From contig RECI01000165.1 of NCBI GenBank assembly GCA_007694095.1, forward strand, positions 1 to 50,230: DNA of 50,230 nt, read 5' to 3'. The translations under genes were made by a program, and so were the position numbers. The DNA is from Balneolaceae bacterium. Lineage in GTDB: Bacteria > Bacteroidota > Rhodothermia > Balneolales > Balneolaceae. Below the pieces are notes generated by a model. That model was given only the letters and a program-made list of their open reading frames with translations. It was not told the DNA's origin and ran no database searches. Each line of letters starts with the position of its first letter. Position 1 is the first letter of the stretch. Below, in pieces: positions 1 through 50,230 of the stretch.

Positions 1-221
1 CTATGGGATCAGCGTCGGTGAAACGTCTATGAATCCTGATTCACGGTTCCCATCCATGCGCGATTTCGACTCAACGGTGGTCCCAAAGGGATGCCTGCGG
101 CGAACACAGCTGAGGGGAAAATGTCGCAGAAAAACAGACTTTTTTATCGATAACACTATATTTAGATCATAAAACATCATATATCAGAGAGTTACATCAT
201 GTTTAGCTTTTATTCTGTGCT

Positions 222-250
222 CCGAGTGAAGCGATTCCCACGAAGTGAAA
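222..250 (-). repeat. Dispersed 29-base repeat, copy 1
   Basis: Read on the minus strand, this stretch matches 43752-43780 on the plus strand at about 24 of 29 positions, with the shared core CTTCGYGGGAATCRCTTCA. Both copies lie between genes. Two similar copies 43 kb apart suggest a small dispersed intergenic element, but two copies alone do not prove mobility. Confidence 0.5.
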
Positions 251-304
251 CATCCGGGATAGGCGCTTAATACGCCATTAATACCTATATGTTTTTCATC
301 ATTT

Positions 305-390
305 GATTTGCGAAGAATTGAATGACTAATTTACGAATAGGAGAAAAAATCGGTCATTCGGTTTATCGGTTCTTCGATCATTCGCAAATC
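305..390. repeat. Imperfect inverted repeat
   Basis: The left arm begins GATTTGCGAA (305-314) and the right arm ends with its exact complement TTCGCAAATC (381-390). Shorter matching blocks, GAA-GAATGAC on the left against GTCATTC and GTTCTTC on the right, sit further in. The structure lies about 80 bases beyond the stop of the leftward binding-protein gene. It could be a transcript-end structure or the relic of a small element. No T-rich run follows it, so I do not call a terminator. Confidence 0.4.
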
Positions 391-472
391 TTTTAGAAAC
401 TTATTGGAAATTGGTGCTTGAATATTGAAAATTATCCAATAGCTAATCTGAAATGAATTCAGATCAAAACAA

Positions 473-1486
473 TCATCTCCACCCTACCCTGTCCATTAAC
501 CGAATGGCGCGTGGATTGTTAGTTCCATAAACCGCCACATTAATTGAATGGCCTTCATATTCGCCAAATTCTTCGAGTACTCCTGACATATCGATCCCCT
601 CCAATACAGGAAACTCATAATTGCCAACAGCAAAGATGAGCTGTGCTTCCCGGGTTGCAAGATATTCGAGAAAACGAACAGCATTGCCCCGGTTAGGTGA
701 GTTTGCTGCGATACCCGCTCCGCTGATATTCACATGGGTGCCGCCATATTCGGCAGAAGGAAAATGAATGCCCACACGGGATGCCACCTCACGATCAGCA
801 TCGTTCTCAGATTGTACCAGCCTTGCAAGATAGTAGTGATTGGCAAGAGCTACATCACACAAACCGGCAGCTACTGCACGGATCTGGTCGGTATCCCCGC
901 CCTGTGGCGGACGGGCAAAATTCTGAACAAGCCTGGAAGCCCACTCTTCGGTCTGCTCTTCACCCCTGCTTTCAATAAGTGAAGCCACAAGTGATTGGTT
1001 ATAAATGTTATTCGATGATCGGACACAAAGCCTGCCTACCCACTCGTCACCGGCAAGTTCCCAATACCCCTTCAGATCATCGGGTGCCACATTATCTTTA
1101 TTATAAATAAGTGCACGGGTCCTCTGAGATAATCCAATCCAGTAACCTTCGGGATCAAGCATTTCTTCCGCTATGATCTGGTCCAGTTGACCGGAACCGT
1201 GCGGCTGCAGCACACCGGCTTCTTTCGCTCTCCACAATCTGCCAGCATCCACAGTGATCACGATATCAGCCGGACTGTTAATCCCTTCATTCCGGATTCG
1301 CTCGATTAGTTCATCACTGGTTCCTTCAATGAGGTTTATACGTATTCCGGTATCCTCTGTAAACTTTTTGTATAGTTCCAGGTCTGTGTCGTAATGTCGT
1401 GAGGAATAGATATTCACAACATTTTCGTGAGAACAAGAGATAAAAATAAATAGTGAGAAAAAGGTTATTAATATTCGTGACATCAT
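473..1486 (-). CDS. Fe(3+)-type ABC transporter substrate-binding lipoprotein
   Basis: This is a 337-residue extracytoplasmic solute-binding protein. The first 17 residues form a hydrophobic signal ending in a lipobox (FISC, Cys18), so it is probably a lipoprotein. After the signal, the run VVNIYSSRHYDTD and the later block GAGIAANSPNRGNAVRFLEYL are typical of the FutA/FbpA/IdiA ferric-iron binding family, in which the protein hands Fe(3+) to an ABC permease. No permease or ATPase gene lies beside it in this window, so its partners must be elsewhere or upstream. It is the last gene of a leftward run that begins with dnaG, 72 bases after its neighbour. Iron as ligand is inferred from the family; other small ligands are possible. 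Confidence 0.85.
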   Translation of the reverse strand: MMSRILITFFSLFIFISCSHENVVNIYSSRHYDTDLELYKKFTEDTGIRINLIEGTSDELIERIRNEGINSPADIVITVDAGRLWRAKEAGVLQPHGSGQLDQIIAEEMLDPEGYWIGLSQRTRALIYNKDNVAPDDLKGYWELAGDEWVGRLCVRSSNNIYNQSLVASLIESRGEEQTEEWASRLVQNFARPPQGGDTDQIRAVAAGLCDVALANHYYLARLVQSENDADREVASRVGIHFPSAEYGGTHVNISGAGIAANSPNRGNAVRFLEYLATREAQLIFAVGNYEFPVLEGIDMSGVLEEFGEYEGHSINVAVYGTNNPRAIRLMDRVGWR

Positions 1487-1558
1487 TAAATGAAGGTTTC
1501 AGATGATTTTTAATTTAGAATTAATCTAAATAAAGTATTAAATGGAATCAATCTCTTT

Positions 1559-2878
1559 TTAAATTGAATTGTGAAATTTTGTATCAAGAAACCTATCAAG
1601 ATATTTGTAATCATCCGTTAATTGACCTTTATGTACGATTATTGCATTTTTTATTGGACCGGGTAAATCCAAATCCTCCAATTCCACTGAAAAATCAGCC
1701 ATGGCCAGCCTTTTCATGAATGGTTTAAGTGCAAAACTGAAATGTTCTGACGCTTCTCTTGGCAACTCACTCGGCAAAATATCCACTGCCATAACAGCAA
1801 CTCCCTCCCCATCGAATCCCATATCATATACATCCTTCAATGAGTTATAAATAAAAACGGGATCTTCAATATCCGTTGCTGTTTCTGTACATTCAACTGA
1901 TCCGTGAACATCACAAGTGATATCACCGATCACGTGCAGTTTCAGTTCATTTTTCTCACTCATTTTTCGCAGCCATGATTTTTTTATAAGCCGCGGATAT
2001 CGCTTGTCCCAGTATATACCATTAACAAAAATGTTGATACGCGGTAATAACACTTCAATCTCAGACCTGTAATCCTGTGGTTTTTCAATGTAATCCTGAA
2101 GTTGAAACATTTTCTCTTCCTTGTGTACCATGTAATCTTCAGGAAGAATATTTACTTTTACAATGCCTGTTTCCGGGATATTCCCTTCTCTCAATTGATC
2201 GGCAGTGATTTCCACACCCGGCACCAGCTCAAGAATTTCCATTGCACCCTGCGACACATTCCCATCTCCTGTTACAGCTATGACCAGTGGCTGCAACTCA
2301 TCCGGCAGTCCTAACTCTGCCAGATTCACTCCCACAGTTAAAATATCTTTCCTTGCTTCTTCAAGTGATGAATAACGATATGCCTGTTTCAGCGATTCAA
2401 ATGGAGTGCTGTACCCCAGTTTTTTATAGCGTTGACCCATTGCCCAGAATGTATTAATCATACCGGCAAGTCCTGCAAATCTGCCAAAAAATATCAGCCG
2501 TTGCCCATTTGAGTCAGCTATTTTTTCATAATCGATGAGTGTACTGCCTGCATTTTTCAGGTTTCTCAGCATCGGCATATTATAGGGCTGACCTTTTATC
2601 ACATGTGAAAAGAAAACATAGGTTTTATCTTTCAAAAAATAGTTTTCAGGCATCTCCTTTACCCCGAAAATCACATTACATTCTTTAAGGTCATCTGTAA
2701 CTTCGGCACCTGCCATCTTGAATTCTTTATCATCAAAAATTCTTTTTGATGAAGATTCGATAAATATGGGAATTCCATGATCCCTTACCAGTTCTGAAAC
2801 ATCTGTCGGTACAAGCGGGGTTCTCCGTTCCAGCCTGTATTTATCCTCGTGTCTTATCCCGATTTTATTCATTTTCAA
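1559..2878 (-). CDS. Lysine-ketoglutarate reductase/saccharopine dehydrogenase-like protein
   Basis: This 439-residue protein opens with the alanine dehydrogenase/transhydrogenase N-terminal fold (IGIRHEDKYRLERRTPLVP, residues 5-23), followed by HVIKGQPYNMPML and DYEKIADSNGQRLIFFGRFAG. The C-terminal stretch VDILPSELPREASEHFS resembles the lysine-ketoglutarate-reductase half of eukaryotic AASS. Such enzymes condense lysine and 2-oxoglutarate to saccharopine or run the reverse step. No second saccharopine dehydrogenase gene or other lysine-pathway gene lies nearby, so the substrate is uncertain. It is 42 bases downstream of the inositol-monophosphatase gene and probably in the dnaG transcription unit. 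The start is the first ATG, with the fold beginning directly after it. Confidence 0.8.
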   Translation of the reverse strand: MKMNKIGIRHEDKYRLERRTPLVPTDVSELVRDHGIPIFIESSSKRIFDDKEFKMAGAEVTDDLKECNVIFGVKEMPENYFLKDKTYVFFSHVIKGQPYNMPMLRNLKNAGSTLIDYEKIADSNGQRLIFFGRFAGLAGMINTFWAMGQRYKKLGYSTPFESLKQAYRYSSLEEARKDILTVGVNLAELGLPDELQPLVIAVTGDGNVSQGAMEILELVPGVEITADQLREGNIPETGIVKVNILPEDYMVHKEEKMFQLQDYIEKPQDYRSEIEVLLPRINIFVNGIYWDKRYPRLIKKSWLRKMSEKNELKLHVIGDITCDVHGSVECTETATDIEDPVFIYNSLKDVYDMGFDGEGVAVMAVDILPSELPREASEHFSFALKPFMKRLAMADFSVELEDLDLPGPIKNAIIVHKGQLTDDYKYLDRFLDTKFHNSI

Positions 2879-2920
2879 AACCTCTGTTTTTCTGAAATGG
2901 GTGAGCTTGTGTTAAAAATT

Positions 2921-3736
2921 TCAGGATGCGCTCCCAACATTTTCTCGTAATTCTTCCGGTATATTCTCCCTGATTTTACCAAGCAGGTAATTGTGAATAT
3001 GCACATTCCCGGCAACTAACCTTTGACCAAATGGCCAGCCATCTTCTCCTTTCCAATCGGTAACAATACCCCCCGCTTCCCTTATAATTAGGGCGGCAGC
3101 CGCAACATCCCAAATATGAAGTGAATATTCAAAAAAAGCATCAAAACGTCCACAAGCAACATTGCAAAGATCATAAGATGCAGCACCAGGCCGCCGGATA
3201 CCCTGCAATTCCTCCATCAAAACGCGGAAAAGTTTCAGATAAGGATCAACAAGTGACAGATCGTTATATGGAAATCCGGTTGCGACAAAACCGTTGCGCG
3301 GGTTTGAGGTATTTGAAACTTGAATCGGCTTGCCATTCAGCCATGCACCTTCTCCTGCAATGCCGCTAAACTCTTCATCACGGTTCACTTCTATGACAAC
3401 TCCTGCTTTTGGCTCCCTGTTTTCCCAAAGTGCTACCGAAACACAATATATCGGAAAGTCATTGGCAAAATTAGTGGTGCCATCAATTGGATCGATGATC
3501 CAGGTCCGGTTTTCACTTATTGAATCATGATCTGCTGATTCTTCTGCAAGTATTTCGTCATCCGGAAAATAATTTTTAATCATTTCCAGGATTGCGTTTT
3601 CAGCGGCAATATCAGCATCGGTTACGAGGTCATGAAACCCTTTTTCTTTTATCTTGATGCCGTTCTTTTTAAACTCTTTAATAACCCTTACACCTTCTCT
3701 TGCAGCTTTACGGGCAATTTCTAAATCCTGATTCAT
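2921..3736 (-). CDS. suhB: Inositol monophosphatase family protein
   Basis: This 271-residue magnesium-dependent phosphatase hydrolyses inositol-1-phosphate or related sugar phosphates. The metal-binding residues are visible: Glu65 and Glu66 in ILAEES, Asp82 and Asp85 in IIDPIDGTTNFAND, and the C-terminal WDVAAAALIIREAGG motif carrying the third-site Asp. Length is normal for the family. It starts 12 bases after the dnaG stop, so the two are very likely co-transcribed. The suhB symbol follows the general bacterial naming; the natural substrate could instead be another phosphomonoester such as a nucleotide or histidinol phosphate. Confidence 0.9.
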   Translation of the reverse strand: MNQDLEIARKAAREGVRVIKEFKKNGIKIKEKGFHDLVTDADIAAENAILEMIKNYFPDDEILAEESADHDSISENRTWIIDPIDGTTNFANDFPIYCVSVALWENREPKAGVVIEVNRDEEFSGIAGEGAWLNGKPIQVSNTSNPRNGFVATGFPYNDLSLVDPYLKLFRVLMEELQGIRRPGAASYDLCNVACGRFDAFFEYSLHIWDVAAAALIIREAGGIVTDWKGEDGWPFGQRLVAGNVHIHNYLLGKIRENIPEELRENVGSAS

Positions 3737-3748
3737 CTATCTATACTA

Positions 3749-5752
3749 CTATTTTTCGTGTTTCATTTTATATTCAAATTTTTTGGTACTGCTTGCAGTA
3801 TCACCTTTCATGAATTCAGGATCCTCAAATAAATCATCGGGCGAAATTTTTTCAATCCTTGATATCTCTTTTTGAAGTTTTTGTTGAATTCCACTAAGCC
3901 GGCTTTTTTTAATGGAATCTAATGTATTCATTTGTTCAGTAATTTCAATCCTTTTTCTCTTTAAAAACTCATAACGGAGATGTCTCATAGTTGATTTGGC
4001 CGTTAAAACCGGGTTCCTGTCTTTTTTGAATGTACCACCGGTTCGTTTGGCAAGTTTTTCGCTCACCGTATACCGTTCAAGCAAAATATCACCGAGTAAT
4101 GAAGGAAACGGGTGTGCCCTGCCCATATAATGCTCCACAGTGATTTCCTCACCCTCAATATGCCGCTTCATTACATCTTTATAAAACATACGGATTTCTT
4201 CATCATCAAAATGGTCTTCACCAATATTGTGGCCGATAAACCGTCTCATATTATCACCATATTGCAGCAGAAGGCGGATGATTTCCAACTCGTAATGCGC
4301 CCTTTTTTGTGAAGTAACTCTTTTTTGCAAAGGAACTACCGTATCTCCCTGCTGTATGGTTCCGGATGTGTCAGGAGCCTTAACATTGAATTCAGAGATC
4401 GGATCAGAACTTCTGTACCGGAATCTATCCTGTTTTTTTCGCTCATTCAGGATAACATCAAGCTGTTGGAATAATTCACGATCTGAACCTTTGCGGTAAA
4501 TTTGTGTTTTTTGATGCAGGTGCTGCACGTAGAACTGCCTGTCCAGCTCACCGGGAATATTGGCAATACTGTCAAGAATTTTTTTGATGCATGATGAACG
4601 GTCGGCCGGGGAATCCATTTTACCACCTTTTTCAGCCTTATGGATAGAAAATGTAACAAAATCTTCACTATGTTCTTTCTTATATGCCAGGAACGATTCT
4701 TTCCCGTATTTTTTCAGAAATGAATCCGGGTCTTCTCCATCGGGCAGTTCCATAAGCTGCACCTCCATTCCTTGCTCTAATGCAATATCCATTCCACGTT
4801 CCATGGCGGCCTGGCCGGCTGTGTCGGCATCATAAATCATTACAATGCGGTTGCCATATCTTTGTAATACCTTTATCTGTCCGGAGGTAAGTGATGTTCC
4901 GCTCGACGCCACAACATTTTTAATCCCTAACTGGTTCAGAGTAATCACATCAGTATACCCTTCTACCAGTATCACCTCCTGTTCTTTCCGGATATCATTT
5001 TTTGCAAAATTTACACCATAAACCACTTCGCTTTTATTGTAAACCGGTGTTTGTGCTGAGTTGATGTATTTGGCCGTTTTACTAATTTCATTAAGTATTC
5101 GCCCTGCAAATGCAATCACTTTTCCGGATGGATTAAAAATCGGGAATATCAGCCGGTTACGGAAGGTGTCAAAGTAATCGTCTTTTTGATTACTCACTTT
5201 AATAAGATCTGCCTCCAGAAGGTATTCTTCCCCGATACCCTCATTCCTTGCAGCTTTTAAAAGGGCAGAATTCGATGGTGCGTAGCCCAACCCGAACGAC
5301 CGCCAAATTTTTTTGTCATACCCCCGTTTTTCTAGGTAATTTCTTGCCGGGGTGGCATCTTCAAGCTCGAGAAGCTGCCGGTGGAAAAACAGCCCTGCAA
5401 ATTTTAGGGCATGAAAAATCCCCTCCCTTTTCCGTGTACGCTCATCCTCTCCCTCAACGTGTTCATCGGGGAGGTCTATCCCGTATCGATCTGCAAGAGT
5501 TTTTAGCGATTCAGGAAAACTGATTCCTTCCATCTGCATCACAAAACTGAAAACATCACCACTCTCACCACATCCGAAACATTTATAAATGCCCAGGCGG
5601 GGCGTCACATGAAAAGAGGGTGTTTTCTCCTGGTGAAAGGGACAGAGCCCGATAAACCCGCTTCCTGACTTTTTGAGCTTAACATAGTCTCCCACTATCT
5701 CAACAATATCTGCCGTAGCCCGGATTTCCTCTTTTTTATCATCAGTTATCAT
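3749..5752 (-). CDS. dnaG: DNA primase DnaG
   Basis: Primase makes the RNA primers for DNA replication. The N-terminal CHC2 zinc ribbon is intact (Cys37, His40, Cys58, Cys61; CPFHQEKTPSF and KCFGCGESGDV). The TOPRIM core follows with EGYTD (Glu264) and IYDADTAG (Asp308, Asp310). The C-terminal third is a helical region of the kind that contacts the DnaB helicase. I chose the ATG at 5752 because it gives the usual MITDDKKEEIR opening of about 667 residues; an upstream in-frame TTG at 5788 would add a hydrophobic tail not seen in primases. It leads a leftward run with suhB and has two palindromes upstream. Confidence 0.96.
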   Translation of the reverse strand: MITDDKKEEIRATADIVEIVGDYVKLKKSGSGFIGLCPFHQEKTPSFHVTPRLGIYKCFGCGESGDVFSFVMQMEGISFPESLKTLADRYGIDLPDEHVEGEDERTRKREGIFHALKFAGLFFHRQLLELEDATPARNYLEKRGYDKKIWRSFGLGYAPSNSALLKAARNEGIGEEYLLEADLIKVSNQKDDYFDTFRNRLIFPIFNPSGKVIAFAGRILNEISKTAKYINSAQTPVYNKSEVVYGVNFAKNDIRKEQEVILVEGYTDVITLNQLGIKNVVASSGTSLTSGQIKVLQRYGNRIVMIYDADTAGQAAMERGMDIALEQGMEVQLMELPDGEDPDSFLKKYGKESFLAYKKEHSEDFVTFSIHKAEKGGKMDSPADRSSCIKKILDSIANIPGELDRQFYVQHLHQKTQIYRKGSDRELFQQLDVILNERKKQDRFRYRSSDPISEFNVKAPDTSGTIQQGDTVVPLQKRVTSQKRAHYELEIIRLLLQYGDNMRRFIGHNIGEDHFDDEEIRMFYKDVMKRHIEGEEITVEHYMGRAHPFPSLLGDILLERYTVSEKLAKRTGGTFKKDRNPVLTAKSTMRHLRYEFLKRKRIEITEQMNTLDSIKKSRLSGIQQKLQKEISRIEKISPDDLFEDPEFMKGDTASSTKKFEYKMKHEK

Positions 5753-5828
5753 AAAGAAAATGATACAGAAAAGTGGCCTGTTCAACAAAGGTTAAACAGC
5801 GTTTTAAAAAGATTGTCGATACCCCTCC

Positions 5829-5847
5829 ATAAACATGGTATGTTTAT
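5829..5847. promoter_or_regulatory. Palindrome upstream of dnaG (site 1)
   Basis: The sequence ATAAACATGGTATGTTTAT is a perfect 8-3-8 palindrome. It lies 77 bases upstream of the dnaG start and shares the core AAACAT-N3-ATGTTT with a second site at 5913-5929. The symmetry and pairing suggest binding by a dimeric repressor or activator. The regulator is unknown. No T-run accompanies it, so a terminator is less likely. Confidence 0.5.
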
Positions 5848-5912
5848 TCGATTCATATAAAACGCGTATATCGATTCGATGATTCAATGCCGGCCTGCAT
5901 TCTGTCCGCGTA

Positions 5913-5929
5913 CAAACATACCATGTTTG
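5913..5929. promoter_or_regulatory. Palindrome upstream of dnaG (site 2)
   Basis: CAAACATACCATGTTTG is a perfect 7-3-7 palindrome. Its central 15 bases are the exact reverse complement of those at 5831-5845, with centres 83 bases apart, about eight helical turns. It starts only a few bases past the stop of the leftward coiled-coil gene. It may be a second operator for dnaG; alternatively the two sites could pair as a long-range hairpin in RNA. Confidence 0.5.
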
Positions 5930-5932
5930 ACC

Positions 5933-7153
5933 CTATTTCTTTCGAACAATCAGTAGTACAACCAATAGTATTATAACTGCAATACTTATGAGTAAAAGGA
6001 TAAACATGAGGTTTGAGGTTGGCTGAGCGGCTTCACCCCAATCGCTGATTTTGATGTCTATAGCAGCTATCTGGGCTTGTGTAAGAATATTGCCTGTAAT
6101 CAAAGCTTCTCCCCAGCTTGCTTTAACGGTATTGTTCCAAAAATCCCTGAAATTTCTGAAAACTTCATAATCAGCTTCATTATTACTCTGCAGGCTGATT
6201 TCATAAGCCCTGTCTACGAATGTATTCAGTGCGGTATAAAAGTCATCTGGTGTAATAAAAGGTTGTAAATTGATTCCATTCTGATTGAAGGCTGTCGTCA
6301 TGGAGTCCCAGAGTTTGTTATCGACCGATGCAAGCCAGGCAGCTAATAAGTCTGATATTTCCTGACGGGTCTGTACCGGCCTGTCGGGCGCAAACGTATT
6401 GGTTAAACGTTCACCTATCTGATTCCAGACTTCCATAAAATATCCGTGCTGGGCCCTCATCGCAACATAATCCGGTGTTTGAAGTCCGGGTGACTGGTCT
6501 GCAATCTGGATATATTCAGTGATAATAGTTCTGATCATATCCAATGGATTCTGATCGAGCCGGTCCACACTTTCAGCTATTTCCTGCTGAGTGGATGCAT
6601 CCATACGGTGATATTTTGAAAGGAGTTCCTGCATAAAATCAGAAACAAAGCTGTCTCTTTGTTCAATATTTTGCCTGTATTGGCGGATCAGAGATGCCTG
6701 CCTCCGTTCATTCGCCTCAGCACGTTCTATCTGCTGCTGTAGTGAAGTTGTCTGCTGTGTCATTTGCGTAAGGCGATTGCGAAATTCATCCATTTCTGCA
6801 GATAGTCCATCAATTTGTTCATTCAATTGCTCAATCACACTCAGATTATTGTAAGCCGTACTCCTTATCTCTCTGAGGCTTGAAATCGTGCTTTCGAATG
6901 ATTCCGGATACAGGGCATTATTAATAATTTCAGAGTGTTCAGAATATTCTGACTGCAATGCATCAATTTCTGAGCTAACTTCTTCAAGTTCCTCAGCTGT
7001 AACAGCTAATTCAACCCTGTTAAGCAGTTCAGAAAGTTCGGCACGGAAATCCTGCTGTATTTGATAATCTGACTGTTGAGCATAAGCGGATGAACATGCA
7101 AAGATCAAAAAAACAGTCAGTATTGAAATATGCTTTTTGAATAATGTTTTCAT
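5933..7153 (-). CDS. Secreted coiled-coil protein with C-terminal membrane anchor, function unknown
   Basis: I do not recognise this 406-residue protein. It has a Sec signal peptide (hydrophobic residues 8-20, likely cleavage after SAYA before QQSD). A Gln/Glu-rich region at about residues 75-170 (for example LNEQIDGLSAEMDEFRNRL) is strongly coiled-coil-like. A single membrane segment lies at about 380-402, followed by a short basic tail (RKK). The predicted topology is a periplasmic body anchored by its C-terminus in the inner membrane. It begins 11 bases after the upstream lipoprotein gene and is probably co-expressed with it, so a shared envelope role is plausible but unproven. Confidence 0.75.
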   Translation of the reverse strand: MKTLFKKHISILTVFLIFACSSAYAQQSDYQIQQDFRAELSELLNRVELAVTAEELEEVSSEIDALQSEYSEHSEIINNALYPESFESTISSLREIRSTAYNNLSVIEQLNEQIDGLSAEMDEFRNRLTQMTQQTTSLQQQIERAEANERRQASLIRQYRQNIEQRDSFVSDFMQELLSKYHRMDASTQQEIAESVDRLDQNPLDMIRTIITEYIQIADQSPGLQTPDYVAMRAQHGYFMEVWNQIGERLTNTFAPDRPVQTRQEISDLLAAWLASVDNKLWDSMTTAFNQNGINLQPFITPDDFYTALNTFVDRAYEISLQSNNEADYEVFRNFRDFWNNTVKASWGEALITGNILTQAQIAAIDIKISDWGEAAQPTSNLMFILLLISIAVIILLVVLLIVRKK

Positions 7154-7164
7154 TGTTTAGCCTC

Positions 7165-7614
7165 TTATCGTCTTCCGTTTTGATCAATATTATATGATTG
7201 ACCGCTAATCATATCCACCAATTCAATATGGGTGTTGCGCTGGTTAAAAGCGGGCTGGCCTAAACCTTCACCGGCAATCTCGATCTTGTTCTTCAGCTTA
7301 AGTACACTTTCATCAGGTTCAAATACATAAACATGCGAAAAACCGGATGCAGTAATAAAGTAATAACCGGCCCTGTTCCTAATCACTCTTATTTCATCAA
7401 CTGAAGTAATTCCTTCTTCTTGCAAAACCGGTATGATGGAAAATTTGATGGCATATCGTTGATCATGAACCCTGTTATCAGCGTCAGGAGTTAGTACACT
7501 CTCAAGAGGCTGGGAATAATCCACATCTTGAATAACGAGCGATGTACCGCAAGCCATTGTTCCCATCACAACAGCAAAAATCACAGATAGATTAATAATT
7601 GTTTTTCTCTTCAT
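7165..7614 (-). CDS. Small putative lipoprotein, function unknown
   Basis: This 149-residue protein begins MKRKTIINLSVIFAVVMG and has a possible lipobox ending at Cys22 (GTMAC), so it is probably exported and lipidated, though the -3 Thr is not ideal. The mature part looks beta-rich (KFSIIPVLQEEGI, HVYVFEPDESVLKLKNKIEI) and I recognise no family. It is the first gene of a leftward pair with the coiled-coil membrane protein. Its upstream region carries two TAGTTAAC copies 20 bases apart (7626-7633 and 7646-7653), a weak candidate for a regulator site. Confidence 0.7.
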   Translation of the reverse strand: MKRKTIINLSVIFAVVMGTMACGTSLVIQDVDYSQPLESVLTPDADNRVHDQRYAIKFSIIPVLQEEGITSVDEIRVIRNRAGYYFITASGFSHVYVFEPDESVLKLKNKIEIAGEGLGQPAFNQRNTHIELVDMISGQSYNIDQNGRR

Positions 7615-7693
7615 AGCTAATCAGATAGTTAACGGTTTGTCATATTAGTTAACACTTAATGGTATTTAAGGCTAATGTTTAAAAAATGTTTCA

Positions 7694-8242
7694 TCACACC
7701 TTTATTAAAGAATAACAAGGGGCAACCTTCAGTAATTCCGTTTTTCCTTTCAATTCTTCGATTTCCATCACAAAAGAATACCCAATAATGTTTCCTCCAA
7801 GTTTTTGAACCAGTTTTGTTGCAGCAAGAGCTGTTCCTCCGGTTGCAATTAGGTCATCATGTATTATAACGTTTGCACCATGCCCGATAGCATCCGAATG
7901 TATTTCAAGAGTATCGGTTCCATACTCCAATTCGTAAGCTACCGATTCAGTATCAGCAGGTAGTTTATTCGGCTTTCGGATGGGTATAAACCCTGCATGC
8001 AGGTCTTGAGCCAGGTTTGTACCAAACAGGAAACCTCTCGATTCAAGGCCTGCCACATGATCCACTTTCATACCACGAAATGGTTCGGCAAGCAAAATTG
8101 ACGTAAGTTCAAGGAGATGTTTGTCGTTCAATACCGGTGTAATATCTTTGAAAATTATTCCCGGTTTCGGGAAATCTTTTACTGACCTGATTTTTTCTTT
8201 TATGAGACTCTTTATCGAATCCTCGACTTCTGCTATTTTCAT
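7694..8242 (-). CDS. apt: Adenine phosphoribosyltransferase
   Basis: This 182-residue salvage enzyme converts adenine and PRPP to AMP and pyrophosphate. The family opening is clear (IRSVKDFPKPGIIFKDITPVL), as are HVAGLESRGFLFG and the PRPP-binding loop VIIHDDLIATGGTA. Length is normal. It is transcribed divergently from tadA with roughly 50 bases between the starts, so the two genes probably share a compact promoter region. The next leftward gene, a lipoprotein, begins 79 bases past its stop. Confidence 0.95.
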   Translation of the reverse strand: MKIAEVEDSIKSLIKEKIRSVKDFPKPGIIFKDITPVLNDKHLLELTSILLAEPFRGMKVDHVAGLESRGFLFGTNLAQDLHAGFIPIRKPNKLPADTESVAYELEYGTDTLEIHSDAIGHGANVIIHDDLIATGGTALAATKLVQKLGGNIIGYSFVMEIEELKGKTELLKVAPCYSLIKV

Positions 8243-8291
8243 AGATGCAATGACTGATAGTTAGTTGTTATCATTAAAACATACCAATTTA

Positions 8292-8774
8292 ATGCGAATG
8301 TTTAACGGAAAAACATCGGGCCATATCGAACAACACCGCAATTATATGATGCAGGCCCTTAAGCTGGCTGAACAGGCTTACCGGCAAAAAGAGGTTCCTG
8401 TGGGGGCGATTGTAGTTCACCAAGGGCGGATTGTCGGGAAAGGGTTTAACCAGGTGGAAATGCTAAAAGACCCTACCGCACACGCGGAAATGCTGGCAAT
8501 TTCTGCAGCATGTGCCACGCTTCAGAATAAATACCTTACCGGTTGTACGCTCTATGTCACTCTTGAGCCCTGCCCGATGTGTGCCGGTGCGATTGTATGG
8601 TCAAAAATTGACCGGCTTGTTTTTGGAGCATTGGATGAAAAAGCCGGTGCCTGCGGATCGGTTTTTAACATCGTAAACAATAATAACCTCAATCATCAGG
8701 TTGAGGTTATTCAGGGAGTTCTTGATATCGATTCTGAATTTCTACTGAAACAGTTTTTTTCCGAGAGAAGATAA
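8292..8774 (+). CDS. tadA: tRNA-specific adenosine deaminase TadA
   Basis: TadA converts adenosine 34 in the anticodon of tRNA-Arg to inosine. The zinc deaminase signature is complete: HAEM (His64, and Glu66 as proton shuttle) and PCPMCAG (Cys94, Cys97), preceded by REVPVGAIV-like text (KEVPVGAIVV). I chose the ATG at 8292 over an upstream TTG at 8265 because the added residues are not needed for the fold; ATG at 8298 is also possible. It is divergent from apt and converges with the DedA-fusion gene. No strong terminator hairpin is visible after the stop. Confidence 0.93.
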   Translation: MRMFNGKTSGHIEQHRNYMMQALKLAEQAYRQKEVPVGAIVVHQGRIVGKGFNQVEMLKDPTAHAEMLAISAACATLQNKYLTGCTLYVTLEPCPMCAGAIVWSKIDRLVFGALDEKAGACGSVFNIVNNNNLNHQVEVIQGVLDIDSEFLLKQFFSERR

Positions 8775-8878
8775 CTGATGTCACGTAAATGATATACTGA
8801 TTTTCTTACTTCAACCGAACTATAAATGTTTTTGTATCCACTCACTTTAAAAGGGAAACCTGTAACACCCGGAAATAA

Positions 8879-10498
8879 TCAGGGGTAACTATCAAACGAC
8901 GCACCGAAGTATTTCTCCCGAAACCTGCCCCATTTTACCACAAGTTTCCTTCGCCCGGTTACGGTTGTTAGCGGAATAAACAACCTTATTATGAGATATA
9001 TCAAGACTGCAATAATCAGTAACAGCCAGATTGCATAATCCTGGTATACCTCAATATAATGCAGCATCGGCTGACCAATGAGGGCTGCAACACCTATCAT
9101 CAACGGAATCCATACAACTAATGATACCAGAAAATATGCCAGGAAATGGAGAAAATTAGTTTTTAAAATACCCGCTGCAAGGTATGCCGGAAAACGTGTA
9201 CCGGGAATGAATCGGGTTACAAAAATGATTTCCATGCCCCTCATTTCGAACATGTTTTTAATTTTCTCCATGTCTCCCGGTTTTATCATCCATTTTATAG
9301 GCTTTTTGTAAAGGATCGGGTTGCCCACTTCCCTTCCGAGCACATATACCCCGATATTCACGATCACAATTCCCACAAAACAACCGAACATAGCAAACCA
9401 GAATGGCAAAACACCTGATGCTACAATTAAACCACCGCTAATACATGCAATATCTTCACTCACAAGTGTAAATAGTGCTAATATCAGTACCATGATTAGC
9501 AGAGTTTTACCTCCGATTGACCTCATTTCAGCTGCATCAAAATCATCTTTCGAAAGCTCAATCCGCAAAACATGCGCATTTTCCCTAATTGCCACATCAT
9601 TATTCTCTACCCCCTCTAAAAACCATTGAAGATGGTTTATCCACTTTTCAGGGTCATAATATATTGTATTTTCACTCGCCTCGTGGGTCATAAGGTAACT
9701 CTGAGGTAATAGCCTGTGGTTTTCCTCTGCTACGGAAAGAGAAACCTGTTTATCATTCAACGGATGCAGTATGAGCACCGGCTGGTTAATACTTTTTAAT
9801 TGTTCTCTCACTTCTCGCTGATCCATTTGAAGTATAGAACGTATGTATGGCTGTTGAATGGGCTGAATGTGATAATACCCCATGTGCGGAAGGCCCCACT
9901 TAAACAACCATGATACAGGATAAAGAAATGAATATATGGTGCGGTTAAAAGTATGATTTCCAAGAAACTGCAATTCTACTACACCCAGGGATGATAAAAG
10001 AGTTAAGCTCTGTATTAGTGTTGCGTTTTCTGAATGGCCAGACGCAAGGGCAATGGCAACCAGTCCTCCATATCCATGTCCAATCAAATCAACCTTACGG
10101 ATGGAAAGTGTGTCCAGAACCTGTTGAATATATCCCGCCCTGCTGTTGATTGAGTAGCTGATTCTATCCCCCCTTACAGTGCTTTCAGGGAAAAATGGTA
10201 TAAGAACATTTTTTTGAAGTTCCCGGTTAATGTAAGCTGCGAAAGGAATTAATGATTCCGGCCCGAAATTTATATCAGGGATTATTACTATTACGGTACC
10301 GTCGTCCTCGTGTTGATAATGTATATATTCAACCGGAACCTGAAATTCATCATGAGTTATCATTACTGTCTCTACTCCGGCAAGCGGCTTATCTGCGACA
10401 GGGAAAAAAATTTGCACAAACCATGACAACCCCATCATTGACAGGTAAAGCAAAACAAAAACATGCCATTTTTTAAATATCATGGTGCATGCAATCAC
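8879..10498 (-). CDS. Fusion of degenerate alpha/beta hydrolase and DedA (VTT) membrane protein
   Basis: This 539-residue protein has two parts. After an N-terminal membrane segment (about 11-32), residues 45-300 form an alpha/beta hydrolase-like domain. Its nucleophile elbow reads GHGYGG (140-145), with Gly142 where Ser is expected, so it is probably not a hydrolase. Residues 330-510 are a DedA/VTT domain with SEDIACISGG (347-356) and the hallmark RFIPGTRFPAYLAAG (429-443); this family includes phospholipid scramblase-like and flippase-related proteins. It starts 5 bases after the plsC-like gene stop, so the two are surely co-transcribed. A phospholipid or undecaprenyl-lipid role is inferred. 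Start could also be Met6. Confidence 0.85.
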   Translation of the reverse strand: MIACTMIFKKWHVFVLLYLSMMGLSWFVQIFFPVADKPLAGVETVMITHDEFQVPVEYIHYQHEDDGTVIVIIPDINFGPESLIPFAAYINRELQKNVLIPFFPESTVRGDRISYSINSRAGYIQQVLDTLSIRKVDLIGHGYGGLVAIALASGHSENATLIQSLTLLSSLGVVELQFLGNHTFNRTIYSFLYPVSWLFKWGLPHMGYYHIQPIQQPYIRSILQMDQREVREQLKSINQPVLILHPLNDKQVSLSVAEENHRLLPQSYLMTHEASENTIYYDPEKWINHLQWFLEGVENNDVAIRENAHVLRIELSKDDFDAAEMRSIGGKTLLIMVLILALFTLVSEDIACISGGLIVASGVLPFWFAMFGCFVGIVIVNIGVYVLGREVGNPILYKKPIKWMIKPGDMEKIKNMFEMRGMEIIFVTRFIPGTRFPAYLAAGILKTNFLHFLAYFLVSLVVWIPLMIGVAALIGQPMLHYIEVYQDYAIWLLLIIAVLIYLIIRLFIPLTTVTGRRKLVVKWGRFREKYFGASFDSYP

Positions 10499-10503
10499 TG
10501 AAA

Positions 10504-11298
10504 CTAAAAAACAGGGGGTACAAATTCTTCATCAAGTACTTCGGTCATAGGTAAAAATATTCCACTCACTTTCTGATGCAGTTCTTCGGCCAGCTTTTTC
10601 CTGTCAGGGTTACTCAAACGGTCTTCACCAAAACGTATTGTCACGATTATTCGTTTATTTGAAGCCATCAGAAACAAATGTTTATGTAATGGATCTCCTC
10701 CCCACCAGCTCACCGATTTATAAGCAGGAATATCCCCTTTTAACGTTCTGTAACGCAATGCTGAATAAGAAACTTCAATATTTTCAGAAGCGGCATGTTC
10801 GAGCAGGGGTGGCCGAAACCGTAAGATTTCTTTACCCGGTGATGTCATTCCTTCCGGAAAAAGAACTAATCCCTGATATTCATTTAGTTGTTCTGATATT
10901 TCCCGGTTTACACGGGTAACATCCCTTTTTTTGCTCCGGTCTACAAAAATTATCCCAAGTGTTGTTGCCATAAATCCAATAAGCGGCCAATGCTTTATCT
11001 CCATTTTTGAGACAAATGTGGTTTTGAGTATGGAAGAATAAACGGGTATATCGATATAACTGAGGTGATTGCTTACTAGGAAAAAAGGTGGTTCAGGCGG
11101 ATTCCCCTCAACCTTAATATCCATTGAAAGGATTTTGGCAGATCCTTTCCCCCACCATGTCATAATTTGATTTCGCCATAGCTCATATCGCTGGCCAAAC
11201 AGCTTTATGAAGATCAGAAAGAAAAGGTAGATGGAATAAAGTGTAAATGTATTAGCCAGAAATAAGACAATTTTAAAGATAGCTGCGATGCGATACAT
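10504..11298 (-). CDS. plsC: 1-acyl-sn-glycerol-3-phosphate acyltransferase (PlsC family)
   Basis: This 264-residue membrane acyltransferase probably adds the second acyl chain to lysophosphatidic acid or a related lipid. An N-terminal hydrophobic segment spans about residues 8-34. The catalytic NHxxxxD motif is present (NHLSYID, about 77-83), and the substrate-binding LFPEGMTS follows at about 145. Downstream, the gap to the DedA fusion is only 5 bases, supporting a joint role in phospholipid synthesis or turnover. A paralogue acting on another lipid, such as an ornithine lipid, cannot be excluded. Confidence 0.88.
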   Translation of the reverse strand: MYRIAAIFKIVLFLANTFTLYSIYLFFLIFIKLFGQRYELWRNQIMTWWGKGSAKILSMDIKVEGNPPEPPFFLVSNHLSYIDIPVYSSILKTTFVSKMEIKHWPLIGFMATTLGIIFVDRSKKRDVTRVNREISEQLNEYQGLVLFPEGMTSPGKEILRFRPPLLEHAASENIEVSYSALRYRTLKGDIPAYKSVSWWGGDPLHKHLFLMASNKRIIVTIRFGEDRLSNPDRKKLAEELHQKVSGIFLPMTEVLDEEFVPPVF

Positions 11299-11504
11299 AA
11301 TTTGATAATTTCTCTTTTTCTTTCCGGTTTTACTTATTTAGACTGCGATATTTGGGAATCTTATTGTTATTTTCTTTTGTTTACAGAACGCAATTATAAC
11401 TTTTTCAGATAAAGATATTTAAGCAAATATACTATTGTCTGGAAATATTCAAGTGAACCAACGTTTTAAAATTAAATCTCCTGAAACCTTAGTACAAATC
11501 CGGC

Positions 11505-12314
11505 ATGTTGTATACCCGAACATATCACCATTCTCCGGAAAGCGACTGGGTTGTATTTGTACACGGCGCAGGCGGCTCTTCAAATATCTGGTTCAGGCAA
11601 TTGAAAGCTTACACTGAAGAATTTAATGTATTGCTTGTGGATCTTCGGGGCCACGGAAAATCAAAAGAAATGAGTACCCTGAAAGAGTACTACAAAGAGA
11701 ACTATACGTTTAAAACAGTATGTAAAGATATTATTGAAGTACTGAATGAAAATAATATTGACCAGGCACATTTTGTAGGTGTTTCACTCGGAACAATTCT
11801 CATCCGAATGGTGGCAGAAATGGATCCTGACCGGGTAAAATCAGCAGTAATGTGCGGAGCAATAACAAGACTGGACATCCGCTCCCGGGTACTGGTTTGG
11901 CTGGGTAATGCATTTAAAAAAATTGTCCCTTTTATGTGGCTTTATAAACTGTTTGCGTGGATTATTATGCCGAAAAAAAACCACCAGGAATCGCGGCTGA
12001 TGTTTGTCAATGATGCAAAAAATCTCGCCAGAAAAGAATTTTTAAAGTGGTTCCGGCTCACATACGATGTGAATCCACTGCTCAGGTACTTCAAGGAAAA
12101 AGAAATGGAGGCACCTACACTTTACATTATGGGTGAGGAAGATCACATGTTTCTGCCGCCCGTACAAAAAATGGTAAAAGAGTTTAAACACTCATATCTC
12201 GAAATTGTGGAAGGGAGTGGCCATGTGGTAAATGTAGATAAACCGGACGAATTTAACAGAATTTCCCTTGAATTTCTTGTAAAACAGAGATCACCTTTAC
12301 AGCAATCTGCATGA
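11505..12314 (+). CDS. Alpha/beta hydrolase
   Basis: This 269-residue serine hydrolase has an intact triad context. The oxyanion-hole HGAGG lies at about residue 20, the nucleophile elbow GVSLGT at about 93-98, an acid in MGEEDHMF near 210, and the His in EGSGHVVNVDKPDEF near 238. The substrate is unknown; lipase, esterase and haloperoxidase-like activities are all possible. It diverges from plsC with 206 bases between the starts. Those bases are AT-rich and hold no motif I can name. Confidence 0.85.
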   Translation: MLYTRTYHHSPESDWVVFVHGAGGSSNIWFRQLKAYTEEFNVLLVDLRGHGKSKEMSTLKEYYKENYTFKTVCKDIIEVLNENNIDQAHFVGVSLGTILIRMVAEMDPDRVKSAVMCGAITRLDIRSRVLVWLGNAFKKIVPFMWLYKLFAWIIMPKKNHQESRLMFVNDAKNLARKEFLKWFRLTYDVNPLLRYFKEKEMEAPTLYIMGEEDHMFLPPVQKMVKEFKHSYLEIVEGSGHVVNVDKPDEFNRISLEFLVKQRSPLQQSA

Positions 12315-12518
12315 TTCCATGAATTATGTTTCCTGCCCGTGAAGTCTTCTTTCACTATGAAGTACGAAAGATATTCGACAGTGATGTACAGTTGACAGGC
12401 GCTAAACTGCACATATTATAAGCCCATTTCAGTTTCTGTTAAAAAATACCAGATACCGTTTTTTCTGCACTGATTTTTTCGAGATATTTGATATTGTCAA
12501 ACTTTCAGAAATAACACC

Positions 12519-12959
12519 ATGATCATACCTCTTGCGAGCGACCATGCCGGTTACGAAGCTAAAGAAGCAACCAAAAAAATTATTGAGAAACTCGGGTATA
12601 TTCCGATTGATTTTGGCACGCATTCACCCGATTCGGTAGATTATCCTGAATTTGCTGTTTTGGTTTCAAAAAAGGTAAATGCGGGTGAGCATGAATTTGG
12701 CGTTTTGATTTGTGGCAGCGGGCAAGGTATGTGTATGACGGCCAACAAATTCCCAAACGTCAGAGCTGCGTTGGTATATTCACCGGAAGTTGCCATTTTA
12801 GCCCGCGAACATAACAATGCGAATATTATATGCCTTCCCGGAAGGGAATTAAACAGTGAACAGATCGAAGCCATCTTAAAAAGCTGGTTTTCTACATCGT
12901 TCGAAGGTGGCAGACACGAACGGAGGGTTACTAAAATTCACTCCTTAACAGAAAAATAG
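12519..12959 (+). CDS. rpiB: Ribose 5-phosphate isomerase B
   Basis: RpiB interconverts ribose 5-phosphate and ribulose 5-phosphate in the pentose phosphate pathway. The sequence opens with the family signature IPLASDHAGYEAK (Asp8, His9) and contains the catalytic cysteine in LICGSGQGM (Cys65), followed by the substrate-binding NKFPNVRAAL. Length, 146 residues, is typical. The gene lies only 8 bases before glyA, so the two are co-transcribed, an arrangement seen in several bacterial groups. Allose 6-phosphate isomerase activity is possible but no allose genes are nearby. Confidence 0.95.
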   Translation: MIIPLASDHAGYEAKEATKKIIEKLGYIPIDFGTHSPDSVDYPEFAVLVSKKVNAGEHEFGVLICGSGQGMCMTANKFPNVRAALVYSPEVAILAREHNNANIICLPGRELNSEQIEAILKSWFSTSFEGGRHERRVTKIHSLTEK

Positions 12960-12967
12960 CTTATTGA

Positions 12968-14269
12968 ATGCAATCATTACATGAACAGGATCCTGAAATT
13001 TTCGAATTTCTCGAACTTGAAAAGCAACGCCAAAATCTGAACTTTGAATTAATCGCTTCCGAAAACTTTGCTTCCAAGGCTACAATAGAGGCAATGGGTT
13101 CTGTGCTTACTAATAAGTATGCCGAAGGCTATCCTGGTAAAAGATACTACGGAGGCTGTGAGCATGTGGATAAAGTAGAAGATTTTGCAAGGGAACGCGC
13201 AAAGAAATTATTTGGGGCAGAGTGGGTAAATGTTCAACCACACTCGGGCGCCAGTGCAAATGCAGCTGTTTACCTGGCGTTTATGAAACCGGGTGATACA
13301 CTGCTGGGATTAGATTTGGCACACGGTGGCCACCTCACTCATGGCTCCCCGGTAAATTTTTCGGGTATCACATACAACGCAACATTTTATGGTGTTGATA
13401 AGGAAACAGGCCGGATTAACCTGGATAAAGTTCGTGAAAAAGCGAAGGCAGTAAAACCTAGAATGATTTCAATTGGAGCAAGTGCCTATTCACGCGATTT
13501 TGATTATGCTGTTTTCCGTGAGATTGCCGATGAAGCAGGGGCTTTTTTGTGGATGGATATGGCACACACTGCCGGTTTGATAGCCGTAGATGAACTGAAC
13601 GACCCGCTACCCTATTGTGATGTAGTAACTACAACCACTCACAAAACCCTGCGAGGCCCGCGCGGCGGGATGATCCTTGTTGGAAAAAATAGTGAAAACA
13701 AACTTGGTGTAATTGCTCCAAAATCAGGCAGGGTAAAAAATATTGGTGAGGTTCTTGATTCGGCAGTTTTTCCCGGTTCTCAGGGTGGCCCGCTAATGCA
13801 TGTGATAGCAGCAAAAGCTGTCTCATTTGCCGAAGCACTTAAACCTGAATTTAAAACATACCAAAAGCAGGTAAAGATAAATGCAAAAAAAATGGCTGAC
13901 GAATTTTTAGTCCGCGGGTACGATCTTGTAAGTAATGGTACCGACAATCACCTCATCCTGGTTGATCTCAGAAACAAAGGCCTTAATGGGAAAATCGCTG
14001 AAGAATCATTAGACCGGGCAGGAATCACAGTGAATAAAAATATGGTACCTTACGATACTGAAAGTCCGTTTATAACCTCCGGAATCAGAATTGGATCACC
14101 CGCACTTACTACAAGGGGATTTAAAGAAACCGAATTCAGTGAGGTGGTTAAATTGATCGATTCTGTACTTCAAAACCCTGAAGATGAAAAGGTTATTCAA
14201 TCCGTTAAAAGTGAAGTACGTGCAATGTGTGAACAATTTCCTTTATATGATTTCGTGACTGTATCCTGA
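12968..14269 (+). CDS. glyA: Serine hydroxymethyltransferase
   Basis: GlyA moves the hydroxymethyl group of serine to tetrahydrofolate, producing glycine and 5,10-methylene-THF. The 433-residue protein carries the typical [18 protein letters not shown] opening, [20 protein letters not shown], and the PLP-binding lysine at about Lys226 within [14 protein letters not shown]. It follows rpiB by 8 bases without a visible Shine-Dalgarno sequence. The fold and motif order are complete with no truncation. Confidence 0.97.
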
Positions 14270-14353
14270 ACTATGAACAAAATTTGATCATATCATCCGT
14301 CAAAAAAGAGAAATATTAAAATTTAATACCGACTCAATCGGTTCTGATATTCA

Positions 14354-15220
14354 ATGAGCGAATCTACAGGAGCCACAAAACGGAGTATAATGGGGGCAAT
14401 TCTCCCCAAGGCTAATAAACCAACAGTAGACCCAACTGCTTCCATGTCATTTCTCGACCATCTCGAGGAATTGCGTTGGAGGATATTGAAAGGCCTTGCG
14501 GGCATTTTAGCCGGGATTGTTGTAGCATTTATATTTTCAGATTTTTTTATTCAGGAATTCATTCTTGGCCCGGCCCGGTCTGATTTTTTCATGTATCAGA
14601 TTATGCCGATAAATGCGGTTGACCTGTCCCTGATTTCAAGGCGTTTGACAGGGCAGTTTTTCACTTATTGGGGCACATTGATTATTATCGGTACCATTAT
14701 TGGTTCACCCTACTTTATATACCAATTGTGGGCGTTTATTGAACCTGCACTCGAATCAGGCGAAAAAATCAAAACTTTTTTAAACGCCATGTTTATCAAT
14801 TTTTTCTTTTTGCTTGGTATTTCGTTTGGTTATTTCATTTTGGTTCCATTCGCGGTACAGTTTTTTACACAGTTCATTATCTCAGATATTATCAGCAACG
14901 AGTTCGATATTCATGAATATTTTATCAAAGTTGCTGTCTGGACTCTCGCCTGCGGTATCGTTTTCCAGGTGCCTGTAGTCAGTTGGTTCTTGTCTAAAGT
15001 TGGCCTGGTTACCCCTGAAGGGATGAAGACCTATCGACGGCATGCCATTGTTGGGGCAATGATCCTTGCCGCATTTCTCACCCCTCCGGATCCCGTCTCA
15101 CAAATCATGATTGCAGTACCGTTGATCGTACTATACCAGTTCGCAATATTCCTGAGCAGGATAGCCGTAAAAAGACGCAAGAAAGATCTTGAAGCTGCGT
15201 TTACTGATGGTAATACATAA
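14354..15220 (+). CDS. tatC: Sec-independent protein translocase TatC
   Basis: TatC is the receptor for twin-arginine signal peptides in the inner membrane. After an N-terminal cytoplasmic extension of about 30 residues, the signature SFLDHLEELRWRI appears near residue 33. Six membrane segments follow, with the conserved WAFIEPALESGEK and the closing FLTPPDPVSQIMIAVPL. At 288 residues it is slightly longer than the E. coli protein because of the N-terminal extension. No tatA gene is next to it, so the partner subunit must be elsewhere. Confidence 0.95.
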   Translation: MSESTGATKRSIMGAILPKANKPTVDPTASMSFLDHLEELRWRILKGLAGILAGIVVAFIFSDFFIQEFILGPARSDFFMYQIMPINAVDLSLISRRLTGQFFTYWGTLIIIGTIIGSPYFIYQLWAFIEPALESGEKIKTFLNAMFINFFFLLGISFGYFILVPFAVQFFTQFIISDIISNEFDIHEYFIKVAVWTLACGIVFQVPVVSWFLSKVGLVTPEGMKTYRRHAIVGAMILAAFLTPPDPVSQIMIAVPLIVLYQFAIFLSRIAVKRRKKDLEAAFTDGNT

Positions 15221-15314
15221 TACTCTCAATTTTGCTGCTGTTATTGTGCAGAATGAACCGTACATTTAAGATTGAGAAAAATCAGACATACATAAACAGA
15301 ACACTACTTTTTTC

Positions 15315-15857
15315 ATGCAAGAATCTGTATTCAAATATTTATTGTTGATTATCATGCTTTCTGTAATTGGAATAGCATGTAATACAGACGATCCTTTCAG
15401 AATCCCCCCTCCTGATCTCACAACAGTTCCGGAACCATTCGATTTACAAAACATTGAACCGATGGAAATTATACCAGGAGTGCAGGTATTCATTCACGAA
15501 GAAGGTTACGGCCCATTTTATGTAACAGCCAGAGATGAAGTCTGGATTTATAAAACTCTCCGTACTGACGAAGGAGATATTATTTATAGCACCTTCTCCG
15601 ACGGCCGGGTTGATCCTATCCCGATTTCAATGAGTATTGCCGGCAATTACCAAAATGTTTTTAACTTTACAATTTTACTTGGTTATAATCCCGGTTTCAA
15701 AGCAGGAATGCTTGGAATGAGGGAAGGGGAAAAAAGAACCATTATTGTACAGCCAGAACAGGGTTTTGCGAATATTCCATCGAACAGCCTGAATGCAGCA
15801 TACCGAAATAATAAACTCATTTACGATATCAGGGTATCACGTATTGAACCAAGTTAA
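15315..15857 (+). CDS. FKBP-type peptidyl-prolyl isomerase-like lipoprotein
   Basis: This 180-residue protein has an N-terminal hydrophobic signal and a likely lipobox ending at Cys22 (IGIAC), so it is probably lipidated and exported. From about residue 65 the sequence follows an FKBP fold (DEVWIYKTLRTDEGDIIYST, GMLGMREGEKRTIIVQPEQGF), ending YDIRVSRIEP. FKBP domains catalyse proline isomerisation during folding of exported proteins, but not all members are active. It sits downstream of tatC and converges with alr; the stops are 28 bases apart. Confidence 0.75.
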   Translation: MQESVFKYLLLIIMLSVIGIACNTDDPFRIPPPDLTTVPEPFDLQNIEPMEIIPGVQVFIHEEGYGPFYVTARDEVWIYKTLRTDEGDIIYSTFSDGRVDPIPISMSIAGNYQNVFNFTILLGYNPGFKAGMLGMREGEKRTIIVQPEQGFANIPSNSLNAAYRNNKLIYDIRVSRIEPS

Positions 15858-15885
15858 GTACCGGGGGTTATATATCAGTCTGCCA

Positions 15886-16953
15886 TCATATGTAGACTTT
15901 TTCCACCCTCGGAGTAATATTGGTTAGAATTTCATGGACATTGGTTTGGCCATGTTCAGCCCACTCGTAGGCATTCCATGCTGAACCACCGAGCAGAATA
16001 ACATCAGTTCGCGGTTCAATATTTTCTTTTCCTAGAAAAACCATTGTCATATCCATTGTAATATTTCCGGCCTGACGGTAATACGTATCATTAATTAATA
16101 CATGCAATTTATTGCTTAATGAGCGCGGAACACCATCAGCATATCCCACCGGCAAGGTTGCAAGAAATCCATCTTCAGGGCAAACCCAGGTTGATGAATA
16201 ACTTACAACATCTCCTCTTTTTATCGGGCGTACCTGGGCAGCTTTTGTTTTCCAGATTAAGGCAGGTGTAAGCCAGGAATGCCTGGTATATCCTGCGTTG
16301 TATCCCATCATACCAAGTCCGGTTCTTATCATGCCAAAGTGGTCAATATCATCGTAATTCGTGGCAGCGCCGGTATTGCTCATATGAATAAGAGGTATTT
16401 CCGGAAAATGAGTCAAAACCTGTTTGAACCTCTGCTGCTGTATGTATACATAATCCGATCCCGGATCATCTGCAGTGGCATAATGTGAGTAAATTCCGCT
16501 GCAGGCAAGCCTCTGGCTGGCAATGGCAAGCTGCCTTACATCAGCAGCCTGTGCAGGTGAAAAGCCAAGACGGCCCATACCGGTATCGAAGTTCAGTTGG
16601 TAGGATGTGCCATCCATCAAAACAGAAAAATGTGCAACATCACTTATGGTTGCAGTAAGATTATGTGTTTGATAAGCTGCCGCATTCTCATAGGTCGGTA
16701 CACCAAATACAAGAACCGGTTTTTTTATCCCTCCCATTCTCAGTTCTATTCCCTCATCAACCGAAGCCACCGCGAACCAGTCAACATTTCCTTCAATAAA
16801 TTTGCTTACCGTTACAGCACCATGCCTGTATGCATCGCATTTAACAACAGCAAGTACTTTTCTGGCTGAAGCCTTCTGCTGTATAATCCTGATATTTTTT
16901 TTAATGGTTTCTAAGTGAATTTCTGCAATTGAGACTGGAAAATGATTTCTCAA
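15886..16953 (-). CDS. alr: Alanine racemase
   Basis: This PLP enzyme makes D-alanine for peptidoglycan. The PLP-lysine motif is VVKCDAYRHG (Lys38), with Cys and Arg at places that are usually Ala and Gly. The barrel continues with FDTGMGRLGF, and the second-domain motif LPVGYADGVPRSLSNK holds the catalytic tyrosine. At 355 residues it is near the usual length. Its ATG overlaps the stop of the upstream oxidoreductase gene by 4 bases, indicating translational coupling. A racemase for another amino acid is possible, given the altered lysine motif. Confidence 0.9.
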   Translation of the reverse strand: MRNHFPVSIAEIHLETIKKNIRIIQQKASARKVLAVVKCDAYRHGAVTVSKFIEGNVDWFAVASVDEGIELRMGGIKKPVLVFGVPTYENAAAYQTHNLTATISDVAHFSVLMDGTSYQLNFDTGMGRLGFSPAQAADVRQLAIASQRLACSGIYSHYATADDPGSDYVYIQQQRFKQVLTHFPEIPLIHMSNTGAATNYDDIDHFGMIRTGLGMMGYNAGYTRHSWLTPALIWKTKAAQVRPIKRGDVVSYSSTWVCPEDGFLATLPVGYADGVPRSLSNKLHVLINDTYYRQAGNITMDMTMVFLGKENIEPRTDVILLGGSAWNAYEWAEHGQTNVHEILTNITPRVEKVYI

Positions 16954-18566
16954 TGATAACCTCCGAATATTTTTTTTCTTTTTTTCAGGATAACATTTGC
17001 GGCATTATAACCGGCTGCACCGAATACCCCGCCGCCGGGATGGCATGAAGCACTCGAAAGATAGAGATTTTTGATGGGTGTTTCGTAATTGCTTAGCTCC
17101 GGTACAGGACGAAACATAAACATCTGGTCAAAATTCATTTCAACATGCATCACATTACCGCGCAGTAACCCGTGTTTGCGTTCGATATCAAGAGGTGACT
17201 GAATATACCAGTCTATCAATTTACCCTTCATATTTGGGGCATATTTTTCTACAACCCCATAGATTTTTTCAGCTTCACGCTCACGGATATCGTCCCAGTT
17301 TATTCCATTTGCCAGTTCATAGGGATGCCACTGTGCCCATGCAAATAAAGTATGTTTACCGTCTTTTGCCACTTCAGGATCGATTTTTGAAAATGTCATC
17401 GCTAATACCGCTGGCTCCTCTGGCGGATTTCCTTTCATATAATCCCCGATCGCCCGGTTCATATACTCAACTGATGGGGCTAAAAGCTGCATACCATTAT
17501 GAATAATTGGATCATTCGGAGCTGCTTTATATTCAGGAAGCTCCTCTACAGCGCACCTGATTACCATTCCAAAACCATTGCCAACCTGAATATTTTTTAC
17601 CTTTGTGAATAAAGAATCATCCAGGTGCTTCTTCTCTACCAATTTTAGCATGGTTGTTTGAACGTGTGCATTTGATACAATGAAGCCCGCCTTGTAGTAC
17701 TCATCTTTTTCTGTGAACACGCCTTTTGCAGCACCATCTTCAATGTGAATTTGTTTAACAGGACTTTCCGAAATAACGGAGCCTCCATGAGCTTCAATAA
17801 ACTTTTTCATTGCCTGCGTCAGCATTCCGCTCCCTCCTTTCGGGTGTTTCGCACCACTTTGATGAAGCATCGACTGCCACCCGGCAAAATCACCTGTAGC
17901 CGACTGGTCAGGCAACGGCCCCGATTGTGAGGCAAACCATATAAGTGCAGCCTGCATATACCTGTTGGAAAATGCATTTTTTACTACACTGCCATAGCTA
18001 CCAAGTATTTTCTGAAGACCGTCGAGTTGTTCACCCTTTTTGAACATGGAGCCATCCCGGATCTGGCCTTTTGCCATCTCCATAAAAATATTTTTACCTG
18101 ACGGCGGCACCATAAACGCTTTCAATACCCCTTTGTTAATTCTGCCCCAAAAATCAATGAAATTCCGGTAATTTTCCACATCCTCCGGAGCAACACGGGC
18201 AATAGATTCAAGTGTGAGATCGAGGTCTTTGTGAAAATGTATCACCCCTTTTTTATCAGGAAGCGGGTAACTCATAAACGGATCCATCTCGATATATTCC
18301 AGTCCATAACCGGTAAGACCCAGTTCTTCAATAATTCCTGTCTGATGAATCATGATATGCACCGAAGAACCAACATCCATCCTGAAACCATGCGGATTAA
18401 TTTTGGATTGAAACATCGTTTCAGTACATACGGCACCCCCGATAGTATCCCTTTGTTCGAGAACACCCACCTTCATACCGGCTTTAGCCAGGTAACAGGC
18501 TGTAATTAAACCATTGTGCCCAGAACCAATAATGACTGCATCAAATTCTTTCATATTGCGTATCAT
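16950..18566 (-). CDS. Phytoene dehydrogenase-like FAD-dependent oxidoreductase
   Basis: This 538-residue flavoprotein has an N-terminal Rossmann FAD motif (AVIIGSGHNGLITACYLAKAG), then GGAVCTE, and a C-terminal FAD-binding end (LYLSSASCHPGGGVFGAAGYNAA). It resembles the CrtI/PYROXD2 family of desaturases and dehydrogenases. No phytoene synthase or other carotenoid gene is adjacent, so a carotenoid substrate is not established. It overlaps alr by 4 bases (ATGA). The start may be the ATG at 18554 (Met5), which places the fold closer to the N-terminus. Confidence 0.85.
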   Translation of the reverse strand: MIRNMKEFDAVIIGSGHNGLITACYLAKAGMKVGVLEQRDTIGGAVCTETMFQSKINPHGFRMDVGSSVHIMIHQTGIIEELGLTGYGLEYIEMDPFMSYPLPDKKGVIHFHKDLDLTLESIARVAPEDVENYRNFIDFWGRINKGVLKAFMVPPSGKNIFMEMAKGQIRDGSMFKKGEQLDGLQKILGSYGSVVKNAFSNRYMQAALIWFASQSGPLPDQSATGDFAGWQSMLHQSGAKHPKGGSGMLTQAMKKFIEAHGGSVISESPVKQIHIEDGAAKGVFTEKDEYYKAGFIVSNAHVQTTMLKLVEKKHLDDSLFTKVKNIQVGNGFGMVIRCAVEELPEYKAAPNDPIIHNGMQLLAPSVEYMNRAIGDYMKGNPPEEPAVLAMTFSKIDPEVAKDGKHTLFAWAQWHPYELANGINWDDIREREAEKIYGVVEKYAPNMKGKLIDWYIQSPLDIERKHGLLRGNVMHVEMNFDQMFMFRPVPELSNYETPIKNLYLSSASCHPGGGVFGAAGYNAANVILKKRKKIFGGYH

Positions 18567-18763
18567 TTGAACGTTGGAATGAATGTTTACTTAAAAAAGG
18601 TTTTAACATCATATCCGGCAATCTCATTCACTGGAAACAAATACTGCCTGGTACTGATGGCGAATTTACCAATCACTCAAAAACTCTTTCTTCAATAAAC
18701 AGAAAAGGGTTACTTTTAATCATCCATACGGATAGGGTAAAATACTAAGTAACAATAATCAAA

Positions 18764-20551
18764 ATGCAATTTTTAAAAACGTTTTTAGCTTCACTTTTAG
18801 GAACAATCCTCGGTATTATACTGCTCATTTTAATTCTTGTGGCAGCTTTGGTAAGCAGTTCCTCCGAACCAGAACCCTATATCCGGGCAAATACGGTGTT
18901 AACTATTAAACTAAGCGGTGATATACCCGCCAGGGCTGTCATAGATCCTTTCCAGGAACTGTTGAATCCCGGGTTAGGTGCAAGGGTTTCCGTTGAATCT
19001 TTAAAAAATAACCTCAGGAAAGCAGCATCTCACGACAATATTGCAGGAGTTTGGATAACTGCTAACCAGATTTCAGCATCATGGGCAAATCTCGAATCGG
19101 TTTATAATGCCCTCGGAGAATACAAGGAAAGTGGAAAATTTCTCTACTTCAGTACAGATGATATCGGCATGAATGAGAAAGCTTACATGCTTGCCAGTGT
19201 TGCCGACTCTGTTTTCTATAATCCTGATACGATGTTTTTCATGGAAGGATTTGTTGCACAGGTAACCATGTATAAAGGCATGTTTGATAAAATTGGTGTG
19301 GAACCTGAAATGATGAGTATTGGTGATTATAAATCGGTAACTGAACCATTTATGAGAGAATCCATATCTGATGAGTTCCGGGTACAGATCGAAGAAATTC
19401 TGGACTCATATTCCACAACATTCCTCGAAGCTGTGTCAAAAAGAACCGGTATGTCTTTGGAAGAAGTCAATAACCTTATGAATACGCCTCCGGTTAACCG
19501 TACCAAGCAAGCATATGAACATGGACTTTTTGATGTTCTGGCTTACGAGGATGAAGTTGAGAAAGCCATTAAAAACCGTTTGGGTATAGAGGAAGATGGT
19601 TCCTTCCGTACAGTTACCCATGGCCGTTATTCCAGGGTTTCGAACAGACGTGCGGGAATTGATGAAAAATCCACATCCAACAAAATAGCTGTAATATATG
19701 CATCCGGTACTTTTATGCCACAAATTGCAGACAGCCCATTTGGGCAAAGCGGAAACATCACCTCCCAGAACTTCAAAAAACAAATTGATGCCGCTCTCGA
19801 AGATGATGATATCAAATCCATAATTGTACACATCAACAGCCCTGGTGGTGTAGCTACGACAAGTGATCTGGTTTGGAGACATATCAAACGAGCTGCAGAA
19901 AAAAAACCAGTGGTTGCATCCATGGGAGCAGTTGCAGCATCAGCAGGGTATTATATCGCTGCTGCCGCTGATACGATAATTGCTCAAAATAACACAATCA
20001 CGGGATCAATTGGTGTGGCACTCCAGATTTTTAATGCGGATGAATTATTAACTGATAAAATCGGATTGAATTTTGAAACCATCAAAACTCATGATTTTGC
20101 TGATATTTTCGACATTTCACGCCCCCTCACTCAGCAAGAATCCTCAGCTCTTCAGCAGCGTATTGAACATTCATATGAACGTTTTCTGGAAGTAGTTGCC
20201 GAATCCCGTGGTATGACAAGGGATGAAGTACATGAAGTAGCACAGGGCCGGGTATATACCGGGGCAAGGGCAAAAGAACTGGGGCTGGTTGATGTGATAG
20301 GAGACCTTGACAAAGCACTGGAAATTGCTGCTGAAATGGCTCAAATTGATGCTTATAAAATCGAAGTATTCCCCAAAAGGGAAGATTTCTTTCAGCAGCT
20401 GTTTAGTTCTGCAGACACACACATGAGAAATGCCCTATTTGGATGGCTTCCGAAAAATATGCGAAAAGAAGTCCAGACAATTTCGCAAATGGTAACTTAC
20501 CATGATATATTAACCTGGAAAATGATGCCCTTCTCCATTCATATTAATTAA
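18764..20551 (+). CDS. sppA: Signal peptide peptidase SppA, 67 kDa type
   Basis: SppA is a membrane-anchored serine protease that degrades cleaved signal peptides. Residues 7-31 form the N-terminal anchor. The general-base lysine is Lys190 in SIGDYKSVTEPF. The nucleophile is Ser393 in MGAVAASAGYYIA. Two tandem peptidase S49-type domains fill the 595 residues, as in the long E. coli form. The MBL-fold hydrolase gene starts 4 bases after the stop, so the two are very likely one transcript. Confidence 0.94.
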   Translation: MQFLKTFLASLLGTILGIILLILILVAALVSSSSEPEPYIRANTVLTIKLSGDIPARAVIDPFQELLNPGLGARVSVESLKNNLRKAASHDNIAGVWITANQISASWANLESVYNALGEYKESGKFLYFSTDDIGMNEKAYMLASVADSVFYNPDTMFFMEGFVAQVTMYKGMFDKIGVEPEMMSIGDYKSVTEPFMRESISDEFRVQIEEILDSYSTTFLEAVSKRTGMSLEEVNNLMNTPPVNRTKQAYEHGLFDVLAYEDEVEKAIKNRLGIEEDGSFRTVTHGRYSRVSNRRAGIDEKSTSNKIAVIYASGTFMPQIADSPFGQSGNITSQNFKKQIDAALEDDDIKSIIVHINSPGGVATTSDLVWRHIKRAAEKKPVVASMGAVAASAGYYIAAAADTIIAQNNTITGSIGVALQIFNADELLTDKIGLNFETIKTHDFADIFDISRPLTQQESSALQQRIEHSYERFLEVVAESRGMTRDEVHEVAQGRVYTGARAKELGLVDVIGDLDKALEIAAEMAQIDAYKIEVFPKREDFFQQLFSSADTHMRNALFGWLPKNMRKEVQTISQMVTYHDILTWKMMPFSIHIN

Positions 20552-20555
20552 ATCC

Positions 20556-21401
20556 ATGCAGATAGGAAGTTTCATCGTTGAACAATTGAGTGAAGGTTTT
20601 TTTGAGGTATTCAAAGACGGAACCTTGCATAAAACAGGTCCTTCTGTACTCGAAAATCAACAGGTTGAAACGGATACAGGTACCAGCACACTGTCGGTTG
20701 GAATCGATCCCTTATTTATATCCGGGTACGAAATGAATATTATTGTAGACCCCGGCCTTGGCTGGGGCCTCGATTTTAAAAGCCGGTACAAGGATACGTC
20801 AAACGTCAAAACAAATCTCGACATATTTGATATACACCCTGAAGAAATTGACTTTGTGATACTGACACACCTTCATTTCGATCATGCCGCTGGATGTACT
20901 TTCGTATCAGATGAATTCAAAACAACACCTGTTTTCCCAAATGCACGATACCTAGTACATAGAACAGAATGGGATTATGCGATCGGGCATGTTGGCAGCT
21001 CAATTGGTTCTTTTGGTGAGAAATACAGGCTGGATGAACTATATAAACTTGCTGCTGAAGGGAGGTTCAGATTTATCGAAAGAGAAAATTATTACCCGGT
21101 CAGAGGTTTGGAGCTTATCCATACCGGAGGTCATACCCCGGGGCACATGGCTCTTCGAATACATGATCAAGGAAACACGGCATGGTATACAGGGGATTTG
21201 ATCCCATCTGAAAATCATCTTAATCAGTCCTCCCTGCCAATAACTGATACAGATCCCATTCGTGCCAGGAAAATGAAAACCCGCATATTAAATTTGGCTT
21301 ACAGCGAAAAAGCTGTGATATTTTTTTATCATTCTCTTTTTAAAAAAGCCGGAAAGCTCTCCTTTAATGAACATGAGCAATTTGTGCTCAATGATCTGTA
21401 A
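20556..21401 (+). CDS. MBL-fold metallo-hydrolase
   Basis: This 281-residue protein has the complete metallo-beta-lactamase metal-site pattern: THLHFDHAAG (His105, His107, Asp109, His110), then GGHTPGHMALRI, and an Asp in AWYTGDLIPSENH. It resembles the quorum-quenching lactonase or general hydrolase subfamilies, but the substrate is not apparent. It has no signal peptide. It follows sppA by 4 bases, suggesting co-expression rather than any obvious shared pathway. Confidence 0.85.
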   Translation: MQIGSFIVEQLSEGFFEVFKDGTLHKTGPSVLENQQVETDTGTSTLSVGIDPLFISGYEMNIIVDPGLGWGLDFKSRYKDTSNVKTNLDIFDIHPEEIDFVILTHLHFDHAAGCTFVSDEFKTTPVFPNARYLVHRTEWDYAIGHVGSSIGSFGEKYRLDELYKLAAEGRFRFIERENYYPVRGLELIHTGGHTPGHMALRIHDQGNTAWYTGDLIPSENHLNQSSLPITDTDPIRARKMKTRILNLAYSEKAVIFFYHSLFKKAGKLSFNEHEQFVLNDL

Positions 21402-21424
21402 ATGATAGTTAATCACTTGCCATT

Positions 21425-21592
21425 ATGCTTGCAGGAAAAAGGAAGCAAATTCAGATTACACTTCGTTTTTACGGAGATTTAAATGATATGCTAGCATCTT
21501 CAAGAAGAGGTAAAACGTTTATTGCAGATGTACAGCATGTGGTAAAGTATACTGGCCGGGTTCACACCGTAAGCGACTTCAGCCAAAATTGA
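21425..21592 (+). pseudogene. Remnant of a Mut7-C ubiquitin-like/RNase protein
   Basis: A 55-codon open frame starts MLAGKRKQIQITLRFYGDLN and continues DMLASSRRGKTF before ending at TGA (21590-21592). The pattern of LRFYxxLNDxL followed by an RRG turn is that of the ubiquitin-like N-terminal domain seen before Mut7-C RNase domains. The rest of that domain looks shortened and the RNase part is missing, so I call a decayed fragment. A short genuine gene with this fold is the alternative. It sits 23 bases past the MBL-fold gene. Confidence 0.45.
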
Positions 21593-21647
21593 AAAAGATC
21601 CTTTTTACCGGCAATTTTGATTTAATGACAAACACATTAACTACATC

Positions 21648-22013
21648 ATGATTTACAGCATCCTGGCTGATATTGTGATCGCCATACATTTCCTGTTTAT
21701 TGTTTTTGTTGTAATCGGGGCATTGCTAGTGCTGAAGTGGCAAAGAATTGCATTTATTCACCTTGCAGCAGCATGCTGGGGTGCACTTATCATGTTTCAA
21801 GGATGGATTTGTCCGCTCACACCATTAGAAAATAAATTAAGAAGGGCGGCCGGCCAGAGCGGATATGACGGAGGTTTTATTGAACACTATCTCCTTCCGA
21901 TTATTTATCCCACGGGTTTGACCCGTGAAATACAAATCTGGTTAGGAGTCGCAGTAATTCTAATTAATCTGGTTCTCTATGGAATAGTTCTGTACAGATT
22001 ATTCCGGAAATAA
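21648..22013 (+). CDS. DUF2784 family membrane protein
   Basis: This small protein of 121 residues has three or four membrane segments (about 5-28, 34-50 and 90-118). Between them lies the block WGALIMFQGWICPLTPLENKLR, typical of the DUF2784 family, followed by a loop ending GGFIEHYLLPIIYP. Its biological role is unknown. It is followed 29 bases later by a good terminator hairpin, so it probably ends its own transcription unit. Confidence 0.85.
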   Translation: MIYSILADIVIAIHFLFIVFVVIGALLVLKWQRIAFIHLAAACWGALIMFQGWICPLTPLENKLRRAAGQSGYDGGFIEHYLLPIIYPTGLTREIQIWLGVAVILINLVLYGIVLYRLFRK

Positions 22014-22041
22014 AATGCAAAATCGAAGTGTGAGCCTGAAT

Positions 22042-22062
22042 AAACCTGAATTTCAGGTTTTT
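22042..22062 (+). terminator. Rho-independent terminator after DUF2784 gene
   Basis: AAACCTGAA and TTCAGGTTT pair as a perfect 9-base inverted repeat around a single T, so the practical hairpin has about 7 pairs and a 5-base loop, followed by more T residues. It lies between the convergent DUF2784 and YceI genes and may act in both directions, because A/T runs flank both sides. Confidence 0.7.
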
Positions 22063-22100
22063 ACAATAAGTAATGGATATGTCTCTTCAACTGTTTTTTT

Positions 22101-22799
22101 CTATTGAGAAGCCAGGCTTTCAATATTCATAGTAAAATCAAATTCGAGGCGAATTGCATCTGCAACACTGAGTACTGATCCTACTCTTGGTTTTTCCAGT
22201 CCGAATTCATCAAAAGTAAATTCAGTTCTCGCAGTTCCTGTCATCACGCCATCAACAAATCGGGCATTTACACGCCAACTGGTTGGTTGAGTTACATCCT
22301 TTATCGAAAGATTACCGATAATGTCGAATATTGCCGAACCATCAGTTGGTAATGGAAAAGAAAGATTCCGTGTTTGGATGGGAACAAGCTCAACTGTGGG
22401 AAATCGCTCACTTTCAAGTGTATTTCTCTGGATAAAACCATCGCGGCGATCCCTGTCGCTTTTAAGGCCAATTATATTTGCCACAAATTTTGATTCTTCC
22501 TGAATCACTTCGCCCTCTGTATTGAAAACAATTGCTCCTGAAATTTCATTGGTTTCTCCGACAGCATCATTGGGAAAATCGAAACCCGCAAGTTGTTCCC
22601 GAACCAGATAACGGACGGTATTACCAGTTGGCGCTAATACCATTCGGATTCTATCTTGATGTACAGATTGTTCGATGGCATCACTATTAATCGTATCCAA
22701 ATTCGGAGTTGAAGAATTTATCGTATTGGATGACCAAACGAAGCCGGCAACAAAAACTGTAACTGTATATATAATGAGGTAGTTGAGTGTATTGTACAT
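22101..22799 (-). CDS. YceI-like domain protein
   Basis: This 232-residue protein has an N-terminal hydrophobic segment (about 8-22) that acts as a signal or anchor. The rest fits the YceI lipocalin-like fold: ISGAIVFNTEGEV, then SKFVANIIGLKSDRDRRDGFIQ, TLESERFPTVELVP, and GNLSIKDVTQPTSWRVNARF. Family members bind long isoprenoid chains in the periplasm, but the ligand here is unknown. Its own promoter region is likely in the 197 bases before the rho stop. Confidence 0.85.
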   Translation of the reverse strand: MYNTLNYLIIYTVTVFVAGFVWSSNTINSSTPNLDTINSDAIEQSVHQDRIRMVLAPTGNTVRYLVREQLAGFDFPNDAVGETNEISGAIVFNTEGEVIQEESKFVANIIGLKSDRDRRDGFIQRNTLESERFPTVELVPIQTRNLSFPLPTDGSAIFDIIGNLSIKDVTQPTSWRVNARFVDGVMTGTARTEFTFDEFGLEKPRVGSVLSVADAIRLEFDFTMNIESLASQ

Positions 22800-22996
22800 A
22801 GCTGGAGTGGCTGGTTTTAATTAAGGCCTAAACAAACACAATTGTTTACAAATGTATCTTTGCCCAGTATCATTATCAATATCTTTCAAGTAAATTATTG
22901 AAAAACATTGCTTAAAAATTATGTCGATCCAGCTTAGATTGATAACCGAATAAAAGAGTATTCCTGAAATTATCCTTCAGTATTTGCAGGAATACA

Positions 22997-24496
22997 TTAC
23001 TTGTTCATCGAAATCAGGAAATCTTCGTTTGACCGTGTACCTTTCATCTTGTCAAGCAAAAACTCCATGGCTTCGTAGGCATTGTGGTTGTTAAGGTATC
23101 GCCTCAGAAGCACCACTTTTTCTCTCTCTTCTTCAGAAACAATCAGTTCTTCCCGACGGGTACCGCTTTTAAATACGTCAATTGCCGGAAAGATTCTTCG
23201 TTCAGCCAGCCTTCTATCCAACACAAGCTCCATGTTACCTGTACCTTTAAATTCTTCGAATATAACATCATCCATTCTTGAACCGGTTTCGACCAGTGCA
23301 GTGGCAATAATGGTCAGGCTTCCCCCATTTTCAATATTTCGTGCAGAGCTGAATAATTGTCGCGGGGCTTTCAACGCTTCAGAGTCAACACCTCCGCTCA
23401 TCGTACGGCCGGAGCTCCCGCCTGCTACGTTATATGCACGCGCTAATCTTGTTATTGAATCCATTAACAGAAGTACATCATGACCACTCTCAACCAGCCG
23501 TTTTGCTTTTTCAAAAACGATTTCGGAAAGGCCGATATGGTTCTCTGGTTTCTCATCAAACGTAGAGGCCACAACCTCGGCTTTTGGAACTGTTCGCTGC
23601 ATCTCCGTAACTTCTTCCGGACGTTCATCAACCAAAAGTATGATAATTTTTGTCTCAGGGTGATTTCTGGTTACAGCATTTGCGATATTTCTGAGAATTG
23701 TGGTTTTACCTGTTTTAGGCTGCGCAACAATCAATCCTCGTTGCCCTTTCCCAATCGGTGTAAAAAGATCCATAATTCGTGTAGAATACTCCACAAAACT
23801 ATTCTCCAGCTTGAAACGGGCTTCCGGATAAATCGGCAATAAATCTTCAAAATCTTCGCGGTTATCCATATCGCGGGGTATTTTGCCATTCACACCTTCC
23901 ACACGTAATAGGGCAAAATAACGCTCTCCGACTTTTGGCGGCCGTATAATTCCGATCACACAATCCCCTTGTTTCAACCTGAATCTCTTAATTTGTGAAG
24001 GTGAAACATAAATATCATCAGGGCTGGCCTTGTAATTATAATTCACTGAACGTAAAAATCCATAACCGTCAGGCAGAATTTCAAGTGTCCCCTCATTAAT
24101 CAGAAATTTTCCAAGCTGCGGGATAATATCCGCCAAACGTTCGTCAAGTGTAGGTGCATCTGATTCAGGTAGTACATTACTTACATGTTTTTTATTCTGC
24201 TTTTTGTTTTGATGCCGGTGTTTATGTCGTTCAGTATTTTCACTGGCACCCGGATGATCATATGATTGTATATGATCTTTACCTCCGTATTCAGAATCAT
24301 GTTGTTTAAAACCATTATTATCATTTTTTTTAGGCTTTGTACTCTCTTTGATTCGTTCTATGATTTCCTGCTTTTTAAGTGCGGAAATTCCCTTAATTCC
24401 AATAGCCTTGGCAATAATTTTTAAATCGCCAACTGTTTTTTGATGTAACGTATCCACATCAAAGTGCAGATCGTTATCGGTTTGATTCTCCGACAT
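22997..24496 (-). CDS. rho: Transcription termination factor Rho
   Basis: Rho is a hexameric RNA helicase that ends transcription. Residues about 14-52 form the Rho N-terminal helix-extended-loop-helix domain. A polar linker of about 55 residues follows, rich in Lys, His and Asn ([14 protein letters not shown]). The RNA-binding cold-shock-like domain ([15 protein letters not shown]) comes next, then the ATPase with Walker [15 protein letters not shown] and Walker [17 protein letters not shown]. The end [18 protein letters not shown] is complete. It lies 71 bases after folC in the same direction. Confidence 0.97.
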
Positions 24497-24567
24497 AATA
24501 AATATTTATTCTTAAGTTAATTTATCCAGAGTAGCGAACAACCAGATTGTAGTAGTACGCTGTGGGG

Positions 24568-25872
24568 TTATTCTTCGAGTGCGGAAAGATTATCTTCTGA
24601 AGCAAGTATGGTACCCAACCATTTGCTTACTACAGTATAAAAGTAAAAACTTCCGCTAAAAATTACTAATTCTGTTTCGAATTGATTTCTATTACAAATT
24701 TCATCCAGGTTTATTTCTGATGCACGCGGAAAAAATTGTTTCATCTCGCTTATGGTTGCCGCCCTTTCATTGTTCAACCCGCAAATTTTTACGTTTGGAA
24801 ACCTACTCCAACTCCTCACGACTCCTGGAGTAAGTTTATCTTTCATGAAGCTTAAAACCACTGTCCAATGATTTTCGGGTGCTTTCTCAAGAAGATGCTC
24901 GATAAGGTGTTCAACAGCTTCCTCGTTATGAGCACCGTCAAAAAACCATTCACGCTTATGGTGCAGTTTTTCAAAAACTCCTCTTCGTGCAAATCGCTGC
25001 TCCAATAACTCTATTCCGGAAACAAAATCTTTATGATCTACAATAAATTTTGTGCGTAACTTATGTATTACAGCAAATGCGATAGCGGCATTAACGGCAT
25101 CAATTTTTTTCAGAAATGAAGCCTTCAGTACAATCTCTGTTTCACCAAAACTGAGTTTGATAATTCCATTATTATAACCGGGATTAAATTGTCTCACCGG
25201 GATCAGTTCAGAATTATATTTATCAGCAATTTTCTGAATAACATATTGAGCATTACCGGGTAAATCGCCAGTTATGAGAGGGATACCTTTTTTTATGATG
25301 CCACCCTTTTCCCTTGCTATAGATTCTATACTGTTGCCAAGCAGGTCGGTGTGATCCATGCCAATTGAGGTAATCACTGAAATTTCCGGAAAAATTACAT
25401 TTGTAGCATCAAGTCTCCCCCCAAGCCCGGTTTCAATAACAGCAATATCCACTTCATTTATACTGAAATACCAGAATGCGATTGCCGTGGTAATTTCGAA
25501 ATAAGTGTAGTTTTGATTTTTTATATGCCCGCCATATAAATTAAAAAACATCAATAAATCGTTCTCCCCGATAAGGTCACCATTCAACATGAAACGTTCC
25601 CTGAAATCAATCAGGTGCGGGGAAATATACAGCCCCGTTTTAAAGCCTGCGGATTGATATATTGATGCAAGCATTCTGCAAACAGTTCCTTTTCCATTCG
25701 TTCCTGCAACATGTACTGATTTGAAAGTGAGCTGCGGATTTCCCATGACTCGAGAAAATTCCGTCATTCTTTCAAGGTTAAAATTTGCTGCACTTGCCCC
25801 TCTTAGGCTGAACATCGGAATAGAATTCATGAAAATTTCGACATCCGATATAGACCGGTACATTATTTTCAC
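24568..25872 (-). CDS. folC: Folylpolyglutamate synthase/dihydrofolate synthase
   Basis: FolC adds glutamate to dihydropteroate or to folates. The ATP loop GTNGKGT is at residues 57-63, followed by the Mur-ligase-like LYISPHLIDFRERF and the block VIETGLGGRLDATN, then WFFDGAHNEEAVEHL. Length, 434 residues, is normal. Its ATG overlaps the stop of the aminotransferase gene by 4 bases, indicating translational coupling and supporting a folate function for that neighbour. Confidence 0.94.
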   Translation of the reverse strand: MKIMYRSISDVEIFMNSIPMFSLRGASAANFNLERMTEFSRVMGNPQLTFKSVHVAGTNGKGTVCRMLASIYQSAGFKTGLYISPHLIDFRERFMLNGDLIGENDLLMFFNLYGGHIKNQNYTYFEITTAIAFWYFSINEVDIAVIETGLGGRLDATNVIFPEISVITSIGMDHTDLLGNSIESIAREKGGIIKKGIPLITGDLPGNAQYVIQKIADKYNSELIPVRQFNPGYNNGIIKLSFGETEIVLKASFLKKIDAVNAAIAFAVIHKLRTKFIVDHKDFVSGIELLEQRFARRGVFEKLHHKREWFFDGAHNEEAVEHLIEHLLEKAPENHWTVVLSFMKDKLTPGVVRSWSRFPNVKICGLNNERAATISEMKQFFPRASEINLDEICNRNQFETELVIFSGSFYFYTVVSKWLGTILASEDNLSALEE

Positions 25873-26735
25873 AGCTGTTGTTCGAGTTCTTTTACTTTAT
25901 TGAGTGCCTCTTTCAGGTAATTCATGAACTGTTCATCAATTGGATAAGTAATGCCATTGATTGACTTAACCTCTCTCAATTCAATGATACTGTTCGTTAG
26001 CCACACTGAATCTGCATTAACCAGTGCAGTGGAATAAAATTTTCCTTCTTGAATTGTATAAGAATCATTTCTGTCAATGATTTCAATGACTGCCTCCCGC
26101 AGAATGCCCGGAAGAATATCACAGAGGCCGGAAGGTGTATAAACGGTGTTCCCTTTTTTCCAGAAAATATTTGCTGTTGCTGTTTCCGCTACAAAACCAT
26201 TCGTCGTAAGCATTAAAGCATCATCGGCACCCTCCCGCTGCGCTTTTCTAAATGCGTTGCGGTAATGCAGCATGTTGCTGAGTTTTAAATGGGCGGGATG
26301 GCATATATCAGGCACAACCCTTGTTTTCGTCTGGAAAAGTGTTGCAGGATAATTTTGGTCTGCTGCAGGTGCTGCTGTTATCAAGTTCATTGTTTTGACA
26401 TGATCATCATAATCATATCCCTCCTTTTCAATAAGGGAAACCTGTATTCTGACTCTTATTCTGCGATTATCAAACCCGCAATGCTTGACAAGATCGTCTA
26501 TATCCTGCTTGGTTTTGCGCTTATCCGGGAATAGCTCCTCCGGTAACCCGAGATATTGTAATGCGGCATACATTCTGTCCATATGTTCGTTAAAACGGAA
26601 TATGAATCCATTTTCAGCCAACATGGTTTCGAAACAACCGGCACCATAAAATAATCCCGACTGTACCGCAGTTGTCATGGCATCTGTTTCGTTTAAAATT
26701 TTTCCATCAAGGCAAACTGGCCTGTTATCAATCAT
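25869..26735 (-). CDS. pabC: Class IV aminotransferase, probably aminodeoxychorismate lyase
   Basis: This 288-residue PLP fold-type IV enzyme has an N-terminal block GLFYGAGCFETMLAENG, a PLP lysine at Lys151 in HLKLSNML, and the cofactor-binding GFVAETATANIFWKKG near the C-terminus. The family contains branched-chain aminotransferase, D-alanine aminotransferase and PabC, which splits aminodeoxychorismate to p-aminobenzoate. The overlap with folC and absence of other branched-chain genes favour PabC, but sequence alone does not settle it. It overlaps the thioredoxin-fold gene by 8 bases. Confidence 0.78.
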   Translation of the reverse strand: MIDNRPVCLDGKILNETDAMTTAVQSGLFYGAGCFETMLAENGFIFRFNEHMDRMYAALQYLGLPEELFPDKRKTKQDIDDLVKHCGFDNRRIRVRIQVSLIEKEGYDYDDHVKTMNLITAAPAADQNYPATLFQTKTRVVPDICHPAHLKLSNMLHYRNAFRKAQREGADDALMLTTNGFVAETATANIFWKKGNTVYTPSGLCDILPGILREAVIEIIDRNDSYTIQEGKFYSTALVNADSVWLTNSIIELREVKSINGITYPIDEQFMNYLKEALNKVKELEQQL

Positions 26736-27261
26736 GCTGTATCAATTGGTGTAATTTATTTCTCAGTATTTCGGTTTCATCCCCGATATGTGTGTCAAAA
26801 AGTTGCCCGCATTTATCAATCAAAATCTGGGCCGGAATCCCCGGTATATATATCTGCTGGTAAAAATCGGTTCCTTCAACAAATATGAAGTCAAAATTCT
26901 GTTCATTTATATATTCCATTATCTGCATTTCTCCATCACGTACAGCTGCTGCAATTACAATCAAATCCGGATGTTTTTGCCGATAACCACTTAAAAAAAG
27001 GTTCACATGGTGTGACTTCCCTGACCATGTAGACCAAAATTGAACAACAACCGGGTTGTTCACTAATTGGGAAATGGCCAATGAATCGGTTTCCATATAA
27101 GAACGGAATATCAGTGTGTCTAACTCTACAGCAGATATATTTTTTTTAAACTCCATTACCTGTTTTTGAGAGTAATGGAAGGTGCTTAACGTGATAACTA
27201 TGACTGCTATCACCGCACAAATAATGATAAATAAATTAAAATATTTCGGATCAATTCTCAT
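26728..27261 (-). CDS. TlpA-like thioredoxin-fold protein lacking the CxxC pair
   Basis: This 177-residue protein has one N-terminal membrane segment (about 8-27), so the soluble domain is probably periplasmic. The active-site region reads VVVQFWSTWSGKSHHVN (residues 71-87), the position of WCxxC, but both cysteines are Ser (Ser80, Ser83). The loop GIPAQILID near residue 149 gives the cis-proline of the fold. It is therefore unlikely to do thiol redox chemistry and may be a binding or chaperone-like relative. It overlaps the class IV aminotransferase gene by 8 bases. Confidence 0.75.
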   Translation of the reverse strand: MRIDPKYFNLFIIICAVIAVIVITLSTFHYSQKQVMEFKKNISAVELDTLIFRSYMETDSLAISQLVNNPVVVQFWSTWSGKSHHVNLFLSGYRQKHPDLIVIAAAVRDGEMQIMEYINEQNFDFIFVEGTDFYQQIYIPGIPAQILIDKCGQLFDTHIGDETEILRNKLHQLIQHD

Positions 27262-27704
27262 GTCAGATTCCTGACCTTTTTCTATTTGCCGCTGTTATGG
27301 TCTCAGAGGAATAAAAAGAAAACAACAGATATAGGATTATAATTACACTGATAACATATTCATCACATTATCATCTGCTGTATCAAGCCGTATTAGTGTA
27401 TTGTAAACAATATAACGACCGGTAAAAATCATCAGACGATTCGATCCTGGATGATCCAAATCATCTTAATTGGCTCATTTTTCGAAAAACCCGGCAGATC
27501 ACCATACAACTTTCATCTTTGACTTTATACCAATATCCTGGTTCAATTTAACTCACACAAATTAGGCAAATTTCCAATAAGTTCGTCAGCAAGTTGGATT
27601 GTTATAATCAGGAATGCTCATCCGTCGCATCCCATATATTTCATAAAGAATTTGATCATGTTTTGAGCTTTTATTCGCACCTTTTTACAACAGGAATGTG
27701 AATT
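27262..27704. other. Intergenic region, no feature seen
   Basis: These 443 bases lie between the leftward SLC45-type transporter gene and the leftward thioredoxin-fold gene. I find no open frame of convincing composition, tRNA, strong hairpin with a T-run, or long repeat. The region must hold the promoter for the thioredoxin-fold/pabC/folC unit. No motif stands out well enough to place it. Confidence 0.5.
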
Positions 27705-29273
27705 TTATAGAATTATTTCACCGGAATGATTTCGGTCATTTAATTCATCAACATCATCAACAAAATACATGGATAATGCCGCGATGAGCATTGCAGCGCC
27801 CCCTAGCATCAACGAAAAAATGGCTTCCCCGTCAAACCAGTTCCTTGTAATAAAGCCAAGTAAACTTGCTGCGATTATCTGGGGAATCACAATAAAAAAA
27901 TTAAATATCCCCATATATAACCCCATTTTTTTTGCAGGAAGAGAACCTGCAAGGATGGCGTACGGCATCGCCAGAATACTTGCCCATGCCAGCCCTATTC
28001 CAACCATTGGTAAAATCAATAAATTTGGTGATGGGATGAAATAGATGGATACCAAAGATATACCTCCGGCAGTAAGCGCTATTGAATGCAGAGTTTTTCG
28101 GCCGGTTACTCTTGCCATCGGTGCAAGTGCAAATGCAATTACAGCGGCAAATCCGTTATAAATTGCAAAAAGAATTCCAACCCAATCGGCACCAACATTA
28201 TAAAGCAGTGAAGTTGGGTCACTGGTTCCATATACATGAGATGTTACTGCAGCGGTAGTATAAATCCACATAGCAAAAAGTGCAAACCATGTAAAAAATT
28301 GAACAACCGCTAGTTGGATCATGGTTTTAGGCATTGTCAGAAAATCGTGAACTACAACTACAAGCCCCTGCTCAGTTTTCCCGGATCGCTGAAGAAATCC
28401 GGCAATTAGTGATATAATACCAAGCAAGAATAATCCCCCGGAAATGATATACAGTTCAGCATCATGATTTTGAAAATATATGCCGGCCGAAGCAACAATT
28501 CCGAATAATGAAAAAGTATAGCCGAACGTAATTTTTTTCTGCCCCTCTCCTGCTTCGATGGGAATATCACGCTTTACTTCTGCTGCATCTTCAAGCAGTT
28601 CATTTTCATATTTCTCGAATGACTCAAGTTCATCAGGTGAGTACTCACGTGAGCGTACTACTGTCCATAATACTGCAAGAAAAAAAACTGCCGCACCAGT
28701 ATAGAACGACCATTTTACTGAAGGTGGAATCATTCCTTCCGGTGCAGTATTCGCAATACCAAGAAGATTAGTCATCATCCAGGGAAGAGCTGAGGCAACA
28801 ACGGCTCCGGTTCCGATAAAAAAACTCTGCATTGCAAACCCTTTTGTTCTCTGTTCAGAGGGCAGCATATCACCGACATAAGCCCTGAATGGTTCCATCG
28901 AAATATTAATCGACGCATCAAGAATCCAAAGCATGCCTGCTGCTACCCACAATACTGGTGAATTTGGCATGATAATAAGTGCAGCAGATGCAAAAATTGC
29001 TCCCCATAAAAAGTAAGGTCGGCGGCGGCCAAGTCGGGTCCATGTACGGTCACTGAAATATCCCACAATTGGCTGAATAACAAGCCCTGTAACAGGGGCT
29101 GCCAGCCATAATACAGGTATTGTATCAATACTGGCACCAAGGGTTTCAAAAATCCTGCTTACGTTTGCATTCTGTAAGGCAAATCCAAACTGGATGCCAA
29201 GAAAACCAAAACTCATATTCCAGATTTGCCAAAAACTTAGTCGGGGGCGTGGTTGAGGTTTTATGCTCATCAA
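27705..29273 (-). CDS. SLC45-family MFS sugar transporter
   Basis: This 522-residue permease has about 12 membrane segments. Its N-terminal half has the family pattern FGFLGIQFGFALQNANVSRIF, the loop motif GYFSDRTWTRLGRRRPYFLWG between helices 2 and 3, and DASINISMEPFRAYVGDMLP. SLC45-like transporters in this bacterial group take up maltose, sucrose or related oligosaccharides. The gene starts 20 bases after the GH13 amylase gene, so the pair probably forms an alpha-glucan or maltodextrin uptake unit. The exact sugar cannot be read from sequence. Confidence 0.88.
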   Translation of the reverse strand: MMSIKPQPRPRLSFWQIWNMSFGFLGIQFGFALQNANVSRIFETLGASIDTIPVLWLAAPVTGLVIQPIVGYFSDRTWTRLGRRRPYFLWGAIFASAALIIMPNSPVLWVAAGMLWILDASINISMEPFRAYVGDMLPSEQRTKGFAMQSFFIGTGAVVASALPWMMTNLLGIANTAPEGMIPPSVKWSFYTGAAVFFLAVLWTVVRSREYSPDELESFEKYENELLEDAAEVKRDIPIEAGEGQKKITFGYTFSLFGIVASAGIYFQNHDAELYIISGGLFLLGIISLIAGFLQRSGKTEQGLVVVVHDFLTMPKTMIQLAVVQFFTWFALFAMWIYTTAAVTSHVYGTSDPTSLLYNVGADWVGILFAIYNGFAAVIAFALAPMARVTGRKTLHSIALTAGGISLVSIYFIPSPNLLILPMVGIGLAWASILAMPYAILAGSLPAKKMGLYMGIFNFFIVIPQIIAASLLGFITRNWFDGEAIFSLMLGGAAMLIAALSMYFVDDVDELNDRNHSGEIIL

Positions 29274-29293
29274 AAATTCGATTGTGGATTAGG

Positions 29294-30697
29294 TTAGTGG
29301 CTCATATAAATACGTTCAAGCAGGTAAAAACTGTAGGGATCAATATAATTCAGTTCTTTTATTTCAAACTCTTCCCCCGAAAATACATCATTCCAAATGG
29401 CCTTATGGCCGTCTTTGAATGTAAATGTTTGTTGATTGCCAGAGAAATTCAATATTGCCATTACCTGTTCATGATGGCCAATTCGTTTATAGGCAAAGAT
29501 ATTTTCATCATTATCGGTTGACATTTTCCTAAAATGACCGCCAATCTCACCATTGAAAAGGGCTTGGTTTCTCGTATTAAGATCGAGCAGGGTAGTATAA
29601 AAATCCTGATACCTGTAATCACCCCACTCTATCTCGTCTTTTTCAAAAAATTGAAGCTGTTTATTAAGTCCCGATTCCTGTCCATTGTAAATGAGGGGCA
29701 TTCCCCATACTGTTGCAGACAAAACAGCGAAGTTTTTAAAATTTGCACCATATAAATCGGGATCGCTTCCCTGCCATGAATTTTCATCATGGTTGGTGGT
29801 GAAGAGCATTCTGTAGTATTTTTTTTCAAATCGTTCAAAATTCCGGTTAAGCGCCTTATCCAGGTCAGTGGTGGTTGCACGTCCGGCACCCATATCTCGG
29901 ATGGTCTGAGCAAAGTCCCATGCATATGTCATATCAAAAGCGCGGTGCAGTTCCGGTTCTTCAGCTTCGGCAAGCATAAAAACAGGCTTGATTTCCTCGA
30001 GTTTATTTCTGGCTTTGATCCAAAATTCAACGGGCACCATATAGGCTACATCAGCACGAAAACCATCAATATCATATTCAACTACCCAGTATTCCATGGC
30101 GTCGATCATTGCATCCCACATGTCACGGTTATTTACATCGAGCTGTATCACATCAGACCAGTCCTCAACAGGCGGATAGAAATTGCCATACTCATCTGTC
30201 ATATAAAATTCCGGATTGGTTTCTGTCCAGACAGCATCCCACGCGGTATGATTGGCAACCCAATCAATAATAACCCTCATCCCATGTTCTTTTGCCTTGG
30301 TAACCACAAACCTGAAATCATCTTTATCTCCAAATTCCGGATTAATAGCTGTATAATCTTTAATGCTATAGTAACTGCCAAGAGTCCCTTTTCTCTCTTT
30401 TTCCCCAATTGGATGGATAGGCATAAACCACAGAATTCTGACACCCATTTCCTGCAATCTCGGTAGTTCTTCAGCAAAAGCCCTGAAAGTCCCTTCGGGT
30501 GTAAATTGCCGGATATTAACTTCGTATATATTGGCATTCACAGCCCATTCAGGTGGTAAAAAATCAACGTGGACTTCTGAATATTCGGGAGTACTGCCCG
30601 CGCATGAAGTTACAATTTGTGAAAGCAGAATGTGCGCAAATACTAATATCAGTAAATAGTTTACTTTATTGTATTTATATAAATTTATTCTTTCCAT
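29294..30697 (-). CDS. GH13 alpha-amylase family lipoprotein
   Basis: This 467-residue glycoside hydrolase has a hydrophobic signal and lipobox (IVTSC, Cys32), so it is probably anchored on a cell membrane. The GH13 motifs are complete: the VANH region (about 147-150), nucleophile Asp216 in DGFRADVAYM, acid/base Glu244 in MLAEAEEPEL, and stabilising Asp304 in TTNHDENSW. It cleaves alpha-glucosidic bonds, presumably starch or maltodextrin fragments. It is transcribed just ahead of the SLC45 transporter gene with a 20-base gap, so the product could feed the importer. Confidence 0.9.
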   Translation of the reverse strand: MERINLYKYNKVNYLLILVFAHILLSQIVTSCAGSTPEYSEVHVDFLPPEWAVNANIYEVNIRQFTPEGTFRAFAEELPRLQEMGVRILWFMPIHPIGEKERKGTLGSYYSIKDYTAINPEFGDKDDFRFVVTKAKEHGMRVIIDWVANHTAWDAVWTETNPEFYMTDEYGNFYPPVEDWSDVIQLDVNNRDMWDAMIDAMEYWVVEYDIDGFRADVAYMVPVEFWIKARNKLEEIKPVFMLAEAEEPELHRAFDMTYAWDFAQTIRDMGAGRATTTDLDKALNRNFERFEKKYYRMLFTTNHDENSWQGSDPDLYGANFKNFAVLSATVWGMPLIYNGQESGLNKQLQFFEKDEIEWGDYRYQDFYTTLLDLNTRNQALFNGEIGGHFRKMSTDNDENIFAYKRIGHHEQVMAILNFSGNQQTFTFKDGHKAIWNDVFSGEEFEIKELNYIDPYSFYLLERIYMSH

Positions 30698-30955
30698 AAA
30701 ACAGATATTTATTCCAATTATCCTGTTCAGTTTGTTTTAAAAACAATAGAAAACAGATAGGAAATTTTGAATAACCGCGCATCAGCTTTATTCTATCGAT
30801 CGGTTATCCATCAATAGTAAGAAAATTGACGCCCCTTAATTTTTGTAAGATACTGAGATGCCTGTAGAATTATATTATGCTTTGATTAGTTTCTGTATAG
30901 GTAACGAATTATTTAATAACAGCAAATATCTATCAATATGAATCAAGACAAACCA

Positions 30956-31522
30956 TTACCCTGTTGCCCAGGTTCTGCCAATTTCTTCAAATGGCACACA
31001 TCCGTCATAAAAACCCGGCACATGTTCATATCGGAGTACCTGTGTTGCACCTGTTTCAGAAGTAAAAAAACCAACCATGGTTAATTCTTTAAAAACCAGG
31101 AAAAATTGTGGCCCTTCAATTGCCTCATTTTTTATTGCCAGCCTGTTTTGATCCAATGCATAATTGTACTGCTCTTCCTTGCTAAGATCAGAAAAGTTTT
31201 TTCCAGTTGAAGTTCTGCACTCATGATTGAATAAATCAAGGCCGGATAAAAACATCTCTCTCTGTTCCTGATTATAAACCTCATTTACCATCTTTTCTAT
31301 AAAGCCGGGAACACCAACGTCCACTGCTCCCGGTGTATCACTTGAAGGTATTAGGATGTCTGCAAGAGCTGTGGTCAATGATGCCTGGTTCCTGTTGAAT
31401 AACACCGGAATCCATCGTTCATCTGTTGGCGTACAACCTTTAAGAACTCCCAGTATGTTTGGAGCAAAAATTATTCCTCCCATTAATGCTGCTGTCCGTT
31501 TTAAAGCTTCTCCGCGTTCCAT
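30956..31522 (-). CDS. Gluconate 2-dehydrogenase subunit 3 family protein, orphan
   Basis: The 188-residue protein begins MERGEALKRTAALMGG and ends CVPFEEIGRTWATG, typical of the subunit-3 family whose members accompany GMC-type flavin dehydrogenases. Subunit 3 usually carries an exported leader of twin-arginine type; here the pair is degenerate (ERGEALKR), which weakens Tat export. Mature features include ALADILIPSSDTPGAVDVGVPGFIEKMV and LTMVGFFTSETG. No GMC oxidoreductase gene lies beside it, so the catalytic partner must be elsewhere or lost. Confidence 0.8.
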   Translation of the reverse strand: MERGEALKRTAALMGGIIFAPNILGVLKGCTPTDERWIPVLFNRNQASLTTALADILIPSSDTPGAVDVGVPGFIEKMVNEVYNQEQREMFLSGLDLFNHECRTSTGKNFSDLSKEEQYNYALDQNRLAIKNEAIEGPQFFLVFKELTMVGFFTSETGATQVLRYEHVPGFYDGCVPFEEIGRTWATG

Positions 31523-32007
31523 TTCTAAAGGTTTTATGATAGATTTTCAATTTCACAATTCAATGGCGGCAACATTTGCAGCCAGGTTGGAAAGCGCCTT
31601 TCAAGTTAATGACGGATTTTGTCATGCGCCATTGTTATTCTTTTCAGTTTGTATATAAAACTCATTTACCTTGAATTCCAATCAAAAAAATTACTGATCC
31701 CGTAGATCATTTTTAACTTTCTGATTATAAATATCATAAATCAGTACAAGAAAATTTTTGTTAAGATAAATAAAATATAAAATGACATTTGTCAATAAAC
31801 TGAACGGAAAACAGGATGCTTTCTTATTTCTTTCAGCCTGCAAGATTCTGCACCTCAGTCAAAATTTCTATACTCTTTTTTAATTCAAAAATTGCAGATC
31901 AATTGGCTGAATAAATTAACAAAAATCATGTTTTGTTTTTCTGAAAGCTGATTATTGAGCATATTTGATGTTAAGAATACTACCAGCTATTAATTAATCT
32001 GTGAGAT
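31523..32007. other. AT-rich intergenic region
   Basis: These 485 bases separate the leftward subunit-3 gene from the rightward sugar kinase gene, so both promoters should lie here. It is AT-rich, with one short inverted repeat (CTGATT 31721-31726 and AATCAG 31739-31744). No gene or RNA is recognisable. Confidence 0.5.
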
Positions 32008-32880
32008 ATGTTTACGACATTAAGTTTTGGTGAAGTTCTATGGGATGTCTTTCCCGGTTATAAAAAGCCCGGTGGTTCACCTGCGAACCTGGCATACCAT
32101 CTGCACTGCCTTGGAAACCGTTCCCTGTTGCTGAGCCGTGTAGGTGACGATCAGCCAGGCCGCGAATTGCTGTCATTTTTAGAGACAAGAGGACTGGATC
32201 TCTCTTTCATTCAAACAGACAAAAACCTTCCAACCGGGGAAGTTACTGTGACTTTTACGGGTAACGAACCGTCCTATATTATTCATCAGCCTTCTGCCTG
32301 GGACGCAATTGAAATCACGGAACTGCTCAATAAAGAACTGAATAATCTCGATGCAGTTTGCTTTGCTTCTCTTTCACAGCGTGATGAACATTCGGCATCT
32401 GCCTTGAGTAAAATAATTGAAGGTGTTCCGGAAAAATGCCTGAAGGTATTTGATTTGAATCTTCGTCCGCCATTTATCCCAAAACAAACCATCATCAAAC
32501 ATATTCATGATACAGACATCGTAAAATTAAATGAGGAAGAATATGCCACCGTCTCGGATTGGTTTGATACTGAAAATCTTGCTGAAAAATTGCTTGGTAT
32601 AGATCCATCGAAAACCGTTTTGGTTACAAAAGGATCCGAGGGAAGCATTATGCACACTTCAATGGGTACATTTATTGAAAAGGCTCATCCCGTTTCGGGT
32701 GATGGCGATTTTGTAGGTGTAGGGGACGCGTTTCTTGCATGTTTTACCCATCTCAGGCTTTTACACACGCCGGACAACGAAATTTTGAAACTGGCCAATA
32801 AATATGCTGCATTTGTCGCGTCGAGTAAGGGTGGCATGCCCGACATCCCTGCCGGGATTATTACATCAATCACTACATAA
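32008..32880 (+). CDS. PfkB-family carbohydrate kinase, probably fructokinase
   Basis: This 290-residue kinase begins SFGEVLWDVFP, with the sugar-binding GGSPANLAYHL (about 23-33) and the C-terminal motif VGVGDAFLACF, in which Asp240 is the catalytic base. The opening and motif pair resemble bacterial fructokinases acting on fructose. The closest gene to the right converges with it and encodes the halogenase-like flavoprotein. No sugar transporter is next door; the nearest is the SLC45 permease at 27.7 kb. Confidence 0.88.
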   Translation: MFTTLSFGEVLWDVFPGYKKPGGSPANLAYHLHCLGNRSLLLSRVGDDQPGRELLSFLETRGLDLSFIQTDKNLPTGEVTVTFTGNEPSYIIHQPSAWDAIEITELLNKELNNLDAVCFASLSQRDEHSASALSKIIEGVPEKCLKVFDLNLRPPFIPKQTIIKHIHDTDIVKLNEEEYATVSDWFDTENLAEKLLGIDPSKTVLVTKGSEGSIMHTSMGTFIEKAHPVSGDGDFVGVGDAFLACFTHLRLLHTPDNEILKLANKYAAFVASSKGGMPDIPAGIITSITT

Positions 32881-32905
32881 GTTATTATTTATCTATTATT
32901 TTTTT

Positions 32906-34408
32906 CTACAGTATTTCGACTGCTGTATGCCTGTACATATTTTTGGCTTTCTGATCCATCAATCCCACACTATTATGAGGTTCAATTCTTTTTTTAATTT
33001 TTTGTATCAGAGACTTTGCTTTTACCTCATCCCGATTGTTGTCTAAAATTTTTATTTCACAATAAATATCTTCTACGAGGCTATGAATTTCTTTATCCGC
33101 CGCACATAAAAATGTATCCGGGATTTTACCTTTTAAACGGCTTTGTTCATATCGAACTGATGCAATGAAGTACAACATAACTGCTGCTGTAAACAGAGGG
33201 AAATACCACCTGCTTTTATAGCATGATGCTACAAGTTTATCAATAAAAAGTAACTCTTTTTTGAATTCGTCCTGTATCTTGGCAAGAGCATCAGGTAGTT
33301 GCGAATCGGTTGTGGTTTTATCAAATATCCTGGTGGTTTTCTCTATTCCGGATAATGTAAATGCAATCCCGGTACTATGCAGGGGATCAACAAACCCGGA
33401 TGTATGGTGCAGCGTAAGCCAGCCATCACCGTACGTATGATCGAGCATTCGTTGAAGTCTTCCTGTTTTTATCAATTTGCCCGGTACCCGGGCCAGTGAT
33501 GAATCTTGAAAAAGTTTATATACAGATGGATACTTCCCAATAACCTCTTCCCATATCTGCGCTGAAGATTTTTGTCGAAATTCCACACTATCTAAATCGA
33601 TTACAATCCCGGCACTCAATAATTCATTATTAAAACGAAGAAGCCAAACCCAGCCTTCGTCAATAATCTGATGCAGAGCAGAATGATCAGGGTTGTATGG
33701 ATAGTCGTCTGTAGAGAACTGTCTCTCCGTTAAATAATCCAACCATCTCCGAGTTTGGACAAAGTGGGAAAAGACTGCTTCGGAGTTGGTTTCAAACCGG
33801 CTGGAATCAGTTGATGTTCCAAAAAAGGTTTCAGAAAAAAAAGATGAACCTGTAGCGTCAATTATCCAGTTACAAGATATTGTCTCTTCTTGTCCCCCGA
33901 TATTGATCCGGGCTAACCATAGGTGGTCTGTCCTCTGCAATTTTTTAACGGTTGCATTTTCTTCGATCCTTACACCAAGCTTTCGCGCCTCTTTAACTAA
34001 AAAATGATCTACATCGCTTCGCAGCCAGTTGGTATCCGAATTTTCATCGTTTTCACTGGCTGCAATAAGCAGTTCGTTGTTGTGGTTGCTGTCACTCATA
34101 AATTGTTCACCTGCCTTGTGCGGATAATAGCTGAACCCTCTTTTAAGTCCACATACCACCTCAGGATAATGTTTTTGCCAGGTTCCGTATCGCGATAATT
34201 TTTTCAGAAAAGGCAAATCATATTGTTCAGAAAAATCACGTAATATCATGTCTGCGATCGGTGTTGAAGATTCTCCCACAGAAAACCTTGGATGAATTTC
34301 CCGTTCAACCACACAAACTCCGAATCCCTTTTTCTTTAAAACCATAGCTGTTATCGAACCTGCAAAACCCGAGCCCACAATTAAGAAATCATATATTTTA
34401 CCGGCCAT
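32906..34408 (-). CDS. FAD-dependent halogenase-like oxidoreductase
   Basis: This 500-residue flavoprotein starts with a Rossmann motif (FLIVGSGFAGSIT, Gly12, Gly14, Gly17), followed by RFSVGESSTPIADMIL, as in flavin-dependent halogenases and related monooxygenases. The family-typical FVDPLHSTGIAFTLSGIEK is present near 345. The halogenase WxWxIP motif is altered to WVWLLRF (about 252), so halogenation is doubtful; a flavin oxidase, desaturase or hydroxylase is possible. A hydrophobic stretch sits near 405-420. It lies 20 bases after the radical SAM gene, forming a two-gene unit. Confidence 0.8.
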   Translation of the reverse strand: MAGKIYDFLIVGSGFAGSITAMVLKKKGFGVCVVEREIHPRFSVGESSTPIADMILRDFSEQYDLPFLKKLSRYGTWQKHYPEVVCGLKRGFSYYPHKAGEQFMSDSNHNNELLIAASENDENSDTNWLRSDVDHFLVKEARKLGVRIEENATVKKLQRTDHLWLARINIGGQEETISCNWIIDATGSSFFSETFFGTSTDSSRFETNSEAVFSHFVQTRRWLDYLTERQFSTDDYPYNPDHSALHQIIDEGWVWLLRFNNELLSAGIVIDLDSVEFRQKSSAQIWEEVIGKYPSVYKLFQDSSLARVPGKLIKTGRLQRMLDHTYGDGWLTLHHTSGFVDPLHSTGIAFTLSGIEKTTRIFDKTTTDSQLPDALAKIQDEFKKELLFIDKLVASCYKSRWYFPLFTAAVMLYFIASVRYEQSRLKGKIPDTFLCAADKEIHSLVEDIYCEIKILDNNRDEVKAKSLIQKIKKRIEPHNSVGLMDQKAKNMYRHTAVEIL

Positions 34409-34428
34409 AATTGATCAAATTTTAAAAG

Positions 34429-35472
34429 TTAGCATGTACAGACAATCCGTGGCAAAATTCTCTGTTCAACGTTCATTTTTATTAACCTGTTTTTTCGTTC
34501 ATCAAAACAGTTTACACATGTTGAAAATTTTTCAAGGTCCCAGGTGTCGCAAAAAACCCTCCCTTTATTTAATTGTAATATCCTATCAAATGTTGATTCA
34601 ATCGCTTTAAACCGTGGCGGGATAAATTGCCCTGATTCTCTTAATTTTTCCATAATTCCATTCCCTTCTCTTACAGGGATGATTGTACAGGCTGTAACAC
34701 CGCAATCAAATGCATATTCTGCTGATTTAATACACCATTCAATATTCTCATTTTCATCCAATAAAAAAGGCGGATTTAATAATATGAATGCGCGTACATC
34801 AATCCCTTTTTTTATCAGGAATTCACTGGCATTAAGAAAATCTTCTTTGGTAACCTGTTTGTTCAGGGCGGGCAGTACCTCCGGGTGAATAGTTTCCAAT
34901 CCCATGGCAATCTCAAACGTACTGTTCAAGGATAAACGGAACTCATCAATAAACGGGCCGGTCAATTTTGGATGGTTTTCAACGATTACATGATTATATC
35001 CACGGAGCAAATATGCAATTGAGTTATAATCTGATTTGGGGATCGCTTTACCATCAAAAAAATTTCCGCTGTTGTATAGTTTTACAACAGGTGCATATGG
35101 TAACTGTTGGTGCGCAAACTCTATCTGTGCCGGTATGGCTCCCCGCGGTGTAGGTTTGTCCAGTGTGTGCCGCCACAGGTCGCACATGGTACATTTAAAC
35201 GGGCATTCTCTGTTGGTTAAAAAAATAGTATTTACCTTTTTTAGTATTCCATCTTTTTGAACCTCTTCTTCGTGAAGCCACGCATAGGGACGCATAACGT
35301 CAATTTTTTCTTTAGCCGGCCGGTAGGATTCAATAATTGTGTTACTGATATTTTTGATCAAAAAGAATATCCTTATTGTTGAAATAGCACTGTCTGAACT
35401 TGTTTCCGGAAAGATAACATTTTCAGCAATCTCATGTTCCCCCCTGTTAAATCTTCTGCACTTTACATACAT
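34429..35472 (-). CDS. Radical SAM protein with extra C-terminal cysteines
   Basis: This 347-residue protein has the radical SAM cluster motif CxxxCxxC (Cys90, Cys94, Cys97; RECPFKCTMCDLW), preceded by about 80 residues of unknown fold. Further motifs are VVKLYNSGNFFD, the AMGLETIHPEVL barrel strand and FVCDTWDLE-like text near 307. Four cysteines near the end (319, 322, 345, 347) could ligate an auxiliary Fe-S cluster. I recall the general family but not a proven function. It forms a unit with the halogenase-like flavoprotein and diverges from the Wzi-like gene, with 49 bases between starts. Confidence 0.82.
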   Translation of the reverse strand: MYVKCRRFNRGEHEIAENVIFPETSSDSAISTIRIFFLIKNISNTIIESYRPAKEKIDVMRPYAWLHEEEVQKDGILKKVNTIFLTNRECPFKCTMCDLWRHTLDKPTPRGAIPAQIEFAHQQLPYAPVVKLYNSGNFFDGKAIPKSDYNSIAYLLRGYNHVIVENHPKLTGPFIDEFRLSLNSTFEIAMGLETIHPEVLPALNKQVTKEDFLNASEFLIKKGIDVRAFILLNPPFLLDENENIEWCIKSAEYAFDCGVTACTIIPVREGNGIMEKLRESGQFIPPRFKAIESTFDRILQLNKGRVFCDTWDLEKFSTCVNCFDERKNRLIKMNVEQRILPRIVCTC

Positions 35473-35521
35473 TTGAAAACGATATAAAATCGTAAAACAG
35501 ACCGGTTGCCTGAGTTACCCT

Positions 35522-37015
35522 ATGATGCGGATATTATTATTTGCCCTGTTTCTAATTTTTTGTTTTCAGTCATTAGCTGTTGCTCAAAACGGCCTGATTG
35601 TTGAATCTTCAGGAATTTTCAGCTCAAGTGATCGTACACCCTTTTGGCTGCAGTCTAACAGGCATGGAATGTATGCCCGCAATGGAAGCCAGGCTTTTTC
35701 CAGGATTCAGTACCATTCTGCTGTTGAAGAGATTGGCCCGCTGAATGTCTATTACGGTGCTGATCTCATTGCACGGCCCGGTTCAGAATCTACATTAAGT
35801 TTTAACCGTGGTTATATAGCACTTCAGGCATATGGCATGGAATTTATTGCCGGCAGGTTTTATAATACATCACCGATTCATGCGGCTGACCTGAGCATGG
35901 GGTCCCTTGGAATCAGTAACAACGCCACACCAATCCCACAGATACGAATAGGCCTTATTGATTGGGCATCAATTCCTTTCACAAATAACTTCATACAAAT
36001 TAAAGGCCATTTATCACATGGCTGGCTCGGAAGCAGGCGATATACGGAGGACCTGCTTCTTCATGAAAAAGTTGGACATGTTAAAATAGGAGGTGATTTA
36101 CCTGTTAACGTGTATGCGGGAATTGCACATTATGCAAAATGGGGTGGAAATAACCATCCTGAATTCGGCGACATACCAACCCGTTTTTCTGATTACATGA
36201 ATGTATTTTTGGCAAGGCCGGGTGATGAACGTACTCCCGGGCCTATGCAGACGTATGTTTTGGGTAATCACCTGGGAGCATGGGATTTCGGTTTTTTTCT
36301 TGATATTGGTGAAACCAATGTTACATTTTACAGGCAGCATCCTCTCGAATCCCGCGATAACCTGAAATTAAAAAGCCTTCAGGATGCATTGACAGGGATT
36401 TCCATTTCGTTGCCGAATCAAACCAGATTGCCATTCAACAGAATAGTCTATGAATATTTATATTCAAAATACCAGGATGGCCCCCGCCGCAGCAATGAAG
36501 GCGATGATTTGGTGAGAGACTTGTACCGCGGAAATGAGAATTACTATAATCACGGCATTTACCGCAGTGGCTGGGTTTATCACCACCAGACCATTGGAAA
36601 CCCTTTATTCACACCATCTGATTCTAATCTGGGAATATTGAACAACCGGATTGTAGCACACCATGCCGGATTATCCGGATCTATCGAATCGGTAGAATAT
36701 ACTGCCAAAGTTACATATAGCAGAAACTATGGGAAATACTGCGACAACCGGGTTCCTGATCTGGGCGACCAGGAGCTGTTTGGTTATCAATGCGTAAATG
36801 AACAGGACGGGGTTACATTTCTCGACAAAATTGTTACCATTGGCGGACACTCTGTTACTCAATGGGCATTTTTTGCCGGAATGGCCGTACCAATTTTGTC
36901 GAACAGCAATCACCGCATAACCCTTTTGGTTGAAACGGCATTCGACCAGGGCGCATTAACCGGCGACCAGTTCGGGATACTGGCCGGATTTAGGTGGAGG
37001 CCCGGCAAACCATGA
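35522..37015 (+). CDS. Wzi-family capsule assembly outer-membrane protein
   Basis: This 497-residue protein has a Sec signal peptide (cleavage likely after SLAVA before QNG). The rest has repeated amphipathic beta segments typical of the Wzi/CapAssemb barrel: TPFWLQSNRHGMYA near 38, FNRGYIALQAYGMEFIAGRF and HGWLGSRRY. Wzi proteins attach capsule polysaccharide to the outer surface. No capsule biosynthesis genes are adjacent, so the surface polymer is unknown. It diverges from the radical SAM gene and ends directly before a strong terminator. Confidence 0.85.
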   Translation: MMRILLFALFLIFCFQSLAVAQNGLIVESSGIFSSSDRTPFWLQSNRHGMYARNGSQAFSRIQYHSAVEEIGPLNVYYGADLIARPGSESTLSFNRGYIALQAYGMEFIAGRFYNTSPIHAADLSMGSLGISNNATPIPQIRIGLIDWASIPFTNNFIQIKGHLSHGWLGSRRYTEDLLLHEKVGHVKIGGDLPVNVYAGIAHYAKWGGNNHPEFGDIPTRFSDYMNVFLARPGDERTPGPMQTYVLGNHLGAWDFGFFLDIGETNVTFYRQHPLESRDNLKLKSLQDALTGISISLPNQTRLPFNRIVYEYLYSKYQDGPRRSNEGDDLVRDLYRGNENYYNHGIYRSGWVYHHQTIGNPLFTPSDSNLGILNNRIVAHHAGLSGSIESVEYTAKVTYSRNYGKYCDNRVPDLGDQELFGYQCVNEQDGVTFLDKIVTIGGHSVTQWAFFAGMAVPILSNSNHRITLLVETAFDQGALTGDQFGILAGFRWRPGKP

Positions 37016-37054
37016 TCGGGAGAGTGAAAAAAAAATCACTCATCCCGAATTTTT
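37016..37054 (+). terminator. Terminator after the Wzi-like gene
   Basis: The stem TCGGGAGAGTGA (37016-37027) pairs with TCACTC and TCCCGA (37036-37048, one bulged A), around a loop of eight A residues, and is followed by AATTTTT. It starts directly after the Wzi-like stop codon and faces the end of the convergent asparagine-synthetase-like gene. Confidence 0.85.
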
Positions 37055-37062
37055 AAAGGAGC

Positions 37063-38391
37063 TCAGCTGTACAATGAAGAGAAGTATCTTCTGTAAACCA
37101 TCTCATCATCAGGAAAAATCTTCTTAAAGTCTTCCATTGCAACCGTGCCATGTTGCATTCTGCGCTTGGGAAACACAGGCATTTCAAAGCCGGTTACAGC
37201 TTTTACACCCCGTTTTACCACTTCACCTTTAAGTGCATAGAGTTCTTCGTGTTTCCAATTGGTTAATTGAATGAATGGAATACCCTCAGAAACCTCGATT
37301 ACATTGGGAAGTGTATATGGGCTGAAACCTTTAAAGCCGTACCTTTCTGATGTTGCGTATGTACGAACATGCCCGCGGCTTTGTCCCCCGCTATAGGTAA
37401 GTGAGTGTTTGATTTTGTCAACACCCCAACCTTCATGATACAGCAAGGGATTGTTTAATACACTCCGTATAGTTAGTTCAGGATTGTCCTCAATAGGATA
37501 AGATTTAAGGTTTTCGTCTCCCCCATCTCCGTCAGCAAGATATTTCCAGTTAGGATACCGCTTCCGAATTTTCTTGCAGAGTGCAAGTGCCATGGTAGCA
37601 GCCTCTACGTCCCGCTGCTTGTAATCTTCAATTACCCGGATAGTTTCTTTGTAATCAAGGTCAGAAAGCTCACCGTCAAACAGTTCATGGAATATGCTCA
37701 GGCCGAGTTTGTCGAGAAACACATGAGCCTGGGCACCGTCGGGTCCGCCATTTACAGCTAAAGTAAAGGCTTTCAGCCTGGCTGGTGATTCTCCACGCTT
37801 CAGTAACAAATCATAAAGAACCAGGAAAACGGAACCGCTGTCAATACCACCGGAAAAAAGTACACCTAACGGTTCATCTTTGGGTATGGAATCGAGCCAT
37901 TTGTTGCATTCGTTGGCCATTGCGCCTACATATGCCTCACCAATTGCATCAAGGTCCGAATTCAGCCTGTTTCTCTCGGGCGTGAAATACCGTTTGTAAT
38001 TGGGATTGGGATCAGGACAGCCAATAACATCGAGCCGTGTAACATAGTGGGCTGGTGCCATTCTCGTATAATCCGGACGAAATTGGTAGTGAAGGTTAAT
38101 TTCTTTCAGATATTCATATATATCGTCTATACGGTCTGCCACTATCAAAAGCGGCCCGGCTTCCTGTTTCGCCATAAAATAGCGCATAGGCCTGCCAATA
38201 GATCTTGCCATGAATACCTGGTTCCCAACCTTGGTCACAATTGCAAAACTGCCATCAATTGTGCGAATTTTATCAGGGTCGCCGGTAGCTACAATCTTCT
38301 CGGCATTTTCATTGCTCATATTAAAAATCTGGTTCAGAGCGGGATCAATCAGATTTACAAAATCATGAAGTTTCTGTACAACTTTTGGCAT
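37063..38391 (-). CDS. Asparagine-synthetase-like protein lacking the glutaminase cysteine
   Basis: The C-terminal synthetase domain has the ATP-pyrophosphatase loop LFSGGIDSGS (residues 178-187) and the later DGDGGDENLKS, so it can probably adenylate a carboxylate. The N-terminal 120 residues keep the outline of the glutaminase domain (DGSFAIVTKVG, MARSIGRPMRYF), but the protein begins MPKVV instead of MC, removing the Ntn nucleophile. It may therefore use free ammonia or an amine, as do some beta-lactam and RiPP-type relatives. It converges with the Wzi-like gene; its substrate is unknown. Confidence 0.78.
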   Translation of the reverse strand: MPKVVQKLHDFVNLIDPALNQIFNMSNENAEKIVATGDPDKIRTIDGSFAIVTKVGNQVFMARSIGRPMRYFMAKQEAGPLLIVADRIDDIYEYLKEINLHYQFRPDYTRMAPAHYVTRLDVIGCPDPNPNYKRYFTPERNRLNSDLDAIGEAYVGAMANECNKWLDSIPKDEPLGVLFSGGIDSGSVFLVLYDLLLKRGESPARLKAFTLAVNGGPDGAQAHVFLDKLGLSIFHELFDGELSDLDYKETIRVIEDYKQRDVEAATMALALCKKIRKRYPNWKYLADGDGGDENLKSYPIEDNPELTIRSVLNNPLLYHEGWGVDKIKHSLTYSGGQSRGHVRTYATSERYGFKGFSPYTLPNVIEVSEGIPFIQLTNWKHEELYALKGEVVKRGVKAVTGFEMPVFPKRRMQHGTVAMEDFKKIFPDDEMVYRRYFSSLYS

Positions 38392-38554
38392 AAAGAAAAA
38401 TGGTTTATTGATAAATGAATTGGTATTACCACAAATTTAATGGAAAAAAAAATGAAAAGCTGGAGCGTTTGCGCCACTTACAATACCCGTTGTGAAAACT
38501 AAAATTTCAAAACATAAATCTTTTCATTGATGAATAACATGAATTTTGCACTCC

Positions 38555-39574
38555 TTATTGTTTTCTGATGAGCATATCACCGCCTGAAATCCAATTTTTT
38601 CTGCGCATATATTCAGAAATTATATAGCTGATGATAGCCGGCCCAACGAAGTGGAGAATTATGATATGAATAACAATCAGCCAGCTGAATTCCATCGCGG
38701 TAAATGTAAAAATTTGCCCTACAAATCCACTTGTACCCATTCCTGCTCCTTCAGGTGTATTTTCCATCATAAATACCATTGTTGCCAGGGGTGCAAGCAA
38801 TGCTCCTGAAATCGTGGGGGGTACCAGTATATATGGATTTTTTATCACGTTCGCGATCTGGAGCATGGAAGTTCCAAGCCCCTGGGCAAGCAAACCACCG
38901 AGACCATTCTCACGATAACTGCTCACAGCAAAACCTATCATCTGTGCAGAACAACCTACCGTTGCCGCCCCTGCCGCGAGGCCTTCAAGCCCAATCATAA
39001 TAGCAATGGCCGCACTTGATATGGGTGCAGTTAGTGCCATCCCCATAAGTGAAGCTACCATGATACCCATAAAAAACGGGTGCCGGTCAACTGACCAATT
39101 CACAAGCTCGCCAAAAGCTAGCATCCCCTGGTTTATGAAAACACCGAGATATTCTGCTGCAAAAAAACCAACAACAATGGTTATTAAAGGAGTAGCGATA
39201 ATATCTGCTTTGGTGGATCCTGAGACCATTTTTCCGAATTCAGTCGCGATAAGGGCCGATATATATGCACCCGCCGGTCCGCCTTCAATCGCGCCAAAAG
39301 CCCCTGCAGCAGCCGATGCAAACAATACAAGCGGTGGCGCTTTCAGGCCATATGCTATCGCGACTCCAATTGCTGGCCCCATCAAATCAATGGCAACCTG
39401 ACCCATTCGAATCAAAAGGTTTATCTCAAGTTGTTCACCTGCTGTTCGCAGGATAAGGCCAATAATCAGTGAGGAGAACAATCCCAAAGCCATATAGGAT
39501 AGTGCCGTAACAAAGTAAGTTTTCGGAGACAGGTCAATACCTTTTCTGTCTAAAAATTTTACAACACGATCCAA
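38555..39574 (-). CDS. PTS IIC-like (PfoR-type) membrane protein
   Basis: This 339-residue protein has about nine membrane segments. It begins FLDRKGIDLSPKTYFVTALSYMALGLFSS and contains FGAIEGGPAGAYISALIATEFGK and VPPTISGALLAPLATMVFMMEN, the pattern of the PfoR/PTS_EIIC_2 family. No EI, HPr, EIIA or EIIB gene is nearby, and the family often occurs without them, so phosphotransfer is doubtful. It diverges from xylB, with 104 bases between starts, which could mean shared control with xylose use. Confidence 0.82.
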   Translation of the reverse strand: MDRVVKFLDRKGIDLSPKTYFVTALSYMALGLFSSLIIGLILRTAGEQLEINLLIRMGQVAIDLMGPAIGVAIAYGLKAPPLVLFASAAAGAFGAIEGGPAGAYISALIATEFGKMVSGSTKADIIATPLITIVVGFFAAEYLGVFINQGMLAFGELVNWSVDRHPFFMGIMVASLMGMALTAPISSAAIAIMIGLEGLAAGAATVGCSAQMIGFAVSSYRENGLGGLLAQGLGTSMLQIANVIKNPYILVPPTISGALLAPLATMVFMMENTPEGAGMGTSGFVGQIFTFTAMEFSWLIVIHIIILHFVGPAIISYIISEYMRRKNWISGGDMLIRKQ

Positions 39575-39678
39575 AATATTTCTGTTTTAACCGATATTTG
39601 TTTTGGTTGAAAGCGTAGTTTTTTAAATCTTAGGAGGGTATACAAAATAATAAATCGGGATTAGATATTACCATATAC

Positions 39679-41187
39679 ATGCAAAAAACAAAATACCTGC
39701 TTGGACTGGACATCGGAAGTTCTTCGATAAAAGCGTCATTAATTGATAGTGAGACCGGTGATTCAGCCGGTTCTGCACTATCGCCAAAAACCGAATTAAG
39801 CATATCATCCATTAAACCTGAATGGGCCGAACAGGATCCTGATACATGGTGGGACCATGTAGTACTGGCAACAGGAGAACTTTTGCGGAAAACCGGCATC
39901 AATCCGGACAATATTGCAGCAATCGGAATTTCTTACCAGATGCACGGGCTTGTAGCAGTTGATAAAGATCAGCGTGCTTTAAGGCCTTCCATCATCTGGT
40001 GCGACAGTCGCGCTGCGGATATCGGGAACCGGGCTTTCAATGCATTAGGTGCCGAGATATGCCTGAGCAGATTTTTGAATTCACCCGGTAATTTTACGGC
40101 ATCGAAATTAAAATGGGTCAATGAAAATGAACCGGAGGTGTATGATAAAATTCACAAAATTATGCTGCCCGGTGATTATATCAGCATGAAACTTACGGGT
40201 GAAATTAATACAACCTATACCGGTTTATCTGAGGGAATTTTCTGGGATTACCAAGAAAATGCGCCTGCTAAATTGTTGCTCGATCATTATGGAATCGATA
40301 TTGATTTACTCCCCGATGCTCATGAATCATTCAGCGAATTCGGCCGCGTGACAAAAATAGCGAGTGAACGGATTGGTTTGAAAGAAGGAACTCCGGTTAC
40401 CTATAAGGCTGGTGACCAGCCGAATAATGCATTTTCATTAAATGTTTTGAACCCTGGTGAAGTAGCCGCTACTGCAGGGACATCCGGTGTTATCTATGGA
40501 ATTACCGGTTCACCTTGCTATGATGAAAAATCACGGGTGAATACCTTTATCCACGTAAATCATGTCCCTCAAAATCCGCGCTACGGAGTACTTTTATGTG
40601 TAAACGGTACCGGAATCCTGTATCGTTGGATCAGGCAAAATCTGATTCGGGATGATAATATCAGCTATGATGATATGAATCATATGGCACTGAATACTCC
40701 GATCGGATCAGACGGCATTACCGTTTTGCCGTTTGGAAACGGGGCCGAACGTATTCTTGAAAACAGGAATCCCGGTGGACAAATTCTCGGATTAAACTTT
40801 AACCGGCATACCACCGGTCACCTGCTTCGCGCAGCCCAGGAAGGTATTGTGAACTCACTGAATTACGGTTTCGAGGTGATGAAACAGATGGGTATCAAAC
40901 ACGATATCGTGAAAGCTGGCCGTGCCAATATGTTCCTGAGTCCTTTATTCAGAGAATCATTTGTAAATACAACTGGAGCCGTACTGGAACTTTACGACAC
41001 AGATGGCTCCCAGGGAGCCGCCCGGGCAGCTGGTGTTGCATCAGGTATTTACACTGGCCTGAAAGAAGCATTTGATGGTTTAAATATCCTTGAGACCATT
41101 GAGCCAAATAGTCAAAAAAGAAATATGTACATAAATTCTTATCAAAATTGGAAAGAAAAATTAATCACAGAACTAACTAAATCATAG
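39679..41187 (+). CDS. xylB: Xylulokinase
   Basis: XylB phosphorylates D-xylulose to xylulose 5-phosphate for the pentose phosphate pathway. This FGGY kinase has [17 protein letters not shown] at the N-terminus (phosphate-binding loop), the family text [25 protein letters not shown], a catalytic Asp246 in [12 protein letters not shown], and [13 protein letters not shown] near the end. Length, 502 residues, is typical. xylA follows after only 4 bases, so the pair is one transcription unit and its order (xylB then xylA) is clear. Confidence 0.95.
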
Positions 41188-41191
41188 AAGA

Positions 41192-42511
41192 ATGAGCACA
41201 AATGAATATTTCCCCGGTATAAAAAAAATTGCATACGAAGGCCCTGAAAGTGATAATCCTCTCGCATTTACCCACTATGATGAGAACAGGGTTATTGCCG
41301 GCAAAACCATGAAAGACCATTTCAGGTTTGCCGTTGCCTACTGGCATTCGTTTTGTAATGAAAACGGCGACCCTTTTGGTACTGGAACCAGGGATTTTCC
41401 CTGGAATAAATCCCTTGATCCGCTTGAAAACGCTAAATTCAGGCTTGAAGCAGCTTTTGAATTTATTTCCAAGCTTGGCATCCCCTATTACTGTTTCCAT
41501 GACAGGGACCTGGCACCTGAAGGCGAGACTATAACCGAATCGGAAAATAACCTGTCACAATTAGTAGCTCTTGCTAAAGAATATCAGAAAGAATCCGGAA
41601 TAAAATTGCTTTGGGGAACGGCAAACCTCTTCAGTCATCCGCGATATATGAATGGTGCAGCTACAAACCCGGATTTTAATGTGCTATGCCATGCGGCCGC
41701 GCAGGTAAAAGCCGCCTTGGATGCAACCGTAGAACTTGATGGTGAAAATTATGTTTTTTGGGGAGGACGTGAAGGGTACATGCATCTTTTCAATACCGAT
41801 ATGAAACGTGAGCTCGATCACATGGGAGCCTTTTTACGGGCAGCCCGTGATTATGGACGAAAAATCGGGTTTGAAGGTGTATACCTGATTGAACCCAAAC
41901 CGATGGAACCATCCAAGCACCAATACGATTTTGATGCTGCGACCGTAATAGGCTTCCTTCATGAACAAGACTTGCTCGATGATTTTAAACTGAATATCGA
42001 AGCGAACCACGCCACACTGGCAAGCCATACCTTTGCACACGATGTACAGGTAGCGGCCCAGGCCGGGCTGTTAGGCAGCATAGATGCAAACCGGGGAGAT
42101 TACCAGAACGGCTGGGATACAGACTATTTCCCGACAAATCTCTATGACGCTGTTGAGGTGATGATCATACTTCTTGAACATGGCGGGCTGGAACCCGGCG
42201 GATTCAATTTCGATGCAAAAATCAGACGTAACTCTACCGATCCCGAAGATCTCTTTTTAGCACATATCGGTGGTATGGACACGTTCGCAAGAGGCCTGTT
42301 GATTGCTGATGAAATTGTGAACAATCCTGAATATCAAAAGATCAGGTACGGAAGGTATTCCAGCTTCGACAGCGGTAATGGAAAAAAATTCGAGGATGGA
42401 CTACTCACCATTGATGACCTCAGAAACCTTGCCATTTCGAACGGTGAACCGGAAAAACGAAGCGGCAAACAGGAACTGCTTGAGAACCTGATCAACCGGC
42501 ATCTTCGTTAA
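41192..42511 (+). CDS. xylA: Xylose isomerase
   Basis: XylA converts D-xylose to D-xylulose. The 439-residue protein opens with the class II text [15 protein letters not shown] and [13 protein letters not shown]. The catalytic His103 and Asp106 appear in [11 protein letters not shown], and the metal-binding Glu/Asp residues lie in [38 protein letters not shown] and [14 protein letters not shown]. It follows xylB by 4 bases and is followed by two hairpins before the convergent eboC gene. Confidence 0.96.
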
Positions 42512-42529
42512 TTATCGAAAAGCAGCTAA

Positions 42530-42556
42530 CCCGGATTTATCACCAAGAAATCCGGG
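42530..42556 (+). terminator. Hairpin after xylA
   Basis: CCCGGATTT (42530-42538) and AAATCCGGG (42548-42556) form a perfect 9-pair stem with a 9-base loop, 18 bases past the xylA stop. A long T-run is missing, so termination strength is uncertain. The convergent arrangement with eboC makes a bidirectional role plausible. Confidence 0.6.
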
Positions 42557-42567
42557 CTAACGTAAAC

Positions 42568-42608
42568 CCCGGGTCGTGCCACTTGCATCCTAGCAGGACT
42601 GACCCGGG
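42568..42608. repeat. Second hairpin between xylA and eboC
   Basis: CCCGGGTC (42568-42575) and GACCCGGG (42601-42608) pair perfectly with a 25-base loop. It lies directly after the first hairpin, in the 151-base gap between the convergent xylA and eboC genes. It may be part of a tandem transcript-end structure. Confidence 0.45.
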
Positions 42609-42662
42609 TAGGCTGACTTTTGTGTATGCATCTTTCTACGTTCTATTGATCAATGCAATTAT

Positions 42663-43565
42663 CTATGTAACTGCGAACAACCTTGCTGTTACAATTGATC
42701 CAACAAAAACTCCCAACACTATGATTCCCAATATAATACCTGAAAAACCAGCAGCTATAACACTATTCATCAACACAAGTGAAATTACTCCACGTTTTAC
42801 CGCTTTTTTAATGAAACCGGCTTCTGGTTGAACAGACACCCGGTAAAATGAAGGCAAAACCATGATGGCAAAAAATATCAGAAAAGGCAGTGCAGTAAGC
42901 ACATCAAACCCAACCAGAAAGGTAAGTGCGGGCAATCCGGTTATCACAAGAAGGATCATTGCAAATGCAAGCTTCCCATGCAGTGAACTTCCGCCGGAGA
43001 CCTCTCCCCTGCTAACCAACGTAATCGAGCCAATGTAGATAACCGGGAAAAACAGGAGAAACCATATATCACCTATGGCCTGCGGCAGAATAGCAGCCCC
43101 CAGCAATAAGTTTCCGCCTCTGCATAATCCCATAAAGAGAGGCCCGAAAACTGGCGAGTGTTTCGCTTTGATATCATAGGCCAAGGTAAGAAATACTATC
43201 ACAACAGATAACCAACCGGCTACAGGATTTACCTGAAAAGCTGAAACAACTCCAACCAAATACAAACAAGAACCCAACACTGATGCCCCAACCCTTGAAA
43301 TTCTCCCGCTCGGAATCGGTCTCTCCGGACGTTCTTTAGCATCAAGTCGCGCATCAAACACATCATTAAAGACAACACCTCCTCCGTACAAACCGAACGT
43401 TGCCATCAGCAGCCATCCTAAGCCAGCAGGTTCAATCAGAATTCCTGCACCTGTAAAGATCAAGATCCCTCCTGCCGCTGCAAAACCGGCCAAAATGTCA
43501 GCAAAAGCCGTAATGATGTTAGGTGGGCGCATCAGCTCAAGGCAGGCTCTGATCTTATCTGTCAT
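42663..43565 (-). CDS. eboC: EboC, UbiA-family prenyltransferase
   Basis: This 300-residue integral membrane protein has about eight or nine hydrophobic segments and the UbiA aspartate-rich motif NDVFDARLDAKERPERPIPSG (Asn67, Asp68, Asp71, Asp75), which binds Mg and prenyl diphosphate. UbiA enzymes attach a prenyl chain to an acceptor. The ebo cluster context, with genes for eboA, eboB, eboD, eboE and eboF nearby, identifies it as EboC. The acceptor and prenyl donor of the ebo pathway are unknown. Confidence 0.92.
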   Translation of the reverse strand: MTDKIRACLELMRPPNIITAFADILAGFAAAGGILIFTGAGILIEPAGLGWLLMATFGLYGGGVVFNDVFDARLDAKERPERPIPSGRISRVGASVLGSCLYLVGVVSAFQVNPVAGWLSVVIVFLTLAYDIKAKHSPVFGPLFMGLCRGGNLLLGAAILPQAIGDIWFLLFFPVIYIGSITLVSRGEVSGGSSLHGKLAFAMILLVITGLPALTFLVGFDVLTALPFLIFFAIMVLPSFYRVSVQPEAGFIKKAVKRGVISLVLMNSVIAAGFSGIILGIIVLGVFVGSIVTARLFAVT

Positions 43566-43751
43566 GGATGCGAATTTGATATATTTTCAATCCCGGATTA
43601 TTCATTCTAAAAATGGAAAAAATGTTGTTATCAAATAATTTGTTATTTGGCTTTACAAAAAAGCAGGTGGATTCGGCTGATGCGGGATTTCAATAATCTG
43701 GAGTTTTTAGTTTGCTCCTAAGGTATCGGGACTGTCGCTATGGCTCCTGCT

Positions 43752-43780
43752 TTTCGCTTCGCGGGAATCACTTCATTCTG
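43752..43780 (+). repeat. Dispersed 29-base repeat, copy 2
   Basis: This plus-strand stretch matches the minus strand of 222-250 at about 24 of 29 positions, centred on the GGGAATC core. It sits in the eboB-eboC gap next to other hairpins. Confidence 0.5.
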
Positions 43781-43820
43781 CTATGTGGGATAAATCAGGA
43801 GCGCTGACGCTCTGAGTACC

Positions 43821-43842
43821 TTTCACTTTTTGCTTTTTGCTT
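43821..43842 (-). repeat. AAGCAAAA/GTGAAA-type simple repeat, tract 1
   Basis: On the minus strand the tract reads as AAGCAAAAAGCAAAAAGTGAAA-like units, about 7 bases each. It lies downstream of eboB and matches the second tract at 43901-43934 in style. Such imperfect heptamer runs are seen between genes in several Bacteroidota relatives; function unknown. Confidence 0.5.
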
Positions 43843-43867
43843 ATAAAATCGTTCAACTCTGCCAGGA

Positions 43868-43889
43868 GCCCCGACGGGCTTGTCGGGGC
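43868..43889. repeat. GC-rich hairpin
   Basis: GCCCCGAC (43868-43875) and GTCGGGGC (43882-43889) make a perfect 8-pair stem around the loop GGGCTT. It sits between two simple-repeat tracts downstream of eboB and could stop transcription before eboC or be a short dispersed element. Confidence 0.6.
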
Positions 43890-43900
43890 ACTCTTGCAGG

Positions 43901-43934
43901 TTTCACTTTTGCCTTTTCACTTTTCACTTTTGCC
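43901..43934 (-). repeat. AAAAGTGA-type simple repeat, tract 2
   Basis: On the minus strand this tract contains imperfect AAAAGTG heptamer units (for example AAAAGTGAAAAGTG), directly after the eboB stop at 43943. It is a simple-sequence tract with strand bias in purines, which may vary in length between strains. Confidence 0.55.
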
Positions 43935-43942
43935 AAAACCGA

Positions 43943-44881
43943 TTATTTAATTATCAAGTCATCCACGTCAGACGCATTATCGAGTTCTTCTTCAGTAAAT
44001 GGGCGATGCCCTCCGCGCAAAATGGTATTCCCGCTGAATGTTTGTGACTGGTCAATTTTTGGCCGGTTGAGCCAGTCTTCCTCATTGAACTGGCCGCTTT
44101 GTCCATATGCATCCAGCGCATTCTGATAGGTAACTTTTTTAACATCCTGTTTTGAAATACCCCGTTCAATCATCAATTTGGCAGTTTTGGGAACTCCGAG
44201 CGGGTCGCTGTGTCCCCAGTCAGCAGCGCTGTCGATAAAGATTCGCTCCGTTCCATATTCTTTTACAATATCGACCATTCGTTCATTGCCCATCTTTGTG
44301 CCCGGATAAATAGTGAATGCAGTCCAAAAACCGCGGTCGAGCACATCTTTTACCGTTTCCTCGTTATTGTGATCGATTATCACACGCGAAGGATCCATGC
44401 CAAGTTCAACACAGACATCCATGCTTCGGATGGTCCCCTCTTTTTTATTTCTGTGAGGTGTATGTATAAGCACAAGCATATTAAATTTTTTGGCAAACTC
44501 TACCTGTTTCCTGAAGTACTTATCCTCGAGTTTGGTCATGTCGTCGTACCCGATTTCACCGATCGCTACAACACCCTCTTTTCCTGCATACCGCGGAATA
44601 AGTTCCATAACCTCATCAGCCAGTTTTTCGTTATTTGCCTCTTTTGCGTTTAACCCGATGGTGCAGTAATGCCGTATGCCAAATTGTGCAGCCCTGAACC
44701 TCTCCCAGCCTACAATCCAGCTAAAATAATCGAGCATCGTACCGGCATTGGTGCGTGGCTGGCCAATCCAGAATGCGGGTTCGATGACAGCCACAATACC
44801 TGCAATTCGCATGGCTATATAATCATCTGTAGTCCTGGAAATCATGTGTACGTGCGGGTCAATAAACATCATATCTTTCAT
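43943..44881 (-). CDS. eboB: EboB, TatD-like metal-dependent hydrolase
   Basis: This 312-residue TIM-barrel hydrolase has the metal-binding pattern FIDPHVHM (His10, His12), VAIGEIGYDD, LVLIHTPHRN, VIIDHNNEE and FIDSAADWG, as in the TatD/amidohydrolase families. The position in the ebo cluster, 44 bases after eboA, identifies it as EboB. Its substrate in the ebo pathway is unknown. The metal residues look intact, so it is likely an active enzyme. Confidence 0.92.
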   Translation of the reverse strand: MKDMMFIDPHVHMISRTTDDYIAMRIAGIVAVIEPAFWIGQPRTNAGTMLDYFSWIVGWERFRAAQFGIRHYCTIGLNAKEANNEKLADEVMELIPRYAGKEGVVAIGEIGYDDMTKLEDKYFRKQVEFAKKFNMLVLIHTPHRNKKEGTIRSMDVCVELGMDPSRVIIDHNNEETVKDVLDRGFWTAFTIYPGTKMGNERMVDIVKEYGTERIFIDSAADWGHSDPLGVPKTAKLMIERGISKQDVKKVTYQNALDAYGQSGQFNEEDWLNRPKIDQSQTFSGNTILRGGHRPFTEEELDNASDVDDLIIK

Positions 44882-44925
44882 TGAATGAACTTCTTTAAGT
44901 ATTAAAAATATTGATTTTTTTTGAT

Positions 44926-45843
44926 TTAACGTGTGGCCGATTCGTGTCTTTTACCAATATCATCCCACATAATATTGTTTTTTTCAATTTCATCGAGAAC
45001 TTCCTGATGCTGCTGAAGTAATTTATCCTTCAGGGGGCAATCACATGCAGAAAGTGCCAATACAGCGGCCTGTTTTTGAATTGGGTCAGAATCACTCAGC
45101 ACCCGTTCCAAATCCGGAATAAATTGCTCAGTGATAAATGGCCCCACAACACGCCAAAGTTCAGGCGAAACATTCCTTCCGGCTGACCACCTTTCGTGGG
45201 CATATTCCACAAGGATCTTTGCCAGTGTGGCATTTGCCCGTTTATCAACTCCCATAATTTTATAAAGCGGGCTTCCGACAAAAAGGGCTTTAAGTACAAT
45301 CTGGTTCCATGCCCCTTCTTCCAGATATTCCATAGGGTATGGATTGTTTAGCGCAACCGCATCAAAAACAGGTGTGATATTGCTTCGAACACCCTCCGCA
45401 GCCCTTTCTCTAAATCTTTCGGGAAATGGATAAACAGGCAGAGCCTGGTAAAGTGCAACGGCTTCACCCAGGTCGCTGGTCACAAAAATTTTTTCAATTT
45501 TATCAAGGAATTCCTCTTCACCCTGTTCGGCGTAACTTAACAGCAGCAATGTTCTGCCTGCTTGATCTGCCGTCCAGTTTGCAGGTTTCCAGCCCGGGCG
45601 AAGCCTGCCTGCTTCATCAAGTTCTCCAGGAGTTAGCTGTAGCAACTCTTTGCCGGTATGCCTCGGTGTTGTACTGAACGAAGTGTAAAGCTGCCAGTCT
45701 TCAGGTTCACCCATCAGGTCTTTTGCCGCTGATTCAAGCCATGTAAACGCTTCATCGTCAAGACGGCTTTTCAGCCACCTCAACAGTATTTGCCTGATTG
45801 CAACGGATTCTTTTGGTAATTTTCCCATGTTGTGCTGCATCAA
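44926..45843 (-). CDS. eboA: EboA domain protein
   Basis: This 305-residue protein has the EboA family hallmark NNPYPMEYLEEGAWNQIVLKALFVGSP, followed by RANATLAKILVEYAHERWSAGR and VSPELWRVVGPF. It is mostly helical and probably soluble, with no signal peptide or membrane segment; a HEAT-like helical array near the end (LERVLSDSDPIQKQAAVLALS) suggests protein binding. Its biochemical role is unknown. It is the first gene of the leftward ebo arm, divergent from eboD. Confidence 0.9.
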   Translation of the reverse strand: MMQHNMGKLPKESVAIRQILLRWLKSRLDDEAFTWLESAAKDLMGEPEDWQLYTSFSTTPRHTGKELLQLTPGELDEAGRLRPGWKPANWTADQAGRTLLLLSYAEQGEEEFLDKIEKIFVTSDLGEAVALYQALPVYPFPERFRERAAEGVRSNITPVFDAVALNNPYPMEYLEEGAWNQIVLKALFVGSPLYKIMGVDKRANATLAKILVEYAHERWSAGRNVSPELWRVVGPFITEQFIPDLERVLSDSDPIQKQAAVLALSACDCPLKDKLLQQHQEVLDEIEKNNIMWDDIGKRHESATR

Positions 45844-46260
45844 AATAAGTGATTATGAAACATTCCGGTATTGTCCGGGAAACGGTTGCCCCTTAATCCC
45901 GGAATAAATGCAGATATACGATATTATTACCGTTATCTGTTATGATACCGAATATTTCAATGAATATTGAGATTGTAAAATTCAGTTATTCAGGTGTGGA
46001 ATCCAAACTATTCTTGGTATTATCATTGCATTATTTACGTATTTTTTCATCCTGTTTTGGTTTCATAAATTTTTGTCAATCTATAAAACTATCATAATGC
46101 CTGTGAGTAGTTATTACGAAACTCATTCCATGAGGAATAATTGATTCATGGCATATCATGAATTTCACTTTAGAAACAGGCCTCCCGAGAAGCATATTGA
46201 AGTCAAAGCATTTTTTTAATACCCCATGTAATAATGAAGTAAGATTTACCTGAATTAATA
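45844..46260. other. Divergent promoter region of the ebo cluster
   Basis: These 417 bases lie between the divergent eboA and eboD starts, so promoters for both arms should be here. The DNA is AT-rich. It contains an ATTCCGG/CCGGAAT inverted repeat (45862-45868 and 45899-45905) and a palindrome near eboD (46144-46163). No gene is supported; a 63-codon frame on the minus strand overlaps the eboD start and looks spurious. Confidence 0.55.
46144..46163. promoter_or_regulatory. Palindrome upstream of eboD
   Basis: ATTCATG and CATGAAT (7 + 7 bases, 6-base spacer GCATAT) form a symmetric site 97 bases upstream of eboD, inside the shared ebo promoter region. It is a candidate operator for a dimeric regulator. 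A hairpin without T-run is the alternative. Confidence 0.4.
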
Positions 46261-47448
46261 ATGTCATCTATAAAACAGCAATTTACTGTATCATTTCGGT
46301 ATGATGTTCATTTTACATCATCCGTTTTCGATCCCTCTAACCCCCTATTCTCAGATGTGATTGGTTCAGGATCAACTGCCAGATCCCCTGAGAATCTAAA
46401 TAAAGTATTGATAGTACTGGATAAAGGCTTTCTTAAATCTCATCTGGGGATTTTTGAAAAAATTAAGTTGTACAACAAACAGTACAATAAGAGTTTTGAA
46501 TTAATATCTAATCCGGTCATCATCCCCGGTGGTGAAGAAGCCAAGATCAAACCTGAATATGCGGAACAAATTCTTAATGCTATAAATACCAGTGGAATTG
46601 ACCGGCACTCATTTTTGGTTGTGATTGGCGGTGGTTGCGTGATCGATACCGCCGGTTATGCCGCTGCTATTGCACATCGCGGTGTTCGGCTGATACGCCT
46701 CCCTACTACCGTGCTTGCACAAAACGATGCTGCTATTGGGGTAAAAAACGGAATCAACGCATATGAGAAGAAAAATTTTATCGGCACGTTCGCACCTCCG
46801 TTTGCTGTGATCAATGACTCTGAATTCCTGAAAACCCTGGACGCCCGCGACTGGCGATCCGGTATTTCAGAGGCGGTTAAGGTGGCACTTCTTAAAGACC
46901 CTTTGTTTTTTGACTTCATCGAAAAAAATGCCGTTGCCTTGTCGAATCGTGATATGGAATCGATGAAATACCTCATTTATCGTTGTGCTGAGCTTCACCT
47001 CGAACACATTACCACCTCAGGTGACCCGTTTGAAACAGGTTCATCGCGACCGCTCGATTTTGGCCATTGGGCAGCTCATAAACTGGAACAGCTCACAGGT
47101 TTTGAACTTAGGCATGGCGAAGCGGTAGCCATCGGTCTGGCGCTGGATGTAACCTATTCGTACCTGAAGGGCGACTTAAGTAAAACCGAATGGAAAAGAA
47201 TTACCCAGGTATTACAGCAGTGCGGGTTTACCCTTTTTGTACCGGAACTGCGCAGCAGGCTCGATGACCCGGCCAATAAACATTCTTTGCTCCGCGGACT
47301 CGAAGAATTCAGAGAACATCTTGGAGGACAACTAACCATCATGCTGCTTAAAGGAATCGGTCAAGGTTACGAAGTAAACACTGCGGATACCAATCTCTAC
47401 ATAAAAGCCATCCGTTTGCTTGAAAAAATGGAAAAAGAACTGGTTTGA
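46261..47448 (+). CDS. eboD: EboD, 3-dehydroquinate synthase-like protein
   Basis: This 395-residue protein has the 3-dehydroquinate synthase (AroB) fold: VVIGGGCVIDTAGYAAAIAHRG (NAD binding), LIRLPTTVLAQNDAAIGVKN, and metal-site residues Glu204 in GISEAVK, His269 in DFGHWAAHKL and His285 in RHGEAVAIG. In the ebo cluster this gene is EboD, and it probably cyclises a sugar phosphate rather than serving the shikimate pathway. It starts the rightward ebo arm, divergent from eboA, and eboE follows after 153 bases. Confidence 0.9.
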   Translation: MSSIKQQFTVSFRYDVHFTSSVFDPSNPLFSDVIGSGSTARSPENLNKVLIVLDKGFLKSHLGIFEKIKLYNKQYNKSFELISNPVIIPGGEEAKIKPEYAEQILNAINTSGIDRHSFLVVIGGGCVIDTAGYAAAIAHRGVRLIRLPTTVLAQNDAAIGVKNGINAYEKKNFIGTFAPPFAVINDSEFLKTLDARDWRSGISEAVKVALLKDPLFFDFIEKNAVALSNRDMESMKYLIYRCAELHLEHITTSGDPFETGSSRPLDFGHWAAHKLEQLTGFELRHGEAVAIGLALDVTYSYLKGDLSKTEWKRITQVLQQCGFTLFVPELRSRLDDPANKHSLLRGLEEFREHLGGQLTIMLLKGIGQGYEVNTADTNLYIKAIRLLEKMEKELV

Positions 47449-47601
47449 TTAACCTGCACAGTTTACCTTAGTTTTATAAACAAAATTTCTCGTGTTTTAC
47501 TACACCTTGGTTCATAAATGACATTTTCTTTATCATATTCTTAAGCAATATTTTACACTAATAACTTAAATAAATTATAGAATATTTCTGATCGAAAAGA
47601 C

Positions 47602-48828
47602 ATGCAACCAGATTCACACCCCGGCATCCATCTGACATACTGCTCGAACATACATCCCGGAGAATCATGGGTAGCTACATTCCAACAGCTGAAAATTCAC
47701 GTTCCGGAACTAAAATTGCGGTTGTCAAAAAATCAACCTTTCGGGATCGGGCTCCGGCTTTCCGCTGATGCCGCAGAGCAAATTCTCGAACCGGGAAAAC
47801 TCAGTGAATTTAAATCATGGCTCCAAAAAGAAAATTTATATGTATTTACCCTCAACGGGTTTCCATATGGTAGTTTTCACCGTGAGCGGGTAAAGGATGA
47901 TGTTTACAAGCCGGATTGGCGCACAGATGAACGTTATAAATACACAGCCAGGCTTATTGATATTCTCGCAGAACTGACACCAACAGGCAGTGAAGGCAGT
48001 ATTTCCACATCGCCCGTCTCATACAAGTACTGGAATGAGTCTGAAGCGTCGATGCAGTCAGTTGCTAAAACAGGAGCCATACACCTGGCTAATCTGGCTC
48101 ATAAGATGGCAATGATTAAAGAAACACAGAATAAAGATATTCATGTCGACCTGGAACCGGAACCCGATTGCCTGATTGAAAATACCCCTGAAACGATCAC
48201 TTTTTTTCAAAATGTGCTGATCCCTGAAGGGACAAGCCATCTTGCCTCTGCGTTCGGAATTTCCCATGAAAAAGCAGAAGAAATCATCAGAACCCATATC
48301 GGTGTCTGTTTTGATACATGTCACTTTGCACTGGAGTATGAAAATCCCCGTGAATCGCTCGCCGCATTCCGGGATGCAGACATCCGTATTGGAAAAGTAC
48401 AGGTAAGTGCCGCATTAAAAGTCACCCTGGGTGATTCCAATCATCGAAAAGAGTCGGCTGAACGCCTGCAGCGATTTATTGAGCCTGTGTATCTTCACCA
48501 GGTATTAGAACGGCGTACAGATGGAACTATCCGGCAATACAGGGATTTACCGGATGCACTTCCACACATTTTTGACGAACATGTCCTCGAATGGAGAGTG
48601 CATTTTCACGTTCCGGTTTTTGTAGGCCATTTTGATGGACTTTCCTCTACCCAGGATGAGATTATACAAAGTTTGCGAGAAATTTTAAATGGCAGCTACA
48701 GCCGCCATTTTGAAGTTGAAACATATACCTGGGAAGTGCTTCCTAACGGCCTAAAAACCGGACTCACCGATTCTATCGAACGGGAATTAAGGTGGGTACA
48801 GGATGTTTTGACAAACCTTAAATCCTGA
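47602..48828 (+). CDS. eboE: EboE, xylose-isomerase-like TIM-barrel protein
   Basis: This 408-residue protein begins with the family signature GIHLTYCSNIHPGESWVATF and carries the barrel motifs FTLNGFPYGSFH, DIHVDLEPEPDCLIENT, VCFDTCHFALEYENP and WRVHFHVPVFVG. These give His, Glu and Asp positions typical of metal-dependent sugar isomerases and epimerases. The reaction in the ebo pathway is unknown. It is 22 bases before eboF, so the last two genes are surely co-transcribed. Confidence 0.92.
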   Translation: MQPDSHPGIHLTYCSNIHPGESWVATFQQLKIHVPELKLRLSKNQPFGIGLRLSADAAEQILEPGKLSEFKSWLQKENLYVFTLNGFPYGSFHRERVKDDVYKPDWRTDERYKYTARLIDILAELTPTGSEGSISTSPVSYKYWNESEASMQSVAKTGAIHLANLAHKMAMIKETQNKDIHVDLEPEPDCLIENTPETITFFQNVLIPEGTSHLASAFGISHEKAEEIIRTHIGVCFDTCHFALEYENPRESLAAFRDADIRIGKVQVSAALKVTLGDSNHRKESAERLQRFIEPVYLHQVLERRTDGTIRQYRDLPDALPHIFDEHVLEWRVHFHVPVFVGHFDGLSSTQDEIIQSLREILNGSYSRHFEVETYTWEVLPNGLKTGLTDSIERELRWVQDVLTNLKS

Positions 48829-48850
48829 ACGATTAATAATATCCCGGGAA

Positions 48851-50224
48851 ATGAAAAAAACAGCTGTTATTAATGTTGTTGGATTAACACCGGATCTGGT
48901 TGGAGAACATACACCATTTTTAAAATCATGGGCAGCCAAAGGTAAAATGGCTTCAGTGGAAGCGATGCTGCCGGCCGTCACATGTTCAGTGCAATCCACG
49001 TACCTAACCGGTCAAATGCCTGATAAACACGGCATAGTAGCCAATGGGTGGTATTTCAGGGAGATGGATGAGATAAAATTTTGGCGCCAGTCAAACAAGT
49101 TGGTTCAGGCCCCTAAAATTTGGGAAGCAGCAAAAGAAAGAGATCCGGATTTTACCTGTGCAAATCTTTTCTGGTGGTATAATATGAATTCAACCGTTGA
49201 TTTTCTCGTTACACCAAGGCCGATTTACAGGGCTGACGGAGTGAAAATTCCGGATATACTTACACATCCATCTTCATTGCGGGATGAGCTCCGGGAAAAA
49301 CTCGGCCAATTTCCGTTATTTAATTTTTGGGGGCCTAACACGAATATTCAGTCAAGCCAATGGATCGCAGAATCAGCCAAATATGTATTCGAAAAGCTGC
49401 AGCCTACCCTTTCTCTCGTTTACCTGCCTCACCTTGATTATAACCTTCAGCGAATTGGCCCTGATAACCCCGGAATCGGGCAAGACCTTCTTGAAATCGA
49501 CACAATTTGTGAAGATCTCATTTCATATTATGAATCACATAACGTACAGGTTATCGTACTTTCGGAGTATGGAATTGAACAAGTGGATAATCCGGTATCA
49601 ATAAATCGTGAATTGAGAAAGAGTGGTTATGTTACTGTGCGTGATGAACAGGGTGGTGAAGTTCTCATACCAGGGAGCAGCAGGGCTTTTGCTGTGGCAG
49701 ATCACCAGATCGCCCACATTTATATTCGTGAAAAACAGGATATTCCGGAAATCAAAAAGCTGATTGAAGGATTGCCCGGTGTGGAAAAAGTACTGGATGA
49801 AGACGGCAAAGCCCGGCACCATCTCAATCACGAACGCTCAGGTGAACTGGTGGCAATTGCTGATGAAAAATCTTGGTTTACCTATTATTACTGGCTTGAT
49901 GATGCGAAAGCTCCCGACTTTGCGCCAACTGTTGATATCCACACAAAACCGGGATATGACCCTGCCGAATTGCTGATTGATCCGAAAATAACGTACCCTA
50001 AATTGAAAGCCGGAATACGCCTCTTGCAAAAAAAACTTGGTTTTCGTTACACCATGGATCTTATACCCATCGAAGGCAGTGGAGTAAAAGGCTCCCACGG
50101 ACGCATACCGACCTCCCGGGAAAAACATCCACTTATTATCTCTCAGCAAGTTGACAAAATCGTTAAAGACACTCTCCACCCTACTGAAGTTTTCAATGTG
50201 ATTAATTCTCATATCTTTGAATAA
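48851..50224 (+). CDS. eboF: EboF, alkaline-phosphatase-superfamily phosphodiesterase
   Basis: This 457-residue protein resembles type I phosphodiesterases/nucleotide pyrophosphatases. The nucleophile is probably Thr44 in LPAVTCSVQSTYLTG, and HGIVANGWYF follows. Later are YLPHLDYNLQRIGPDNP, VIVLSEYGIEQVD and EGSGVKGSHGRIPTS, the metal-ligand regions. The opening INVVGLTPDLV lacks the Asp that family members usually carry at strand 1. The protein has no signal peptide. It closes the rightward ebo arm, and its stop lies 6 bases before the window end. Confidence 0.9.
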   Translation: MKKTAVINVVGLTPDLVGEHTPFLKSWAAKGKMASVEAMLPAVTCSVQSTYLTGQMPDKHGIVANGWYFREMDEIKFWRQSNKLVQAPKIWEAAKERDPDFTCANLFWWYNMNSTVDFLVTPRPIYRADGVKIPDILTHPSSLRDELREKLGQFPLFNFWGPNTNIQSSQWIAESAKYVFEKLQPTLSLVYLPHLDYNLQRIGPDNPGIGQDLLEIDTICEDLISYYESHNVQVIVLSEYGIEQVDNPVSINRELRKSGYVTVRDEQGGEVLIPGSSRAFAVADHQIAHIYIREKQDIPEIKKLIEGLPGVEKVLDEDGKARHHLNHERSGELVAIADEKSWFTYYYWLDDAKAPDFAPTVDIHTKPGYDPAELLIDPKITYPKLKAGIRLLQKKLGFRYTMDLIPIEGSGVKGSHGRIPTSREKHPLIISQQVDKIVKDTLHPTEVFNVINSHIFE

Positions 50225-50230
50225 ATCTTT

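Follow-up and report, generated by a model that had tools for sequence, protein, structure and literature searches.

In a Balneolaceae locus, the radical SAM gene (RS) and flavoprotein gene (FAD) are the last two members of a cassette of three genes, ASN-RS-FAD, that is inherited and lost as one unit. The window analyzed here is the whole 50,230-nt stretch of DNA from a Balneolaceae bacterium (GCA_007694095.1, contig RECI01000165.1, positions 1–50,230, forward strand), and all three genes lie on its minus strand. ASN (37063–38391) encodes an asparagine-synthetase-like ligase of 442 amino acids (PF00733, 46 bits), RS (34429–35361) a RaSEA-like radical SAM enzyme of 310 amino acids from a probable TTG start (TIGR01210, 93 bits), and FAD (32906–34408) a flavin-dependent halogenase-type flavoprotein of 500 amino acids (PltM, 2.1e-38). 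The initial annotation had described two minus-strand open reading frames 20 bp apart (32906–34408 and 34429–35472), which are indeed present, and had recognized no pathway gene next to them. The latter is incorrect. Clustering of open reading frames from 25 related loci revealed a third, asparagine-synthase-like gene upstream of the RS-FAD pair in nearly all of them; in the window, this conserved partner is split off from the pair by a Wzi-family capsule assembly gene on the opposite strand (35522–37015, plus strand; PF14052).

Insertion of the Wzi gene is specific to one lineage and masked the three-gene operon: the wide gap between ASN and RS is restricted to one genus, and the gap is small nearly everywhere else. 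Nine of the 47 genomes with ASN and RS on one contig have a gap of ~1.7–2.0 kb, all of them in the window's genus, and a Wzi homologue was confirmed between the two genes in six loci, the window included. One other genome carries an unrelated 3.1-kb insert with a histidine kinase, and the remaining gaps are 5–317 bp. Due to its restriction to the window's genus, the Wzi gene was rejected as a member of the cassette. An apparent fusion of RS and FAD in genome G175 (an 805-codon open frame) was also rejected: a stop codon separates the two genes, and the long frame is an upstream extension in GC-rich DNA.

ASN and RS occur in an identical set of 51 of the 245 genomes of the class (Fisher p ~6e-54, with genomes treated as independent, which they are not). 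FAD is found in 50 of these 51 genomes; in the exception (G273), RS runs up to the end of its contig. Three additional class genomes have a FAD match without ASN or RS. Two of these matches (G335 and G377) are of the ordinary WxWxIP type. The third (G362) has the cassette-type motif and is located at the start of a contig, and its upstream partners may therefore be absent from the assembly. Gene order and strand are invariant wherever the genes are contiguous (47/47 and 47/47). In a phylum sample of 247 genomes, ASN occurs in exactly the 16 genomes that match RS strongly, and the trio is also present in another class of the phylum. The same trio, with order and strand kept, is found in Phycisphaerae MAGs. 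The pairing, for which the initial annotation had proposed a survey of conserved co-occurrence, is thus kept over several families and two phyla, and it withstands the refutation criterion given there, by which a pairing not conserved in related genomes would be accidental. The cassette is patchy within genera, with species having and lacking it both in the genus of the window and in a second genus (g7), and several gains or losses must therefore have moved all three genes together, despite the nonindependence of genomes that underlies the p-value. The between-species distance matrices of the three proteins are correlated (Pearson 0.88–0.94), with ASN being the most conserved (median 60% identity) and FAD the least (38%).

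The FAD protein belongs with the PltM/PrnC/CtcP-type flavin halogenases. It matches the Trp_halogenase family (PF04820, E 1.1e-13), and its closest solved structures are PltM (2.1e-38; 1e-63 by profile) and tetracycline 7-halogenase (6.3e-36; 1.1e-54 by profile). The GxGxxG FAD-binding motif (GSGFAG, residues 12–17; 34358–34375, minus strand) is kept in 22/22 cassette members. Lys89, within KRGF (34142–34144, minus strand), aligns with the catalytic lysine of PltM and with tetracycline 7-halogenase, and is invariant in 22/22 cassette members and in 5/5 noncassette relatives. The FxxPxxSxG motif (FVDPLHSTG, residues 339–347; 33368–33394, minus strand) retains its P, S, and G in 22/22 members and its F in 18/22, with I or V instead in four members of one genus.

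The WxWxIP motif is altered in all 22 cassette members, being GWVWLLRF in the window (WVWLLRF, residues 253–259; 33632–33652, minus strand). The cassette pattern is W-x-(W/Y)-x-L-(R/H/G)-F, mostly WxWxL(R/H)F, with the G in one member and WxY in two, and the motif is lost further in Phycisphaerae (WMYVLHF). A six-residue deletion beside it is common to the cassette members. The five noncassette relatives (a Chroococcidiopsis halogenase, an Azotobacter salinestris PrnC-like enzyme, a Streptomyces protein, and two proteins of the class) retain WxWxIPF, and their loop is longer; the gene for the Azotobacter enzyme adjoins PrnA- and PrnB-type genes, and that for the Streptomyces protein adjoins a flavin reductase gene. 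All cassette FAD proteins fall in one clade (100/100) in a maximum-likelihood tree with only five outgroup rows. The alteration reported in the initial annotation is real and extends to the whole cassette subfamily. The doubt about halogenation that had been attached to it carries less force: the altered motif is weak evidence against this activity, because Lys89 and FxxPxxSxG are kept and some active flavin halogenases lack WxWxIP, which is not universal among active members (PMC8407142). Judged by its sequence, then, the FAD protein is plausibly a halogenase, the activity favored by the retained catalytic lysine and FxxPxxSxG.

The RS protein is a member of the radical SAM superfamily, as indicated by a match to PF04055 (30.1 bits), a CxxxCxxC [4Fe-4S] motif (CPFKCTMC; 35182–35205, minus strand) whose three cysteines are invariant in the alignment, and Foldseek matches to radical SAM structures (partial TIM barrel). 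Its annotated frame, which starts with ATG and extends to 35472, is over-extended; homologues start ~35 residues later, and alignment and DNA together point to the TTG codon at position 35361, with AAGGAT ahead of it, as the probable start, giving a protein of 310 amino acids. The AlphaFold2 model (pLDDT 90) consists of the bare radical SAM core, with Foldseek matches to Elp3, pyruvate formate-lyase activase (PFL-AE), lipoyl synthase, and MiaB. A CxxC and CxC pair at the C-terminus of the window protein is not essential to the family, since Phycisphaerae and one Bacteroidota-side family lack it. The only NCBIfam match of the window protein is TIGR01210 (RaSEA), which is also the best one for the four cassette RS proteins scanned, with scores of 48–104 bits among the scanned relatives. 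The score of the window protein (93 bits) is far below the curated cut-off of 212, and the chemistry of RS may thus differ from that of RaSEA. RaSEA produces archaeosine from the lysine adduct that ArcS forms on the preQ0 of tRNA (PMC11298593). No ArcS was found beside RS in the loci inspected, the conserved partners being ASN and FAD.

The sequence-level match of ASN to asparagine synthetases is limited to the ATP-pyrophosphatase half, with a score of 36 bits to the asnB model (cut-off 267). The PP-loop (SGGIDS, residues 180–185; 37837–37854, minus strand) is identical in 23/23 aligned members, and the N-terminal, glutaminase-like part has the nucleophilic cysteine of the glutaminase (residue 2) in none of these 23. 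Beta-lactam and carbapenam synthetases likewise lack this cysteine. Identity among cassette members is 51–96%, and the motifs GCPDP, DG(D/E)GGDEN, and KRRxQxG are specific to the family and highly conserved. The AlphaFold model of ASN is poor (pLDDT 53), and no claim on individual residues is based on it; its best Foldseek matches, nearly full length, are human ASNS, AsnB, and the beta-lactam and carbapenam synthetases. Because of the quality of the model, catalytic residues beyond the PP-loop can be assigned only by inference, and KRRxQxG may be the counterpart of the AsnB catalytic lysine.

These features suggest, with about an even chance of being right, that the cassette encodes a dedicated small-molecule pathway consisting of an amide ligation, a radical step, and the halogenation or oxidation of an electron-rich ring. 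ASN would act as a ligase without a glutaminase role, given that the ATP-pyrophosphatase loop is kept and the glutaminase cysteine is absent. It would use ATP to adenylate a carboxylate, which would then be joined to an amine supplied by free ammonia, an amino acid, or, as in beta-lactam synthetase, the same molecule. The [4Fe-4S] cluster of RS would cleave S-adenosylmethionine, and hydrogen would be abstracted from the conjugate. RaSEA acts on a lysine just attached by its partner enzyme, and by this analogy C-N cleavage or rearrangement would be the most likely outcome. The FAD protein would form HOX from FADH2, O2, and halide and pass it to Lys89 for halogenation of the electron-rich ring; alternatively, it would carry out an oxygenation, a possible activity in view of the altered WxWxIP in all members and its further loss in Phycisphaerae. 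The idea of a dedicated modification by two redox enzymes, already put forward in the initial annotation, is retained in this proposal, with three genes, including one for an AsnB-like ligase, in place of a pair without a partner. A more specific version, to which we attach a rather low probability, is that the logic of ArcS and RaSEA has been moved from tRNA to small molecules, with ASN attaching a group, RS cleaving or rearranging the product, and halogenation following; the result would be a new class of halometabolites in Balneolaceae, related families, and Phycisphaerae.

Among the alternatives, the most credible, though still clearly less probable than the pathway proposed, is that the FAD protein, though of the halogenase fold, is an oxygenase or a dehydrogenase and that the product of the cassette is not halogenated. 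The cassette-specific change from WxWxIP to WxWxL(R/H)F and the adjoining six-residue deletion speak for it, as WxWxIP is thought to keep the substrate off the flavin (PMC8407142). Against it are the invariant Lys89 (22/22), the mostly kept FxxPxxSxG, the several genuine halogenases that lack WxWxIP (PMC8407142), and the failure of 3nix, an uncharacterized flavoprotein of the fold, to align through the lysine segment. We regard a role in RNA or DNA base modification as improbable. RS is similar to TIGR01210, and Elp3 and MiaB are among its top Foldseek matches, but its score is well below the cut-off, its 310 amino acids comprise the core fold without an appended RNA-binding domain, no tgt or que gene lies beside the trio in the inspected loci, and halogenases of the clade to which the FAD protein belongs act on small aromatics (PMC8407142).

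Only slightly better placed, and improbable too, is modification of a ribosomal peptide, in which ASN would serve as the cyclase (lasso-type or amidating) and RS and FAD would do the tailoring. RiPP clusters can contain AsnB-like cyclases, radical SAM enzymes, and halogenases, and the occurrence of such enzymes there favors this reading. A halogenase together with an amidotransferase also has a precedent in such clusters (PMC12715798). However, no small open reading frame (20–110 amino acids) within 2.5 kb is common to different lineages, the families of small frames that recur in three to four loci being within-lineage and mostly antisense, and no carrier protein, transporter, protease, or recognition-element gene is conserved with the trio in the loci inspected; a precursor could be encoded remotely. 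Accidental adjacency of unrelated genes, for which the separation of ASN by the opposite-strand Wzi gene in the window might be taken to speak, has practically no probability and is refuted by the co-occurrence statistics and by a gene order that does not vary across the several families and two phyla with the cassette.

In the loci inspected, the three genes have no further neighbor that is kept from one lineage to another, and neither a flavin reductase nor a resistance gene accompanies the trio. A defense system was rejected, as there was no PADLOC match. Three genus-mates have RES/Xre toxin-antitoxin pairs adjoining the cassette, after FAD in L025 (4418–5328) and L026 (12751–13650) and before ASN in L035 (13642–14540); lack of conservation led us to reject them as partners. 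In four loci from distant lineages, a lipoprotein-like TPR/FG-GAP/UnbV gene occurs near the cassette: it overlaps the FAD end in L032 (12083–15283), adjoins FAD in L042 (3965–7504), and lies near ASN in L084 (2–1516) and L085 (15034–15738); it is beside the cassette in few lineages and absent elsewhere. One locus has, immediately upstream of the complete ASN, a partial duplicate of the ASN N-terminus (residues 30–100, 46% identity; G050:C5:22822-23034; L047 6826–7035). The window also contains a gluconate-2-dehydrogenase subunit 3-like gene (30956–31522) without a neighboring GMC oxidoreductase gene; in four related loci a GMC oxidoreductase gene directly adjoins it, and GMC paralogues occur elsewhere in the window's genome.

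An ebo cluster (42663–50224) is located 4 kb from the cassette in the window. It consists of EboC (42663–43565, minus strand; NF035940, 343 bits, above cut-off), a TatD-like gene (43943–44881, minus strand), EboA (44926–45843, minus strand), a DHQ-synthase-like gene (46261–47448, plus strand), EboE (47602–48828, plus strand), and a 457-amino acid open reading frame. Among the 245 class genomes, 26 have the DHQ-synthase-like gene, and 13 of these 26 also have the cassette (odds ratio 4.8, p 4e-4, without correction for kinship). The ebo cluster and the cassette are less than ~20 kb apart only in the window, in the sister genome G273, where they are on contigs of matching number, and in G287. 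As ebo is present in 13/51 cassette genomes, it was rejected as an obligate partner.

Carriage of the cassette by plasmids or phages was rejected, since ASN is absent from plasmid, phage, and viral collections. Plasmid matches to RS are distant ones on Streptomyces plasmids, with cytochrome P450 and SHMT. On Streptomyces sp. F8 plasmid pFRL5, the radical SAM gene in a run of genes (L049 12010–16871) is RaSEA-like (TIGR01210, 173 bits); the run also has genes for a cytochrome P450, a serine hydroxymethyltransferase, a glycosyltransferase, and a carbamoyltransferase, and is probably a natural-product cluster. A Pirellulaceae homologue of RS (L033) stands alone, near PGK.

What had appeared to be a gene pair is now a strictly co-inherited three-gene unit that is small enough for cloning whole, and we found no description of this trio in the open-licence papers searched. 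We know of no characterized halogenated metabolite from the groups that bear the cassette. The cassette FAD proteins constitute a natural subfamily of probable halogenases with a remodeled WxWxIP, which offers a direct test of the role of the motif in halogenation versus oxygenation. They resemble PltM, PrnC, and CtcP (tetracycline 7-halogenase) in fold, GxGxxG, the place of the lysine, and FxxPxxSxG (~25–27% identity), and differ from these in WxWxL(R/H)F, the six-residue loop deletion, a separate clade (100/100), and the constant neighbors ASN and RS. RS represents a bacterial RaSEA-like enzyme. It shares with RaSEA the best NCBIfam model (TIGR01210) and the pairing of a radical SAM enzyme with a group-attaching partner, and differs in its score (93 versus 212 bits), its bacterial host, and its AsnB-like and halogenase-like partners in place of ArcS. 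ASN is similar to AsnB and the beta-lactam and carbapenam synthetases in its ATP-pyrophosphatase domain, SGGIDS loop, and two-domain layout by Foldseek, and differs from the AsnB family in the missing N-terminal nucleophilic cysteine, its own motifs, and its score (36 versus 267 bits). Ammosamide biosynthesis involves the halogenase Amm3 and the putative asparagine synthetase Amm20 (PMC12715798). Unlike the trio, it relies on carrier-peptide assembly by PEARLs and has many further genes and no such radical SAM gene, but its flavin halogenase and AsnB-like amidotransferase serve one small aromatic metabolite (PMC12715798).
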